Assembly: GCF_030539665.1 (NCBI RefSeq)
Contig: NZ_JAUNXR010000002.1
Location: forward strand, 124,001 to 188,000
Origin: Methanobrevibacter sp.
GTDB taxonomy: Archaea > Methanobacteriota > Methanobacteria > Methanobacteriales > Methanobacteriaceae
Length of the DNA stretch: 64,000 bases
Direction of reading: 5' to 3'
Part shown: one piece after another, positions 1-64,000 of the stretch
How positions within the stretch are numbered: position 1 is the first letter of the stretch
Layout: each line of letters opens with the position of its first letter
Made by a program: the position numbers and the translations under genes
The notes under the pieces: generated by a model
Told to the model about the DNA's origin: nothing
Databases searched by the model: none
Seen by the model: the letters and a program-made list of their open reading frames with translations, nothing else

Positions 1-2616
1 CTTGGTATGATGGCTATTCTCCCTATAATTAAGGATGATAATTATGAGTATTTCCAAACTCCACTAAAAATATATGAAAATTATTTTAACAATTATAAAA
101 ATATTGATTTATATTTTGATGAATCTCTTCAAAAAACATTTGGAGCCATATCTTTCTTCGGACATGTCGATAAAGAGAATACTGAAGTAATTACTTTTAT
201 AAAAGAAACATTATCAATTACCGCCGAAGAACTCTCCTCCAATATTAAAAAACTTAATAAATTAGAATTTGTTGAACTCAATGCTGAAAAAAATATTGTA
301 AGAATATCTGACACCATTTTATCAACTTATATCTTCTATAAAACATATATTGAAGATAAACTTCTTGATTTAAACTTATGGTTAAATTATTTTATGAACA
401 ACAACTTTGATAGAATATACAGCAATATTGTAGACATAACTAACACATTTGGATTTGAAGTAGTAAATTCAAAAATAAAAGAAATAACTAAAAATTTATT
501 AGAAACTTTAGAAGAAAAAAATGAGAAACTTTTATATTTTTATAAGATGTTTTATGCTTTTTATGACACCAAAACCCTTATTTTCTTAAAGAAGTATGTT
601 GACGGATTAGATTATGAGGAATTTGATTTAAATCAAAACCTTCAAAAAGCTTACCATTACCATTATTACGAATATATGGAATTGTTATCAAAATTATATT
701 TATTAGATGAAAATATTTCAGAAAAGGCATTGTTAATAACAATCAAATATATCAAAAAACAATCTTCAAAATTTCTCGATATATCCAAATTAGTTAATGA
801 TAAATTTACATTTAATAGAAGAAGCGTAGATAATAAATTCAAAAATCAATTTTTCCTAATAGATTTTTTAAAAAACTTTGACACACCAAAAGAACAGGAA
901 ATTGCAGAAAAATTATTCTTATATTATATAAAAGATACAAATTTCTTTTGGGAAGAACATATTGAACAACAAATTCAAAATATTAATATAACATTTATTC
1001 GTTTTAAAATACCTCATACCAAAGAACTAAGTGATTTAAGAACAAGTGCAATAAACGAAATATTTTCATTATATGGTAAATATCCTGAAGTACACACATT
1101 AATTAATGAATATTGCAGAAGTATTGTGAAAGGTAATGAAGATTTAATAAAAAAAGAACAAATTCTTTTTTCAGATTTCTTCAATAAACAAAGCAAAAAT
1201 AACATTTTAACCAATATTATTTATTTAAACTATTGTAAATCCATTAAAAGAATGAATATAATGCCCTCAAATGACTTAAATTCGTTTAAAGAAAATAATG
1301 CTGTTTTAAATATAATAAACATTTATACAACATTAAATTATGAAGTTGAAAATCATAAAAATGAAAAAGAAATAAAAAACTTAATAATTTCAGATTTAGA
1401 GAACAAAAATATTGACTATGTTAAAAATATTCTAATAACACTTGATAATTTAACTAGTACTTACTCCGATAGCAACTATAACATATATGTTTCACTTTTA
1501 ATGGAAATTTTGCATGAAATAAATAAAGAAATGTTTTATGAAATTTTCAATTATTATGTAGAAGAACAATATACTTTAGGAATTGATAATTTAATAAAAA
1601 AAATACTAACAAACGAATTAATAGACCCAAAAATATTATATTCTTCTTTAAATATCTATCCTAATGAAGAAAAAAATAATTATAAACTAATATTTTTTAC
1701 ATTTATTTTAGAAAAAAATATTGATAAAGAAATATTCAAAGAATTCATAAAGTTTATTAATTCTGATAAAGGAGTATTTGATACACATTATTTTGATTCT
1801 TTTCTAAAATATAATCCTATCTTTTTAGAAAATTTAGATAAAATTGAAAATCGAGAAAATGAAAGCAACATAATACAATATCTCTCAAAACATCTTATCA
1901 ATTCTGAGAAAAAGCATTATATTTGGTGGGAATTTTGTTGTGAATTTAAAGAATATTTCAAAAATAACACCGATTTATTAAAAGAATTCTACATCTCTTC
2001 TTGGAAAATCTCCAATGAATATAAAGATTACGAATTAAATGATTTGAAAATACTATGTGATATTGATAAAGAATTTATATTTGAATTTTTAACAAATGTA
2101 TATGGAAACTATGGCCATTACGAACACAAAGATTTTGAATTTATATGGGAAATTTATTCTCTTGAAGAAATTGATCTAATAGTAAATCATTTTATAAAAT
2201 CTCACCGAAATATTGCAATACCCCTTTGTAATTCAGGAAAACTCCAAGAAGAAAAATATATATGTCATTTCATATTAAATAAAGATATTAAATTAATAAG
2301 AATCTTATTTGAAGAAATTTTAATTATATATGGCGAAGATAAATTCATATATTATTTAAAAATCTTTTTAGAACACCGTCCTTCATTAGATGACTTTAAA
2401 ATCATTAGTTTTGAAAAATTTAATGTAATTACAAGTTATGAATTGAAACCAAAAAATGATTTGAAATTTTTAAATAGAATAAAAGAAATGTTAGAAAATT
2501 TAAGAGGGTTGGATTATTTGGAACATATAGAATATGTTGAAAAACTTATCAGTTTTAAAGAAAAGGAAATTGAAGAATGTGAAAATGAAAAGTTCAAAGA
2601 AGAAGCCGTTTATTGA
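1..2616 (+). CDS. Probable STAND-type NTPase, C-terminal part (5' partial)
   Basis: The frame is open to base 1, so the ATG at base 7 is probably internal and the N-terminus lies outside the window. The visible 870 or so residues have no nucleotide-binding motif. The first 120 residues resemble the winged-helix segment that follows the ATPase core in STAND-like proteins, with the phrase VRISDTILSTYIFYK. The rest is an all-helical, Lys/Asn/Glu-rich stretch with many aromatic residues, as in the repeat sensor region of such proteins. It sits at the left end of a restriction-modification island and converges on the DpnII-type genes. The family call is inference from architecture and context; the P-loop that would prove it is not visible. 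Very AT-rich codon use suggests accessory DNA. Confidence 0.5.
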   Translation, partial: LGMMAILPIIKDDNYEYFQTPLKIYENYFNNYKNIDLYFDESLQKTFGAISFFGHVDKENTEVITFIKETLSITAEELSSNIKKLNKLEFVELNAEKNIVRISDTILSTYIFYKTYIEDKLLDLNLWLNYFMNNNFDRIYSNIVDITNTFGFEVVNSKIKEITKNLLETLEEKNEKLLYFYKMFYAFYDTKTLIFLKKYVDGLDYEEFDLNQNLQKAYHYHYYEYMELLSKLYLLDENISEKALLITIKYIKKQSSKFLDISKLVNDKFTFNRRSVDNKFKNQFFLIDFLKNFDTPKEQEIAEKLFLYYIKDTNFFWEEHIEQQIQNINITFIRFKIPHTKELSDLRTSAINEIFSLYGKYPEVHTLINEYCRSIVKGNEDLIKKEQILFSDFFNKQSKNNILTNIIYLNYCKSIKRMNIMPSNDLNSFKENNAVLNIINIYTTLNYEVENHKNEKEIKNLIISDLENKNIDYVKNILITLDNLTSTYSDSNYNIYVSLLMEILHEINKEMFYEIFNYYVEEQYTLGIDNLIKKILTNELIDPKILYSSLNIYPNEEKNNYKLIFFTFILEKNIDKEIFKEFIKFINSDKGVFDTHYFDSFLKYNPIFLENLDKIENRENESNIIQYLSKHLINSEKKHYIWWEFCCEFKEYFKNNTDLLKEFYISSWKISNEYKDYELNDLKILCDIDKEFIFEFLTNVYGNYGHYEHKDFEFIWEIYSLEEIDLIVNHFIKSHRNIAIPLCNSGKLQEEKYICHFILNKDIKLIRILFEEILIIYGEDKFIYYLKIFLEHRPSLDDFKIISFEKFNVITSYELKPKNDLKFLNRIKEMLENLRGLDYLEHIEYVEKLISFKEKEIEECENEKFKEEAVY

Positions 2617-2683
2617 ATAACTTCCTTTGATGAAGAAACTTTTATAATTAAATAATAAAATAAAAAATTTAGTTATTAAATGA

Positions 2684-3541
2684 TTAAATATCAAAAATCT
2701 CATTAAAATGATTAACCAGCATTCTATAATTAACCAAATATTCAATATCTGGTTCCACATTTTTAACTGTTTGATTCATTTTATTCCATCCGAAACCATC
2801 TGTGACCCATATAAACTTAATATCATGTTTATCCAAGTCTTTTTGAAGGTTTGCATAAGCATGAGCAACTTCAATAGGCTTGCTTCCTGTAGAATTATAA
2901 AAATTGCATTCTATTGCATATTTGGGCTTGTTGTCCACATAAACAACATAATCGAAACGTTTTATTCTATCAATATTTAATGAAGAGTCCTCTTTATTAA
3001 TCCTAACATTTGTTTTATTTTTAAATTCTTCTTCCAGCAATTCTCCAACAACATCCTCAAATATGTGACCACTACGATTTTTTCTAGCATTAGTGTCCAA
3101 ACCTACTTCGACTCCCATCAAATAGGAATACAAATCATCGATTTTGTTAAATAAATCCAAAAGTCCTGTTTTTATTGCAAATTCCACAATTTCATCGTGC
3201 TTAAATCTGTTTTTGGAAAAATCAATTATTTTATAATCTTTTTCCTCTAAATCAAAAACAGGGACTTTTTTATCACGAATAGCTAAAATTAATGGTAAAA
3301 GTGGAACTACCTTACGGTAATTTTTAATTATTTCACTAAACTTATCTTCCAATTCATCGCTTGAAACTTTATTTAAACTATTTAAAATACTAATTTCTAT
3401 TAATGAAGCCTTTAGATTGTTAATTATTTTTTCCCAATCAACATAATATTCATAAGTCCTGTTGGAACCTAATAAAGTATCAAAAAATTCATCCAAATAC
3501 TCTTCATTTGTTTTGAAACCTAATTTTAAATAGTCTACCAT
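2684..3541 (-). CDS. Type II restriction endonuclease, DpnII/MboI family
   Basis: A 285-residue predicted GATC endonuclease that cuts DNA lacking N6-methyladenine in GATC. The C-terminal half has the family signature: RFDYVVYVD near residue 195 followed by IECNFYNSTGSK near 208-219, which fits the PD-(D/E)xK-like core of DpnII and MboI (IETNFY..GSK in those enzymes). Length matches DpnII. The frame stays open 84 bases further upstream, but that would overlap the methylase gene; the ATG at 3541, 10 bases after the methylase stop, gives the start MVDYLKLG and is preferred. It is transcribed with the adenine methylase immediately upstream. GATC specificity is inferred from the family. Confidence 0.88.
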   Translation of the reverse strand: MVDYLKLGFKTNEEYLDEFFDTLLGSNRTYEYYVDWEKIINNLKASLIEISILNSLNKVSSDELEDKFSEIIKNYRKVVPLLPLILAIRDKKVPVFDLEEKDYKIIDFSKNRFKHDEIVEFAIKTGLLDLFNKIDDLYSYLMGVEVGLDTNARKNRSGHIFEDVVGELLEEEFKNKTNVRINKEDSSLNIDRIKRFDYVVYVDNKPKYAIECNFYNSTGSKPIEVAHAYANLQKDLDKHDIKFIWVTDGFGWNKMNQTVKNVEPDIEYLVNYRMLVNHFNEIFDI

Positions 3542-3551
3542 GATTTTCCAC

Positions 3552-4481
3552 CTAATAGTTTTTAACCAGAATTTCAGTGATTTTTCCTCTTTTTTCACCG
3601 TTGCTGTTAATAGAACGTTTAGCAAAGACTCTATTTATTGTAAAATCCTTATACAAATCATCAAAGAAATTATCATTTTCGTCTGTGTTTTTAGGATCAG
3701 AATTGCTTAAAATAGCTTTTGCACCCTTTTCAGAAATTCTTTTATAATATTTGGCCAATTCTACCTGACTATCATCATTAAACGCTTCTTTAGAATATGT
3801 GTTGAATGAAGCAGTATTTGGTAATGGCCTATATGGAGGATCAAGATACACCAATGAATCATCATCAATAAATTCTTCTGAAGCTAAAAATGAAGCATTG
3901 ACGATTTTAACATCTTTTAAAACTTTTGAAACAGCCAAAATATTTTCAACATCACAAATGTTTGGGTTTTTATACCTCCCAAATGGAACATTAAATTCCC
4001 CTTTCTTATTCAACCTAAATAAGCCATTAAAACAAGTTTTATTCATGAAAATGGTATAGGCTGCTCTTTGAATATGTTCTTCAGAATAGTTTTCAAAATC
4101 AAAATCTGGAACAGCTTGATTAAACTCGCTTCTTACATTCAAATAATATTCCTTTCTTTCCTCATGAGTTTTTGGAATGAAAAACTCTCTAATGTTGCCT
4201 AAAATCTCTAATAATTCATTTGGATTGTTTTTAATTGCATTATATGTTAAAATAAGTTCAGGGTTAATGTCGCTGATGTATGCTTCTTTGACATCATAAT
4301 TTGTCATCAAATGGAAGAAAATTGCTCCTCCGCCTATGAAAGGTTCAAAATACTTTTTAATGGTTTTTGTTTCTTTGATTTCTTCTGGCAAATTTGAATC
4401 AATATCTTCAATAAGTTGTTTTTTCCCTCCAGCCCATTTAAGGAAAGGAGTTGGATTATTAATTTTTTCATTTGATTTCAT
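3552..4481 (-). CDS. dam: DNA adenine methyltransferase, Dam/DpnM (D12 class) type
   Basis: A 309-residue N6-adenine methyltransferase of the alpha (D12) class. PFLKWAGGKKQ at residues 12-22 and PFIGGGAIFFH near 47 form the SAM-binding region; DPPY near residue 215 is the catalytic motif IV. Family members methylate adenine in GATC and protect against DpnII/MboI-type nucleases. The gene for such a nuclease follows 10 bases downstream on the same strand, so the two form a complete type II system. A GGAG lies 8 bases before the ATG. The 223-base gap upstream contains a minus-strand TATA-like stretch near 4557-4572, so the pair probably has its own promoter. Solitary Dam function is unlikely given the linked nuclease. 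Confidence 0.92.
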   Translation of the reverse strand: MKSNEKINNPTPFLKWAGGKKQLIEDIDSNLPEEIKETKTIKKYFEPFIGGGAIFFHLMTNYDVKEAYISDINPELILTYNAIKNNPNELLEILGNIREFFIPKTHEERKEYYLNVRSEFNQAVPDFDFENYSEEHIQRAAYTIFMNKTCFNGLFRLNKKGEFNVPFGRYKNPNICDVENILAVSKVLKDVKIVNASFLASEEFIDDDSLVYLDPPYRPLPNTASFNTYSKEAFNDDSQVELAKYYKRISEKGAKAILSNSDPKNTDENDNFFDDLYKDFTINRVFAKRSINSNGEKRGKITEILVKNY

Positions 4482-4704
4482 GAATCTTACTCCAATATTG
4501 TTTAAAATCCCAATCCCCGCATTAATCTAAATTAAAAATAGTAATAATATCCTTGTTTTTTATATTATATTGCAAACAATATAAATTTAGTGAATTTATC
4601 TGAAACCTATTTCTTTGTATTTTTATCAAATTAATCCAACATTCTAAAAATGAACTATGATAAAATTTTTTATCTTTTAAATACCACCAATAGATGAAAA
4701 AAAA
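4482..4704. other. Intergenic region upstream of dam
   Basis: AT-rich gap of 223 bases between the McrC-like stop and the dam start, all genes on the minus strand. A TATATAATATAAAAAA-like run on the minus strand near 4557-4572 could be the dam-dpnII promoter, with a leader of about 60 bases. I see no coding capacity and no strong hairpin with a T-tract. Confidence 0.35.
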
Positions 4705-6468
4705 TCATTTTATTAAAGTTAGCAATATCTTTCTAATAAAAATCTCCAAATTATTCTTCTCTATTTCATCATTTCCTGGAGTCAATGACAACGCCCCTAC
4801 TGATGGGATTTCAAGCTCTGTTTCCTTGAATATCTGGCACTTGTCTCCAGGATATAGAATATAAGCACCATCTGTCCTTAAAATTGCATCCTTGTAGGTG
4901 TGCATCTTATAGATGTCCTCTTTTTTGAACTCCTTTATTTTCCAGCTGAAGTCGTTTACGTCGTCGTAGTCCTTGTTGACTTCTTCCTTTGACTTGTATT
5001 TTGCATCGAAGTGTATGAAGTAGGAGTTTCCAGCTACATTTACCAGGAATGTGTAGTCTGGGCGGAATTTCAATGAGTATGACCTGAATTTGCTGTTTCT
5101 TGAAAATTCCAGATTGTAGTAGTATCCTAACTGGATTTCCTTGCCATCCATTTCAAAATCGAATTTGAAGAGTGATTTTTGCCCTTCTTTTAGTGAAATG
5201 CTCCAGTTGTCCTTGCTTAACTGGAAGATTTCTTCAAAGTAAATGTTGTTCCCTGAAATGCTTCCCAATACTTCCAGTATCTTAAAGTAGCACCAGTATT
5301 CGTATAGTTCGAATATTTTCTTTTCATGGCCTTGGAAATTGTCTGATAGTTGTTTCCAGCTCATTCTGAATGAGAATTCCAGCATAATGAAATATTTGAA
5401 TAGTTCCTTGTAGCCTTCTCTTTTTTGAAGAACCTGTGAGTTGAATGGAACATAGTCCATTTTTGAAATGTCCCTGAAAATGTTGTTTGAAGTATAGTAT
5501 TCTATCTCATTTTTAAATTCCATTAGTTTGTCTTGAATATATCCTTCCTTTGAGCTTTCCAGGAGCTTTTCTATCAGATCCTGAATCATGAACAAAAATG
5601 ATTTGAAAAACCTGTTTTCCGGAACATCTATCGTGTCCTGATATTTGATGTCGTTTACTTTAATTGGCATGTATCCATTCAGATTATCTGAAAAATTAGA
5701 GTCAATATTGGCCTTATGGAGATTTTCCGGATTTGTTATGATATCTGTAAGGCTGTTTAGATCGATGTTTTGTGAAAATCCTGCTGGAACCTCTTCTTGA
5801 TAATTGTCAAGTCTTGAGTAGAGGTTTCTAAAAAGGTATTCGCAGACTGATGGGAGGTTTTCATATCTGAAAAGGTATTCCAAAAGCATGAAATCCTCAT
5901 AATAGGTTGACTTGTCTGCTTCTGCTATTTCAAAGTCATGGTAGAGTGGTGATTTTGAATCGAAAATAAGGCCTGTTGCATACTGCGAAAGGTCAGCAAT
6001 CATTGCAGAGTAATGGTTGATGTAGTCCATTTTCTTGGATCTGACCTCAATCGGGATTTTTCTGGATTTTTGACCATTTACTTCAACGTCCAGAAATGAC
6101 TTTCCAACATAGCTTCCGAAGTTCAGGAATCCGCCAATCTTATTGCTGTTGGAGTCTCCGAAATTGAATCCGAGCTGCTTGAAAATGCCACTGTTGATTT
6201 CCGTGATTGATGGAATTAGATTTATATCATTCCCTTTTGACTCGAACAGTATCTGATATTCAATCTCTTCCAAAAAGCAAATCAAATCTTCAGCTGCAAG
6301 ATACTGGATTGGAGTTTTATTGTCTGTGTTTTCAACGAAATCTATGTTTTCCAGAATGATTCCGTTTGAAAGTTCAATAATGGAGTCTTGGCTGGAGGAG
6401 TAGTCTGTGGCACATATGGTTAGCTTTCCAAGGTTTTCAAATGGAATTGTCAGTTTCTGTTCTCGCAT
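4705..6468 (-). CDS. McrC-like restriction component with PD-(D/E)xK nuclease (DUF2357-like)
   Basis: A 587-residue protein pairing with the AAA+ protein encoded 8 bases upstream. The first 300 residues resemble DUF2357/McrC N-terminal regions without a motif I can assign. The last 110 residues contain a nuclease core: RPDYTFLV near residue 480, then FIHFDAKYK near 495, matching D-x(n)-DAK of McrC-type PD-(D/E)xK enzymes. In McrBC systems the McrC subunit stimulates NTP hydrolysis by the McrB ring and cuts DNA. Here the pair follows a C5-methyltransferase gene, as in the LlaJI and BsuMI systems, where McrBC-like subunits act with cognate methylases and cut unmethylated DNA. Which mode applies cannot be read from the sequence. 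Confidence 0.8.
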   Translation of the reverse strand: MREQKLTIPFENLGKLTICATDYSSSQDSIIELSNGIILENIDFVENTDNKTPIQYLAAEDLICFLEEIEYQILFESKGNDINLIPSITEINSGIFKQLGFNFGDSNSNKIGGFLNFGSYVGKSFLDVEVNGQKSRKIPIEVRSKKMDYINHYSAMIADLSQYATGLIFDSKSPLYHDFEIAEADKSTYYEDFMLLEYLFRYENLPSVCEYLFRNLYSRLDNYQEEVPAGFSQNIDLNSLTDIITNPENLHKANIDSNFSDNLNGYMPIKVNDIKYQDTIDVPENRFFKSFLFMIQDLIEKLLESSKEGYIQDKLMEFKNEIEYYTSNNIFRDISKMDYVPFNSQVLQKREGYKELFKYFIMLEFSFRMSWKQLSDNFQGHEKKIFELYEYWCYFKILEVLGSISGNNIYFEEIFQLSKDNWSISLKEGQKSLFKFDFEMDGKEIQLGYYYNLEFSRNSKFRSYSLKFRPDYTFLVNVAGNSYFIHFDAKYKSKEEVNKDYDDVNDFSWKIKEFKKEDIYKMHTYKDAILRTDGAYILYPGDKCQIFKETELEIPSVGALSLTPGNDEIEKNNLEIFIRKILLTLIK

Positions 6469-6476
6469 TTTATCAA

Positions 6477-8243
6477 CTAGTTTACAAATGAAGTGTATCT
6501 TTGATTGTTCAAGTTCTCGTCCATTTCCTTGAGTTTCAAGGCAGAAGTGTAATATTTTGAGTTGTCCCTTTCCACATTTGCCAACCTTGGAACTATGCTG
6601 TCATCAGCATTTACTGACAGCTTGAAGAGGTCTACAATGACAGGCCCTAAAACCTTCTGTGAACCGTGAAGCTTAGGAAGCATTTTCTGCTTTATCTGAG
6701 CATCGAAGTATCTTTGCCAGTTGCCCCATTCTGCTGGCTTGTTTTCATATTTCCATGATACAACCATGAAGCGTAGGATTTCGTTGATTACTCTGAAACC
6801 GAAGTCGAAGTTGGCCCTCTTGAGAACGTTCTGGAAGTTTTCCAATTCATTGGATAGGATGTCCCACAATGGCTGATTTTCAAATGTGACTCCGCTGAAT
6901 ACTTTCTTGAGCTCGTGAATGTTCATTTTCCTTATTTCCTCATCACTTTGAGGATTTAGCAGATAAGTTTCATTGCCGTTTAAAACATAGTCGTTGAAGT
7001 TGGAATTCATATAATCCAATGCAGACATTGTTTTAAACTCGATAGTGTTAGCCCTGTCTAAAACCTTAGGGGAGAACATATATGTAGTCTCATCAACATT
7101 GACAGTTCCGACAATAAAAAGGTTTTCAGGGATTTTAACGGATTCAGTAGCTGAAATTGGAATAGGTTCCAGGCTTTCCATAGCTGACAGGAACTCCGCA
7201 AAATACCTTTCAACATGGGAAAGGTTCATCTCATCCAAAATCAGGAAATAAGGAACAGTAGGGTTTTCCTGAGCTTCCTTAATCAGTTCAAAAGCAGGAG
7301 TGGAATTGTACTCGTCTGTTATTACATTGTAAAAACCTAGAATGTTTCTGCTTTCAGTCCAATTAGCTCCTACTGGAACCAATTCGTATTGGTTGTTTTT
7401 GTTTGAAGATAGAATAATCTTTAAATCAATTTTCTGATTAGGATTTTCCTCAGCCAACCTTTCCAGATGGTTAGTTAACTCATCATTTGCAGTGTAAAAA
7501 AGCCTAGTGTTCATATTCAATTTTCCCTCACCATGAATACCATCAACAACAATTGGATAATCCTGTTCATACTTCAAAATAGGCAATTTTTTATCAACAT
7601 CCTCCCTTGAAACTGCCCAACCACCAATTTTAGCAGATTTGCCTACCTTAACAGATGATTCTATGTAATCTTGAGTTGTGCTTTTGGAAATGAAATCAAC
7701 AAATAGCTGAGCCAATTTTGTCTTTCCAGTTCCAGAATTACCAGTGAAAATTACAAAAGGTTTTATTTTTAATGAAAGTAAATAATTCTCAATAATTTCA
7801 GGGTCAAACAAATATCCCTTTGATTTGAGATAATCCATAAAAGAAGAAAATTCCTTAGATTCATTATTATCATTTAACATACTGAAAGCCTCCACAAGTT
7901 CATCCCTCATCTTAAATTGAAATTCATTTCCTATCCATTTGCCTGTAAAAAACCAAGGCCATAATTTAACATTTCCATCTTCATCAGTTATATGTTCCCT
8001 TTGAAGATAGTTCCTAATTCTCCTACCATTTTGAACAATAGCCGAATTATAGGATTTTTCATCCTCAAAACCCTGTTCATTGCGTTTTTCAGCAATTTGA
8101 GAAGTAGTGGCGGCATGATCTTTAGAATTATAAACAATTTCTAAAACGGCCATCATCTTTTCTGTAATGATATTAGGATTTTTTAGTATTTTTTCCCAAT
8201 CCTCAACAGAAACGTAATCATTATTCCTAAGATACTCTTCCAT
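6477..8243 (-). CDS. McrB-like AAA+ NTPase restriction component
   Basis: A 588-residue motor subunit. The N-terminal 130 residues form a probable DNA-recognition part with helix-turn-helix character (TTSQIAEKRNEQGF near 40-55). The AAA+ core has Walker A GNSGTGKTK near residues 168-176 and Walker B LILDEMNLSHVER near 335-348, the DEMNL form characteristic of McrB. A sensor asparagine in GTVNVDETT and the arginine-bearing LDRANTIEF follow. McrB proteins hydrolyse GTP and translocate DNA with McrC, whose gene lies 8 bases downstream. The start has GGAG 11 bases upstream. It is most likely transcribed with dcm (74 bases upstream). The gene is less AT-rich than the STAND-like gene at the window start. 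Confidence 0.87.
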   Translation of the reverse strand: MEEYLRNNDYVSVEDWEKILKNPNIITEKMMAVLEIVYNSKDHAATTSQIAEKRNEQGFEDEKSYNSAIVQNGRRIRNYLQREHITDEDGNVKLWPWFFTGKWIGNEFQFKMRDELVEAFSMLNDNNESKEFSSFMDYLKSKGYLFDPEIIENYLLSLKIKPFVIFTGNSGTGKTKLAQLFVDFISKSTTQDYIESSVKVGKSAKIGGWAVSREDVDKKLPILKYEQDYPIVVDGIHGEGKLNMNTRLFYTANDELTNHLERLAEENPNQKIDLKIILSSNKNNQYELVPVGANWTESRNILGFYNVITDEYNSTPAFELIKEAQENPTVPYFLILDEMNLSHVERYFAEFLSAMESLEPIPISATESVKIPENLFIVGTVNVDETTYMFSPKVLDRANTIEFKTMSALDYMNSNFNDYVLNGNETYLLNPQSDEEIRKMNIHELKKVFSGVTFENQPLWDILSNELENFQNVLKRANFDFGFRVINEILRFMVVSWKYENKPAEWGNWQRYFDAQIKQKMLPKLHGSQKVLGPVIVDLFKLSVNADDSIVPRLANVERDNSKYYTSALKLKEMDENLNNQRYTSFVN

Positions 8244-8317
8244 AATAATAAAACTCCATTAATAACAAGTAATTATTATTATGTTGTTAAATTATAAAAA
8301 AATAGCTAATTTGGAAA

Positions 8318-9571
8318 TTATTCTCTGTCAATGATTTCATTCAAATAATTTCCAATTCTTTCAACGATTCCTACAACAAGTGCATTGCCCATTAGAAAGT
8401 ATCTTCTTTTTTCTGTCATTGACCTGTCTGGAATGTTTGTCCAGTTTTCAGGGAACATGTTGATTTTTTCAGCCTCGATTGGGGTTAAAATCCTATACAT
8501 TCCTGAGCATTTGTCTTCCACAACATGTGTGCTTCTGTTTACTGTTGTTTCGCTTGTAAGCATTGTTCTTGCAGGAACATCCAATTTGTCAGGGAATGGA
8601 ACTGCCCCTTCGGAATAGCAGTAGGTTTCACCATTGGGCTTTTTCCTTTCAAGCTTCTTTGAGCTTTTCAGGTATCTGATTCTTTCAAACTTATCGTCAT
8701 CCAGATAATACTTTTCATCAACAGGATTGTCCTCCAGGACTTCATATAATGTTGTAAGCTCATCGCAGTCTGCCTTAACCTTGTATGTCTGGATTTTACC
8801 GCCCTTCATTCTTCCTGCATTGAAGAAGTGCAGGTCGAATTTGTCGCTTACATCCACCAGATCATTAAAGCTTTCTTCATCAATGTTTCCTTGGCTTGAA
8901 TCGAAGATTTCATCTTCAATTGGGAATAGCTCTGCAAAAAGGCCCTTTTCAAATATGAATTCCCTGTCAGGAATTTGACTCATTTTCTCAGCATAGCTTG
9001 TGGAGTTCTTATAGGCGAAAATAAAAACTCTGCGCCTTTTCTGAGGGAACCCGTAATCTGCGGCATTTATTACTCTCCATTCCACCGAATAGTCATTGTC
9101 ATGGAATGTTCTAAGCATTATTCCAAAATCGCGGCCTCTCTGTGTTGAGGGTGACCTAAGAAGCCTGTCCACATTTTCCAAAAGGACAAATGGAGGCTGT
9201 TTCGCTTCCAGGACTTCTGCAATCTGCCACCAGAGAACCCCTTTCTTTCCTTCGATTCCCTTTTCGTTTGAAAGGCTTCTTGCAACGGAATAGTCCTGAC
9301 ATGGAAATCCTCCAACAAGCAACGTATGGTCGGGAATCGTATTCTTGTCAACATTGGATATGTCCTCATTCACATGGTTTTCTGACTCTCCGAACCTCTT
9401 GACATAGCAGTCAAAGGCTGCCTGAGACTTTGTAGATGGTTCCCACTGGTTTGCCCAGACAAAATCCCATGTTTCATCCTCTACGGTTTGGCCATCGACC
9501 AGATCAACATGGTTCAATCCACAGCGGAATCCACCTACACCTGCAAACAACTCTACTACTGTCTTATCCAT
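8318..9571 (-). CDS. dcm: DNA cytosine-5 methyltransferase, M.Sau3AI-like
   Basis: A 417-residue C5-methyltransferase with the ordered motifs of the family. SAM-binding motif I is VELFAGVGGFRCG at 6-18, catalytic motif IV is GGFPCQDYSVA with Cys91, motif VI is LLENVDRLL at 131-139, motif VIII is PQKRRRVFIFAYK, and motif X is GNALVVGIVERIG near the end. Length fits M.Sau3AI (about 410 residues). It is divergently transcribed from a Sau3AI-type nuclease gene, with 96 bases between the two starts, so it most probably methylates cytosine in GATC. GAGGGG lies 5 bases before the ATG. It is also the first gene of the leftward mcrB-mcrC unit, so it could protect against both nucleases. Confidence 0.92.
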   Translation of the reverse strand: MDKTVVELFAGVGGFRCGLNHVDLVDGQTVEDETWDFVWANQWEPSTKSQAAFDCYVKRFGESENHVNEDISNVDKNTIPDHTLLVGGFPCQDYSVARSLSNEKGIEGKKGVLWWQIAEVLEAKQPPFVLLENVDRLLRSPSTQRGRDFGIMLRTFHDNDYSVEWRVINAADYGFPQKRRRVFIFAYKNSTSYAEKMSQIPDREFIFEKGLFAELFPIEDEIFDSSQGNIDEESFNDLVDVSDKFDLHFFNAGRMKGGKIQTYKVKADCDELTTLYEVLEDNPVDEKYYLDDDKFERIRYLKSSKKLERKKPNGETYCYSEGAVPFPDKLDVPARTMLTSETTVNRSTHVVEDKCSGMYRILTPIEAEKINMFPENWTNIPDRSMTEKRRYFLMGNALVVGIVERIGNYLNEIIDRE

Positions 9572-9667
9572 ACAAACCCCTCAAAAACAAATAAAATATT
9601 TAATCTGTAAATAGATATATGTTTATTATATAAAGTAAGTTTTGGCCAAGAGCATTTGGAGATTAAT
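9572..9667. promoter_or_regulatory. Shared divergent promoter region of dcm and Sau3AI-type gene
   Basis: Bases 9622-9636 carry TTATTATATAAAG, a TATA box about 35 bases before the nuclease ATG at 9668. Because the stretch is nearly self-complementary it also gives a minus-strand TATA for dcm. One element may therefore set the relative expression of methylase and nuclease. No further operator repeat is evident. Confidence 0.5.
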
Positions 9668-11005
9668 ATGAAATTCAATACCGTAGAGGAACTTCTGGAA
9701 TACACCGAAAACATCAAAAACAAGACCTTCAGAGAGATTGACAAGGCAAACCTTCTTGAAAATTCCACCCTGAAAAGAAGAAAGGGTCTGCTTGGAAACA
9801 TTGTCGAATCAGGATTTTACGGCTATCCAATAAACAGCGATGCAAGAGCCGATTTTGATGATATTGGAGTTGAACTGAAGGTAAGTGGATATGTGCTTAC
9901 CAAAAAAGGAGAAAAAAGAGCCAAGGAAAGACTTGTCTTAAGCAAAATCGACTACAATCAGATTATCCATGAGAATTTTGAGTTCAGCAAGCTGGTTTCC
10001 AAAAACAAAAAGCTTCTAATCATATGGTACCACTACGAAAAGAGAAAGGATCCTGGCGATTTCCTGATTACCGATTATCAGCTTTATGATATGGAACAGG
10101 ACATCGAGATTATCAGGAACGACTTTAAGACAATAAAGGCAAAGGTGGATTCCGGAAATGCCCATGAGCTTTCGGAAAGTGATACTTCATTTTTAGGTGC
10201 CTGTACCAAGGCCAGAACTTCAGCAGACAGAACAACCCAGCCAAATTCTGAAATATTGGCCAAGCCCCGTGCATTCTCCCTAAAGCAGGGATATATCAAC
10301 GGTATATTGAGCAACTTGAGCCATATAAATACAACTTTGGTAGCGGATAAAAAAGAGAAAACAGTCATCGACTTTGCAAACTCCAGATTCAAGCCATATT
10401 TCGGAAAGACACAGCTTGAAATCTATAAGGAGATTTTTGGAGAGGTTCCTGAAAGGATTCCCAAAAACATTAACAAGATAATTTCAGACAAGGTTATTGG
10501 AAAGGAAAAGGACTTGAAGGAAACCAATGACCTCTTTAAAAAGACAAACTACCTCATCAAAAACCTGCCGATAACTGACAAGAACAAGGCCCGTGAAAGA
10601 ATGGCGTTTAAGAACCTCAAACTAAGCGAGTTTGATGATGACTGGGATGAATCATACTGGAAAAACTTCTTCGAGGAAAACACATTGATTACAATCTGTT
10701 ATCAAGGCCCTTCATCAAGCAAGAACGGATATAGGATTCTAAAAGAAGTAAAACAGATAACATTCAATGATGAAGAGTTGGATTCAATAGAAAAAACATT
10801 CAATCTTGTTAAAAAGACAATTAAAACAGGTGACATTTCCAATCTGCCGACACCAAAATCCTTTGAAGGCCAGATTCTAGAGGTTGCTCCAAAGGCAGCC
10901 AAAGGAAAAAACATCTATGAAACATTCCTTGACAATGAAAATACCAAGGTATGCTTTATGCTAAATAAAAACTTTTTAAACAAAAAACTAGAACAAATAA
11001 ATTAG
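9668..11005 (+). CDS. Type II restriction endonuclease, Sau3AI/MutH family
   Basis: A 445-residue protein with the MutH/Sau3AI catalytic pattern in its first quarter: Glu47 in GNIVESGF, Asp62-Asp65 in ADFDDIGVELKV, and the E-L-K triad at 69-71. Sau3AI has this metal-dependent domain followed by a related C-terminal domain used for DNA binding; the length here (about 490 in Sau3AI) allows the same plan. Sau3AI cuts GATC whatever the adenine methylation and is blocked by cytosine methylation. A TTG 12 bases upstream is also in frame, but GGAG at 9658-9661 is correctly spaced for the ATG at 9668, which I chose. It is divergent from the C5-methyltransferase gene. Confidence 0.88.
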   Translation: MKFNTVEELLEYTENIKNKTFREIDKANLLENSTLKRRKGLLGNIVESGFYGYPINSDARADFDDIGVELKVSGYVLTKKGEKRAKERLVLSKIDYNQIIHENFEFSKLVSKNKKLLIIWYHYEKRKDPGDFLITDYQLYDMEQDIEIIRNDFKTIKAKVDSGNAHELSESDTSFLGACTKARTSADRTTQPNSEILAKPRAFSLKQGYINGILSNLSHINTTLVADKKEKTVIDFANSRFKPYFGKTQLEIYKEIFGEVPERIPKNINKIISDKVIGKEKDLKETNDLFKKTNYLIKNLPITDKNKARERMAFKNLKLSEFDDDWDESYWKNFFEENTLITICYQGPSSSKNGYRILKEVKQITFNDEELDSIEKTFNLVKKTIKTGDISNLPTPKSFEGQILEVAPKAAKGKNIYETFLDNENTKVCFMLNKNFLNKKLEQIN

Positions 11006-11030
11006 AATAATGGATTATGAAATCCACCAT

Positions 11031-11426
11031 CTAATTGAATTTTAATGCAAAGCTTGGGTCTTCGTATTTTCTGTAGAACCATTCTGCAAGTTGACCCATT
11101 ACTGCGTGAAGCTCGATTATGTCTTCATGGCCGCCTTTTAAATCTGCGTGGTCGCGTAATTGTTTTGCTCTTATTAACAATGAGTAAACGTCTTTTGGAA
11201 TTACCTTGTTCATTTGCAATTCGTCAAGGCCTTTTCCCATGAGGCTGTCTGGATCATAGTTTAATCCGTTTTTGTTGAAGACTAGCTTTACGAGTTCGTC
11301 TAGGAATTCTCCTGCACATGTTGCGCTTTTCTTTTCGTTAATATCGATGTTTTCTTCCATTTCATGTCCGTATTTATACAATTCAGGATATGTATCTTTT
11401 AGAAAGTCAAAGTTGATTACTACCAT
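11031..11426 (-). CDS. DUF4145-like small protein, paralogue 3 of a tandem trio
   Basis: A 131-residue protein starting with VINFDFLKDTYPELYKYG and ending in a helix with LHAVMGQLAEWFYRKYE. The F-F-L-x(3-5)-P-E-L opening, a central helical part and the final LA.WF..KY resemble the DUF4145 domain at the N-terminus of type I restriction R subunits (HEPN-like fold). RBS GGTGATATT precedes the ATG. It is the last and most divergent of three consecutive paralogues and converges on the Sau3AI-type gene 25 bases away. Function is unknown; the defence-island location is suggestive only. Confidence 0.65.
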   Translation of the reverse strand: MVVINFDFLKDTYPELYKYGHEMEENIDINEKKSATCAGEFLDELVKLVFNKNGLNYDPDSLMGKGLDELQMNKVIPKDVYSLLIRAKQLRDHADLKGGHEDIIELHAVMGQLAEWFYRKYEDPSFALKFN

Positions 11427-11435
11427 AATATCACC

Positions 11436-11807
11436 CTAGTTATACTTGTTGTGGAATTTGGATGCTAGAACTACGAGAACTGAATGCAATGCTAGGACTC
11501 TGTCGTAGTCGAATGCGTCCTTGTCCATGATTTCGTCACGGATGATTTTTGCTTTTTCGAATTCTCCTGCGGTTTCTTCATCGATTATTCCTTTTTCCGC
11601 CAGTTCTGCAATGTCTTTTGTCATGAAGCTTTTGCTTACGTATTCCAATCCGTTTTTCTCGTAGATTTCCTTAACCAATGCGTTGAGGAATTTGCTTCCG
11701 CATTGTGCGCTTGCCTTGGTGTTTTTGAAGAAGTTTTCTTCCATTCCATGGCCGATTTCATATAATTCTGGGTTGGATTCTTTTAGAAAGTCAAAGTTTA
11801 CTGCCAT
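11436..11807 (-). CDS. DUF4145-like small protein, paralogue 2 of a tandem trio
   Basis: A 123-residue protein beginning AVNFDFLKESNPELYEIG, close in sequence to the gene upstream: both have ENFF/NMF, KASAQ.GS.FLNAL and a KAK..RD segment. GGGGGAATAGAG precedes the ATG. Spacing to its neighbours is 22 and 9 bases, so the trio is one operon. The conserved central cysteine-containing SAQCGSKFLNALVKEIY helix and the C-terminal LASKFHNKY fit the DUF4145-like fold. No catalytic motif such as RX4-6H is convincing. Confidence 0.65.
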   Translation of the reverse strand: MAVNFDFLKESNPELYEIGHGMEENFFKNTKASAQCGSKFLNALVKEIYEKNGLEYVSKSFMTKDIAELAEKGIIDEETAGEFEKAKIIRDEIMDKDAFDYDRVLALHSVLVVLASKFHNKYN

Positions 11808-11829
11808 CTCTATTCCCCCTGAAATAGAT

Positions 11830-12210
11830 CTAGTTGTTGGATCTTTCGTATTTGTTGAAGAACCATGCTGCCAATTCCACTAAGGTACTGCGTAAAGCTA
11901 AGGTTCTGTCAAGTGATCCGTTTCTTTCGAAAGTGTAGTCACGTAATAATTTTGCTTTTTCGAATTTTTGTTGGATTTCTGGGGAAATAATTCCTTTTTG
12001 TTCTAATTCATCCATGTTTTTGGTAAAGAAGCTTTTGTATACGTAGTTCATTCCTTCTTTTGCATATACTGCTTTGAGCAATGCGTTTAAAAAGTCACTG
12101 CCGTATTGTGCGCTTGCTTTGTGGTCAGTGAACATGTTTGCTTCCATTTTACTACCCAATTCATATAATTCTGGGTTTGAATATTCTAAGAAATCAAAAT
12201 TTAATGCCAT
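11830..12210 (-). CDS. DUF4145-like small protein, paralogue 1 of a tandem trio
   Basis: A 126-residue protein, first of three tandem copies. An in-frame start exists 10 codons upstream, but AAGGAGATGA sits just before the ATG at 12210, giving MALNFDFLEYSNPELYELG, which aligns with the starts of the other two copies. The C-terminus LVELAAWFFNKYE resembles the end of DUF4145 domains. The promoter is probably the CTTTAAATAC stretch near 12252-12263 on the minus strand, with a palindrome just upstream of it. Function unknown. Confidence 0.65.
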   Translation of the reverse strand: MALNFDFLEYSNPELYELGSKMEANMFTDHKASAQYGSDFLNALLKAVYAKEGMNYVYKSFFTKNMDELEQKGIISPEIQQKFEKAKLLRDYTFERNGSLDRTLALRSTLVELAAWFFNKYERSNN

Positions 12211-12240
12211 TTTAATCATCTCCTTATCAGTACACTTCAA

Positions 12241-12368
12241 TTATTGGAAGTAGTATTTAAAGGTAACTGATTGTGCACAATTTTCAACCTAAAAATGGAC
12301 ATCAATAATATGAAAATAGAGACATATCGTCCAATATAAAAATAAAAATAGGATAGCTAAATCAATAG
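12241..12368 (-). promoter_or_regulatory. Promoter region of the DUF4145-like trio with a 12-base palindrome
   Basis: The perfect palindrome ATTGTGCACAAT occupies 12270-12281. On the minus strand it lies about 10-15 bases upstream of the TATA-like CTTTAAATAC (12252-12263) that fits the first DUF4145-like gene. A symmetric site in this position could bind a dimeric activator. The remainder is AT-rich and non-coding. Confidence 0.45.
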
Positions 12369-13436
12369 CTATGGTTTCAGAGTGTATTTTATTATCCCAG
12401 TTCCCTGGGAAGTAATCTCCAACTGCTCGCATTGAGGGTTCAGCTCTTCCAGAAGCGCCCTGCCGTCAGCAGGTGACATGAACTGAGGCAGGTATCCTAC
12501 AATGCTAATGGGATAGACTGTGCAGGTGACGTTCTCGTCCTTCACATCAAGTTCAACGAAGTATGCCCTGTGGGTGTCTGCCCTTTGCTGGTCGAAGATG
12601 AAGTTTCCAAGGCTGTAGAAGATCGGTGTTCCATTGTACATCTCAATTCCCTGTGTTACGTGAGGATGTGATCCTAGAACAACGTCAGCACCTGCATCGA
12701 TTACCTCGTGGGACATGTTTATCTGGTATTCGTTTGGACTTCAGGAATATTCGTTTCCATAGTGGAAGTATGCAATCACGTAATCTGACCCGTTTTCCTT
12801 TGCCTCCCTGATCTGCTTTGTCGCTACCTCGGAGTCGTATGCGGAATATCCTGAGGAATTGTCTGTTGCAACAGGCATCACATCATTGCTGTATTCTGCA
12901 AAGTTCTGGGAATCCATGTAGTTGAAGATTGTTATGTTGAGGCCGTTTATCTGGCAAGTGAAGGGCTCATGGGCCTCTGCGGCATTGTCCCCTGCACCTA
13001 TTACCGCTATTCCGTTGTCTTCAAGTGCCTTTACGGTATCGTGCATTCCGTCGATTCCATAGTCAAATGCATGGTTGTTTGCAAGTGAAGCCACGGTGTT
13101 CCTGTTGTCCTTGGCCAACGGTACAAGGCTCGGGCTTGTCTTTAGGGGAACGTCACCCTTGACTGCATTTCCGGAGTCTGTAGCCGCATTTTCAAAGTTG
13201 ATCAAAAGCAGATCAACCTTTGATGTTACGTTGTCCACTCCTGCAAATGGGTTTGTTCCACCGGAAAGGACTCCTGCCATGTTACGTGCAAACATTACAT
13301 CCCCCGTGACTGCTATTGTTGCATTTCCCTTGGGAGCAGCATCGGCTTCCCCATTGCTGCCCCCGAAAGCAATAAGTCCTGCAAGGACAATTGCCAATAT
13401 GATTATTAGAGCTATTGTTATCTTCCTACGATTCAT
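12369..13436 (-). pseudogene. CapA-family (poly-gamma-glutamate synthesis-type) protein interrupted by in-frame TGA
   Basis: Two pieces of one reading frame. Codons 1-231 give an N-terminal hydrophobic segment (about residues 7-25), the metal-binding GDVMFARN, SLANNHAFDYG and FHYGNEYS. A TGA then occupies 12741-12743, and the same frame continues SPNEYQINMSHEVIDAGADVVLGSHPH to the normal end with FYSLGNFIFDQ. There is no frameshift, only the one stop codon. CapA proteins are metallophosphatase-like and normally about 350-400 residues; here 355 codons. Restored, it would be an anchored extracellular protein. The stop falls between two conserved catalytic segments, so neither half should work alone. 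It overlaps the upstream transporter gene by 11 bases. A sequencing error or a recent mutation (for example CGA to TGA) are both possible. Confidence 0.85.
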
Positions 13437-14904
13437 TGGATTTTCCCTCTAAGGTTTTTGTTCTATAGTATAATATTATTGGAACTACTATTAGTACGAT
13501 TGTAATCAGCGCATCGATTACAAGAACATCAGGGCCTTTGACAACCAATTGTGTGAATATTGAATGGACCCATATGATGGCCAAGATTATCGGAATCGCA
13601 AACTTGATTACCGCCTTCCACAATCTTCCCACCTTAAAGAGGGCATTGTTGTCAAGGACTTCAATGAGGTTGTCGATTTTGTAGTACCAACCGAATATGA
13701 TGCACTGAAGTATGATGATGAATATCAGCGCATAGTTGTTGAGGAATTCATCAAATATTGTAAGGAGGTAGTTTCCAGCTCCTGTTGTAAATATTGAGGT
13801 TATAAGAATTCCAGCAACAACCACTATTGTTGCTGACCTTTTACGTGAAATCTCAAACCTGTCCGCCAATGATGATACCAGAGGCTCAATCATACCTACT
13901 GCAGATGTAATTCCCGCTATCAGAATGCAGAGGAAGAATATTGGTCCGATTATTCCGCTTGCAGGCCCCATTACGTTAAATACCTTTGGAAATGCGACGA
14001 ATGCAAGGCCTGTTCCTTCACTTACAAGAGTGTTCAGTGGAGCGCCGCTTTCAAGGGCCATGAAACCGAGAATTGAAAATATTCCAAGTGCATTGAAAAT
14101 CTCAAACCCTGAATTTGCCCCCAGAACGATCACCGCATTCTTTGTAAGGTTGGAATTTTCAGGAAGGTAGCTTGCATATGCAATTACGATTCCCATACCC
14201 AAGGACAATGAGAACAGGACCTGACCGAAAGCAGCAAGCCAGACATTAGGGTTTGCAAGGCTTCCCCAATCAACGTTTACGAACTCACCATAACCTAAAC
14301 TTGCTCCAGGCAATGTCAATGAGTAGAATACCACAATTGCCATAAGAACAACCAGAAGAGGAACTATCCATTTTGTAAACTTGCCTATACCATCATTCAA
14401 GTCCTTATGTGAAATGTACCATATTGCCGCCCAGACAATCACTGTGGAAACCAGAATTACCGGAATTACTGTTGTGATTCCTGCTATTGAAGGGGTTGAC
14501 TGAAGAAGGGTCTGTGAGAAGAATCCGTCAGGATTTGCACCCCATCCCTTAAAGAAGCTCAATACAAGATATATCAGGTCCCATCCGACAATGCAGATGT
14601 AGTATGTTGTCACTATAAAGACAATCAGACATAAACTCCATCCCACCATCTGGAAACGATCCCGTATCTTCTTGCAGATGTCAAGAACTGAAGTCTTAAA
14701 CTTATAACCTATTGCATATTCAAACAAAATAAAGCTCAATCCTAAAAAGACCAGTGAAACCACATAGGGAATCAGGAATGTTCCCTCACCGTTGCTGTAG
14801 AGAACGTATGGAAATCTCCAGATGTTTCCAAGACCTACTGCAGCTCCAATCATGGCCATTAGAAATGAGAAGTTACTATCCCATTGCATTTTCTTTTCTG
14901 CCAT
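13426..14904 (-). CDS. Sodium-dependent transporter, NSS/SNF family (copy 1)
   Basis: A 492-residue membrane protein of the neurotransmitter:sodium symporter family. Near the N-terminus it has the sodium-site signature MIGAAVGLGNIWRFPYV, followed by some 11-12 hydrophobic segments, typical length and LPGASLGY in mid-protein. Family members import amino acids or related solutes with sodium. Five codons upstream there is another in-frame ATG, but GGTAGGAG sits right before the ATG at 14904. The protein is closely related to the neighbouring transporter upstream, indicating tandem duplication. Its stop overlaps the start of the broken CapA gene. Substrate cannot be inferred. Confidence 0.88.
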   Translation of the reverse strand: MAEKKMQWDSNFSFLMAMIGAAVGLGNIWRFPYVLYSNGEGTFLIPYVVSLVFLGLSFILFEYAIGYKFKTSVLDICKKIRDRFQMVGWSLCLIVFIVTTYYICIVGWDLIYLVLSFFKGWGANPDGFFSQTLLQSTPSIAGITTVIPVILVSTVIVWAAIWYISHKDLNDGIGKFTKWIVPLLVVLMAIVVFYSLTLPGASLGYGEFVNVDWGSLANPNVWLAAFGQVLFSLSLGMGIVIAYASYLPENSNLTKNAVIVLGANSGFEIFNALGIFSILGFMALESGAPLNTLVSEGTGLAFVAFPKVFNVMGPASGIIGPIFFLCILIAGITSAVGMIEPLVSSLADRFEISRKRSATIVVVAGILITSIFTTGAGNYLLTIFDEFLNNYALIFIIILQCIIFGWYYKIDNLIEVLDNNALFKVGRLWKAVIKFAIPIILAIIWVHSIFTQLVVKGPDVLVIDALITIVLIVVPIILYYRTKTLEGKSNES

Positions 14905-15130
14905 AATATCTCCTACCAATTAAGTAATAATTCTATTTATCAATAATGGATTTTAACAGATATAAAATTATTGTCTTGAAATGAAATATGGAAGTTGGTA
15001 TTTATGATATAGCTATCAACATATTGTTTTTTAGAAATGATATAGTAATATGAGAAATATTAAAAATAAGATTAATTAAATTTAAGAAAAATAGGTTAAC
15101 AATTAAAATAATTGAAGCTAATTTTAAAAT

Positions 15131-15172
15131 AAAAAAAGAGAAAGGTGAGTTGTGAAATGCAACCCAATCAGT
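15131..15172 (-). terminator. Terminator after the upstream NSS transporter gene
   Basis: Directly after the stop codon at 15173 the minus strand reads GGGTTGCATTTCACAACTC, a short GTTG/CAAC hairpin, then CTTTCTCTTTTTTT. Such T-rich ends terminate archaeal transcription. The remaining bases up to the other transporter (14905-15130) are AT-rich and show no gene. Confidence 0.5.
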
Positions 15173-16654
15173 TTATTGTTCCGCAGCCTTGGAAGACTTC
15201 CTCTTTGCAAAGTGATTGAGAAGGAAAGGAACAATCAGCAATACTGCAAACAAGAGCAACTCGATTACCAAGGACAACTCATCATCGAAACTCAATGTGG
15301 AAACAAGACTGCTTACCCACAAGACCAGAAGAACGATAGGCAAGATGAACTTGATAACATATTTCCACCATTTTCCAACAATCCTGATTGAAGTGTTCTG
15401 GTTCAAGACATCGATTAACTTGTCAATATTGTAGAACCAAGCGAAGATTACACATTCAAATATGATGGCCAGAATCAAAGCGAAATTGTTCAAGATCTTA
15501 TCGAAGATTCCCAAGACAGTACTTCCAGCACCAGTAGTGAAAATAGCTGTTACACAGAAACCAATGACACAGATAATGGTAACCGCCCTCTTACGTGAAA
15601 ATCCGAACTCTGTAATCAATGATGCGCTAACAGACTCCATAAGAGCAATAGCTGAAGTCAAACCTGCAATCAAGATACAGAAGAAGAAAACAGGACCTAT
15701 AATGTAGGCAGCACCACCCATCACATTAAATACCTGAGGGAATGCGATAAATGCCAAACCTGTTCCTTCAGTAATCAGGTTTTCAAAGCCAACACCAGTG
15801 GAGACAGCCATGAAACCTAAAATAGAGAACACACCGATAGCATTGAAAACCTCAAACCCAGAGTTGGAGGCAACAACGATACCTGCATTCTTGGTCAGGT
15901 TGGTTCCCTTGCCCAGATAGCTTGAATAGGTAATAGCAATAGCCATACCGATAGACAATGAGAAAATGATTTGACCGAAAGCAGCCAGCCATATGTCAGT
16001 ATTGAGCAAAGCGCCCCATTCAGGAGTGAACATTGTAGTATAACCTAAAGAAGCCCCAGGCAAGGTCAATGAAAATCCTACAATCACCACAACCAATATG
16101 AACAGTAGCGGCACAGCAACATTGCTGAACTTGGAAATACCCTTGTTGATGTTTCTATGGGAAATGAACCAGATGAAGAACCATACAACCAAACAGGAGA
16201 AGAACACTCCAGGAACGAACTGGACCAAACCTCCGGCAGTTGGATTGTTCTGCAAGACTGAATTTACAAAGTAATTGTTAGGATCCGCTCCCCATCCCTT
16301 GAAGAAGCTTAGGATAAGGTAGATCAGGTCCCATCCAACAACACAAACATAATAGCTTAAAATCAAAAATACGATAAGCACTGTAAACCAGGCAATAACC
16401 CTGAACTTAGTTTTTATTTTACCATAAATCTCCAAAAGAGATGTCTTGAACTTGAAACCGATTGCATATTCCAGCAAAACACCGGAAAGCCCTAAAAGTA
16501 CAATAGCTACGATATATGGAATCATGAATGACCCACCACCGTTGGAGTAGAGAACATAAGGATATCTCCAGATGTTTCCAAGACCAACGGCAGAACCGAT
16601 CATAGCCATTAGAAATGAAAAATTACTGTTCCACTGATTACTTTCATTTGACAT
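15173..16654 (-). CDS. Sodium-dependent transporter, NSS/SNF family (copy 2)
   Basis: A 493-residue paralogue of the transporter encoded downstream, with the same N-terminal signature MIGSAVGLGNIWRYPYV and LPGASLGYTTM in the middle, and a short basic tail. Its Shine-Dalgarno GAGGAGT lies inside the last codons of ftsY and its ATG is only 6 bases after the ftsY stop, so it is almost certainly co-transcribed with ftsY. The partner copy has a separate 250-base upstream region. The two probably differ in substrate or expression; this cannot be settled from sequence alone. Confidence 0.88.
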   Translation of the reverse strand: MSNESNQWNSNFSFLMAMIGSAVGLGNIWRYPYVLYSNGGGSFMIPYIVAIVLLGLSGVLLEYAIGFKFKTSLLEIYGKIKTKFRVIAWFTVLIVFLILSYYVCVVGWDLIYLILSFFKGWGADPNNYFVNSVLQNNPTAGGLVQFVPGVFFSCLVVWFFIWFISHRNINKGISKFSNVAVPLLFILVVVIVGFSLTLPGASLGYTTMFTPEWGALLNTDIWLAAFGQIIFSLSIGMAIAITYSSYLGKGTNLTKNAGIVVASNSGFEVFNAIGVFSILGFMAVSTGVGFENLITEGTGLAFIAFPQVFNVMGGAAYIIGPVFFFCILIAGLTSAIALMESVSASLITEFGFSRKRAVTIICVIGFCVTAIFTTGAGSTVLGIFDKILNNFALILAIIFECVIFAWFYNIDKLIDVLNQNTSIRIVGKWWKYVIKFILPIVLLVLWVSSLVSTLSFDDELSLVIELLLFAVLLIVPFLLNHFAKRKSSKAAEQ

Positions 16655-16660
16655 AAAAAA

Positions 16661-18205
16661 TTACTCCTCTATAAACGCATCTTCCTCTTCATCATCGGAG
16701 AACAGCTGATTAAGCATCCATTCAGCATCGTACTCCTTAATGTCGTCATAGCCTTGACCCATTCCTAAAAACAGGATTGGCTTTTTGATAACATAACCTA
16801 TGGAAAGTGAAGCACCGCCCTTACTGTCAGCATCTGCCTTTGTCAGGATAACCCCATCAATGTCGATTGCGTCGTTGAACTTGACTGCCTGCTCTGTAGC
16901 GTCGTTACCGGTCAATGCATCACCTACAAAGACAACAAGGTCAGGATTTGAAACGCGCTTTATCTTTTTCATCTCATCCATAAGGTTTGTGTTTGTCTGC
17001 ATTCTGCCCGCAGTATCGATCAAAACAAGCTCTTTTCCCTTAGCCTTGGCATGTTCAACAGCATCAAATGCAACTGCAGCCGGATCTGAACCTTTCTGGT
17101 GCTTGATAATCTTAACCCCAACATTGTCTGCATGATGAGTTACCTGTTCAATAGCGCCTGCCCTGAAAGTGTCACTGGCAGCTATAACAGGATCGTAGCC
17201 CTTCTTAAGGTAATAGTTAGCCAGCTTACCGATTGTGGTGGTTTTGCCTGTACCGTTGATACCTACAAACATTACAACCAAAGGCTCTCCTTGAGCGTTT
17301 TTCTCCTCAATCATTTCAGTCATTGACTTTCCAGGAATGTCAATTATGTTGGCTACAGCATCCTTAAGTGCGTTGAAGGTGTATTCTGTAATGTCATTGC
17401 TTCTTTTGATTTTCTTACCAACCAAATCATTTTTGACTGACTCTACAACGTTGGTAGCCACTTCCATAGCTACGTCACCTTCAAGAAGGCCCATTTCAAG
17501 TTCCCAAAGGATATCTTCAACATGGTTTTCTGTAATTGTCTTTTCACGAATGAATGAGAATATTCCTCCAGAAGACTCCTCACCATCATCCTTTTTCTTG
17601 CGGCCGAAGCTGAAACGGGATTTCTCCTCTTTTTCCTCATCCTCATCTTCAGCTACAGCAATATCAGTTGAAATCTCTTCTTCATCTTCAGCTACAGCAA
17701 TATCAGTTGAAATCTCTTCCTCGACAGGTTCTTCTGCCTTATCCTCGTCGGATTTGTTTCTCTTGAAGAAGCTGAAACGGGATTTCTCCTCTTTTTCATC
17801 GTCTTCATCAGCTTCCTCTTCCTCTTCAACTTCAGGAGACTCCTCTTCCTCAACAGGTAACTCTTCTTCAACTTCAACAGGTTCCTCTTGGGAAGGCTTC
17901 TCTTCCTCTTTTTTCTTGTGACCGAATGAGAAGAAAGACCTTTTCTCTTCCTTTTCCTCTTCCTCAGCCACTTCATCGATTCTTTCCTGAGCTATTTCAG
18001 TTGCTTCCTCCGCCAATTGAGGAATTGTAACTTCCTCCTTAGGAGGTTTCTCTTCTTTTTTCTTACGACCAAATGAGAAGAAAGACCTTTTTTTCTCTTG
18101 AGGCTCTTCATCGGAAATGTTGTTTTCCTGTTTAGCCTCCTCCTTAAGCTCCTCTTCTAATTTATCACTTGTTCTAGAAAATTTTTTCTTTAAAGATTCG
18201 AACAA
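16661..18205 (-). CDS. ftsY: Signal recognition particle receptor FtsY with expanded repeated N-terminus
   Basis: SRP receptor GTPase that delivers ribosome-nascent chains to the membrane. The NG domain begins near residue 222. G1 is GINGTGKTTTIGKLA (about 318-332), then DTFRAGAIEQ, G3 LIDTAGRMQ, and TKADADSKGG near the end. Before it lie about 220 residues of acidic, disordered sequence holding five versions of a basic-aromatic segment such as RSFFSFGRKKK, RSFFSFGHKKK and RFSFFKRNK, plus a doubled EISTDIAVAEDE. The start codon is TTG, with GGTGG at good spacing. Archaeal FtsY is usually shorter. In related methanogens ftsY follows the prefoldin alpha gene; here two genes and a structured spacer intervene. 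Confidence 0.95.
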   Translation of the reverse strand: MFESLKKKFSRTSDKLEEELKEEAKQENNISDEEPQEKKRSFFSFGRKKKEEKPPKEEVTIPQLAEEATEIAQERIDEVAEEEEKEEKRSFFSFGHKKKEEEKPSQEEPVEVEEELPVEEEESPEVEEEEEADEDDEKEEKSRFSFFKRNKSDEDKAEEPVEEEISTDIAVAEDEEEISTDIAVAEDEDEEKEEKSRFSFGRKKKDDGEESSGGIFSFIREKTITENHVEDILWELEMGLLEGDVAMEVATNVVESVKNDLVGKKIKRSNDITEYTFNALKDAVANIIDIPGKSMTEMIEEKNAQGEPLVVMFVGINGTGKTTTIGKLANYYLKKGYDPVIAASDTFRAGAIEQVTHHADNVGVKIIKHQKGSDPAAVAFDAVEHAKAKGKELVLIDTAGRMQTNTNLMDEMKKIKRVSNPDLVVFVGDALTGNDATEQAVKFNDAIDIDGVILTKADADSKGGASLSIGYVIKKPILFLGMGQGYDDIKEYDAEWMLNQLFSDDEEEDAFIEE

Positions 18206-18297
18206 TGTTAAACCACCATTATCATGAATAATTTTAATTAGAGTAATTTTTGTAATTTCTAATACTTAAAAATAGATATAAAATAAAAAAAGCAATG

Positions 18298-18732
18298 TCA
18301 AGGATTGCACACTTGACATGGAATTTTGCCTGCATCAATAGCTGCCTGCCTGTTTGGGTAGGTTATCTTGTTAGAACCAGATATCTTCTTGGCCCACTCG
18401 CAGTCAGGAGAATGGAACTTGTCGGATTTCGCACTTGAAACAACCTTGGCTGAAGTTTCCACATTAGAATCCACATTTTCAACTGATGCTGAATTATCCA
18501 CTGAAGAAGTGTTGTTTTCGCCAGCAGCCAAATCATTTGAATCTGAAAAGGAAATCATGCCAGTTGCAAAAAGCCCTATGACAGCTATTGCCACAACGAT
18601 AACCACTATTGAAACGATCATCTTGCCTGAAGCCTTGCCCTTTCCTGAGCCTGAAATGTCATTGCCGCACTTGGGACAAAACTTTGAATTCTTTTTAGAC
18701 AGTTCTTGACCGCATTTCGGACAGTAATCCAT
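18298..18732 (-). CDS. Zinc-ribbon, single-membrane-span protein with C-terminal Ada-like Cys domain
   Basis: A 144-residue protein in three parts. An N-terminal zinc ribbon has the pattern CPKCGQELSKKNSKFCPKCG. A hydrophobic span follows (about residues 35-60, MIVSIVVIVVAIAVIGLFA). After a Ser/Asn-rich linker comes an outside domain with HSPDCEWAKKI and IPCQVCNP, resembling the small metal-binding Ada-type Cys domains often found on such tails. With the zinc ribbon predicted in the cytoplasm and the C-terminus outside, it could link an internal partner to the envelope. AGGTGA precedes the ATG. It lies downstream of the degenerate HsdR-like gene and upstream of ftsY. No specific function is known to me. 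Confidence 0.75.
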   Translation of the reverse strand: MDYCPKCGQELSKKNSKFCPKCGNDISGSGKGKASGKMIVSIVVIVVAIAVIGLFATGMISFSDSNDLAAGENNTSSVDNSASVENVDSNVETSAKVVSSAKSDKFHSPDCEWAKKISGSNKITYPNRQAAIDAGKIPCQVCNP

Positions 18733-18814
18733 TTTAAAAAGTCACCTCAAAATTATTATATGAATACAATTTTGTAGCTAACCAATAATAAAGTTGTATG
18801 ATTTGGATTTTTAA

Positions 18815-18940
18815 GAAAAAGGTTGCATGTTGAGGTCCTTGGTATTGGCGAGTCCTCGCTCAACTATGCAGTGGTTACAATTTAAAAAAAGCGAGTACAC
18901 TACATAATTTTTAATTTATCCTGTGCATATATCATAACCA
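18815..18940 (-). ncRNA. Candidate structured RNA upstream of the zinc-ribbon gene
   Basis: Bases 18824-18834 (TGCATGTTGAG) pair with 18859-18870 (CTCAACTATGCA) as an 11-pair stem with one bulged base. Inside, CGA/TCG (18849-18851 with 18856-18858) closes a tetraloop directly on that stem, and CC/GG pairing is possible in the other strand of the loop. On the minus strand the stem is followed by ACCTTTTTCTT, a terminator-like end. A TATA-like TTTATATAC at about 18962-18970 lies some 25 bases upstream of the proposed 5' end. It could be a free small RNA or a leader of the downstream gene; orientation is inferred. Confidence 0.35.
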
Positions 18941-19020
18941 ATTAAGTAGTAGATAGAAGTAGTATATAAAGGTTATGATTTGATTCCCACAATGGATTCT
19001 GGTTCCATCCATAACCTTTA
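18931..19020. repeat. Three related dyad arms around a TATA-like element
   Basis: ATCATAACC (18931-18939), TAAAGGTTATGAT (18967-18979) and CATAACCTTTA (19010-19020). The middle arm can pair with the left arm over 9 bases (18971-18979) or with the right arm over 11 bases (18967-18977), so the two pairings exclude each other. The sequence AGTATATAAAGG (18961-18972) lies between left and middle arms. This may be a protein-binding dyad flanking a promoter, or alternative RNA hairpins after the HsdR-like stop. Confidence 0.45.
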
Positions 19021-19033
19021 GGACATCAGCAGC

Positions 19034-20638
19034 TCAGTTGAGGCTGTTGAGATATTTCGAATCTATTCTGATGCAGGAATATTCCTTTAATTCAAAGCGT
19101 TCAATATCCTTTTCCTCAGCCTTTTTGCGTGAACTTGCGGTTTTATTTTTAAACGGATCGTACAGCCTGTTCAAGGTTTCCTCAGTCATTAGAAAATCCC
19201 CATCATCGAATTCCCTGAAATTTTTGGCTATTGAAAAGTATTTGGTGGCCTGCCTGTAGAACTTGGAAAACAGTTTTAAGTCATCCTCATTGTTTATTAC
19301 TGCCCTGTTCATTTCCATGTCAACAAATTTCAGGAATTCCCTTATCGAATCATTTGCAAGATTTACATAGTCCAGATAAGACCTCAATTTTGATTTTTCG
19401 TTAGGAAGATAATTGGAATATGTTTTGAGTTTTTTCCTGAGATTATTCTCTATATTTGTAAATACTACAAGATTTGCAATTTCCTTTTCCTTATGTGGCC
19501 TGTTGATGTCGGAAAGCAGATTCATGGAATTGTATAGTACCTTATGGTCCAGATAGACCGTGTTTACATTTGGCATATTGATCTTGTTGTAGTTTGGAGG
19601 CACAATCAATATATCAATTTTCCCTTTTTCAAATCGGCGATATGCATCTTCCTTGAACAATTCCAGTTCAGAGGTGGTGAAGTCAGTATTGAATTTCTTG
19701 TTGTAGTCCTTCAAAATGTATTTGGATACGAAATTTGCCACATCCACATCGGACATCACCCCACAGTTGTCATTGAATTTGGAGAGAATCGCCACCACAT
19801 TCAAGTCAGTTCCTGTTTTGATATAATCATAGTATTTCAAAATGGAGCTGACGGAATAGACCATAAACATTGCCTGAAACTTGCGGTTTTCCGTTAGCCT
19901 GTTATGATTTTCAATAATCCAGTTGCTTATCTGGCTAATCCTTTTTGGATATGACAGGAACTTTTTAGAATACTTGATGTCAGTCAGGTCATCATTGTCA
20001 AGAAATCTAACATCCATTTCAACAAGGTTGCTGTCATCCATTGCATTTTGAAGCAGATATGTTCCAACCCGCTTGTCAAAGTTATGTTTGGTTGTTCTTC
20101 CGTTAACCGCATCTTTATTGAACTTTGGCATGGATGACAATAGGTAAAACTTGGATTTTTTGAAAAAGTTCTGGATATCAGGAAAGGACTTTGAATTGAC
20201 TATGAGATTTGCATCGTCAAAGACAAAAACAATATTCTCATTGCAAAATTCTGAGAAATTCGCTGCATTTCTGTTGAAAGCGTTTCTGAAAAGAGTGTCG
20301 AAGGTAATTACAAACTTCTTGCTTCTCAATTTGTTCAAAACATCCTTGGTTGTCTTCGCCAGAGCAGGCTGATTTAAAAAAGAACTGTCATACCTGGAAG
20401 TTATCAAGATTACCTTGTCCACCTTCTTAATCTTCAAAAAGGATTGGGCTAGCCTAAGAGAAGTCAGTGAATTGCCCGAACCTGAACAGTGCCAAACATA
20501 TCCGTTTTTGCCGGCCCTATACTGATTGATCAGATTAATGATTGCTTCAATTTGATAATTCCTCAACATTACGGACAGGTTGTTGAAGATAAAGGGCTTG
20601 TTCAATTCCAATTTATAAAATATGTCAATATCCCTCAT
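19034..20638 (-). CDS. Degenerate HsdR-like helicase (probable pseudoenzyme)
   Basis: A 534-residue relative of the SF2 motor of type I restriction R subunits, lacking their N-terminal nuclease. GYVWHCSGSGNSLTSLRLAQ at 46-65 aligns with the HsdR phrase GYIWHxxGSGKTLTS, but the Walker A lysine is asparagine (GSGNS). The DEAH-like motif II is DDAN at 141-144, motif III is LSSMP instead of the usual TGTP, and motif VI is DINRPHKEK without the paired arginines. The frame is intact over 534 codons, so the losses look tolerated or selected rather than recent decay. It is inserted between prefoldin alpha and ftsY. A run of eight G residues lies about 8-15 bases before the ATG. The function is unknown. 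Confidence 0.75.
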   Translation of the reverse strand: MRDIDIFYKLELNKPFIFNNLSVMLRNYQIEAIINLINQYRAGKNGYVWHCSGSGNSLTSLRLAQSFLKIKKVDKVILITSRYDSSFLNQPALAKTTKDVLNKLRSKKFVITFDTLFRNAFNRNAANFSEFCNENIVFVFDDANLIVNSKSFPDIQNFFKKSKFYLLSSMPKFNKDAVNGRTTKHNFDKRVGTYLLQNAMDDSNLVEMDVRFLDNDDLTDIKYSKKFLSYPKRISQISNWIIENHNRLTENRKFQAMFMVYSVSSILKYYDYIKTGTDLNVVAILSKFNDNCGVMSDVDVANFVSKYILKDYNKKFNTDFTTSELELFKEDAYRRFEKGKIDILIVPPNYNKINMPNVNTVYLDHKVLYNSMNLLSDINRPHKEKEIANLVVFTNIENNLRKKLKTYSNYLPNEKSKLRSYLDYVNLANDSIREFLKFVDMEMNRAVINNEDDLKLFSKFYRQATKYFSIAKNFREFDDGDFLMTEETLNRLYDPFKNKTASSRKKAEEKDIERFELKEYSCIRIDSKYLNSLN

Positions 20639-20791
20639 CAGATACTTCCCCCCCCAAGAAAATAAGTCTTTCTCATATTGATTTTGTATATAATTAGTAA
20701 TAAATTTATTTAAAAATAGCGGGAAAAGTCCTTTGATAATGAAAAACAGTCGTTGACTAAAAAAAAGAAAAAAAAGAGAAATTAAATAAGT

Positions 20792-21223
20792 TTAGAATCC
20801 GGTCATTTGACCTTGTGCAGCAGCAGCTATCTGATTAGCCTGATTGGTTAAAGCGCCCACAATGTCAGTTACTTGCTGCAAGTTACCGAGCATTTTGTCC
20901 AAACTGTCTTCAAGGTCTTCCTTTTGACCTGCAACAATTTCCTTAGCCCCTTCAACGTCTTTCTTAATAGCGTATCCTGCACCAATACTTATGATAATTT
21001 CATCTGTGTTTTTAAGATCCCCTTTAATGAAAGAACCAGCACCAACAGGTACGAATGCTTCAACGGAATCTTTACCTTTTAAATCATCTAAAGTGTTAGT
21101 TAATGTGTCAACCTCTACAATTGACGCCCTTATTAATTCAATTTGTTGTTGAATTAATTCTGCTTGTTGATTGTACGCATTTATCTCATTAACAATTTGT
21201 TCTAAATTTTGCTGATCTTCCAT
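20792..21223 (-). CDS. pfdA: Prefoldin subunit alpha
   Basis: A 143-residue subunit of the hexameric chaperone that captures unfolded proteins and passes them to the thermosome. It has the class arrangement: an N-terminal coiled coil (QNLEQIVNEINAYNQQAEL), a central beta part with VPVGAGSFIKG and the ISIGAGYAIKK strand, and a C-terminal coiled coil. AGGTGT precedes the ATG. It ends the leftward translation cluster, 50 bases after LX. Usual length for archaeal alpha subunits is about 140-150. Confidence 0.95.
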   Translation of the reverse strand: MEDQQNLEQIVNEINAYNQQAELIQQQIELIRASIVEVDTLTNTLDDLKGKDSVEAFVPVGAGSFIKGDLKNTDEIIISIGAGYAIKKDVEGAKEIVAGQKEDLEDSLDKMLGNLQQVTDIVGALTNQANQIAAAAQGQMTGF

Positions 21224-21273
21224 AATTACACCTACTTTAAATTTGTATTAATAGTATTGTACTGTTCAAGTAT

Positions 21274-21498
21274 TTATAGAATCTCTTTTACAATTGGGTC
21301 GGTGACTTCTTCTGGTGCAATTTCGGTAATTTCATCAATAGAAATTTGGCTTCTATTGAGACCGTGTTTGCTTCCAAAACGTTCGTATATTTTTTCTTCG
21401 ACATTAGCTTCACTAGTAGCCTTGTACTCTTTTACAAATATACTTTTTTCTTCGCCCATCACAAAAGTACCTTTAACTCTGTAAATTTTTGTTATCAT
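21274..21498 (-). CDS. rplX: Ribosomal protein LX (L18Ae/eL20)
   Basis: A 74-residue large-subunit protein with the typical opening KIYRVKGTFVMGEEK and the mid-protein ATSEANVEEKIYERFGSKHG. RBS GAGGTATT. Position between eIF6 and prefoldin alpha is the conserved archaeal order, which supports the call. Confidence 0.95.
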   Translation of the reverse strand: MITKIYRVKGTFVMGEEKSIFVKEYKATSEANVEEKIYERFGSKHGLNRSQISIDEITEIAPEEVTDPIVKEIL

Positions 21499-21516
21499 TA
21501 GAATACCTCAGAAGTT

Positions 21517-22191
21517 TTAAAATCTATCATCCAAAAAGCCTAATGATTCTTCAACTCTAGCCATTTCAGGACCTGTACTGTCCTTAGCGACAATTGCCCC
21601 TTTAGTGTTTGCAAGACAGCATGCCCCAACCAATGAAATTCCACGGCCAACGGTACCAACATTTCCATCTACACCGAAAATATTACGCGCGAAATCAACT
21701 TCACTTTCAGTAGCGTTCTTGCCCATTAAAAATCCCTTGTTGGTAACTGTAATTAGAGAACCAATAATGTCACTACCAACCATGGAAGTTGCCTGAACAT
21801 CTACATCCAAAGTATCTTCCAAGACATTGATTGCATCCTCATCCAAGAAAGGACTTACAATAGCTCCATTGTCGTTACATGCAACAATATTACCTACTGC
21901 TGTGTAAGTTCCTGGAATTTTCGCTACATTTAACCCTATATCTTCAAGTTGTTTAATTTCTTTATCTAATGCATGTGGAGTTACAACGATACCGTTTGAA
22001 TTAGCTACAGCTAAAGATCCAATAAGGTTACTACCAGCTATTGAAGACTTTAAGACGTCAACTTCTAAAGCTTCCTTAATGATGTCCATTTTATCATCCA
22101 AAAGATTGTATGGAACAATAGCGACATCGTCTGTTGCTAAAATAAATACTCCTACATTAGGATTTCCTATTATATCTATTCTTTTTAACAT
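21517..22191 (-). CDS. eif6: Translation initiation factor 6 (aIF6)
   Basis: A 224-residue anti-association factor that binds the 50S subunit and blocks premature joining with 30S. It has the pentein fold of five repeats; recurring phrases SSIAGSNLIGSLAVAN, TSMVGSDIIGSLITVT and GRGISLVGACCLANTKG mark them. Length agrees with archaeal aIF6 (about 220). GAGGTAATTACC precedes the start. It lies between L31e and LX in the translation cluster. Confidence 0.97.
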   Translation of the reverse strand: MLKRIDIIGNPNVGVFILATDDVAIVPYNLLDDKMDIIKEALEVDVLKSSIAGSNLIGSLAVANSNGIVVTPHALDKEIKQLEDIGLNVAKIPGTYTAVGNIVACNDNGAIVSPFLDEDAINVLEDTLDVDVQATSMVGSDIIGSLITVTNKGFLMGKNATESEVDFARNIFGVDGNVGTVGRGISLVGACCLANTKGAIVAKDSTGPEMARVEESLGFLDDRF

Positions 22192-22241
22192 GGTAATTAC
22201 CTCTAGACTTTAATTATTTTTCTAGTATAAAAATATGATGT

Positions 22242-22487
22242 TTATTCTGCTAAAGTTGCTTCAACAACACCATCATCATCTTTAACTGCTTTGACTGTAA
22301 TTTTAGAAGGTATTTTTTGAATACCTCTTGCCCAAATCATATGATTAATAGATTCATCTAATTTAACTTCTTCAGCTTTCATATGTTTGATTAAGAAGTT
22401 TTGTACCTCTCTAATAGCCCTAGGTGCTCTGATAGTCCTTTTGACTTTTTTAACATCTCTAAGTGGAATAGTGTATACTCTTTCCAT
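22242..22487 (-). CDS. rpl31e: Ribosomal protein L31e (eL31)
   Basis: An 81-residue large-subunit protein. [36 protein letters not shown] and [14 protein letters not shown] are family hallmarks. The start follows GGGGGA. It is located 12 bases after L39e, the usual archaeal arrangement. Confidence 0.97.
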
Positions 22488-22499
22488 GAAAAATCCCCC

Positions 22500-22655
22500 T
22501 TATAATTTAAGACTGTTTCTTCTCCAATGTCTAGGTTTAGGTCTGTATCTAAGTTTACGGTTAGTCTTAGCATAAGCCCAGATTGGAATTCTTCTGTTTT
22601 GTTTGGTTGCTTTTGCCATTCTCAATTTTTTAGCTAATGGTTTATTTCTACTCAT
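22500..22655 (-). CDS. rpl39e: Ribosomal protein L39e (eL39)
   Basis: A 51-residue, highly basic protein lining the peptide exit tunnel: [19 protein letters not shown] at the start and [12 protein letters not shown] in the middle. A longer in-frame start exists upstream, but AAGGTGAAATA just before this ATG and the invariant 51-residue length decide the start. Confidence 0.97.
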
Positions 22656-22680
22656 TATTTCACCTTTAATACAATAATTA

Positions 22681-23262
22681 TCATTTATATCCAATAACAC
22701 GAGTTTGATAATGTTCAGGGAAAATATCCGTTGAATTTCCACCCTTCTCATCAATCAAGGTCCTTATTTCAACCTCGTAATCAGAATTGTTATCCTTGTT
22801 ACTCCTTTCATGTGAAACTTCAAATAAATTAGAAGTGATGGTCTTAATGGTCTTGAAACCAAAACTGTCTAGATTAATGTATTGAACATCCTTACGATCC
22901 TCAAGACTTCTAATTTGATTCTTGTTAAGTTTAGGAGTTCTATCGTCCCTACGAGTTCCGTCAGCAATAATTTCAAATCTGTCAGCCACTTCCTCAATTA
23001 CGTTCTCATGAAGAAACTTGATTCCATCATTAGGAAAACCATCTTCCATAATCATGTCACAAGCCTTGTCCAAAATCTCCAAATCAAGATCCACAACCCT
23101 ATGTGTAAATCCAAGAGATTCCGCTGAAAGACTGGCCGGAATAAAAGAATCATAAACTCCAAAATTGACTGTGCACAACTCCACATCAAAACCTAATCTC
23201 TGCAGAGTAACGCCCATCAAGGAGCTGTCCTTTCCTCCACTGTATAAAACACAAGCCTTCAT
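22681..23262 (-). CDS. PP-loop ATPase-family protein
   Basis: A 193-residue protein of the PP-loop (N-type ATP pyrophosphatase) superfamily, with [11 protein letters not shown] at 7-17 as the AMP/PPi-binding loop and [11 protein letters not shown] in the middle. It is related to the archaeal proteins annotated as predicted tRNA-modification ATPases (COG2117-like), which often lie beside L39e. The substrate is unknown. It starts 5 bases after the PDCD5 stop, so it is co-transcribed with the translation genes, supporting an RNA-related role. Confidence 0.8.
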
Positions 23263-23267
23263 TGAAA

Positions 23268-23624
23268 TTATTTCCTTGTAATTTTCATTTCTCTTTTCTG
23301 ACCTGCAATTTGTTGAAGAAGTACTTTTAACTGTTCGTCAGTTACCTTACCTCTAAGACTGCCTGCCTGTGCTGACTGAATAAGTTGAATCTCAATCTGG
23401 TTAACAAGCTCAGGCTTGGTTAATCTCAAGTTAGCCAACCTGTTACGAGCTTCAGAAGTTAAAATTTGAGATAAAATTTGCTTCTTTTGAGCTTCAAACT
23501 GTGCTTGAGCTTCTTGCTGTTGCATTTGCTGTTGTGCTTGCATTTGCATTTGCTGTTGGGAAGCCGCTTGCTGTGCTTGTAATTCAGCCATTCTTTTACG
23601 ACGTATTTCGTCAAGATCGCTCAT
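23268..23624 (-). CDS. DNA-binding protein, PDCD5/TFAR19 family
   Basis: A 118-residue small helical protein. DLDEIRRKRMAELQAQQ opens a Gln/Met-rich helix; ILTSEARNRLANLRLTKPE is the conserved core and the tail is basic. Archaeal members are annotated as DNA-binding proteins. It lies between S19e and the PP-loop gene. The Gln-rich block is longer than in many relatives, which is the only oddity. Confidence 0.92.
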   Translation of the reverse strand: MSDLDEIRRKRMAELQAQQAASQQQMQMQAQQQMQQQEAQAQFEAQKKQILSQILTSEARNRLANLRLTKPELVNQIEIQLIQSAQAGSLRGKVTDEQLKVLLQQIAGQKREMKITRK

Positions 23625-23648
23625 ATCAAACTCTCCAATTAATTGTAA

Positions 23649-24086
23649 TTAATATTTTTCAAGCTCAGGAATATCTTCAATAATTTTACCAGATATTTTA
23701 TCTAAGTAAGATCTTCCTGCGGGAGTGACAACTCTTCCACCTTCAACTTTTTCAACAAAACCTGCGTCTTCTAATTGGTGTAAAGCTCCTCTGATAATAG
23801 CTCCACTACCTTTTCTAAATACTTCAGGACGAACACCACGGTCTTTTTTACCACCGTAGAAAGTTCTTAAACTCATAACTCCAACTGGACCGTCCATGTA
23901 AACTCTTCTAAAGATAGAAGCAGTTCTAATATACCACCAATCTGGGTTTTCAGGTTTTCTTTCTTTATGAACTCCAGTTTTTACAAAATTCGCCCATGCA
24001 GGAGGGTTGATTTTATCATTGTTTTTAAATTCTTCTGCAACAGTGTCGATTAACACTTCTGCAGGTACATCAAATACAGTAGTCAT
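23649..24086 (-). CDS. rps19e: Ribosomal protein S19e (eS19)
   Basis: A 145-residue small-subunit protein. [20 protein letters not shown] and [12 protein letters not shown] are family signatures, and the tail (GRSYLDKI) is typical. GGAG lies 7 bases before the ATG. It sits in the cluster between YhbY and PDCD5. Confidence 0.97.
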
Positions 24087-24178
24087 ATTAATTCTCCAAT
24101 ATTTTAATTAAATAATGGCCTCTTAATCAACTGTAAATTTAAGACCAAAAGGTCCGTAACTCTAAATTTAAGCAATGT

Positions 24179-24436
24179 TTAAGGCTTTCTTTTATAAATG
24201 ACAGCAACATTTCCTCTAACGTCAACGAGCTGAGCCCTTGTTTTTTGAACTATGTCATTTATATATTCATCTTTATCTCTAGCGATATTTTTTGCAAATT
24301 TGAGCTTAACAATTTCATTAGCCTTGAGCTGACGCTTGATTTCTTCGATAACGTTATCGTTGACCGCAGCCTTACCAATGTTAATTGTCATAGCATGAAG
24401 AGACCTATTCATCAGTTCTTTTTTGTTTTGAATCAT
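24179..24436 (-). CDS. YhbY/CRM-domain RNA-binding protein
   Basis: An 85-residue single CRM domain. The conserved INIGKAAVNDNVIEEIKRQL, ANEIVKLKFAK and DVRGNVAVIYK follow the family pattern of a ribosome-assembly RNA-binding protein. Its start overlaps the end of the RNase P component gene by 32 bases, with GGAGAG as RBS, so the two are translationally linked. Confidence 0.92.
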   Translation of the reverse strand: MIQNKKELMNRSLHAMTINIGKAAVNDNVIEEIKRQLKANEIVKLKFAKNIARDKDEYINDIVQKTRAQLVDVRGNVAVIYKRKP

Positions 24437-24770
24437 AATTAGCTCTCCTTTTATTTTTCTTCTCCCTTTGATAAGGAATTTTCATAACATGGCCACATTC
24501 ACCACAAAAAATATTAACATTTTCATTAATTAGCCGGACAGTAGAATTGTGACCATAGCAAAGGAAGCTTCCGCAGTTCTTGCAATACCTTCTGGACCAT
24601 TTTTCAGGAATCTTGGTATTGTATTTGGTAGACAATTTCTTAGCCATTTCCACATACCTATTGGATCTTTCGGGATGTTTGGGAAACTGCTTTTCTGCAT
24701 TCTCAAAAAGGATATGCATCCTTTCTATGGCTATATCAATCATCCACTTGGGTTTTCTTCCTCTACTCAA
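24405..24770 (-). CDS. rnp4: Ribonuclease P protein component 4 (Rpp21/Rpr2)
   Basis: A 121-residue RNase P protein. Helical N-terminus (RGRKPKWMIDIAIERM), then a zinc ribbon formed by YCKNCGSFLCYG and FCGECGHVMK. It is needed with the RNA and other proteins for 5' maturation of tRNA. The start codon is TTG with GAGGGG 5 bases before it. It is the first gene of the leftward cluster. Confidence 0.93.
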   Translation of the reverse strand: MSRGRKPKWMIDIAIERMHILFENAEKQFPKHPERSNRYVEMAKKLSTKYNTKIPEKWSRRYCKNCGSFLCYGHNSTVRLINENVNIFCGECGHVMKIPYQREKKNKRRANYDSKQKRTDE

Positions 24771-24954
24771 AATACCCCTCTAAAATTTAGGATATAATAT
24801 TCAAGAATTTGAATTAAAATGATTTGCGCATAATAAAACAAAGAACCATAGTTAAAAAATTAACCTTAGGTTATTATGAATATTAGGAATAATTATGTTT
24901 ATAACTATTAATAAAGGTTAGTATTTTCTTATTTGAAAAAGGTAAAAATAGAAA

Positions 24955-25497
24955 TTAATTTGAAATAATCCATTCCATAAAGTCAATGTTTCCAAATGGA
25001 TAATGGACATTTCCTTCAATGATATCTTCCAAAACTTCAACTGCATCCTCAACTGTCATGCTGGAAACATCTACTTCCTCAACTTTGTTGGAGTGCATGT
25101 CATAAGCTTCACAGCCGCAAACTCCAAGAGCCTCAGCTTCCAGGTTTTCACGTATCTTGCTTTCGCCGTATCCCCTAGCTTCAAGTCTCTCCCTTAATAT
25201 TTCAGGATTTGCCCTTAGAACTATTATCTTGTCGGCATTTGAGCACAGGTGACTTACATGACCTTCCACAATGGCTGTTCCATCAAAGTCCTCAAGTTCC
25301 TCCTGAAGTGCAGCATCCAATTTTTCAATGTCAATGACTTCATAGCCTTTGTCTGAGTCTTTTCCCAAGGTCAGGCCGTTTTCGAAAACGAAATCATTGA
25401 TTTTAATAAGCTTAGCTCCTATTTTAGAAGCTAATACTTCTGATATAGTTGTTTTACCTACAGTAGGCGTACCACTAATAAAAATAGTTTGATTCAT
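24955..25497 (-). CDS. AK6/Fap7-type adenylate kinase-like NTPase
   Basis: A 180-residue P-loop kinase with GTPTVGKTT at 9-17, a lid with RANPEILRERLEARGYGESK, and the ENLEAEALGVCGCEAYD phrase characteristic of the archaeal and eukaryotic AK6 (Fap7) family. Such enzymes act as adenylate kinases or ATPases in 18S/16S rRNA end maturation. The start is weakly preceded by GGTA. It is 28 bases downstream of the DRG GTPase gene, so the two may form a unit linked to ribosome biogenesis. Confidence 0.88.
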   Translation of the reverse strand: MNQTIFISGTPTVGKTTISEVLASKIGAKLIKINDFVFENGLTLGKDSDKGYEVIDIEKLDAALQEELEDFDGTAIVEGHVSHLCSNADKIIVLRANPEILRERLEARGYGESKIRENLEAEALGVCGCEAYDMHSNKVEEVDVSSMTVEDAVEVLEDIIEGNVHYPFGNIDFMEWIISN

Positions 25498-25525
25498 AAA
25501 AATACCAAAAAATAAAACAATAGAA

Positions 25526-26620
25526 TTATTTCTTTAAAATAATTCTTAAAACATCCTCATCTTCCAACACATGGTCGGGACCTACCTTTTGACCTGGGAA
25601 CTTTACTGAGCTTCCCCAGACCTTTGCATGACGGAAGTTTTTAACGAATTCCCTGTGTAGTTTTCCACAGGCGTCAATTACTGTAGAGCCCTTTTTGATT
25701 ACCAGAGGGTCTTCCATATCTGCCTTTCTACCTTGAGGTTTAAGATAAACCCTTACCAGATCAAGATTGTCGAATATTGTATCCTTAAGGTTGTCAATAT
25801 TCATCTTTTTGTCAGCTGAAATAGGTATGAATTCAGGTATGTATTTTTTAAGTTCATTTAGATATGCTTCATCTACCAAATCCACCTTATTTAAAAGGAT
25901 TAACATTGGAACATATGATTTATTTCTATCAAGAACGTCAATAAATTGATCCATTGTCACATCATCCCTAAAGAGCACATCTGCATTATGCATACCATAC
26001 TCATTTATTATGGATCTTACTGTTTTTTCATCCAAATGTGTAAGTGGAACGGTTGATGAAATGTTGACTCCACCTAATTTTTTACGTTTTACAGTTACGT
26101 CAGGTTCCTTTTGATTAGGCCTGATTCCAATATTATGAAGCTCTTTTAGAATAACATCCAAATGTTGTGGATTTAGTGTATCTAGAACAACAACAATAAG
26201 ATCTGCAGTTCTTGCAACGGATAGGATTTCCCTACCTCTACCCTTACCACTGCTAGCTCCAGTAATGATTCCAGGAATGTCGAAAACCTGTATCTTCGCA
26301 TTTTTATGTTCCATTATTCCAGGAACAATATCTAAAGTTGTAAATTGATAAGCTCCAACTTTACTTTCAGCATTTGTAATCTCATTTAACAAAGTGGACT
26401 TTCCCACAGAAGGAAAACCGACCAAAACGACCGTAGCATCCCCTGATTTTTTAACATGGAACCCTTGACCTTTAGTACCTGAACTGCTTCTTTGTAGAGA
26501 TTCCTCTTTTAGTTTGGAAATTTTTGCCTTTAACTTACCAATATGATGAGAAGTTGCTTTATTATATGGTGTCTTTTGAATTTCCTCTTCAATCGCTTTT
26601 ATCTTCTCTTCAATTCCCAT
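25526..26620 (-). CDS. DRG/Rbg family OBG-type GTPase with TGS domain
   Basis: A 364-residue GTPase. An N-terminal helix (residues 1-45) is followed by G1 [13 protein letters not shown] at 68-80, the effector phrase [15 protein letters not shown]3 DIPGI, and G4 LLNKVDLVD near 248. The last 75 residues are a TGS domain ([18 protein letters not shown]). DRG proteins bind ribosomes and help relieve stalling in eukaryotes; the archaeal role is presumed similar. Length is standard. Confidence 0.95.
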
Positions 26621-26650
26621 AAAACCACCATATTATGAATAAATAAATCT

Positions 26651-26689
26651 AAAAAAAATTTAAAAGTAATTAGGAAAGAATCCTAATTA
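26651..26689 (-). terminator. Terminator of aglB
   Basis: TAATTAGGA (26667-26675) pairs with TCCTAATTA (26681-26689) across a 5-base loop, 2 bases beyond the aglB stop. On the minus strand it is followed after a few bases by a run of eight T at about 26651-26659. Confidence 0.65.
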
Positions 26690-26691
26690 AC

Positions 26692-29430
26692 TTATTTACC
26701 AGCTCCACCAGCTACTGTGTTATTGAAGTTTACTTGCCATAATGAAACTCCATTCTCCATATGAACCTGTGTGAAAATGTCCTGATTGTATCCCCCTTCC
26801 AAGTAGAGGCGTGTAAACATTGAATCACGCAATATGTTGCTCATGAGAATTGGAGTGTATGAGTTTCCTTCAGCCATTAGGAATATTGTGTAGTTTCCAT
26901 CTACGCCGCTAATGGTTTGGTTTTTCATCATCTGGTTATTTTCAATAACAATCAAATGAGAAGCATTCAGTGGATTGTAAACACTATCATTTACTTTTAA
27001 CGGTTCGCCGGAATCTGTAATGACCGCTTCTGTGTGAGCAGTGGTTGTGTTATTGCCAGCTCCCCTCTGAATAACAATATTGTATGTAATACCACTTTCA
27101 CTAAGAATAGGATATTTGACTGTTTGACCCGGATTTACGTTAACCGGAGATGTTGGAATGAAATACTGATAGTTTTCAGAAGATTGATTTTCAAAGTTCC
27201 AAGATCCGAAGTAACTCCACCAGCCTGCCTTTTGCAGCATATCTGAACTTGCAACAAAGATTACAGGACGTGGATTTGCCGGGTGAGTGTATTTGACAAC
27301 ACTGTCTGCCTGTGAACCAGATAAATGATATTTGTTGACTAAAGTGTTTTTAGCATCACCAGCAGTCATTGGTAAAATGTCGCACAATATGCTTGTTGTT
27401 TTACCACTGTCTCCAGTATAGTTATTTAATTGTTCTACCGCTTTATCACCGGTTGTATCCAACATTCTAAATATACCTGCAGATAATTCCAGATTATCCG
27501 TTGTCATAGCCTTACCTAGCCAGAATGCACGTTCACCAGTCTGTGAACCACCGTCAAAGGTAACTTGCCTGTCAGCAGCTACTTCAAAGAGATAACCGAA
27601 ATCCCACCAAGATGTGACTACAGTATTTTCAGGAGTGTTTTCATTAATCCATTCCAATGAATTCCACATTGCATCATTGGTACCTGGAACTACCTGATTG
27701 GAAGTCTGGTATGCACCACAGACTGTAGGTGATACAAGAGTTATTATGACCAATGCGATAGCTATCCATTTCTTAATAGGCACGTTAGTGGAAGTTGCAG
27801 TTTTCTTATTTTTAATACCGAAGATGAATATGGCGCCTAAAGCAATGAATATTGCCATTACCGCCAAACCTAGGATATTGTTAAGTACAACTATTGGGAA
27901 TCCACCAAGAACAGCTCCTAAAACAATTATGAACATTAACCAGTTGTCGCTTATTTTTGTATCCTTAATGTAAGAGACAGCATAACCTGTAAACATACCA
28001 GCCATAAGACCGAATGGCAATACTAAAGTAGTAATAAACCTTGAACCTTGTGTTACAGCTATGATTGATGTAAGAGTCCATACTACAAAGAGAGTAGTGT
28101 ACATCAATGTGATGCGTCTTGAACTTTCAATTTCATCATGAGAACTAAACTCTTGAAGACTGCTAAGTGAAATTTTCAATTTATGTTTATCATCAATTCT
28201 TTTAGCTGAAGATTTTCTTTTAGATTTGTGTGGCTTTTTGGAAACGTCAACATTGGATTTAACTTTAGCTGATCTGAGTTTCCAAAGCTTGGTTGCCAAT
28301 GTGTACAATACAATTAAACCAGCAAACAAAACAATTATTCCACCAATACCATTAATTACTCCATTAGAGTTTGCTAAAAATGCTGCTGCCTTACCGGAAC
28401 CTACCAAAGCAGGTTTTTGCATCTCAGCAACGGAAATAAGTACGTTCGGGAATCCTCCAACGATAGCTGAAGTAGATTGCAAGTTAACCAAAACATTAAA
28501 TTGTCCAAATAATCCAGTTATACCATCAATTCCTTTTGTAACTCCTAAAATGACAAATCCGATTACACCAAGCAATATGATCGAATACAAATCCTTCTGG
28601 TGTAGGAACCAGGATATTCTGCTTGGATACTTGTTTGGATCGCCGTTTCCAATTTTAAGAACATAGCATAAGATAAGGTAAACTATTGAGAAAAGACCCA
28701 TAACTGCTATGTAAAATACATAACCAGTCCAAGAAATGGAGAAAAGACCTATTGCACCAATTGACAATACTGCAAATACAATCTTTAAAATGATATTTCT
28801 TGTACGCAAGCTCTCCATGAAGAAAAATATGAAGAACAATGCAAATATGAAGTAGAACATATCTGTATCGAAAAATCCTGGATATGTGTGTGCGAAATAG
28901 TTTGGAGCCAATGCAATAAGCAAAGCAGCTACAACAGCACCATAATTGCCAGTCAATCTTCTAGCAAATATGAATGCCGGAATTACGGCAAGACATGAAA
29001 TCAATGCTCCTGTCCAGAATGCCACTTCCCTTACATCATAAGAACCGCCATGTCCAGCAAACAATCCAAAGATTCCATTTCCAATACCATTAGCAAAATC
29101 ATACATTGCGCTTGTCACATAGACAATGCCCATCTCATAATCAACCTCTTGATTATCTGGAGCATACCTGTGAGTATCCATCTCCGTACCGTTGACCACT
29201 ACATCCCCTACATGACCTGTAGTGATGTAATTGTTAGTCAATCTAAAGTTATAATACGAATCCATTTCACTAAAATAAGGAAGCCCATGAGAATCTATAT
29301 AATCTGCCTTTGCATCGTCTGGAAGATAATTAAGATCTGCTGCAGGAGCTCTTAATGCGAAAACAAAAGCGAATAAAATCAATATAAGAATAATTGATTT
29401 TCCTATTGTTAATAACGTTTTTTTGTTCAT
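26692..29430 (-). CDS. aglB: Dolichyl-phosphooligosaccharide--protein glycosyltransferase AglB (STT3)
   Basis: A 912-residue N-glycosyltransferase of the cell envelope. About 13 membrane spans fill the first 600 residues. The loop between the first spans carries SEMDSYYNFR, and YPGFFDTDMFY follows later; these acidic residues bind metal. WWDFGY lies near residue 608, the STT3 signature, followed by a large soluble C-terminal domain. It transfers lipid-linked glycan to Asn in secreted proteins such as the adhesin encoded upstream. An earlier in-frame start 17 codons upstream is rejected because GAGG lies 6 bases before this ATG. A basic, Lys-rich loop near 405-425 is notable. Confidence 0.93.
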   Translation of the reverse strand: MNKKTLLTIGKSIILILILFAFVFALRAPAADLNYLPDDAKADYIDSHGLPYFSEMDSYYNFRLTNNYITTGHVGDVVVNGTEMDTHRYAPDNQEVDYEMGIVYVTSAMYDFANGIGNGIFGLFAGHGGSYDVREVAFWTGALISCLAVIPAFIFARRLTGNYGAVVAALLIALAPNYFAHTYPGFFDTDMFYFIFALFFIFFFMESLRTRNIILKIVFAVLSIGAIGLFSISWTGYVFYIAVMGLFSIVYLILCYVLKIGNGDPNKYPSRISWFLHQKDLYSIILLGVIGFVILGVTKGIDGITGLFGQFNVLVNLQSTSAIVGGFPNVLISVAEMQKPALVGSGKAAAFLANSNGVINGIGGIIVLFAGLIVLYTLATKLWKLRSAKVKSNVDVSKKPHKSKRKSSAKRIDDKHKLKISLSSLQEFSSHDEIESSRRITLMYTTLFVVWTLTSIIAVTQGSRFITTLVLPFGLMAGMFTGYAVSYIKDTKISDNWLMFIIVLGAVLGGFPIVVLNNILGLAVMAIFIALGAIFIFGIKNKKTATSTNVPIKKWIAIALVIITLVSPTVCGAYQTSNQVVPGTNDAMWNSLEWINENTPENTVVTSWWDFGYLFEVAADRQVTFDGGSQTGERAFWLGKAMTTDNLELSAGIFRMLDTTGDKAVEQLNNYTGDSGKTTSILCDILPMTAGDAKNTLVNKYHLSGSQADSVVKYTHPANPRPVIFVASSDMLQKAGWWSYFGSWNFENQSSENYQYFIPTSPVNVNPGQTVKYPILSESGITYNIVIQRGAGNNTTTAHTEAVITDSGEPLKVNDSVYNPLNASHLIVIENNQMMKNQTISGVDGNYTIFLMAEGNSYTPILMSNILRDSMFTRLYLEGGYNQDIFTQVHMENGVSLWQVNFNNTVAGGAGK

Positions 29431-29629
29431 CGAAATCCTCTTTACTTTCATATATATGCTACTCAAAAACCTAAGCAACATATCTTTAAAATTCAGTTTT
29501 AAAATATAAATGGTTGAATAAAAATATAAAAAATATTTTTATTGAATTATATTTTATTTTTAACCTTATTAAGTATTTGTGTTTTTAAAATATATTTGAT
29601 ACATTTTAAAGAAATTTTTAATATTTGAC

Positions 29630-29660
29630 AAAAATAAAAAAGAGTAGGGAATAATCCCTA
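29630..29660 (-). terminator. Terminator overlapping the adhesin stop codon
   Basis: TAGGGA (29645-29650), a 4-base loop and TCCCTA (29655-29660). The stop codon TAG of the adhesin is part of the stem. The minus strand continues CTCTTTTTTATTTTTG. Confidence 0.65.
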
Positions 29661-32600
29661 AGCAGCTTTTAAGATTTTAATTTTATTGAGTGCAGTTACG
29701 CCATTGAAACTCGCTGCAATGGTATAGTCTCCAGCGATTAGGCCGATAGGCAATGTAGCCACCCCATTTGAATCTGTTTTGATGGAATATTTCAAATCCT
29801 TGAAGCTTGCCCCATTAAGAACCACGGTAATGACCTTGTTTGCCAAAGGAGCACCATTATCCAAAAGCTTTACAGTGTAAGGAGTGCTTGTCTTATAATA
29901 CTTGACAACATCGCTAGCTACAAGCTTATAAGAAGAAACCACTACAGAAGAAGATACCACTACCTTGTTTGAGATGGTTGCACCGTTGAATGTGGCCTTG
30001 AATGTGTATTGTCCTGCACTTAAGCCAATAGGCAAGCTAGCAACACCATTTGAATCAGTAACACGATTATATTTCAAGTCCTTGAAGGAACCCCCATCAA
30101 TGGAAACAGTAACAGCAGCCCCTGTAACAGAATTGCCGCTTCCATCCAACAAAGTAACCTTATAGGAAGTACCATCCTTAAAGACCATATTAATGTCCTT
30201 ACTTACCAATGTGTATCCCTTATTGCCCACATTGATTTTGTTGGTAACTGATGCCTCTCCATATTGGGCAGTTACTGTATAGCTTCCAGCACTTAAGCCA
30301 ATAGGCAAGCTAGCAACACCATTTGAATCAGTAACACGATTATACTTCAAATTCTTAAAGGAAGGACCATTAAGAATCAAGGAAACCTTTACACCTGAAA
30401 CTGGATTGCCTCTTCCGTCCAACAAAGTAACCTTATAGGAAGTACCATCCTTAAAGGCCATACTAATGTCCTTACCAACCAGTGAATAAGAATTGGCATT
30501 TACCTTGATTGAGTTTTCTATAGACACTGAATCATAATTGGCGGAAATTGAATAGCTGCCTGGACTTAAGCCAATAGGCAAGCTAGCAACACCATTTGAA
30601 TCAGTAACACGATCATACTTCAAATTCTTAAAGGAAGGACCATTAAGAATCAAGGAAACCTTTACACCACTTATAGGAGTTCCATAAGCATCCAACAAAG
30701 TAACCCTATAGGAAGTACCATCCTTAAATGCCATGGTAATGTCACCAGATTCCAATTTGAATCTTGGCAAGACGGTCAACAAATTATTCAAGTCATCAGC
30801 TTCGTAATTGTCTCCAGTATATTTGGCAGTGAACTGATAATCCCCATGATTTAACTCATTCAAATCTAAAAATCCTATTCCCTCAACCAAATCAACATCA
30901 TAATATTTGCCATTGATTGAAACCCTTAGGTTGCTGTTGTCGTCATTAGGACCTGTAAACTTAATCAATGTGTCCCCAGCAACATTGTTGACAACTTCAT
31001 AAGCCACAGTGGCCTTAATCTTACTTACATGAATAAGATAATCATCTGAAGCAGGATTATGGTTATTGTCACCTGCATAACTTACAGCTACATTATGTTT
31101 GCCTGGAGAAAGTGAATCCACCTTAAATAGGGCAGCCCCATCAGATAATGCCTTCTTATCGTAAAGATTGCCGTCAACATACAAGTAGACCTCACCAGTG
31201 GCTTTAGATGATGAAACTGAAACGGTTATTTCACCTTCTTTAAGGTTTCCATCGTCTAAGTTAACATTTACTGATTTTTTGAAAACATCAAAATCTGCCT
31301 GGCAGACTGCAGGAAGATAATTTTCATTGCCTGCAAAGGATGCTGAAATCAAATATGAGTTAACGGACAAATCATTGATAGGCAAAACTCCAGAACCTCC
31401 AACCAAATTCAGATTGTAATTTCTTCCATTGACATTTATTGAAATGGCACCTGATAAAGGAGCATTGTTAACTCCAACCATTCTGACGTTGACAATAGCT
31501 GTTCCACCATATTCAACATCAGCAGCAGAAATGCTTAAGGTAGGTTGAGCCTGCAAAATAGACACTCTGGCAGAGTTTGTATTTTCAATGTCGTTGACCT
31601 TTTCCAATTTTACAACATGATTTCCTGCATTTAAAGATCCCAAACCAAGACTGGTTGTTTTTGAGCTTATTTTAACAGTACTAATCTTCAAGCCATCAAC
31701 ATATACGTTGTAATCACCAAATTGACTTTCTGAAGCTCCAATAATAACACTTGGGGTTGTACCATATGTGAATTCCCCACCAGTAATTGAAATCATGTTA
31801 TTAAGATTCACAGAAAGAATTCCTTCTTTTACTTTTAAGTTTTTGAATCCTTTAGGAGAACCTGACAATGCGTATTGGCCCACATTAGTTGGAACGTAAT
31901 CCAAAGACCATACATTGCCAGAATAGCTCATTTCTCCAAAATTGTCAATGCTTAAACTGTCCACTTTGATTGAATTGCCGTTGTCGTCTGTTAAGGTGGC
32001 TGTCAATTGAAGCTCCTTATTTACAATACCGTTTGCATCATTAAAGACCAAATTAGCTTCACTTTCAATTGTTCCATTATTATAGATTCCAGGAGTGTTG
32101 GAGTTTATTATATTATTTTTAAGGCTAGCTGTTCCGTTAACAAAGATTTCAGATACTCCAGGATTACCATTGATAAAAATACAGTTAACAATAGTTCCAT
32201 TACCGTTTATAATAATGGAATTTCCATATTCTCCGAAGTTGTTGCTGAAATTGGAATCAAGAACAGTTAGAATACCTCCCTCATCTATCAAAACTGCAGT
32301 ACCTTTTGAGTTTATAATATTGATATTTTTAAGAATAACATTACAACCTTTAGCTATTTCAAAAAGAGAAATGAGATTGTTACCGTCAACTGTTGAAAAG
32401 CCTTGCCCATTGCTTTTTGCACCATTTATAGTGATGTTTTTGTTAATTATGACTGTTTTCTCACCTAATGATGCGAAATATGTTTTGTTGTCCAAAAATA
32501 TCTCGGAATTGTCTTTTGCAAGATTTACTTTGTTTTGAATGGATTCGATTATGTATTTTGATGTGTATGCCTTGATAACCGGTATTAAATTAACATCCAA

Positions 32601-34334
32601 ATGTACTCTAGCCCATTCACCATCTACACTATGCATTATAAATTTTACTGTGAATTCATCCCCTGTTTTCAATGGAATGTATTTGTCAAGCTCTATTGTG
32701 TAATAACCACCAGAAATCTTAGTTCCTGTTTGATTGAGAACTGACTTGCCATTTAATGATATTTGAATCTCATAGTCATATCCAGTGTAGAAGGAAGTTG
32801 AAACTGCCACCAAGTATTCGTCATCTGTAGCTTGGAAAGAATTTGAAGCCTCAGCTGTTTTAGGTCTTGCCATTACATTGGAGGATTCACCCCTTATCTC
32901 ATTTTGATAGTTTTTATCATATCTCAATGTATCATTGAAAATGAAAGTCCACATATTGGTATATGCAACTGATTTATCATAATAGGATATGTAGAAAAAT
33001 CCATTACGGCCCCAATACTTACCCCAGCTGTTTTGAACTATGAAAGCACCATCACCCTCTGGATATGCTCCGTTTACAGGATTGAAGTTGTATCTGCTGT
33101 AATTGTCATCCCATCCAACAAGTGTTACTGCATGTCTTGAGCTTGTATCATACTTAGGATTGAAATAATCTCCATATGCAGTACAGTAATTTCCAGCACT
33201 GAATGAAATCCAGATAGCTCCATAATCCATCAATGCCTGTTTGATATACTGAAGATTGGTACCATTCCCATCAGGAAGCTTATAACAGTTCTGAACATGA
33301 ATCATAGTGTCCAAAATTTCGGAATGATGGAATTCCTGAGTCCAGTAATCCTCATCATCATAGACAGGACCTATCCAAGAAACAAGATAAGGAATTGCAT
33401 CTCTGAAAAATGCTCCACTATCATATGTAACTGATGGATTAATATATTCCATGATTACATTAACCAGATTAGCCACTGAAAGAGTATTTTTCCATGAATT
33501 AAGGTCAAATAGATCTGCACCATTTGCTTTCATCATACATGACTGCAAGGTTGAAATAAGAGCATGAGCCCAACAGGTTCCAGTACTTCCCTGATGTAGA
33601 ACAGGACTTACATATCCCAAATCCTTTAGGGAAAATCTTGAAGGAAAAGACCCATTATAGAGAGGATTATACATAAGCATATTATAATCAGAACTTCCGA
33701 TAAAACCAAATTCATTATCTCCCATCTGATAATTGGCATAGGTAAGATTCAGCTTTTCATCATTTACAATCACGTCAATGGCTGCTGAGGATGGTGAATC
33801 GAATTGAGAGTTCAAAAGGTAAAATGAATCAGATTCACAGTAAATCTCACTACCGTTCATAAGACAGCTGTTGTTTGTAAAGTAACCGTCAAAAACGTTT
33901 AGACTGCCTCCACTGTAAATCGCCCCTCCATAGTTTCCATAATTGTTGGAGAAGTTACAGTTGCAGATAATAAGCTTGCCATCACCATTCAAAAGGATAG
34001 CTCCCCCATTCTCGTCACTTAAACCATTGATGAAATTTATATTCTTTAAAATGACAGAATAATTGTTATTTATTTCGATTATTCTGGACAGTCCATTAGC
34101 ATTTAATGTAGAACTACCAGTATTGTTCTCATAAGCTCCATCAATGATTATATCTCTGTTAATTGCTAATTGCTTTCCATCACCAACATAATCTGAATTG
34201 TTTAAATATACAATTGGAGCATCACCGTCAATTGCACTTTGAACATCAGCAAAAGTTGAAGTGTTGTTTTCTGCACTTACTGCAGTTATTCCAATTAGCA
34301 AAATCACTATTAAAAAAAGAATTTTGCATTTCAT
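29658..34334 (-). CDS. Secreted adhesin-like protein with papain-type (C1A) peptidase domain
   Basis: A 1558-residue exported protein. Signal peptide at 1-21 (hydrophobic ILFLIVILLIGITAVSA). Residues 25-170 form a right-handed beta-helix of the kind common in methanogen adhesins. A C1A peptidase domain spans about 235-455: catalytic Cys near 253 in QGSTGTCWAHA, His near 400 in SRHAVTLVGW, Asn near 436 in VQNSWGKYWG. A lectin-like beta domain follows (about 455-600), a second beta-helix (about 610-770), several Ig-like modules, and four C-terminal repeats of about 88 residues. No membrane anchor or sorting signal is seen at the end. The ATG at 34334 has GGGAG upstream; an ORF start 13 codons earlier lacks this. 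Possible roles are adhesion and processing of surface proteins or pseudomurein peptides; the substrate is unknown. Confidence 0.9.
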   Translation of the reverse strand: MKCKILFLIVILLIGITAVSAENNTSTFADVQSAIDGDAPIVYLNNSDYVGDGKQLAINRDIIIDGAYENNTGSSTLNANGLSRIIEINNNYSVILKNINFINGLSDENGGAILLNGDGKLIICNCNFSNNYGNYGGAIYSGGSLNVFDGYFTNNSCLMNGSEIYCESDSFYLLNSQFDSPSSAAIDVIVNDEKLNLTYANYQMGDNEFGFIGSSDYNMLMYNPLYNGSFPSRFSLKDLGYVSPVLHQGSTGTCWAHALISTLQSCMMKANGADLFDLNSWKNTLSVANLVNVIMEYINPSVTYDSGAFFRDAIPYLVSWIGPVYDDEDYWTQEFHHSEILDTMIHVQNCYKLPDGNGTNLQYIKQALMDYGAIWISFSAGNYCTAYGDYFNPKYDTSSRHAVTLVGWDDNYSRYNFNPVNGAYPEGDGAFIVQNSWGKYWGRNGFFYISYYDKSVAYTNMWTFIFNDTLRYDKNYQNEIRGESSNVMARPKTAEASNSFQATDDEYLVAVSTSFYTGYDYEIQISLNGKSVLNQTGTKISGGYYTIELDKYIPLKTGDEFTVKFIMHSVDGEWARVHLDVNLIPVIKAYTSKYIIESIQNKVNLAKDNSEIFLDNKTYFASLGEKTVIINKNITINGAKSNGQGFSTVDGNNLISLFEIAKGCNVILKNINIINSKGTAVLIDEGGILTVLDSNFSNNFGEYGNSIIINGNGTIVNCIFINGNPGVSEIFVNGTASLKNNIINSNTPGIYNNGTIESEANLVFNDANGIVNKELQLTATLTDDNGNSIKVDSLSIDNFGEMSYSGNVWSLDYVPTNVGQYALSGSPKGFKNLKVKEGILSVNLNNMISITGGEFTYGTTPSVIIGASESQFGDYNVYVDGLKISTVKISSKTTSLGLGSLNAGNHVVKLEKVNDIENTNSARVSILQAQPTLSISAADVEYGGTAIVNVRMVGVNNAPLSGAISINVNGRNYNLNLVGGSGVLPINDLSVNSYLISASFAGNENYLPAVCQADFDVFKKSVNVNLDDGNLKEGEITVSVSSSKATGEVYLYVDGNLYDKKALSDGAALFKVDSLSPGKHNVAVSYAGDNNHNPASDDYLIHVSKIKATVAYEVVNNVAGDTLIKFTGPNDDNSNLRVSINGKYYDVDLVEGIGFLDLNELNHGDYQFTAKYTGDNYEADDLNNLLTVLPRFKLESGDITMAFKDGTSYRVTLLDAYGTPISGVKVSLILNGPSFKNLKYDRVTDSNGVASLPIGLSPGSYSISANYDSVSIENSIKVNANSYSLVGKDISMAFKDGTSYKVTLLDGRGNPVSGVKVSLILNGPSFKNLKYNRVTDSNGVASLPIGLSAGSYTVTAQYGEASVTNKINVGNKGYTLVSKDINMVFKDGTSYKVTLLDGSGNSVTGAAVTVSIDGGSFKDLKYNRVTDSNGVASLPIGLSAGQYTFKATFNGATISNKVVVSSSVVVSSYKLVASDVVKYYKTSTPYTVKLLDNGAPLANKVITVVLNGASFKDLKYSIKTDSNGVATLPIGLIAGDYTIAASFNGVTALNKIKILKAA
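29661..30770 (-). repeat. Four tandem ~88-residue repeats at the adhesin C-terminus
   Basis: Each unit runs from MAFKDGTSYKVTLLDG through GPSFKNLKY and DSNGVASLPIGLSAG to a short beta ending. DNA of the block coding for DSNGVASLPIGLS is almost identical in three units (near 30035, 30295 and 30575) while flanking parts differ. The last unit is the most diverged. This points to recent exchange or gene conversion between units. Confidence 0.8.
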
Positions 34335-34450
34335 TAAAAAAAACTCCCAATATTGAACATATGAAAAGTACAATATTACAATTATAATTAAATTTATAGA
34401 TTTTATTAAATATAGCTATGTATTTGTAGTAAGAAAAAAAAGAAAAAAGG

Positions 34451-36628
34451 TTATTTGGAAGCCTTTAAAATGGCATCCAATTCATCAACACCACATGTAA
34501 ACCTGCATTTAGGGAATGATTTGCAGCCTATGAATTCGCCGAATCTTCCAGAACGTTTGATGAGGTCACCGCCACATTGAGGGCATTTGCCAACGATCTC
34601 CTGTTGTGCAGGTTTGGTTTTTTCCTTTCCGCAGTTAGGATCAAGACATGCGTGAACTGGAGGCTTGCTTCCAAAGGAAATCATAGGCAAACCACATTTG
34701 TCACAGGTCTGTTTAAGGAACCTTGCACCTTTCGGAAGTGAAAAGGTAGTTTTGCAGTCAGGATAATTGGAACAGCCAACAAAAGACTGTTTGGTTTTAG
34801 GAGAATATCTCTTAACAAGATTTCCATCACAATTAGGGCAAGGACAGATGATGTTACTTTCCTGATACGCGTCATAGATATGGGAACCTATCTCCTTTTC
34901 GTTTTTCTCAATATCCATAAGTATGTTTGTAACTTCCTGCCTGCCTTCCTTGATAATCTCGTCCTTGGTAGCCTCATCGTCGTTGATTGACTCCAGCTTA
35001 TTTTCAAACTCCCTTGTTAGCTCTTCACTGGTTAGATTGCTACAGTACTCGTTCAATGTATCGAAAATGTTCTCTCCAAGCTGGTTGACTTCAATCTTAT
35101 TGCCTGAAATGTATTTTCTGTCATATAGCTTTGTAATGATGTCAGCACGAGTGGCCTTTGTTCCCAATTCTCTCTTTTCAAGTTCTTTAATGAGAGAAGC
35201 TTCATTGTAACGGGCAGGAGGCTTTGTTTCCTTTTCCTCGGAAATTATTTCCTCAACAGCCATGACGTCCCCCTCATTGATTTCAGGGAATTCCTCATTG
35301 TCGATCTTTCTAAATGGATAATGCTCCATCCATCCCTTGTGAGTTACCCTTCTACGTCTAAATCCAAACAGTTCTTCGGAAATATTGATATGGGTACTCA
35401 TGCTTTCGAATTTGGCCGCTTCAAAGAAAAGAGCAATGAATCTGTAAACGATAAGGTCATAAATCTTCTTCTCATCCTTATCCAAAGATTTAGGCAAAAT
35501 TCCAGTTGGATGAATAGCAGGGTGTGCAGCATCATCCTTTTTACCTTCATGAGGCTTCAATTTAGATGGAAGCTTAGCAATGTGCTTTCCAAATTCCTTG
35601 TTTTTCTTAAGCTGCATGAAAATATTCTTAAAGTCAAGACTTTCAGGGAGTTTTTGAGAGCTGGTACGAGGATATGAAGTGTAACCGTCACTATACAATT
35701 TTTGAGCAATTACCTGAGTCTTTTTAGGTGAAAAACCGAATACATTATAAGCTTCCGCCTGAAGACCTCCCAAATTAAATGGAACCGGAGGCTTGGTGGT
35801 TGAATGTGAAATCCTAATGGAATCCACAACTCCATCCTTACCATTGCATTTGCTTAAAATCTCTTCAGCGCGAGCCTTATCGAAAATCTTACCATCAACA
35901 TGATCTGCAACAATGTCATAATCTGCCAATTTAGCTTTAATGAGCCAGTAAGGTTCAGGAACAAATTCCTTAATCTCCTTTTCACGTTCCACAAGAATGG
36001 ATAATGCAGGAGTCTGAACCCTACCTGCAGACAGACCAAGATATCTTGATTTTGCAGCCCTTACAGATTGAGTTAAAGCCTTTGAGATGTTTACACCAAA
36101 GTAATAATCCAATACATGCCTAGCTATTCCACCATCAACCTGATGCTTATCAATATCTATACGGTTTTCATAAGCCTCAACAATGTCTTTTTTGGTTAAT
36201 GTGGAAAATTTCATACGAGAAGCTTTTTTCAATGAATCCTCACCGCAGCCATACTTTAAAGTGAGATAACCAATTAAAGTTCCTTCAATATCATAATCGC
36301 AAGCATGAATATATTTGTCAGCACCCCTAGCATGCTTTTCAATGGCCTTAACATAATTTTTAGTATAGGCCTTATTTTTCTTATCAATCTCATACAAAGG
36401 TGCCCAATGAAGATCAAAAAAGAATTCATCCTTAGGATTGTCCTTAGCCAATGAATACAAATGTCCAACAGCAGAGAAAATACTTATATCCTTCTCATCC
36501 CTTTTTAATTTCCAATATTTTACCTTTTTATTATACTTAAAAGCCTTTGCCTTAGGATCCAATGCCTTAGCTATCTTTTCGGCAGAACTAGGCTTCTCAC
36601 AAATTATTACTTCATGCATTTTAATCAA
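34451..36628 (-). CDS. topA: DNA topoisomerase I (type IA)
   Basis: A 725-residue type IA enzyme. The Toprim domain opens the protein ([18 protein letters not shown] and [14 protein letters not shown]), the catalytic Tyr lies in [11 protein letters not shown] near residue 318, and [13 protein letters not shown] is conserved. Three C-terminal zinc ribbons contain [15 protein letters not shown] and [11 protein letters not shown]. It relaxes negative supercoils. Two starts compete: TTG at 36628 with GGGAG 6 bases upstream, and ATG three codons later at 36619 with that site too far away. I favour the TTG, which gives a three-residue longer N-terminus. TATA-like TTTTTATATTTTAA lies near 36665-36680. 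Confidence 0.95.
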
Positions 36629-37045
36629 TTGCTCTCCCTTTTGTTAAATATAATTTAAAGAATATTAAAATATAAAAAGATTTTGATAAAACGACTTGTA
36701 AAAGTCATTTGAGTTATAGCCTATTTGATTTTAAGCTATATTTTGCTTGTAGGAATTTTTTTATTCACATTATTGTTTTGTATTTTGTTTTGTTTTCTGT
36801 TTTTGTATGATGAATATTGATTATGTTAAATTATACTAATTGATGTCGTGCACATATCTTTGAAGTATGAAAGTGCAGTGAATTATTACTGATTCTTTTT
36901 GTAAATTTTCAATTGATAAATCTAAAAAAATATTCGTAGGCAAAAACCCTTTGGAAGCACAAGATTAAAAATAAAGAAACAAATTTTAAAAAATAACAAA
37001 CAATTCTATAAATCCATAATACTAACACAATGGATTTAATATATA
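36629..37045. other. 417-base intergenic region between hepT and topA
   Basis: AT-rich and without a convincing ORF on either strand. The left end has the topA promoter (TATA-like stretch near 36665-36680) and a GACTTGTAAAAGTC hairpin at about 36694-36707. The right end carries the hepT terminator. A G/T-rich stretch at 36755-36820 looks like simple sequence. Confidence 0.5.
37010..37037 (-). terminator. Terminator of the mntA-hepT unit
   Basis: AAATCCAT (37010-37017) pairs with ATGGATTT (37030-37037), 8 bases after the hepT stop codon. On the minus strand the stem is followed by a T-rich stretch including TTATTTTTTAAAATTTG. Confidence 0.5.
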
Positions 37046-37369
37046 TTATTTTAAAAAGTCTTCACAGACTTCTTTTATTTTTGGGATATCATTATTTATT
37101 ACATCCCATAGTATATCCACATCCAAGTTGATGTATTGATGTGTTAGAAAGTCCCTTGTCTTGCACCATCCACTCCATTCTATTTCAGGTTTTGCATCCA
37201 CTATCTCTTCAGAAACTCTTTTACAGTGTTCTCCTATTTGTATGATACAGAGAGCACAGCAGTCCTGATATGCAGTACTCCTTGCAAAGTCTTCGTAATT
37301 TTCACCAAAAAGTTCCACATATTGTTCTACGCGCCTACAAAACATCAATATTTGTTCTAGGACAAACAC
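37046..37369 (-). CDS. hepT: HepT-like HEPN ribonuclease toxin
   Basis: A 107-residue all-helical HEPN protein (DUF86). The catalytic RX4HXY motif is complete: Arg72, His77 and Tyr79 in RDFLTHQY. HepT cleaves or damages RNA unless neutralised by its MntA partner, which in characterised pairs AMPylates the motif tyrosine. The start is GTG, 3 bases after the mntA stop. A conserved QIGEHCKRVSEE helix supports the family. The pair lies in a gene-poor spot between topA and serB. Confidence 0.87.
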   Translation of the reverse strand: MFVLEQILMFCRRVEQYVELFGENYEDFARSTAYQDCCALCIIQIGEHCKRVSEEIVDAKPEIEWSGWCKTRDFLTHQYINLDVDILWDVINNDIPKIKEVCEDFLK

Positions 37370-37372
37370 ATC

Positions 37373-37666
37373 CTATCCTTCATAGATTAACACCCTATTT
37401 TCACCGATGGCTTCGTCAAACTTTTTACTGATGCCTGTAGTTAATAGAAGATCCACTTTGCATTTCAGTGCTTTTATTATTCTGTCCCAAAATGCTGCAA
37501 GTGTTACTGCTGACATGTGTGGTGCTTTTTCAACAAGCAAATCAACATCACTATCTTCTGTTGCACTTCCTTTCGCATAAGAGCCAAAGAGATATACCTT
37601 TTTAACACCATATTCCCGCGCTATAGGTTCTATTTCATTTTTAATAATTGAAATTGTAAGCATCAT
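37373..37666 (-). CDS. mntA: MntA-like minimal nucleotidyltransferase antitoxin
   Basis: A 97-residue nucleotidyltransferase with the GSX10DXD motif: FGSYAKGSATEDSDVDLLVE, Gly28-Ser29 with Asp40 and Asp42. Family members paired with HEPN toxins neutralise them by AMP transfer. A third carboxylate is present in CKVDLLLT. Two adjacent ATG codons could start the protein; GAAGATGAT precedes them. The cognate toxin gene follows at once. Confidence 0.87.
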   Translation of the reverse strand: MMLTISIIKNEIEPIAREYGVKKVYLFGSYAKGSATEDSDVDLLVEKAPHMSAVTLAAFWDRIIKALKCKVDLLLTTGISKKFDEAIGENRVLIYEG

Positions 37667-37933
37667 ATCATCTTCTTATATTAATAATTATTTAAAATAT
37701 TATTTAATAAAAGTTACTTTAAAAAAGACTCTTTCAAAAAGTCTTCTGATAAGTAAGTATTCCGCATTTTATTCTTGTCTTGTTTTGAAAGGATTGTTTT
37801 AATTCATTATTGCTTTTAAGAATAGAAATATGTATGTTATTATAATTAGTAATGGAATATTGATTAACCAAAACAAAAAAGTGCAAAGTTGTCACTAAAG
37901 ACAGCAAAAAATAGTAAAAAATAGCCTATCTGA

Positions 37934-38014
37934 CTAGTAGCAGAATATGTAAACAATAGCCAATATTATGATTGTTAAAATTGTTAAGATAATGTATTGT
38001 TTGCGACTTACCAT
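37934..38014 (-). CDS. Possible 26-residue single-span membrane peptide
   Basis: MVSRKQYIILTILTIIILA opens a basic N-terminus and one hydrophobic helix, ending YIFCY. GGGTTATT lies just before the ATG, a weak Shine-Dalgarno. Length and composition resemble small membrane peptides or type I toxin-like peptides. It could also be chance; only the downstream hairpin and T-tract favour a real gene. Confidence 0.3.
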   Translation of the reverse strand: MVSRKQYIILTILTIIILAIVYIFCY

Positions 38015-38033
38015 AATAACCCATTTTAGTTTT

Positions 38034-38071
38034 TTAAAAAAAGAAAAAAGTTAAAAAGTATATGAATACTT
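38034..38071 (-). terminator. Terminator of serB
   Basis: AAGTAT (38056-38061), 4-base loop, ATACTT (38066-38071), 2 bases after the serB stop. The minus strand continues TTTAACTTTTTTCTTTTTTT. Confidence 0.6.
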
Positions 38072-38073
38072 GT

Positions 38074-39960
38074 TTAACCTATGTTGTACTTTTGTAAAAG
38101 TAAAAGCTCTTCAGTAGATAATTTTCCACCGTTTTTGAATTTTTCAAAGATGGTTTCAGCTTTTTCTTTTTCTTCGTTGTTTTTGTTACCTTTTGGACCT
38201 GATTTGTTTTCAGATTTTCTTCTTCTAGGTTTGTTGGTACCTAATTTTTTATTGATAACGTGAATATCACTTAAAACAACTTTAAACTCTTCGTGTTTTG
38301 CAGAAGCGTTTTTACGAGCTTCGATGAATTTCTTGTGAGCTTCATCAGCAGCAGTTCTAATATCATCAGTTTTTCTGAAGAATTCTAACATTTTTTCGTG
38401 TGCTTCTTGTGCTTTTTCAGAAAGTTCAATAACTTTAGCGTGTTCTTCTTCGGATAATTTTTTAAGATCTTGAGCTTCGCCTTGAACTGATTCATCTTCT
38501 TGAATCTCGTTTAATTGTTTTCTTAAATCATTTGCATTTTTAACAAGTTGATTTTCTTTTTTGATATCTAAAACACGAGTTTCAATGATTTTATCAATCT
38601 TTTTAATCTCATTTTCTATTTTGATTTTATTACGTTTACCAGAAGACCATTCTAAGTTTTTAAGCTTGTTGTTAGCCTCATTACGTGCTTTTTTAGCTTT
38701 TTCAACTTCTTTGTTGATCTCATTACGTTCGTTTCTGAATTCAATAGCTTTATTTAAGTTTTCTTTTAATGAAGCATTCAATTCATCACGTATTTTACGT
38801 TCTTCTTTAGCAATTCTGTTAAATTCTTCCCTTTCATCAGCAATTTTGGAGATTTCAGCTTCTTTTTCGTCTTTTTGTTGTCTTACACCTTCCATGGTGT
38901 CAGCAAGTACAAATTCGGATTTTGGAAGGGAGTCTTTTTTAGCTTCTACTTCTTCAGCCACTTGTTCACCTACTTCTACTTCTTCAGCTGCTTCTTCAAG
39001 TTCTTCTTCCTCTTCAGCTTCTTTGATAGCTTCTTCTTCAGCAGCAACTTCAGGAACAACTTCATCTAAAGCTTCTTGGATTTCTTCAGCGTCCTCTTCT
39101 TCGATTTCGACGTCTTTAGCAGCTTCTTCAAGTTCTGCTTCTTCCTCAGCTTCTTCTTCAGCAGCTTCAACAGCAGCAACTTCAGGAACAACTTCATCTA
39201 AAGCTTCTTGGATTTCTTCAGCATCTTCTACTTCAAGTTCAACATCTTCTGCTGCTTGTTCAAGTTCTTCTTCAACAGCTTCGTCTTCGATTTCTTGTTC
39301 AACAGCAGTTTCTTCAGCAATATCGGCAGTTAATTGATTATTAATTTCATCAAAGACTTTGGTTAAGTCTTTATCGTCTACAACAATGTCAGCTATTTCT
39401 TTTACAGAAGGTTTTGCATTGAATCCGATTCCAATTCCTGCAGCTTCAATCATGGAAATATCGTTTGCTCCATCACCAACTGCAATAACTTCATCTAAAG
39501 AAATACCTTTTTCTTCAACAAGGTCATTTAAGACATCTAATTTAGTACCAGATACTAAAGGACCTTCTACTTCACCAGTCAATTTACCATCTTCAACAAT
39601 GAAACTATTAGTGTAAATGTAATCAACACCTAATTTTTCCTTGATTACATCTGCAACTACATCAAAACTACCACTAATAATTGCTACTTCTAAATCTTCA
39701 TCTTTCAAATTATTGATAGTTTCTTCAGCACCATCCATTAATGGAAGTTCATCAGCAACTTTTTGAATATCTTCAATGGAAGTTCCTTCAAGAAGTTTAA
39801 CTCTATCTTTGATAGCAGTTTCAAAGTCTATTTCCCCTTGCATAGCTTTCTCAGTAATGTCAGCTATTTCATCTTCAACGTTTGCTAATTTTCCTATCTC
39901 ATCTATTGCTTCACCATCAATAATAACGTTATCTAAGTCAAATACTACAAGTTTAATCAA
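38074..39960 (-). CDS. serB: Phosphoserine phosphatase (HAD) fused to Glu/Ala repeats and a COG1340-like coiled coil
   Basis: A 628-residue fusion. Residues 1-210 are a HAD phosphatase: nucleophile Asp8 in VVFDLDNVIIDG, motif II VAIISGSFD near 95, and motif IV IAVGDGANDISMIEAAG near 163. They match SerB, which makes serine. Residues 215-345 are a Glu/Ala-rich stretch with the unit EEIQEALDEVVPEVAA in two copies. Residues 355-628 are a charged coiled coil like COG1340 proteins, ending ETIFEKFKNGGKLSTEELL. The start is TTG with GGTGG before it. It follows tbp by 12 bases. Whether the fusion still makes serine or uses the HAD part otherwise is open. Confidence 0.85.
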   Translation of the reverse strand: MIKLVVFDLDNVIIDGEAIDEIGKLANVEDEIADITEKAMQGEIDFETAIKDRVKLLEGTSIEDIQKVADELPLMDGAEETINNLKDEDLEVAIISGSFDVVADVIKEKLGVDYIYTNSFIVEDGKLTGEVEGPLVSGTKLDVLNDLVEEKGISLDEVIAVGDGANDISMIEAAGIGIGFNAKPSVKEIADIVVDDKDLTKVFDEINNQLTADIAEETAVEQEIEDEAVEEELEQAAEDVELEVEDAEEIQEALDEVVPEVAAVEAAEEEAEEEAELEEAAKDVEIEEEDAEEIQEALDEVVPEVAAEEEAIKEAEEEEELEEAAEEVEVGEQVAEEVEAKKDSLPKSEFVLADTMEGVRQQKDEKEAEISKIADEREEFNRIAKEERKIRDELNASLKENLNKAIEFRNERNEINKEVEKAKKARNEANNKLKNLEWSSGKRNKIKIENEIKKIDKIIETRVLDIKKENQLVKNANDLRKQLNEIQEDESVQGEAQDLKKLSEEEHAKVIELSEKAQEAHEKMLEFFRKTDDIRTAADEAHKKFIEARKNASAKHEEFKVVLSDIHVINKKLGTNKPRRRKSENKSGPKGNKNNEEKEKAETIFEKFKNGGKLSTEELLLLQKYNIG

Positions 39961-39972
39961 CTATACCACCAA

Positions 39973-40518
39973 TTATATTAAATCTAGCTCACGTAATCTG
40001 TCGTAAGCTCTTTCGACACCAAGTTTAGCGTCGTCACGGGTTTTAGCACCAGTACAAACAACTTTACCGGAACCAAATAATAAAAGAACTACTTTAGGAT
40101 CAGATAATCTGTATACTAATCCTGGGAACTGTTCAGGTTCATATTCTGTATCTTCAAGTTCTAAAGCTACAGCTTCTAAATTTAATGTGGATTCTAAATT
40201 ACCAGAAGCCACTATGTTTTGAATTATAATCTCAAACTCATGAGGAATATCAGGATCGACTTCCCTCATCAAATCAACAGTTTTTTTAATTGCCAATTTT
40301 GAATCGTCAATTGATTTAGCACCAGTACACACAAGTTTTCCAGAACTAAAAATTAACGCAGCTGTCTTAGGTTCTTTTAGTTTGAAAACTAATCCTGGGA
40401 ACTGTTCGCGATTAAATTCGACACCTTCTAAAGCTTTGGAAATCTCAGTAAGAACAATATCTTTTCCAATACTTGCAGAAGCCACAATGTTTTCAATTTT
40501 AATATCAACATCGGTCAA
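39973..40518 (-). CDS. tbp: TATA-box-binding protein
   Basis: A 181-residue general transcription factor, a direct repeat of two 90-residue halves (IENIVASASIGKDIVLTEI and IQNIVASGNLESTLNLEAV). Each half has the FPGLVFKL/FPGLVYRL and FSSGKLVCTGAK/FGSGKVVCTGAK phrases that contact DNA. The start codon is TTG with GGAGG 7 bases before it. An ATT-poor acidic tail is short. It is followed by serB in the same unit. The DNA-binding saddle recruits TFB and RNA polymerase. Confidence 0.97.
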   Translation of the reverse strand: MTDVDIKIENIVASASIGKDIVLTEISKALEGVEFNREQFPGLVFKLKEPKTAALIFSSGKLVCTGAKSIDDSKLAIKKTVDLMREVDPDIPHEFEIIIQNIVASGNLESTLNLEAVALELEDTEYEPEQFPGLVYRLSDPKVVLLLFGSGKVVCTGAKTRDDAKLGVERAYDRLRELDLI

Positions 40519-40706
40519 TTTAAAACCTCCAATTAACTTTTTAAAATAAGTAAAGTAAGAATTTAAAATAAAAAAATTATCCTTAAATTTTTACTATTAA
40601 ATAATATTATTTAAATAGTATATAAAGGTATGTTTATTTTAATATAAAAAAATACTATTAATCTTAATAACAAAATATCAATAAGATACATGAAGGTTTT
40701 GATAAG

Positions 40707-41249
40707 ATGATAGAGGTTGAAGTTAAGGCAAAAATCAATGATTTTGATGAAATGGAAGAGAAAATATTAGGCATAGGTGCTGTAAAAACAAAAGTTGAAT
40801 TTCAGGAAGATTTGTACTTCAACAGCCCAATAGTGGATTTTGCCAAAACCGATGAAGCTTTAAGAATAAGAACAACAAGAAAGGAAGATGTTGAAAATAT
40901 TTTCATAACCTACAAGGGCCCAAAGATAAACAAGGAAGCCAAAACACGCAAGGAAGTCGAAATGGCTATTGAAAATGCCGAAATGGGAAACGACATCCTT
41001 GAAAGCATTGGATTCAGACAGGTACGTGCCGTCAGAAAGAACCGAAAATACTTCGAATATGAAAACTTCGAGATAAGCCTTGATGACGTGGAGGGCCTTG
41101 ACCCGTACATGGAAATCGAAATATCCCTGCCAGACGGAACAGACTATACCGAAGCCCAGAAAAGCATTTTTGATTTATATGAAAAATTAGGTGTTGTTGA
41201 TGGATTTGAAACAACATCCTATTTAGAATTATTAGAAAATAAAAAATAG
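40707..41249 (+). CDS. cyaB: CYTH-domain protein (CyaB/thiamine-triphosphatase-like)
   Basis: A 180-residue tunnel-fold phosphohydrolase or cyclase. ExExK is present at residues 3-7 (IEVEVKAKI), and the basic RIRTT, YKGPK and KEVE strands follow. Archaeal members are annotated as class IV adenylate cyclases, but many CYTH enzymes hydrolyse triphosphates instead, so the activity is uncertain. It is divergent from tbp across 188 bases of AT-rich DNA. Its stop lies in a bidirectional hairpin. Confidence 0.85.
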   Translation: MIEVEVKAKINDFDEMEEKILGIGAVKTKVEFQEDLYFNSPIVDFAKTDEALRIRTTRKEDVENIFITYKGPKINKEAKTRKEVEMAIENAEMGNDILESIGFRQVRAVRKNRKYFEYENFEISLDDVEGLDPYMEIEISLPDGTDYTEAQKSIFDLYEKLGVVDGFETTSYLELLENKK

Positions 41250-41269
41250 GATAATAAAAATTATCCTAT
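41246..41269. terminator. Bidirectional hairpin between cyaB and a small minus-strand ORF
   Basis: ATAGGATAAT (41246-41255), 4-base loop, ATTATCCTAT (41260-41269): a perfect 10-pair stem. It overlaps the cyaB stop (41247-41249) and the stop of the 54-codon ORF (41261-41263). The minus strand continues TTTTTTATTTTC, a good terminator for that ORF. Confidence 0.65.
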
Positions 41270-41425
41270 AAGAATATCTCTTGTTAAAAATCCATCCTTT
41301 TCAGGAGAAACATTTTTAATATGTTCTTCAGCTGCTTTATCAAGAATTTCAATAGGTATTTTCTCAAATTCCTCATTAGGCAACATTTGAAGTTCTCTTA
41401 ATGTCATATCTTCGTATTTTTTCAT
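41261..41425 (-). CDS. Small protein of 54 residues, unknown
   Basis: The product begins MKKYEDMTLRELQMLPNEEF and ends GFLTRDILIG. It is acidic and helical with no known motif. Support comes from position: it ends in the bidirectional terminator, it is preceded by an overlapping 38-codon ORF, and a TATA-like TTTATATAA lies upstream of both. No strong Shine-Dalgarno is present (GGGCGAT only), so it may depend on translation of the preceding ORF. A frameshifted single gene is an alternative. Confidence 0.45.
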   Translation of the reverse strand: MKKYEDMTLRELQMLPNEEFEKIPIEILDKAAEEHIKNVSPEKDGFLTRDILIG

Positions 41426-41538
41426 AATATCGCCCGAAATAGCTCAATGCCATTATCATAAAAAAAAACATACGGCAATTCTGATTTAAGTTTTTCCTTA
41501 ATCAAATTCATATGCTCAAATATATGGCCAAATAACAT
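41422..41538 (-). CDS. Small ORF of 38 residues overlapping the next start (ATGA)
   Basis: MLFGHIFEHMNLIKEKLKS opens it and ELFRAIL closes it. Its TGA overlaps the ATG of the 54-codon ORF by two bases, a typical coupling arrangement. A TTTATATAA box at about 41565-41575 on the minus strand is close enough for a leaderless or short-leader transcript. Alternatively it is the N-terminal half of one protein split by a frameshift. Confidence 0.35.
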   Translation of the reverse strand: MLFGHIFEHMNLIKEKLKSELPYVFFYDNGIELFRAIL

Positions 41539-41745
41539 TTAAATATTTGTTAAAGCATTATATAAATCTTATTTAGAATATTAGTTAACATGACTACTTG
41601 AATAGTAAAATAAATTGATTACAATTGTTTAAAGTTAAAACAATTTTATTAAGTAAAATCAATTTTTCTAAATGAAAACCATATGGAAAACTTTTTAACC
41701 TATTAAAATGATATTATAAAAATGTGTTTAAAAGGAGGTTAAAAA

Positions 41746-41940
41746 ATGCGTGACGATACAATGGTATGCGATCTCTGTGGAGCAGTGAATGAATTTTTGG
41801 CAATCCAATGCTGGAACTGCGGCTATTGGTTCAGCCAGGCCGACTACATTTTCCCGCTGGCCGCATCACAGGTCTACGAAGGAGAAGAGCTGGAAGAGAA
41901 GCTTGAGGAATATAGAGAACACAGGGATGAACAGTATTAA
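41746..41940 (+). CDS. Small zinc-ribbon protein
   Basis: A 64-residue protein with VCDLCGAVNEF and QCWNCGYWFSQ, two CxxC pairs forming a rubredoxin-like ribbon, and an acidic helical tail (EELEEKLEEYREHRDEQY). AAAGGAGGTT lies 5 bases before the ATG, the strongest RBS in this area. The TAA stop overlaps the stop of the convergent gene by two bases. The function is unknown. Confidence 0.75.
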   Translation: MRDDTMVCDLCGAVNEFLAIQCWNCGYWFSQADYIFPLAASQVYEGEELEEKLEEYREHRDEQY

Positions 41941-43874
41941 CTTAAAATCCCCAGAACTTCCCCAACCAAATCAGCATAGTCCTTCAAGTCAGAATCAAAA
42001 TAGTGCCACAAGTCAACATATGAAAATGACAGCAGCTCTGTTTTTAAAGAGAAGTACTTGTCCATGAAATCCTCCCTGCTTATTTTACCCAATTCTACTT
42101 TTTCATATTCAAACTTGCATTTTGAGCAGTCAAGAATCAATGAACGAATCTTGTTTATTTCAATGTCAACCTGCTTCAGACCTTCCTTAAGGTTAAGCAA
42201 GTATTCCGCATGCCCCTTCAAATCTGAATCGAAGTATGGAATCACTTCCAGATAATTGAAATCATCGATCTTGTCCTTGAATTCGCCGATGTCATCAGGA
42301 AGTGTGGAATCGCTGTTATGCTTATCGATTACTGATTTAAGGCCTTTCAGTTCATCGATTTCTTCCTTGACATCGCTGAAAAGTTTTTCCATGTCTTCAA
42401 TGTCCCCATATGGAACCTTGAATGATGAGTCAAAACCTTCCAAACCCTTCAGGTCCATTGAATGCAGCCTGTCCAACATTTCCCTGTATTCATTCAAGCG
42501 CTCGATTTTGGAAGAGTCCTTGATTGAGCCGTCATTTAGGAAATTCAAAAGAATTGAGACCTTGAAATTGCCAAAGTCAAGGGAATCGATATCAGCATTC
42601 ACCTCATCAATCCTATTGAGAATCCCCATATAAGCACTGAACTGGTTCTCTTCAATGAGATCATCGTATTTCTGATTGAATTCAGACAGTTCCCCATTGA
42701 AACTGGCGAGCTTTTCCAAGTCATGATAATCCATAAAGTCTTCCCATCTTTTGTTGAACTCTTCAAATTCCCTTTCGAATGAATTCTTCCTGTCCAGTTC
42801 CGCTTTTCTTTCGGAGAGTTCCATCCATTCCTCATCGAAATTGTTTAAGAACTTCTGTGCCTTTTTGATTTCGTCGGTGTTTTCCAATAGCTTGAAATAG
42901 TCAAAGGAGAACAATTCCTTCTTGAAATCAGAATGCTTTTCCAAAAACTTGCTTTTGGTATACTCATCCACTATGCCTTCAAGCAAGCCATCGAAATCCT
43001 GATAAAAAGAAGGGATTTCTGAATTTAGCTTATTGACCTTATCCTGTTCCATGTCAACATGAGTGAATTTAACTATAAGCTCCTTGATTGTGTCAACATC
43101 TTCAAACAGCGACAAGTCAAAATATGGCACCAGATCAATATATTCAATTGAAGCAAGAGCCTTTTTAAATTGAGAATAGTTTTCCGGCTTCTTTGAAAAT
43201 CCGTTGAAATACTTTTTAAATTCACCAAAATGTTGTTTTGAATCCTTAACAATTTGGGATTCATTGCCTGCAGTTTCTAAGAAATCATTTACTTCATTTA
43301 ACTCCTTAGTTTTGTTAGAAATTCCATTATCGTAGACCTGCATAAATTCATAATGGCCATTGGCAGCAACTTCCCCAACATTTAAAGAAACTATATCCAA
43401 ATATTCCTTTTTGGCCTCATCAGTGATTTCATCGTTGCTTAAAACCTTCAACACTGTCTTTTTATCAATGTCAACTGCATTTATGCTATCTAAAAAATCA
43501 TCCAGAACATCTATAAATTCGCATGCTGCATGAAAATTCCTTAAAAGAGTTTTATAGTCATCATTTTCAATTACAATCATTTCTGGAAAATTGTGGTTGG
43601 AAATATCCTCTTTAAAAGAGGCGGCCTGTTTATAAAGCTCTTCTGTTGAATTGTTATCAATAGCTGAAAAGAATCCTTCCCACTTCCTCAGGCTTTCCAA
43701 ATCATCAATAAGATCTTTTTCAGCTTCCTTATTTGATGACAATGCTGATTTCAATTTGGAAAATCCTGTATCTTCGGTTAAATAATAATAAACTTCATTG
43801 TTGCATTTTTTGCATTCTGTAACATCTAAAGAATTGTACTCTTCCCTGCATTCCGGACATATTTTTTTAAGCAA
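41937..43874 (-). CDS. Zinc-ribbon/coiled-coil protein, motorless paralogue of the adjacent helicase
   Basis: A 645-residue protein. N-terminal zinc ribbon CPECREEY/CKKCNNEVYYYL at 5-30, then helical, coiled-coil-rich sequence. Modules with a F.YL..PYFD.DL core recur (near 260, 540 and 625). The last 130 residues or so align with residues about 205-340 of the neighbouring helicase: LPDDIGEFKDKIDDFNYLEV here against [20 protein letters not shown] there, and both continue with RSL..DCS. No nucleotide-binding motif. Start codon TTG with the same leader (GGTGTAA-ATATTGCTTA) as the neighbour, so the duplication includes the translation start. It lies 42 bases downstream of the helicase gene, hence one operon. 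Function unknown. Confidence 0.75.
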   Translation of the reverse strand: MLKKICPECREEYNSLDVTECKKCNNEVYYYLTEDTGFSKLKSALSSNKEAEKDLIDDLESLRKWEGFFSAIDNNSTEELYKQAASFKEDISNHNFPEMIVIENDDYKTLLRNFHAACEFIDVLDDFLDSINAVDIDKKTVLKVLSNDEITDEAKKEYLDIVSLNVGEVAANGHYEFMQVYDNGISNKTKELNEVNDFLETAGNESQIVKDSKQHFGEFKKYFNGFSKKPENYSQFKKALASIEYIDLVPYFDLSLFEDVDTIKELIVKFTHVDMEQDKVNKLNSEIPSFYQDFDGLLEGIVDEYTKSKFLEKHSDFKKELFSFDYFKLLENTDEIKKAQKFLNNFDEEWMELSERKAELDRKNSFEREFEEFNKRWEDFMDYHDLEKLASFNGELSEFNQKYDDLIEENQFSAYMGILNRIDEVNADIDSLDFGNFKVSILLNFLNDGSIKDSSKIERLNEYREMLDRLHSMDLKGLEGFDSSFKVPYGDIEDMEKLFSDVKEEIDELKGLKSVIDKHNSDSTLPDDIGEFKDKIDDFNYLEVIPYFDSDLKGHAEYLLNLKEGLKQVDIEINKIRSLILDCSKCKFEYEKVELGKISREDFMDKYFSLKTELLSFSYVDLWHYFDSDLKDYADLVGEVLGILS

Positions 43875-43916
43875 TATTTTACACCTTATTTAATCAATAG
43901 TAATACTATTTTCAAA

Positions 43917-46900
43917 TCACTTTAATATATTTTCTAATTCGTCCACCTGGCATGTGTATCTGCATTTGGGATAACCTGAACAGCCAATGAAATCCCCATA
44001 TTTGCCCTTACGCTTTACAAGATCCTTGCCGCATTTCGGACATTTTCCCATGGCCTCTTTAGGTTTTTTATATGTTTTTTTAGATTTTTTACCCTTGAAA
44101 GAAGTTGTATTGTCACTTGACTTTTTCTTTTCTTTCTTGTATTCCTCAATTAGGCCATCAAATTTTCCGTTTAATGATTTCCTACCTTCACATGGACTTC
44201 CAGTCCATTTGGAACATGAAGCATAAGGACCATACTTTCCATATGAGACATAAAGTATGCCATCGCATCTAGGACAGTTTTCCATAATGTCCAAATCATT
44301 GAATTTGCCCCTATAAGAACCACCATCCCAGTCACATGCATTATGGGAACATATAAATTTCATATAGTTTTTATTAACTTTTAGGATGGATACATGACCT
44401 GTTTTACAAATAGGGCATTTCAATTTAGTTCTTATGAGCTTCTCATTTTTAGGATCAAACTCTATACCAGTAAGGACCTCGGCATCTGCAAATTCATTCA
44501 ACTCTTCAACGAATTGGGACGGTTTGTCATAATTTACAAGGAAATAATTGTATTTCTTGGTTCTGGTAATCCCTACATAAAATAACCTACGTTCTTCTGC
44601 AAATTCAAACTGATCCCCTTCATTGATGACATATTTGAGAACGCTGTCATCTTCTTTCTTGCTTGGGAATCCCATATACGAATTTTCCAAGTCCAGCAGG
44701 ATAACATTGTCCTCTTCCAAACCTTTAGACGAATGAACTGTCAAAAAGTTTATGTTTAAAGAAGGATTGTTTTTATAGATTATTCTGAATTTGTTATTGT
44801 CCCTATTGGAATTCTTGAGTTTGAAAGGAGAATCTTGAGCTATATAGGGTTTTATGGAACTGTTATACCTTGCCAATATCAAAATGTTTTTGGAGGTTTT
44901 GGAGATGTCCTTGACACAGTCCTCCAACGCTTTGATTTTGCTTTTATCATCCCTATCCTTATAATATGCTATTTTAATCGGATTCTTAATGTCTGACTCC
45001 TGTTTTGAATTTAGATTCTTTACCAGCTGATTTGGATTTTTGTTGATGAATCTTCCCGCAATATCAATCAAGCTTTGGGAATTCCTGTAAGTATTTTCAA
45101 TGTAGCATCTTTCATAGTCACTGAAATAATTCTGGAAGTTGGTAAACAGCCCCACATCACATCCAGTAAATCTGTAAATGGATTGCCAATCATCCCCAAC
45201 AACGAATATCTTGGAGTTTGAAGCGTCCTGAATCTCCTTTAGGAGTTTGAAACGGCTATAAGAAATGTCCTGATATTCATCTACAATTATGTATTTGTAG
45301 TTTCTGAAAACCTTGTTTTGTCTTATAACATCAATAGCTCCGTTAATCATGTCATCGAAATCAATGACATCTGGATCTTCCATCTCTTTTTCATATCTCC
45401 TATAGATTTCCTCTACAATATCTAAAAATAGCAGATGTCTTGTTTTATTAAAAGGAATTTTTTCATTTTCCGCCTGCTTTTTAAACTCATCAAATTTAGA
45501 AGAATCGAAATTGTTCCCTTTGAATAAGCTTATGAATGATTTTATCAAGTTAATGAAAGATTTGAAAGAGTCTAACTTGTCATTAGTTGCCAATGCTTTC
45601 AACACTTCTTCATAATCAACATCCTTAACTTCAACACCGTTTTCTTCCAAAATTCTGCGCAATTCAGACATTAGAATATTTTCACTTGCAAGATAAGAGT
45701 AGGTTTCGATTAATTTTGTGCCATGTTCCTTATGAAGACTTCTTTTGTCAAAAATTGCCTGTTTATACTTATCGGAATCTTTTTTATCCAGCCACGGAGC
45801 ATCCAAATTGCGATTGACACCAAAATGCTCCAAATAAATTCCATAGTCAGTTAAATAAAAATCAGGCTTGTAATTATTCCATTCCTTGACCTTTTTTCCA
45901 TCCTTGTCAACATATTGCTTTTCATATTCATAGTCAATTCCATGAATGAAAAGGAAATTAGCAATTAACAGCTCTTCGAAACTTTTAACTCTCTGATTGT
46001 ATTTGAATGTTTTCTTATCATCAAGTTCACTATATCTTTCCTTTAATGTTGTAAATGATCTTCCTTCTTCAATTTCCAAAATTTCCCCCAGATTCTTATT
46101 TTCCCTATCAACCACATCGTAAGAATAAAATGTGAAGTAGTCAGATACCTTTTCCAAAAGTTCCTTGTCTTCAAAAACCACATTGGAGAAAAAGTCATTG
46201 ACAACATCATCCAGCAAATTATCCTTAATAAGCACTTTCTTGCCCAGATCCTCTTCCAGAATGCCTTTACCCAATGAATGGAATGTGGATGCTTCAATAT
46301 CATCTGGAAGCTTTTTGACCAAGTCATCTGCAGAAGCCTTGGAATAGGACAGACAAAGTATTTCCTCAGGCTTGACTCCCTTATCAAGCAGATAGTTAAC
46401 CTTACCTGATATGGTCAAGGTTTTACCGCATCCTGCCCCTGCAATAATCTGCATGTTCCTCTCATCGGTGACTATTGATTTTCTCTGATTTACATCCAGG
46501 GACTTTCCATCGATGTCGCTGAAAAAGGAATAGTATCTTTCAAGTTCGCTTTCCACAAACTCGTCATTTTTCCCTTTAATGAACTTGTCAAAATTCCTGG
46601 AAGCCAAATTTAAAGCAGGTTCATCGATTATGTCTACATCAATGATTCTTGAAGCCATCTTTAAATTATTGAAATCATCAAACAGGTAACGATAATCTGA
46701 CAACAGCTTATTCTTGTAATTGGAATCTATGTAGGATTCCTTAGAAATGTTTGAAAATTCGGAAAATCCAATATTGACATTGTTGACTTTTATGAATTTG
46801 TCTATGTTGTCTAATTTGAAAAGTATGGATTTAGCATCGCTAATGGCTTTCTTATAATCTTCATTTTCTGTTTTATGCCATGAAAATGAATCAATGGATT

Positions 46901-48092
46901 CTTTCAAATCAGAATACTTTTCCAAGAACAGTTCCTTGTCTCTTTCCTCTCTAAACTCAGACAATAGTTCTGCCCAAGAATTGTTAAATTCCTCATAATC
47001 ATAGGAAAATGATAGAATTCTCTCCAAATCTTCATGTTTGGCAACAATCTCATTTGATTTGTTGTCAAAATTATTAAAAATATAACTTACCTTATGAATT
47101 TCATCAATGGAATTTTCAAGAGAGTCGTCCAATTGCAAAATTAAATCCAAATATTTGAAATCGTTTATTTTAGATTCAAGTTCAGAATATTCTGATAAGA
47201 AGTCATCGCTCTCTTTAATGTTATCGTGAAGATATTCGAATTTCCTTAAAAAATCAGAACAATCTGAAGACAATGATCTCAATTTTGATTTTTCTTTTTC
47301 CAAATCGTCAAACAATTCGTTGACGGATGCAATAATGTCGACATATTTTTCCAAATCCGGATAAAATACAGGGAGCAAATTCAAATACTCAAAATCTGAA
47401 CAGTCCCCTTTAAATTTTTTGATATCACAGGGGAATTCTTTAGAATTGTTGTAATTATCCAACTCAGTTTTTAAATTATTGAGAGCATCGAATTCCCCAT
47501 AAATAATGCTAAACAAAGCTTCTATTTCATTTGCAATAGCTATAAGAGCTTTAGAATCATCATTGTAAAATTCGAAATATTTTGAATTGTCGGAATTATT
47601 AAACTCATCCAAGATTGATTTAACTCTACCTACATCCTCAGAATCGACATTATTTTCCTTTAATTTGGTTAGGGATTCTTTTAGATTGTAATCATTAAAT
47701 TTCCCCACATTATCATCCAAATCATCGATGAAATTGGACACTACGTTATATTCGCTCAACAAAGAATTATAAGTCTCCTTATCAACACGAAGATTATCCA
47801 AATATTTGAAATCGGATTTGGCCTTTTTGAAATCTTTGATTTTCTCAAAAAAATCGTCACCCGGGTTTTCCAAATTGTTTTTGAAATCATTGAAAAAAGT
47901 TTCCCAGTTTTCAAGCTGATCCAGTTCATCCAAGATTAAATCTTCCTCATTATTTTTTGAAAATAATGAACTTACCTTTCCAAAAACATTATCTGAAGTT
48001 AAATAGTAATATAATTCATTTCCGCATTTATTGCAATTGTTGTCATCGACATCACAAATATTTTCACAATTGGGACATATTTTCTTAAGCAA
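43917..48092 (-). CDS. Multidomain UvrD/helicase IV-like protein with zinc ribbon, coiled coil and topoisomerase-type zinc fingers
   Basis: A 1391-residue protein. Zinc ribbon [20 protein letters not shown] at 5-24, then about 490 residues of helical repeats. SF1 helicase motifs follow: Walker [15 protein letters not shown] near 550, motif [13 protein letters not shown] near 935, [28 protein letters not shown] near 1112, and LFYVGITRT. Between motifs I and II lies a part like the helicase IV insert, [18 protein letters not shown] near 740, a possible PD-(D/E)xK-like fold. The C-terminus has four zinc elements, including [16 protein letters not shown] and [16 protein letters not shown], like topoisomerase I. 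The TTG start has GGTG before it. It should translocate on DNA; the helical region is shared with the downstream protein. A DNA repair or defence role is inference. Confidence 0.82.
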
Positions 48093-48181
48093 TATTACAC
48101 CTTTTATACACTGATATCAATTTCAAAATATGTTTATAATATTATATTAAATGTATCAAATTAAAATACTACTTATATTAG

Positions 48182-48191
48182 TTTTTATAAA
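48182..48191 (+). promoter_or_regulatory. TATA box of the aksA operon
   Basis: TTTTTATAAA lies about 27 bases before the GTG at 48218. With the usual archaeal spacing transcription would begin within a few bases of that codon. No Shine-Dalgarno is present, so a leaderless mRNA is likely. Confidence 0.55.
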
Positions 48192-48217
48192 GATAGTTTA
48201 TTATTAAATTTACAGAT

Positions 48218-49396
48218 GTGAGATTTTTGAAGTATCATATTAGTCATTATAACAAAGAAGCTGAATTGAATTTTCCTAAAGACATTACCATTTATGATAC
48301 AACTTTAAGAGATGGTGAACAGACCCCTGGAGTCTGTTTCAGTCTTGAGGACAAACTAGAAATAGCTAGAAAATTGGATCAATTTAAAATTCATCAAATC
48401 GAAGCAGGTTTTCCAATTGTTTCTGAAAGGGAAAGGGAATCTGTTAGAGCAATTACCAGCGAAGGATTAGATGCTCAAATTCTTTCACTGGCACGTGCAA
48501 AAACTGAAGATATTGATGCTGCTCTTTCCTGCGATGTTGATGGAATTATCACATTTATGGGAACTTCCGACATCCATTTGGAGCACAAGATGCATATTGG
48601 GCGTCAGGAAGCAATGAATATCTGTATGGAAGCCGTTGAATATGCTAAGGACCATGGTTTGTTTGTAGCGTTTTCAGCTGAGGATGCGACAAGAACAGAC
48701 ATTGATTTCCTAAAAAGAATCTACAACAATGCAGAAAGCCATGGGGCAGACAGAGTCCATATTGCAGATACTGTAGGAGCTATCACTCCACAAGGTATGA
48801 CCTATCTTTTGAAAGAACTTAGAAAGGACGTTAAAATTGATATTGCACTTCACTGCCACAACGATTTTGGCCTTGCGGTTGTCAATTCAATAGCTGGACT
48901 TCTAGCAGGTGCAAATGCCGTTTCAACAACCGTCAACGGTATTGGGGAAAGGGCTGGAAACGCATCATTGGAAGAGCTTATCATGAGCCTTAAGATATTG
49001 TATGGAAAGGACTTAGGATTTAAGACCAAATACATAAAAGAGCTATCCGAAATTGTTTCCAAGGCCAGTGAGCTTCCAATCCACTACAACAAGCCAGTTG
49101 TCGGTAAAAATATATTCAGACATGAATCAGGAATACATGTGGATGCTGTTGTGGAAGAGCCTTTAACCTATGAACCTTACATTCCAGAGCTTGTAGGTCA
49201 AAAAAGACAGCTTGTTTTAGGTAAGCATTCAGGTTGCAGAGCCGTAAAGGCCAAATTGGATGGCTGCGGAATGGAAGTGAGCAATGACAAACTTCTTGAA
49301 ATTGTGGACAAGGTCAAGAAGAGCAGAGAAGAAGGAAAATACATTAACGATGAAGTGTTTAAGGAAATCGTTAAGAGTTGTAACGAAAAGGAATGA
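48218..49396 (+). CDS. aksA: Homocitrate synthase AksA (isopropylmalate synthase family)
   Basis: A 392-residue acyltransferase of the LeuA/NifV family. DTTLRDGEQTPGVCF at 27-41 is the metal and substrate signature, LHCHNDFGLAVVN carries the metal histidines, and NGIGERAGNASLEEL follows. In methanogens AksA condenses 2-oxoglutarate with acetyl-CoA and elongates to oxosuberate for coenzyme B. The adjacent aconitase-type large subunit supports this over citramalate or isopropylmalate synthase. It starts with GTG, probably leaderless. The length lacks the C-terminal LeuA regulatory domain, as in AksA. Confidence 0.8.
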   Translation: MRFLKYHISHYNKEAELNFPKDITIYDTTLRDGEQTPGVCFSLEDKLEIARKLDQFKIHQIEAGFPIVSERERESVRAITSEGLDAQILSLARAKTEDIDAALSCDVDGIITFMGTSDIHLEHKMHIGRQEAMNICMEAVEYAKDHGLFVAFSAEDATRTDIDFLKRIYNNAESHGADRVHIADTVGAITPQGMTYLLKELRKDVKIDIALHCHNDFGLAVVNSIAGLLAGANAVSTTVNGIGERAGNASLEELIMSLKILYGKDLGFKTKYIKELSEIVSKASELPIHYNKPVVGKNIFRHESGIHVDAVVEEPLTYEPYIPELVGQKRQLVLGKHSGCRAVKAKLDGCGMEVSNDKLLEIVDKVKKSREEGKYINDEVFKEIVKSCNEKE

Positions 49397-49399
49397 AAA

Positions 49400-50659
49400 A
49401 TGAATATTACAGAAAAAATCCTATCAAATAAGGCAGGATATGAAGTTAGTCCTGGAGAGATTATTGAAATTCCAGTGGATTTGGCAATGTCTCATGATGG
49501 AACTTCACCACCTGCAATCAAAACCTTTGAAAAAATATCCGATGAAGTCTGGGACAATGATAAAATAGCCATTGTTTTTGACCATAATGTCCCTGCAAAT
49601 ACCATAGGCTCTGCAGAGTTCCAGAAAGTATGTAGAAACTTCATAAATGACCAGGGAATCAGTAAAAATTACATTCATGGAGAAGGTATCTGCCATCAGG
49701 TCCTGCCTGAAATGGGTTTGGTTGAACCTGGAAAGGTCATTGTCGGTGCTGATTCACATACCTGCACATATGGAGCTTTTGGAGCTTTTTCAACTGGAAT
49801 GGGAGCTACAGACTTAGCTATGGTTTATGCTACTGGTAAAACATGGTTTATGGTTCCTGAAGCCAACAAGATGATTGTCAGCGGCCAGTTGGATGAGTAC
49901 ACTGCAGCAAAGGACATTATTTTAAATATCATTGGAGATATTGGAATAGCTGGCGCAACATACCAGACTGCAGAGTTCTGCGGAGAAACCATAGAGAACA
50001 TGGGTGTTGACGGAAGGGCAACCATGTGTAATATGGCCATTGAAATGGGTGCTAAAAACGGAATTATGGAACCTAACAAAGAGGTTATCCAATACGTTTC
50101 TGCAAGAACCCATAAAAAGCCATCCGAGCTCAACGTAGTCAGGTCAGATAAGGATGCTGTCTATAAAAAAGAGCTTGAATATGATGTTACAGATTTGGAA
50201 CCGCAAATTGCCTGTCCTAACGATGTTGACAATGTGAAAGATATCTCAAAAGTGGAAGGTACGGCTGTTGACCAATGTTTGATTGGTTCCTGTACCAACG
50301 GCAGATTATCCGATTTGGAAGATGCATACAACATCTTGAAGGATAATGAAATTAATAATGATGTTAGACTTCTCATACTTCCTGCTTCCCGTGAAATCTA
50401 TAAGGAAGCTATCAATAGAGGCTATATCGATGCATTCATTGATGCTGGAGCTATCATATGTAATCCTGGATGTGGACCATGTCTTGGAGGCCATATGGGA
50501 GTTTTATCTGAAGGAGAGGTTTGTATTTCAACCACAAACAGGAACTTCAAGGGAAGAATGGGCGATCCAAAATCCGAAGTCTATTTAGCTAATGCTAAAG
50601 TAGTTGCTGCTTCTGCAATTGAAGGAGTTATTACACATCCAAAGGATGTAGTGAACTAA
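49400..50659 (+). CDS. aksD: Homoaconitase large subunit AksD (aconitase family)
   Basis: A 419-residue Fe-S dehydratase large subunit. ADSHTCTYGAFGAFSTGMG near 116-134 and the cysteine motifs GSCTNGR near 298 and NPGCGPCLGG near 356 bind the 4Fe-4S cluster. The family includes isopropylmalate isomerase (LeuC). Its start is 3 bases after aksA with AAGGAATG, so homocitrate processing in coenzyme B synthesis is the most likely role; LeuC function cannot be excluded. The small subunit gene is not in this window. Confidence 0.85.
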   Translation: MNITEKILSNKAGYEVSPGEIIEIPVDLAMSHDGTSPPAIKTFEKISDEVWDNDKIAIVFDHNVPANTIGSAEFQKVCRNFINDQGISKNYIHGEGICHQVLPEMGLVEPGKVIVGADSHTCTYGAFGAFSTGMGATDLAMVYATGKTWFMVPEANKMIVSGQLDEYTAAKDIILNIIGDIGIAGATYQTAEFCGETIENMGVDGRATMCNMAIEMGAKNGIMEPNKEVIQYVSARTHKKPSELNVVRSDKDAVYKKELEYDVTDLEPQIACPNDVDNVKDISKVEGTAVDQCLIGSCTNGRLSDLEDAYNILKDNEINNDVRLLILPASREIYKEAINRGYIDAFIDAGAIICNPGCGPCLGGHMGVLSEGEVCISTTNRNFKGRMGDPKSEVYLANAKVVAASAIEGVITHPKDVVN

Positions 50660-50660
50660 A

Positions 50661-51224
50661 ATGCCAATGAATAAGAATGAAGCTAACAAACGCTTAATTG
50701 AAAAAATAAATGTGTTGGAAAGGGACAACGACAAAAACTTTTCCAATACACAAAAAATATTGCTTACAACAGACGGATCAATAACTGCAATATTGGATGT
50801 TCTTTACGGAAAAATCGACTTGTCAACACTTGAGCAACATACCGAAATTGCTAATGAAGAGAATGCCAAATTGATTGATTCCGAAGCAGGTGACGAGATT
50901 AATTTTAGAGAAATTATAATGCATAAAGATGGCAAGCCTTTGATTTATGCTGTTTCATACATTCCATTAGATAGGCTTACCGAAGAGATTAAATGCGATT
51001 TGATTAGTGCGGACATACCTATTGGAAGAATTCTTAAAAACTACCGAATCGAATCAAGAAGGGAAATAAAGAACATCTTTATCGAAAAGCCAAACGAAAC
51101 CCTAAAAGAGCTTTATGGAACAGATGAGGAATTCCTATCAAGAGATTATGTCATTATCCATAAAGGTGAAATTTTAATGTGGATCAAGGAATCTTTTCCA
51201 ATTAGCTATTTTACAGAAATATGA
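50661..51224 (+). CDS. Chorismate lyase-like protein (DUF98)
   Basis: A 187-residue protein of the DUF98/UbiC-like fold. TTDGSITAILDVLYG near 34-48, NFREIIMHKDGKPLIYAVSY near 80-99 and ADIPIGRILKNYRIESRR are family patterns. In methanogens this family supplies 4-hydroxybenzoate from chorismate for methanopterin. It begins one base after the aksD stop and precedes fen1, forming one operon. No methanopterin-specific residue can be checked here. Confidence 0.72.
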   Translation: MPMNKNEANKRLIEKINVLERDNDKNFSNTQKILLTTDGSITAILDVLYGKIDLSTLEQHTEIANEENAKLIDSEAGDEINFREIIMHKDGKPLIYAVSYIPLDRLTEEIKCDLISADIPIGRILKNYRIESRREIKNIFIEKPNETLKELYGTDEEFLSRDYVIIHKGEILMWIKESFPISYFTEI

Positions 51225-51236
51225 ACGGTGGGGAAT

Positions 51237-52220
51237 ATGGGAGTTAAGTTAAAGGACATTATAAAACCAGAACCAATTAATTTTAAGGATTTGGAAGGAC
51301 GATCCGTTGCGATTGACGCATTCAACACACTTTTCCAATTTTTATCAATAATACGTCAAAGGGACGGAACTCCCTTACTGGATCAAAACGGAAATATAAC
51401 TTCACATTTAAGTGGAATTCTTTATAGAAACTCCTCAATGATTGAAAAAGACATAAAGCCAGTTTATGTTTTTGATGGAAAGGCGCCTGAGCTTAAAAAG
51501 GAAACACAGGAAGAACGCAGACAAGTCCGCAATGAATCAGAGCAGAAATGGAAAGATGCCCTTAAAAAAGGAGACATCGAGGAAGCCCGCAAATATGCAA
51601 TGCGCTCATCCAAATTATCCCCTTACATCATCGAATCCTCTAAAAAATTGCTGACATTAATGGGAATACCATATATTGAAGCATGTGGAGAGGGTGAAGC
51701 ACAGGCAGCATACATGGTAAAAAATGGAGATGTTTGGGCCACTGCTTCGCAGGATTATGACTGTCTCCTATTTGGATCTGCAAGAGTTGTTCGTAATTTG
51801 GCCATCAATTCCAACCTGGGAAATCTTGAATATTATGAACTTAAAAAGGTCCTGGGAAATCTTGACATTACTCGGGAACAGCTAATAGAAATGGGAATTC
51901 TCATTGGAACTGACTTTAATGAAGGTAAAAAAAGAGTGGGTGCGAAAACAGCATTGAAATATGCTCAAAATGGAAAATTAGAAACTGTTTTTAAGGAATT
52001 TGAAAAGGAAAGCAATCAGAATCTTGAAGCTGTGAAAGAGATTTTCCTAAATCCGACTGTAAATAAGGACATTAAAATCAAATGGAAAAAACCCCAAAAT
52101 GAAAAGATTATAGAATTCTTATGCGGAGAGCATGGATTTTCAGAAAGTAGGGTTGAAAATGCATGTAAAAAGTTGAAAAATTTAAATTCAGGACAAAAAA
52201 GCTTAGAGGATTGGTTCTGA
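51237..52220 (+). CDS. fen: Flap endonuclease 1
   Basis: A 327-residue structure-specific nuclease that trims 5' flaps in Okazaki fragment maturation and repair. The N-terminus must be MGVKLKDII, as the free glycine enters the active site, so the start is the ATG at 51237 with GGTGGGG before it and not the GTG three codons earlier. Metal ligands appear in VAIDAFNTLFQF, VYVFDGKAP, EGEAQAAYM, SQDYDCLLFGS and IGTDFNEG. The C-terminal QKSLEDWF is a PCNA-binding PIP box. It ends the aks-chorismate lyase unit. Confidence 0.96.
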   Translation: MGVKLKDIIKPEPINFKDLEGRSVAIDAFNTLFQFLSIIRQRDGTPLLDQNGNITSHLSGILYRNSSMIEKDIKPVYVFDGKAPELKKETQEERRQVRNESEQKWKDALKKGDIEEARKYAMRSSKLSPYIIESSKKLLTLMGIPYIEACGEGEAQAAYMVKNGDVWATASQDYDCLLFGSARVVRNLAINSNLGNLEYYELKKVLGNLDITREQLIEMGILIGTDFNEGKKRVGAKTALKYAQNGKLETVFKEFEKESNQNLEAVKEIFLNPTVNKDIKIKWKKPQNEKIIEFLCGEHGFSESRVENACKKLKNLNSGQKSLEDWF

Positions 52221-52647
52221 AGAAAGAATTTCAAGGGTTTTGCAAATTATTATATGATATTTGTTTAACCAATCCTAAAACTTTTTTAAGAAGTTATATA
52301 AAATACCATTTTAGACATTTATCGGAAGTCGGCAACCGTATTCCGATATACATATATTGTTTTTAGAGATATATAAATGTTTCACTAATTTTAAAATTGA
52401 TAAAAATAGGTCAAATAATAAATAAAGTCTATTATGATATGTATATATGTAAATACAGATATAAATAACTTTACTTTCAAATTAAAGCAATTTTAAAAAA
52501 ATAAACAACAATTAAACCATTCATACAAAGACAATACTACTTTTATGCAACAAAAAAACAGCAATGATGACAACCTCCCATTTATCACAAATGTATAACT
52601 TTAAATATAAGATAGCACTATGGAATAACAATTAGGAGGTGTCTGAT
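52221..52647 (+). other. 427-base intergenic region with a hairpin next to a TATA box
   Basis: TTATATAAA (52294-52302) is followed at 52320-52348 by TATCGGAA, a 13-base spacer and TTCCGATA, with CGG-CAA-CCG able to pair inside. The hairpin begins at the expected transcription start. A second TATA-like TATATAAATG lies at 52370-52379. TTTAAATATAAG (52602-52613) is about 35 bases before the next gene and is probably its promoter. No ORF is evident in the rest. Confidence 0.5.
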
Positions 52648-53040
52648 ATGGACAAAAAATTAATAGATAAAGATATTGAAACATTTAAAGAAACACACAA
52701 CTGTGCACAATCAACAACAATAGGTATTTTAAAAAATACCGATTGCAAAATGAGTGAAGAAGAAATAGCTATTCTATCCAGCGGATTCGGCGGAGGAATC
52801 GGAAGCACATTTACAGATGGAACATGCGGAGCAATCACTGGAACTGTAATCGCATTAGGATTAACAAATGACGATGCAGGAAAAGTACAAGAAATGTCCA
52901 AAATAATATTTGAAAGCTTTAAAGAAAAGTTCTCATCAGTGCAATGCGGAACCCTTACAGAAGGAGGATTAAACAAAAGACACTGTATCGAATACTGCAA
53001 ATTTGCAGGAGAACTCTTTGCAGATTTAATGGATGATTAA
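52648..53040 (+). CDS. C_GCAxxG_C_C family protein (probable redox protein)
   Basis: A 130-residue protein. The family pattern is clear: HNCAQSTTIGIL, GFGGGIGSTF, DGTCGAITGTVIALGL and the C-terminal HCIEYCKFAGEL. The conserved cysteines suggest a redox or metal role; some members sit beside oxidoreductases. AGGAGGTG is 6 bases before this ATG. An in-frame GTG at 52639 lies within the ribosome site and is rejected. It stands alone between fen and a convergent gene. Confidence 0.88.
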   Translation: MDKKLIDKDIETFKETHNCAQSTTIGILKNTDCKMSEEEIAILSSGFGGGIGSTFTDGTCGAITGTVIALGLTNDDAGKVQEMSKIIFESFKEKFSSVQCGTLTEGGLNKRHCIEYCKFAGELFADLMDD

Positions 53041-53065
53041 GTGCTTAACCGCACTTCTCATCTAA

Positions 53066-53716
53066 TCAATACGGCGGGAAATTCTTGCCGAAAATAAGTT
53101 TGGCATACTTAATTGCCAATTTCGCCTGTTCCAAGTAATCCTTCATGATCTCTTTTTCATAATATGCTCTTGACGGAGCAATAGCCAGCATTTTAAGAAT
53201 TTTGTTATAGACTTCCATGGATTCCTTTAAATCGAAACCATATTCCTCACAAACCTCAGAATTCAATTTATCCAAACAAGGAAACTCCAATGTTTGACAT
53301 ATAACTTTACGAGAAAAATATTTGGTCCTTATTAAAGGAGAAACAGAACTTAAAAGAACATAGCTGCCCAAATCCAGCAACGGAGGAACTCCAGTTTCAT
53401 CAAAACGTTCCATTGAAGTTAGTTTTTCGAAGTTTTTTATGTTGTAGCAATGCAATTCAATGTAAAAATCAGGCTTTATCTCTTCAATCAATCCCAAAAC
53501 CCTTTTGCCGATATCCGATTCATAATATCTTGAATCAATAGTGGAAATGTATTTTGTTTTATCAAAATTGTAGATATAAATCTGACCATTGGAAAAATCT
53601 GATTTTTTTAATGATTTTAAAAACTTAATGGCAGTCCTACCCTCATTTCCATGAAGACCACCAATAAACAGTTTAGTTGGACCTTCCCCATTGTCAATAT
53701 ATCTAAAATAAGCCAT
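53066..53716 (-). CDS. DUF2119 protein, metallocarboxypeptidase-like
   Basis: A 216-residue protein conserved in methanogens. FIGGLHGNEGRTAIKFL (about residues 17-33) gives an H-x-x-E pair, and YIELHCYNIKNF near 90 gives the third ligand, as in M14 zinc carboxypeptidases. QTLEFPCLD later resembles the catalytic-Glu strand. The substrate is unknown. Its stop faces the C_GCAxxG_C_C gene with 25 bases between. Confidence 0.75.
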   Translation of the reverse strand: MAYFRYIDNGEGPTKLFIGGLHGNEGRTAIKFLKSLKKSDFSNGQIYIYNFDKTKYISTIDSRYYESDIGKRVLGLIEEIKPDFYIELHCYNIKNFEKLTSMERFDETGVPPLLDLGSYVLLSSVSPLIRTKYFSRKVICQTLEFPCLDKLNSEVCEEYGFDLKESMEVYNKILKMLAIAPSRAYYEKEIMKDYLEQAKLAIKYAKLIFGKNFPPY

Positions 53717-53825
53717 AATAAAAATTTTAATTTGAAACTATTTAAAATTATTAACTCCCATTAAGGAAATTTTATTAAAATGATTATATAAATTAATGAG
53801 TAATCACCATTAAATTGAGGGATTT

Positions 53826-54278
53826 ATGATGAAAAATATCAAGGAACTGACAGAGGATGACGTGGATGATGTGAATGTATGGCAATTATTGTCTATCGTT
53901 AACCGCTATTTTTCAAGTTTTGTGGATAAGAAATTGGCAGAATATGACATAACACGTAGTCAGGCTCATTTTTTACTTAGTTTATCCCAAAAAGACCATA
54001 TTTCTCAAGAGGAACTCTGTAAGCAATTTAATATGACTGAAGGAACAGTAGCTAGAACAATGAAAATATTGGAAAACAAAGAGCTAATAACAAGAGAAAC
54101 AAATCCTGAGGATAAAAGAAAAAAGGTATTGATTCTAACTTCAAAAGGCAGTCAAAAGGTTGAGGAAATAATCAAATACGATGAAAAAATGCAAAATAAA
54201 ATAAATGAAGTTCTACAGGAAGAAGAAATACACAATTTTAAGATTACTCTGTTGAAGCTTATTGATTTATCATCATGA
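53826..54278 (+). CDS. MarR-family transcriptional regulator
   Basis: A 150-residue winged-helix repressor. SIVNRYFSSFVDKKLAEYDITRSQAHFLLSLS is the dimer helix and first HTH helix, with ISQEELCKQFNMTEGTVART as recognition part and the wing ETNPEDKRKKVLILT. Two adjacent ATG codons can start it; GAGGGA precedes them. It converges on ahcY. The target is unknown; the MFS exporter 7 kb away is possible but not linked. Confidence 0.88.
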   Translation: MMKNIKELTEDDVDDVNVWQLLSIVNRYFSSFVDKKLAEYDITRSQAHFLLSLSQKDHISQEELCKQFNMTEGTVARTMKILENKELITRETNPEDKRKKVLILTSKGSQKVEEIIKYDEKMQNKINEVLQEEEIHNFKITLLKLIDLSS

Positions 54279-54292
54279 AAAAAATAGAAATG

Positions 54293-54311
54293 GAAGGAAT
54301 TATGTTCCTTC
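54293..54311. terminator. Hairpin between marR and ahcY
   Basis: GAAGGAA (54293-54299), 5-base loop, TTCCTTC (54305-54311), at the ahcY stop. The minus strand reads on into ATTTCTATTTTTTTC, a terminator for ahcY. Confidence 0.55.
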
Positions 54312-55550
54312 TTGCCAATTGTTCATATACTCTTTTTGACGTTCAGATAATGAATCTATTTCAATATCCATAGATTTTAATTTTAAGCGAGCAACAGTAT
54401 CATCAATTTTGTCTGGTGCTTTTTGAACATCAATCGGCAATTCATTGTTTAAGATATATTTGGCTGAAAGTGCTTGAACAGCAAAACTCATGTCCATGAT
54501 TTCTGCTGGATGGCCTTGTCCACGTGCCGCTGCAAGGTTTACAAGCCTTCCATCAGCTAGCAAGTAAATTTTTCTACCATCCTTCATAGTGAATTCTTCA
54601 ATACTTTCACGTACTTCCTTTACACTGACGGATTGAGCTTCCAAATCGTTTCTGTTTATTTCCACATTGAAATGACCTGAATTAGCTAACATACAGCCAT
54701 CTTTCATATATTTGAAATCATCACCATGAATAATGTTGATGTTACCAGTTACTGTAATTATCAAGTCAGCCTCTTTTACTGCTTCCCTAATCTTCATTAC
54801 TCTGAAACCATCCATTCTAGCTTCAAGTGCTCTGATAGGATCGATTTCAGTTACAATAACGTTTGCACCAAGCCCTTGTGCTCTTGCTGCGATTCCACGA
54901 CCGCACCAACCATATCCACATACGACAATAGTCTTACCTGCTATCAACATGTTTGTAGTACCCATAATAGCATCAAAACTTGATTGTCCAGTACCGTACC
55001 TATTATCAAACAAATATTTGGTGTAAGCATCATTTACAGCAACAACAGGGAATTTTAAAGCTCCATCTTTATTCATGGCCTCCAATCTGTGAACACCGGT
55101 TGTTGTTTCTTCACATGCACCCATAATGTTTTCCAATACGTCCTGACGTTCATTGTGGAGAACCATAATCATGTCCGCTCCGTCATCAATTATGATGTCA
55201 GGATTATGATCAAGAACTGCGTTGATGGTTTCGTAATATTCCTCGTCGGTTTGTTCTCTCCAACCATAAATATTAAGACCTAATTCCACACCACCAGCTA
55301 CTGCATCATCATGAGTTGATAATGGATTACAACCAGTCATAGCTACTTCTGCTCCTCCTGCTTGTAAAGTGAGACCTAAATTGATGGTTTTAGGTTCTAA
55401 ATGTAAACATGATCCAATAGTAATGCCTTCAAAAGGTTTTGTTTCTTCAAATTCTTTTTTAATGTGTTCAAGAACAGGCATGTGTTTTTGAACCCATTCG
55501 ATTTTTCTTACACCTTCACTTGCAAGTGACATGTCTTTTACTTTACTCAT
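54300..55550 (-). CDS. ahcY: S-adenosylhomocysteine hydrolase-family protein
   Basis: A 416-residue NAD-dependent enzyme. VVCGYGWCGRGIAARAQGLG near 210 is the NAD site, YLLADGRLVNLAAARGQGHPAEIMDMSFA the conserved C-terminal segment, and TGCNPLSTHDDAVA the substrate loop. It removes the product of methyltransferases; in several methanogens the preferred substrate is S-inosylhomocysteine, which the sequence cannot show. GGTGATG precedes the ATG. Length is close to the archaeal form. Confidence 0.95.
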   Translation of the reverse strand: MSKVKDMSLASEGVRKIEWVQKHMPVLEHIKKEFEETKPFEGITIGSCLHLEPKTINLGLTLQAGGAEVAMTGCNPLSTHDDAVAGGVELGLNIYGWREQTDEEYYETINAVLDHNPDIIIDDGADMIMVLHNERQDVLENIMGACEETTTGVHRLEAMNKDGALKFPVVAVNDAYTKYLFDNRYGTGQSSFDAIMGTTNMLIAGKTIVVCGYGWCGRGIAARAQGLGANVIVTEIDPIRALEARMDGFRVMKIREAVKEADLIITVTGNINIIHGDDFKYMKDGCMLANSGHFNVEINRNDLEAQSVSVKEVRESIEEFTMKDGRKIYLLADGRLVNLAAARGQGHPAEIMDMSFAVQALSAKYILNNELPIDVQKAPDKIDDTVARLKLKSMDIEIDSLSERQKEYMNNWQEGT

Positions 55551-55649
55551 AACATCACCTAATATTATAATCTATTAAAATTATTGTTTATTAAATATTC
55601 GTAAATCCCATATAAAATTATTTTATTATTAAAAACAAAAATACTGTCA

Positions 55650-56402
55650 ATGAAAGACAAGCCCATGAAAGATATTTTGAAAATATCTTTAAAATACACA
55701 ATTTCCAATAAAAAAGCAATATTGACATTGGGAATTTTAATTTTATTAAACGATATGCTCCAAATCCTTTTGGAAACCGATACTGAAAATTATTTGATCT
55801 TGCTAGTAATAATATTGATTGCCGTTTTTTATATCTATTATGTTGGATTTATAGGCTATATTGTAGAGGAAGTGATAAGCAATCCGGAAAATACACCTAA
55901 ACAGGATTCCAGAAAAATTTTAAGAAAGGGATTGAGGGAAATAATCTTCTTTACATTTTACTTAATAGTTACACAGGCAGCATACGGATTTTTCAATAGT
56001 GCCGGGACCATTTTTCCAAGCTATGAGGAACCGATTGAAATAGTTAAAATTTTAATTGTAAGTGTGCTTAGCCTTCTTCCAATGACTTCAATGATCTATG
56101 TATTCTTAAACGATGAGTCCATAAAAGCCGGTTTTAAAATCAAGGATATAGTTAACTTGATATTGAACCTGAAAACTTCCAAATTCCTCTGGATTGTTGT
56201 TTTGACATTGATAGTTGAAAACTTAATTATTGATGAATATGCGATTGTAGGTGGAACTGTAAACATCGGCATCGTGAACATAATCCTCAACCTTATTGTA
56301 ATTCCTACACTTTACATATTTGTCCAGTTTATTAAGACCATCTCCATTTTAATCAGTAATGAAAATCCATACAGGGAACAATTATTAAACAAAAAAGTAT
56401 GA
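55650..56402 (+). CDS. DUF4013-like multi-span membrane protein
   Basis: A 250-residue membrane protein with about six hydrophobic segments. FIGYIVEEVISNPENTPKQ after the second segment matches the GYIxRV...LP pattern of DUF4013 proteins that are numerous in Methanobrevibacter. A cluster of charged residues follows each span. There is no Shine-Dalgarno sequence, so a leaderless transcript is possible. Function unknown. Confidence 0.7.
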   Translation: MKDKPMKDILKISLKYTISNKKAILTLGILILLNDMLQILLETDTENYLILLVIILIAVFYIYYVGFIGYIVEEVISNPENTPKQDSRKILRKGLREIIFFTFYLIVTQAAYGFFNSAGTIFPSYEEPIEIVKILIVSVLSLLPMTSMIYVFLNDESIKAGFKIKDIVNLILNLKTSKFLWIVVLTLIVENLIIDEYAIVGGTVNIGIVNIILNLIVIPTLYIFVQFIKTISILISNENPYREQLLNKKV

Positions 56403-56451
56403 TTACCGAAATGTTTATATTAAATAAAAAAATAATATATTAACATACTGT

Positions 56452-56560
56452 GCCGGGGTGGCTCAGCTGGTTAGAGCGCACGGCTCATAGGGTAATTAAG
56501 CAGTGCTCTGACAATTCCTGGGATACCGTGAGGCCGCGGGTTCGAATCCCGCTCCCGGCA
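56452..56560 (+). tRNA. tRNA-Met (CAT), elongator, with a 35-base intron
   Basis: Acceptor GCCGGGG pairs with TCCCGGC, D arm GCTC...GAGC, anticodon stem CACGG/CCGTG, T arm GCGGG-TTCGAAT-CCCGC, discriminator A. The anticodon CAT lies at 56486-56488. An intron of 35 bases (56490-56524) sits after position 37, the usual archaeal site, cut by the splicing endonuclease at a bulge-helix-bulge. The acceptor begins G1-C72 and the anticodon stem lacks three consecutive G-C pairs, so it is the elongator and not the initiator. CCA is not encoded. Confidence 0.95.
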
Positions 56561-56692
56561 TCCTTAAATCCCAGGAAAACTTTTTATAAACTTTTTTTAC
56601 AGAAATTTTACTTTAAACTTTTTTTATAGTATGGTTAATAACAGTGTTATAATCAGAAAAATTAAATTATCAAAATCAATATAATAAAAACC

Positions 56693-57448
56693 ATGCCAAC
56701 CAGATTTATAGGAGACGGATACTGGGAAATAGTAACACGTCAAATGAGTATTGTAACAAAAAGCGAACAGACCAGATTCAAAGATGCCGAAATATCCGTA
56801 ATCGGATGTGGAGGAATTGGCGGAGACGCTATAAGCATGCTTGCACGTATGGGAGTAGGAAAATTAAATTTAGTCGATGAGGACAGGTTTGATTTATCAA
56901 ATTTAAACAGGCAAGCATTATCAGACCTAACAAAAATTGGCATTTCCAAAAGCGAAGTAGCAAAAGAAACCGTCCGACTAATAAACCCATATACCGAAGT
57001 TACAGCATTTAACGAAAGACTGGATGAGGACAATATCGAAATGATAATTTCAAATTCGGATATTGTAATAGATGCCGTTGACAATCTGATTACAAGAATT
57101 ATAGTATCCAGATATGCGAAAGAAAATGATATCCCATTTGTTCACGGTGCAATTCACGGCACAATGGGGCAACTTACTGTCTTTAAACCAGAAAATGACG
57201 TCAGCTATGAATCAATGTTCGGATTGCCTTCATACGGAAAAGAACTGACCCCAGAAGTAATTGATGAAGTTTTACAATTGACCAGTGGTGTTCCACCTGT
57301 AATTGGACCTAATCCCAATATAATCGGATGTTTGGAGGCTATGGAAGCCTTTAAAATAATCACAGGAATAGGAGAGGTTTTAGAAGCCCCACAATTGTTG
57401 ACCTATGATCTTTTAAATTTCAATAGTTTTAACGTTGAAACATTGTAA
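56693..57448 (+). CDS. ThiF/MoeB-like E1 adenylyltransferase-family protein
   Basis: A 251-residue Rossmann-fold protein. SVIGCGGIGGDAISMLARMG at 36-55 is the ATP site, LVDEDRFDLSNLNRQALSD gives the Asp and the Arg finger, and DIVIDAVDN follows. Such E1 enzymes adenylate the C-terminus of ubiquitin-like sulfur carriers (ThiS, MoaD, SAMP). It has no CxxC zinc pairs and no clear catalytic Cys, unlike MoeB or UbaA. The start is without Shine-Dalgarno; YWEIVTRQMS matches the RYxRQ opening of the family, supporting the long form. Confidence 0.85.
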   Translation: MPTRFIGDGYWEIVTRQMSIVTKSEQTRFKDAEISVIGCGGIGGDAISMLARMGVGKLNLVDEDRFDLSNLNRQALSDLTKIGISKSEVAKETVRLINPYTEVTAFNERLDEDNIEMIISNSDIVIDAVDNLITRIIVSRYAKENDIPFVHGAIHGTMGQLTVFKPENDVSYESMFGLPSYGKELTPEVIDEVLQLTSGVPPVIGPNPNIIGCLEAMEAFKIITGIGEVLEAPQLLTYDLLNFNSFNVETL

Positions 57449-57461
57449 TTTAAAAAAATTA

Positions 57462-57500
57462 GCAAATCTGCGAAAATGGATTTGCCTTGCTTTTTTCTTT
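57462..57500 (+). terminator. Terminator after the ThiF-like gene
   Basis: GCAAATC (57462-57468) and GATTTGC (57479-57485) form a 7-pair hairpin, followed by CTTGCTTTTTTCTTT. Confidence 0.6.
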
Positions 57501-57630
57501 AAATATGATGAACATGAATAATTAATTTTAATAAAAATAGCCACTTTTTTTAAAAAATATAAAAAATTATGTTCAAATCAACAATATTTTCTATTTTTTA
57601 TAATATTTAATCTAAAATTTTTTTCAAAAT

Positions 57631-57682
57631 GTTTATATAATATGAGGTGGAAATATATTTCCAGTGTTGGAAAAACATTTCC
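57631..57682 (+). promoter_or_regulatory. glnA promoter with two NrpR operators
   Basis: TATA box TTTATATAAT at 57632-57641. Two copies of the NrpR operator GGAA-N6-TTCC follow: GGAAATATATTTCC at 57649-57662 and GGAAAAACATTTCC at 57669-57682, with centres 20 bases apart (about two helical turns). They cover the expected transcription start, so bound NrpR would block transcription under nitrogen sufficiency. Tandem operators are known for the Methanococcus glnA promoter. Confidence 0.85.
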
Positions 57683-57725
57683 GACTATTAGACTCACATC
57701 TCAATTAATCAAGGAGTATGATTTG

Positions 57726-59081
57726 ATGAGCGAAATTAATGAAGAATTAATGGAAAATGTAATTAAACAAATGAAAGAGGACAATATTAAATTCATAAGA
57801 TTACAATTCGTTGACATTAACGGAACTGTAAAAAATATTGTTATCCCATTTAAAGAAGATGAAATGGAAGATTTATTCACAGAAGGTATGTTATTTGACG
57901 GATCCTCCATTGCAGGATTTGTAAACATTAACGAAAGTGACCTTGTTTTAAAACCAGATATAAACACTTATTCCAGATTATCCTGGAGACCTGAAGAGTC
58001 TGCTGTATGTAGATTCATTTGTGACGTATGGACCCCAGAAGGAAAACCATTTGCAGGAGACCCAAGAGGAATCTTGAAAAAATCATTAGCAAAAATAGCT
58101 AAACTCGGATTAAGCTATAACATCGGACCAGAACCAGAATTCTTTATTGTTGACATTGACGATGAAGGATATCCAATGCCATACGATAAAGCAGGATACT
58201 TCGATGTAGAACCATTAGACATGGGACCAGATTTCAGAAGAGAATTAACCTTAAACTTAGAAGAACTTGACTTTGAAGTAGAAGCTTCTCACCACGAAGT
58301 AGCTCCAGGTCAAAACGAAATCGCATTCAAATTTAAAGATGCATTGAAAACTGCAGATGCAGTAATTACTTTCAAACAAGCAATCAAAGCTATCGTAGAC
58401 AATATGGCTACCTTTGACCAAATGGACTACAAAGTTACATTTATGCCAAAACCATTCTTCGGAGTAAATGGAAGTGGAATGCACTGTCACCAATCCGTAT
58501 TTAAAGGTGACAAAAACTTATTCTCCGACCCAGACAGTGAAACCGGATTATCCAAAGATGCAATGCACTTTATGGGAGGATTACTTGAACACGCCCCTGC
58601 ATTAACTGCAATCACTAACCCAATCGTAAACTCATACAAACGTTTAGTACCAGGTTATGAAGCTCCAGTATACAGAGCATACGGTCTTAAAAACAGATCT
58701 GCATTAATCAGAGTTCCTGCAGCACGTGGAAAAGCAACCCGTATCGAATACAGATCACCTGACCCAGCATGTAACCCATACTTAGCATTCGCTGTAATGT
58801 TAGAAGCTGGTATCGACGGTATCCAAAATAAAATCGACCCAGGTGAACCAACCGAAATCAACATTTACGAGTTAACTGAAGAAGAAAGAGAAGCTCGTGG
58901 AATCAAGGTTTTACCATCCAGTTTATGGGAAGCATACCACGCACTTGAAGAAGACCCATACATACTCAACACTCTTGGTGAACACATCAGTGAAAAATTC
59001 TTAGAATTGAAATACCAAGAATGGGACGAATACCGTGTACAAGTATTCGGATACGAACAAAGAAAATACTTAGATATCTAA
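57726..59081 (+). CDS. glnA: Glutamine synthetase, type I
   Basis: A 451-residue ammonia-assimilating enzyme. [16 protein letters not shown] near 60, PEPEFFIVD near 137, the conserved [10 protein letters not shown] near 245 and [18 protein letters not shown] near 320 form the bifunnel active site. In-frame sequence upstream lies inside the operators; the start at 57726 has AAGGAG 9 bases before it and the usual opening. No adenylylation-type Tyr region is recognisable, consistent with archaeal control by 2-oxoglutarate and PII-like proteins. nrpR follows by 48 bases. Confidence 0.97.
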
Positions 59082-59129
59082 GTATTTTAACTTTTTATTT
59101 TTTTTACTTCTTTTCATAGGAGTTTTTTC

Positions 59130-60806
59130 ATGACAGAATCAGAACATAGAATGATTGAAATATTGAGGATATTAAATAAACAAAAAAAACCTACCGGATC
59201 CAAATTAATAGCTACCGAATTAAAGAATAAGGGATTTAATCTTGGAGAACGTGCAGTAAGATACCATATGCAAATTCTCGATGAAAAAGGCTATACGGAA
59301 AAGATGGGTTACTCCGGCAGACAGATTACTGATTTAGGTCGTGAAAAACTCGAAAAAGGATTAATCTACGATCAAGTAGATTCCATCTATTCAAAATTCC
59401 AGGATATGATATATCTAACCGATTTTGATTATAGAACACAAAAAGGAAATGTTGTTGTAAACACATCAACTGTTTATGATGAGGAAACTCTCAATCTAGT
59501 AAAAGAAACATTCGATAGTGGCCTTTGTGTAAGTCCTTATGTTAAGTTCCAGAAAGTTGATGATGACAAATACAACGTTAAAACCATCTGCGGAACAACA
59601 ATCGATGGAATTTTTCTAAACGAAGGAATATTGTCCCATCCATTATATGGAGGACTTCTGAAGATTGAAGATTATAAACCTACAAAATTTGTAGAGCTTA
59701 TTTCATACAAAAAAACATCAATACCGCCATTAGATGCATTTATAGTCAAAGAAATGACTTCAGTTTCAGATGTAATAGAAACTGGAGAAGGAGTGATTCC
59801 TGCCAACTTTAGAATAGTGCCTAGCATTTTACGGGAAAAGGTGGAAAATATCGTAAATGAACTGGAAAAAATAGGCATTGGTGGAGTACTGGATATCGGT
59901 TATGAAGGAGAAAGCACATTAGGAATTCCAGTTAGTGAAGGAATGATAGGAATAGGAATTATTGGAGGAGTAACTCCATTCTGTGTAGCTCAAGAACAGA
60001 ATCGCAATATCGACATTAAAATAGCTGAAGAGATAGAAAACTTCAGCAACCTTAAAAGTCTTGGAAAAATCGACGAATTCATTTTAAAACCGTCAGACAA
60101 AAATCATTATAAGGAAACACCATTTTTACTTTCAAAAATGTTGAACCTGATAGAACAGGTGGATTTTGATATAAATACCAAAAAAGGAAATATTCTGGCC
60201 AACATTTCATATTTGGATAAAGATCATTTTGATAAGGTAATGACAATAATGGAAGACAGCTATAATCAGAACCCAGAATATATGAATCCTTTCTATAAAA
60301 TCATCGACCATCCCTATGATGAGGACAGGTTTGGAATTGGAACCATCTGCAGCCTGACAACCGACGGCATTCTTATAAAGAATGGAATCATGATAACCCC
60401 GAAATATGGAGGGTTGTTGGAACTTTCGGAACCTCCATTATTCATTGACCTGATTTCATACAACGGTTCTTCAATAGATCCACATAAAGTGTTCATAGCT
60501 AAAGGAATGACAAATATCAACAGAATAGGAACAAAAAGAATTATGGCATCCATCAAGGAAATCCCATATGTTTCCAGAGACCATGCCGTTGAAACATTGG
60601 AGACATTAAAGTCAATCGGTCTTTCAATATACAAGATAGGAAAACCAAGAGAGCTGATTTACAATGCAAAAGTAGACAATTATAATTTCGGTATTGTAAT
60701 TGGAAGTGGCCTTAATCAGATTGCTGCCATAAAAGAAGAGAATATTGACATCAATGTTAAGGCTATGGAAAAGCTAATTCCATTTGAGGAAATGGATAGA
60801 ATATAA
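59130..60806 (+). CDS. nrpR: NrpR, nitrogen-responsive repressor
   Basis: A 558-residue repressor. Residues 1-70 form a winged helix (GSKLIATELKNKGFNLGERAVRYHMQIL). Two NRD (DUF128) domains follow, about 85-310 and 325-550, each with DGIFLNEG/DGILIKNG, GGLL and FVELISY/FIDLISY patterns. NrpR binds GGAA-N6-TTCC when nitrogen is plentiful and releases it on binding 2-oxoglutarate. Two such operators lie before glnA, 48 bases upstream of this gene, without an evident terminator between. Readthrough from glnA would thus make the regulator respond to its own activity. It has a GGAG 11 bases before the ATG. Confidence 0.95.
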   Translation: MTESEHRMIEILRILNKQKKPTGSKLIATELKNKGFNLGERAVRYHMQILDEKGYTEKMGYSGRQITDLGREKLEKGLIYDQVDSIYSKFQDMIYLTDFDYRTQKGNVVVNTSTVYDEETLNLVKETFDSGLCVSPYVKFQKVDDDKYNVKTICGTTIDGIFLNEGILSHPLYGGLLKIEDYKPTKFVELISYKKTSIPPLDAFIVKEMTSVSDVIETGEGVIPANFRIVPSILREKVENIVNELEKIGIGGVLDIGYEGESTLGIPVSEGMIGIGIIGGVTPFCVAQEQNRNIDIKIAEEIENFSNLKSLGKIDEFILKPSDKNHYKETPFLLSKMLNLIEQVDFDINTKKGNILANISYLDKDHFDKVMTIMEDSYNQNPEYMNPFYKIIDHPYDEDRFGIGTICSLTTDGILIKNGIMITPKYGGLLELSEPPLFIDLISYNGSSIDPHKVFIAKGMTNINRIGTKRIMASIKEIPYVSRDHAVETLETLKSIGLSIYKIGKPRELIYNAKVDNYNFGIVIGSGLNQIAAIKEENIDINVKAMEKLIPFEEMDRI

Positions 60807-60826
60807 TTAAAAATAAAAAATAATTA

Positions 60827-60863
60827 TAGCTACATTTAAAATAATAGTAGCTACTCTTTTTTT
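60827..60863 (+). terminator. Terminator after nrpR
   Basis: TAGCTAC (60827-60833) and GTAGCTA (60847-60853) pair, followed by CTCTTTTTTTC. Confidence 0.65.
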
Positions 60864-60866
60864 CAC

Positions 60867-61163
60867 TTATTTATCAACTACTGATACATATAACTCTTCA
60901 CCATTTCTATGATAAATAGTATATTCAATTAAATCATCCGCAATTTCATACACATCTATCTCAATAGTTGGATTAATTGAATCTGCATCAAGACTTACTA
61001 AAATTTTAAACCCAGGTTCTCCGAAGTACTTGGAAAAATCAATGTTTAAAACCTCACCCTCAGCAAAAACCCTATTGTATGCAATTTCAAGAGTGTCATG
61101 TATCTCAAGATTTTCTTTTAAAAAATCTACCGCTTCTTCTACAGATAGTTCAAATTTTTCCAT
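60867..61163 (-). CDS. Small conserved protein, paralogue of the gene at 62854
   Basis: A 98-residue protein with EEAVDFLKENLEIHDTLEI, then AYNRVFAEGEVLNI and a final IADDLIEYTIYHRNG. It aligns along its length with the 96-residue protein encoded 1.7 kb away: the pattern EA..(F/Y)(L/I)..N..I.D.LE..YNR.FA.GEVLNI is shared. The GTG three codons upstream is part of the ribosome site GGGGTGATAG, so the ATG at 61163 is used. Function unknown; a small alpha/beta fold is likely. Confidence 0.65.
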   Translation of the reverse strand: MEKFELSVEEAVDFLKENLEIHDTLEIAYNRVFAEGEVLNIDFSKYFGEPGFKILVSLDADSINPTIEIDVYEIADDLIEYTIYHRNGEELYVSVVDK

Positions 61164-61419
61164 ATCTATCACCCCATTATTTTTAATTAATAATTAAGTT
61201 ATTTATTATAAATACTTTTACATGAAACGATATTTAAATCATCACCATCCAATAAATTTATAAAGGAAAACGGATTTCAATGACTATCATAGGATAGGAA
61301 TGATTATAAAACGATTATAGTCCGTTTAAAAGTTGACAGTTGACATATGTCCTAATCAGCACCGAAAAATAAGTGAAATTGTTGGAGCAAAATGATTTTA
61401 ATTAAAAAATCAAATATTA
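61164..61419 (+). promoter_or_regulatory. Leader region of the MFS gene with dyads
   Basis: AATTTATAAAGG at 61253-61264 is a plausible TATA box, giving a leader of about 130 bases. It contains AAACGGA (61268-61274) and TCCGTTT (61321-61327), able to pair over 46 bases, and between them ATCATAGGATAGGAATGAT, a dyad. The direct repeat GATTATA occurs twice. Repressor sites or a structured leader are possible. No known riboswitch is recognised. Confidence 0.4.
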
Positions 61420-61439
61420 ATGAATATGAAAAAGTTTGA
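61392..61439 (+). CDS. Short upstream ORF overlapping the MFS start
   Basis: Fifteen codons encoding MILIKKSNINEYEKV, with TTGGAG correctly spaced before its ATG. It overlaps the start of the MFS gene by 20 bases in another frame. The MFS gene itself has no Shine-Dalgarno, so its translation may rely on this ORF. Confidence 0.4.
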   Translation: MILIKKSNINEYEKV

Positions 61440-62802
61440 CCGATCGGATTATGTTATACTGCTTGCTTCAATAGCTGCATTTATTGTAGCATTCATATCA
61501 ACAGCACCTACCGTGGCATTGCCGGAAATAGCTAAAGAATTCGGATTGACAAATCTGGAGCAAAACTGGGTAATGAATTTGTTTTTGTTTACGGTAGCTG
61601 TGCTTACAGTACCTTTTGGTAAGATATCCGGAAAAATAGGAATCAGAAATTCATTCATAATAGGAATGGTTCTGTTTTTAATCGGAGCCATTCTTACTGC
61701 ATTTTCATTTGATATGGCATCATTGTTAATATTTAGGGCATTTCAGGGAGTTGGAGCTGCATTTGCTTATGATGTTATGACAACAATCATAGTGCTTGAC
61801 GTTGATGAGCATAAGCGAGGAAGTGCATTGGGAATATTGATATCCTGCGTATTCATAGGCCTCGCATTAGCTCCTGTTCTTGGAGGAATCCTAACCTACA
61901 ATCTGGGATGGAGAGGAATATTCTACTTCCCAATACCGTTCTGCCTAATAGTAATATGGCTATTGTTCAGTAAAGTTGAAAAACAATGGGAGCTTTATAA
62001 GGATGAAAGATTGGACAAGTTGGGATGCATTCTTTATGGGTTTGGAATATTGCTCACAATATACGGGTTTACAATAATTAACTCAATAATCGGATTTGTA
62101 GTTACTGCAATTGGTTTGGTTCTTTTGCTCTCATTTATCATATGGGAACTTAAAGTAAAAAATCCGGTATTCAAAATAAGATTATTTAAAAACAAAGTCT
62201 TTCTATCAGCAAATAGCGCTTCATTCATAAGCTATATAGCTACATTCATTGTGAATTATCTGTTGAACTACCATTTCCAGTACATATTGAACCTCAATCC
62301 ACAAACTGCAGGTTTAATATTGATTGTGAATCCTTTAACAATGGCTATCATAGCACCAATATCCGGAAGGTTATCCGACAAGGTCAATGCTCAAAAATTA
62401 GCTGCTTCAGGTATGGCAATAGTGACTCTCGGATTGATAATGCTGATCTTTTTGGATCAAGCCACACCACTTTGGGTCATTGTAGTTGCCATGATGTTTG
62501 AAGGTATCGGATTTGGAATATTCACATCCCCGATTACGAATATTGTGATGAGTGCTGTTCCTCCAGAAGACAGCCCATTTGCATCAGTGGCTGTAACATT
62601 TATGAGAGTGGTTGGACAAAGCACTAGCTTAGCTATGCTCACAATTATTTTTACAGTGATAATGGGAGATGTTATAATAAGCACATCTAACTTTAAAAAT
62701 CTGATAGTAAGTTCACAAACAACATTTATTATATCAACTATTCTATGTGTAATAGCTACTTTTGCATGTTTAGTTGGAATAAAAGTAAAACCCAAAAATT
62801 AG
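61420..62802 (+). CDS. MFS exporter, DHA2 (14-span) type
   Basis: A 460-residue membrane protein with about 14 hydrophobic segments. The early ALPEIAKEFGLTNLEQNWV and GKISGKIGIRN (motif A) and the LIFRAFQGVGAAFAYDVM segment resemble EmrB/QacA-type multidrug exporters. LGWRGIFYFPIPF is the conserved loop after span 6. Substrate is unknown. The ATG at 61420 and another two codons later are both possible. It is flanked by two paralogous small genes on the opposite strand. Confidence 0.88.
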   Translation: MNMKKFDRSDYVILLASIAAFIVAFISTAPTVALPEIAKEFGLTNLEQNWVMNLFLFTVAVLTVPFGKISGKIGIRNSFIIGMVLFLIGAILTAFSFDMASLLIFRAFQGVGAAFAYDVMTTIIVLDVDEHKRGSALGILISCVFIGLALAPVLGGILTYNLGWRGIFYFPIPFCLIVIWLLFSKVEKQWELYKDERLDKLGCILYGFGILLTIYGFTIINSIIGFVVTAIGLVLLLSFIIWELKVKNPVFKIRLFKNKVFLSANSASFISYIATFIVNYLLNYHFQYILNLNPQTAGLILIVNPLTMAIIAPISGRLSDKVNAQKLAASGMAIVTLGLIMLIFLDQATPLWVIVVAMMFEGIGFGIFTSPITNIVMSAVPPEDSPFASVAVTFMRVVGQSTSLAMLTIIFTVIMGDVIISTSNFKNLIVSSQTTFIISTILCVIATFACLVGIKVKPKN

Positions 62803-62840
62803 TTATTGATGATTTTCAATAACTTAAATTTTATTAAAAA
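62802..62840 (+). terminator. Hairpin after the MFS gene
   Basis: GTTATTGA (62802-62809) pairs with TCAATAAC (62816-62823), followed by TTAAATTTTATT. The T-tract is weak. Confidence 0.45.
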
Positions 62841-62853
62841 AAAAGTAAATGAA

Positions 62854-63144
62854 TTATTCGATTTCGATAACTCTTTCTCCATCATCATTTATATGACGGA
62901 ATTCAATTAAATCATCTTTAATTTCGTTAAAATCAATTTCAACAGTCTGGTTTAAGATTTCACCATTTAATTGTAAGCTAACCCTAAGACCTTCTCCAGT
63001 CTGTTCGTCTTCTTCAATAATATTTAAAACTTCACCAGGAGCAAAAATCCTATTGTAAGAAAGTTCTAAAATATCCCTAATTTGAACATTGTTCCTAATA
63101 TACTCAATTGCTTCATCCACAGGCATTCTAATTTCTTCAACCAT
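62854..63144 (-). CDS. Small conserved protein, paralogue of the gene at 60867
   Basis: A 96-residue protein beginning MVEEIRMPVDEAIEYIRNN, with LSYNRIFAPGEVLNI and a closing IKDDLIEFRHINDDGERV. GGTGG lies 6 bases before the ATG; the ORF is open for 29 codons more upstream but that part lacks similarity. It follows fwdC by 34 bases on the same strand, so it may be co-transcribed. Function unknown. Confidence 0.65.
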   Translation of the reverse strand: MVEEIRMPVDEAIEYIRNNVQIRDILELSYNRIFAPGEVLNIIEEDEQTGEGLRVSLQLNGEILNQTVEIDFNEIKDDLIEFRHINDDGERVIEIE

Positions 63145-63178
63145 TGAAACCACCAAAAAAGAAAAAGAATAAAAGGAA

Positions 63179-64000
63179 TTATAAATTCCTGTATTCTCTA
63201 ATTGAAGTATATTCGTCGTCGATTTCTCCATATTCAGACATTTTTTCTCTGTTAGCTTCAGCGTCTAAGTATAAAGAACCTTTACCGTTAAGACCAATGT
63301 CCCCAGTATATTTGATGTATTTTCCTTTGAAGGTTTCTCCATCTACTTCAGGATCTTCTACGATACCGTTGTAAATGAAACCTTCGAGTAATCTACCTAA
63401 TTTACCGTGGATAACGATAGTACCGTTTTTCATTTGTCCACCAGGCCAACGGTTTACGTTACCATCAATTTCGATAATACCTTTGGTCATGTGAATACCA
63501 GCTAAAATATCACAGTCACCTTTGACACGGATTTTACCACCAGTTAAACATTCACCACATTGTTTACCAGCATTACCGTAAACGATGATTTCTCCACCAG
63601 TCATACCTCTCCATTCACCAATGTAAGAAGCACCAGTGAATTCTTTGGTATTTCCAGTAATTTCAAGAGTACCACCAGACATTTCTCTTCCAGCGTGAGC
63701 AGCTGCATTTCCGTATACTTTAATGTGTCCTCCGGACATTTCAGCACCCACGTGAAGGTCTACGCTACCATTACATACAATGTCACCATCAGACATTTTA
63801 CAACCGATGTATTTAACTCTGTTTAAATCTCCGTTGAGAACCATTTTTACATCGCCAGCGCCAGCAGCTTCTCCTTCAACAGTAATGTCAAAGTAATCTG
63901 TAATTGGGAATCTGGAATTTCCAACAGGAACTTCATATTTTGCAAAATCTTCTTCAGTCCAGGTGTAAATTTCATCTGGAATTAACTCATCAAATTCTAA
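63179..64000 (-). CDS. fwdC: Formylmethanofuran dehydrogenase subunit C (5' partial)
   Basis: The frame is open to the right edge, giving 273 residues or more; the family is about 270, so almost all is present. Visible from the edge: [19 protein letters not shown], then a parallel beta-helix made of repeated G-x(4-6)-GG-x-I-x-V-x-G turns, with [15 protein letters not shown] as the signature and [11 protein letters not shown] near the end. FwdC is a subunit of the tungsten or molybdenum enzyme that reduces CO2 on methanofuran, the first step of methanogenesis. GltB-type proteins share the fold but not the WRGM signature. Downstream no fwdB follows in the next 300 bases. Confidence 0.9.

Follow-up and report, generated by a model that had tools for sequence, protein, structure and literature searches.

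A motor-dead HsdR-like protein encoded between prefoldin alpha and ftsY in Methanobrevibacter

Results and Discussion

We report that a 64,000-nucleotide stretch of a Methanobrevibacter genome (hereafter the window) encodes, at positions 19034 to 20638 on the reverse strand, an HsdR-like protein of 534 residues with a dead motor. We consider it highly probable that this protein is both maintained by selection and non-catalytic. With moderate confidence, and working from sequence comparisons, we propose that it binds DNA or acts as a scaffold, without catalysis, within a system that is modular and probably defense-related.

The window protein is an HsdR motor core without its nuclease and C-terminus

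The reading frame is intact over 534 codons, from its ATG to the stop. The protein matches Pfam SWI2_SNF2 at residues 28 to 208 (4.4e-16) and T1R_D3-like at residues 252 to 394 (8.9e-11), the PADLOC REase_I model over profile positions 237 to 775 of 976 (2.9e-38) and, in the PDB, the HsdR of EcoR124I (1.3e-17), bearing out the initial annotation, which had described an intact, HsdR-like frame of 534 codons. A first RecA-like domain spans about residues 23 to 210, a second about residues 230 to 400, and a helical region about residues 400 to 525; this RecA1-RecA2-helical order is shared with EcoR124I HsdR (PDB 2w00) over residues 23 to 518. The sequence matches make a solid case that the protein descends from HsdR, as its motor core and helical region. 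No Pfam match to the HSDR_N nuclease (PF04313) was found in the protein, the frame starting at the motor and the PADLOC alignment at position 237, and the C-terminal 200 or so positions of HsdR are missing from the same profile alignment; the initial annotation mentions neither absence. In the alignment, the end of the protein falls close to the point from which its dead-motor relatives (described below) carry their C-terminal additions. Against TIGR00348 (NCBIfam) it scores 86.9 bits, versus a curated cut-off of 284.55, and a single-sequence AlphaFold2 model gave a pLDDT of 37.

HsdR is an ATP-driven DNA translocase. For the motif comparison, homologs from 152 genomes of the class were aligned, with 37 canonical HsdRs as the reference. 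The Walker A lysine, DE-HR and TGTP are invariant in all 37 of these HsdRs from related genomes, and the motor region holds 101 invariant columns, of which the window protein keeps 46. At alignment column 56, lysine is found in 37/37 canonical proteins and asparagine in the window protein (GSGNS versus GSGKT; the Asn56 codon is at 20471 to 20473, reverse strand), in a paralog from the same genome and in the dead motor of genome G066. Motif II reads DDAN instead of DECH (residues 141 to 144; 20207 to 20218, reverse strand), motif III SSMP instead of TGTP (residues 168 to 171; 20126 to 20137, reverse strand) and the motif VI region SDINR instead of SRTNR (residues 376 to 380; 19499 to 19513, reverse strand). 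By residue, K56 is changed to N, E142 to D and H144/R145 to N/L in motifs I and II; T168, G169 and T170 to S, S and M in motif III; and G352/F353/D354 to K/I/N and R377 to D in motifs V and VI.

The GSGNS, DDAN and SSMP sequences of the initial annotation are confirmed by this alignment. The accompanying statement that motif VI had lost its arginines is correct for Arg377, but Arg380 stays (SDINRP), and the broader statement that all motor motifs are eroded goes a little too far, since the Q motif (LRNYQ), Asp141 and Arg380 are still present, along with Ser57. Also retained, among others, are R26, Q29, A32, the NGY at 45 to 47, G55, P171, F187, Y194, the YY at 269 and 270, I341, D364 and N389. 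With Asp141, the Q motif and Arg380 still in place, nucleotide binding is possible, while we infer from the sequence changes that ATPase activity is absent.

In comparison with an EcoR124I-type HsdR, the window protein is without the PD-(D/E)XK nuclease, the C-terminal domain, the Walker A lysine, the motif II DExH, motif III, the motif V glycine and one motif VI arginine. The features that define an HsdR, which are the nuclease, Walker A, motif II, the partners and a score above the curated cut-off, are lacking. No HsdS (Methylase_S match) was found in the window's genome, an absence that is not absolute given an assembly that is 95% complete in 13 contigs, and the linked HsdM/HsdS pair that the initial annotation suggested looking for elsewhere is not supported. 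Of the N6_Mtase matches in this genome, one is weak and the other is a type IIG-like protein, the genome's only HSDR_N/methyltransferase protein. Its gene (L107:9653-11224, forward strand) combines HSDR_N with an N6-methyltransferase and is truncated where contig C4 ends. With HsdS, the nuclease and the motor residues all missing, an active type I system was rejected.

Five dead motors form one clade and carry varied fusions

Dead motors were found in 4 of 67 genomes of the genus: the window genome (G000, two copies) and those of three other species, G066, G041 and G036. All five frames are open, encoding 534 to 1169 residues. Against about 40 other HsdR relatives they form a single clade with support of 100/99, or 99/99 when the motif columns are masked, and a placement of G041 and G036 with their nearest canonical HsdRs instead was rejected (p-AU 0.002). 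A 4-residue deletion after residue 93 is common to the clade. The branches of the dead-motor tree are long, its inner order is unsure and some long-branch attraction may be present. All five proteins are without H144 and R145 of motif II, G169 of motif III, G352 of motif V, and R377 and T378 of motif VI, and all five keep the structural invariants R26, Q29, A32, N45 G46 Y47, G55, F159, P171, F187, Y194, A199, Y269 Y270, N313, I341, D364 and N389. The Walker A lysine is still there in the G036 protein. Since the five constitute one clade, we read their history as loss of the motor followed by retention and varied domain fusions.

The paralog in the window genome (G000:C3:143959-145605, equivalent to L042:5957-7606, reverse strand) is a motor-dead protein of 549 residues in an open frame, 36% identical to the window protein over 394 residues. 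Its motifs are ASGNS, with the same lysine-to-asparagine change, DDCM and LTMP. It bears a C-terminal GIY-YIG domain in which, by inspection, the GIY, YVG, Arg, Glu and Asn signature residues are present, as in the UvrC homolog. Its gene is next to those for a triple Top1-type Zn-ribbon protein and for a 310-residue protein that matches no family, and at a distance of a few kb there is a SocA/Panacea antitoxin-like gene. The G066 dead motor, with AKGCGNS, lies in a frame of 1128 codons (L128:7476-10823, forward strand; a single chain of 1116 residues) and is joined to a DinG/XPD-type helicase that has an intact Walker A and is itself apparently intact. In G041 and G036 (1169 and 1167 residues), HSDR_N stands ahead of the dead motor, with the 'D...QIELK' pattern of the nuclease part kept by inspection, and Zn-ribbons and a HELSH metallopeptidase-like region stand behind it. 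The similarity of this C-terminal part to M78-type peptidases falls under the Pfam cut-off, so the metallopeptidase label rests on the HELSH motif. Scans of a genome-contig collection with the protein and with the two-paralog alignment gave no confirmed relatives, scans of a viral-contig collection gave no confirmed dead-motor relatives, and among plasmid and phage sequences the only matches were of the HsdR type, with identities of about 21 to 28%. We did not find a dead-motor HsdR group described in the open-access literature.

Dead motors appear to be under purifying selection

Under drift without coding constraint, the three codon positions diverge alike and stop codons appear. Between the two paralogs, identity at codon positions 1, 2 and 3 is 0.487, 0.661 and 0.352, respectively, against a composition-only expectation of 0.29, 0.31 and 0.25; second positions are the most alike and no stops have arisen. 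Synonymous divergence is saturated for this pair, and a ratio is given only for the G041/G036 pair, where the NG86 method yields a dN of 0.31 and a dS of 1.45 (dN/dS about 0.2). The second-position conservation between the paralogs and the low ratio in G041/G036 indicate that purifying selection acts on the dead motors. As the motor residues were already changed in both pairs, it is unlikely that the constraint is for ATP-driven translocation. Selection for a non-catalytic role, which had been suggested from the open frame, is supported by these measures together with the intact paralog and the single clade, and the contrary pattern, neutral dN/dS with truncated copies in sister strains, was not seen in these comparisons between species and between paralogs.

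The gene sits in a translation cluster and is absent from the same locus in relatives

The window gene has prefoldin alpha on one side and ftsY on the other, within a cluster of ribosomal-protein and translation-factor genes. In many relatives only about 120 to 260 bases separate these two, in agreement with the earlier remark that the gene parts neighbors that are usually adjacent. A second gene is also found there (18298 to 18732, reverse strand), encoding a 144-residue protein with a Zn-ribbon and one transmembrane stretch, which is a recurrent neighbor of dead-motor genes. No same-locus homolog of the window gene was found in the relatives examined; the locus of G025 is an N gap and was left out as a synteny control. 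G009, the nearest species whose locus could be read, is without the motor gene, which is therefore dispensable. In the G009 alignment, the T-rich stretch after prefoldin alpha leads directly into the promoter region of the Zn-ribbon gene, itself a frameshifted remnant in that genome. The simplest history is that the motor and Zn-ribbon genes arrived together in a common ancestor, with loss in G009; alternatively, the motor gene was inserted beside a resident Zn-ribbon gene. Directly after the motor gene, an inverted repeat (AAAGGTTATG...CATAACCTTT; 18965 to 19033, reverse strand) with a weak predicted hairpin (z = -1.66) sits at the junction with the sequence shared with G009. No integrase or obvious repeats were seen at the prefoldin-ftsY locus, and Rfam and tRNA scans of the gene flanks returned nothing of note.

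Zn-ribbon, HELSH and TRD genes recur together

The C-terminal domain of the 144-residue protein has the pattern FHxPxCEWAxKI...PCxVCNP (in shorter form, FHxPxCEWA..PCxxCNP). With full-length homologs defined by an E value below 1e-25, only 8 of the 67 genus genomes searched contain one (G000, G066, G054, G021, G036, G041, G031 and G007), while Zn-ribbon proteins of looser similarity are common. The gene directly adjoins a dead motor in three of the eight (G000, G041 and G036) and a separate HELSH gene in another three (G054, G021 and G031). This separate gene is the counterpart of the Zn-ribbon/HELSH part at the C-terminus of the G041 and G036 proteins (58 to 64% identical). Neither the GIY-YIG paralog nor the G066 dead motor is beside a full-length Zn-ribbon homolog. 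The homolog in G066 adjoins genes that resemble cas1 and cas2 by eye (L145:3212-5071).

A TRD (type I specificity) protein of 694 to 717 residues follows in G041, G036, G054 and G078, and in G054 and G078 it is adjoined by the separate HELSH gene. Two genes from the HELSH gene, G078 also encodes a stand-alone DinG-like helicase that shares 52% identity with the helicase of the G066 fusion; almost all genomes have a relative at about 47% identity, and the DinG-like helicase was rejected as a specific marker. The recurrent clusters (L129:7191-13206, L130:5564-11629, L142:4179-7930 and L146:4724-11405) have the HELSH part either alone or behind HSDR_N and a dead motor, and one has a DinG-like helicase. 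Judged by these fusions and neighborhoods, the dead motor, Zn-ribbon, HELSH and TRD proteins appear to be linked, and perhaps, as the weakest link, the DinG-like helicase as well. The Zn-ribbon/HELSH/TRD cluster is a candidate for an undescribed system; HELSH and TRD proteins were not found in the window's genome. MAD5, a subunit of MADS (methylation-associated defense system), has a weak match, far below the cut-off, to the TRD protein beside the G041 and G036 dead motors. No other MADS parts were identified, and the MAD5-like TRD protein is absent from the window's genome. The G041 dead-motor neighborhood also encodes a UvrD helicase of 1407 residues (L129:769-4989, forward strand) with a ShosT-like C-terminal part, whose best PADLOC matches are the RTasHel and GajB models.

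A non-catalytic module and its alternatives

We hypothesize that the window protein belongs to a small pseudo-enzyme family at the level of the genus, in which ATP-driven translocation was lost once, early, from an HsdR motor core that was then kept by selection. Most likely, its pair of RecA-like domains, together with the helical region, would still make up a cleft able to hold duplex DNA or to dock a partner, but with no translocation, and the dead motor would serve to place an effector. In its relatives that effector would be on the same chain, as GIY-YIG, as HSDR_N with the Zn-ribbon/metallopeptidase part, or as the DinG-like helicase. The window protein has no effector of its own and would work in trans; its partners would be the Zn-ribbon membrane protein and perhaps the GIY-YIG paralog. 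The idea of a role in defense comes from the restriction ancestry, the fused nuclease domains and the defense-like neighbors in G041, and we infer it, like DNA binding and action in trans, for the window protein. A more specific version, which we put forward only tentatively, is an undescribed, modular defense system in the gut methanogens of this genus. It would combine a dead HsdR core, clamping DNA independently of ATP, with a Zn-ribbon membrane protein and with effectors that can be exchanged (a GIY-YIG nuclease, a PD-(D/E)XK nuclease with a metallopeptidase, or a DinG-like helicase), in which the window copy would be minimal, effector-less and possibly switched by a G8 tract (described below).

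The main rival, which we regard as unlikely, is that the protein is a regulator or decoy of restriction, with the dead core binding a methyltransferase complex or the GIY-YIG paralog and blocking or tuning it in a dominant-negative manner. HsdR ancestry fits this, as does the homologous dead core joined to GIY-YIG in the same genome, and mixed assemblies of such subunits could form; however, HsdS was not found, the sole HSDR_N/methyltransferase protein is type IIG-like and at a contig end, and the C-terminal region of HsdR is missing. A decaying relic, recently inactivated, drifting and open by luck, would fit with the combined loss of the motor motifs, the nuclease and the C-terminus, and with the closest readable locus, which lacks the gene and has a frameshifted Zn-ribbon gene. 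We find this improbable in view of the five open frames of the clade, the strong codon-position bias between paralogs that both carry the motor loss, the G041/G036 ratio and the repeated fusions with intact-looking domains.

Slightly less probable again is a divergent enzyme still driven by ATP, in which the Asn56 and Asp142 variants keep weak hydrolysis. In favor of this are the retained Asp141, Q motif, Ser57 and Arg380 and the Walker A lysine of G036; against it, the lysine, glutamate, motif II His/Arg, motif III Gly/Thr, motif V Gly and motif VI Arg377 are changed at positions that never vary in canonical kin. We give least credence to the idea that the gene is selfish cargo, brought by a mobile element or genomic island and retained only because an insertion between prefoldin and ftsY does no harm: although the distribution of dead motors is patchy and relatives have no homolog at the locus, neither an integrase nor obvious repeats were seen there, no dead-motor relatives were confirmed in viral contigs, and the sequence appears to be under purifying selection.

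There are partial parallels for the non-catalytic module that we favor. RecC, which is complexed with active RecB and RecD, comes from a different helicase family than the window protein, and works within that complex; by analogy only, it resembles the dead motor in keeping an enzyme fold for a non-catalytic, DNA-related role. The nuclease-like domain of RecC is inactivated and has a novel function (PMC1185551). Hachiman HamAB would share only the idea of a helicase-fold subunit that controls a separate nuclease; HamB requires its helicase activity (PMC12278908), unlike the proposed dead motor. If dead motors are selected, monophyletic and recombined with effectors, they would demonstrate that the subunits of restriction enzymes can be redeployed as scaffolds without catalysis. 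They offer concrete genes for probing the motor fold without the motor, and indicate a candidate defense-like module in methanogens.

A G8 tract precedes the window gene

A G8 homopolymer lies 10 to 17 nucleotides upstream of the start codon (20648 to 20655, reverse strand). The 1.62 Mb genome has two G8 tracts, and two or three are expected from base composition, so their rarity is not significant by itself. An upstream ATG at 20676 (reverse strand) opens a frame that reads across the tract and ends at a TGA overlapping the start codon (TGATG). Since this frame crosses the tract, tract length is predicted to set whether the two frames join, and the G8 before the window gene is possibly a length-variable site. 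The other tract, inside an adhesin-like gene (G000:C1:39701-39708; L131:3202), is plausibly a length-variable site as well.
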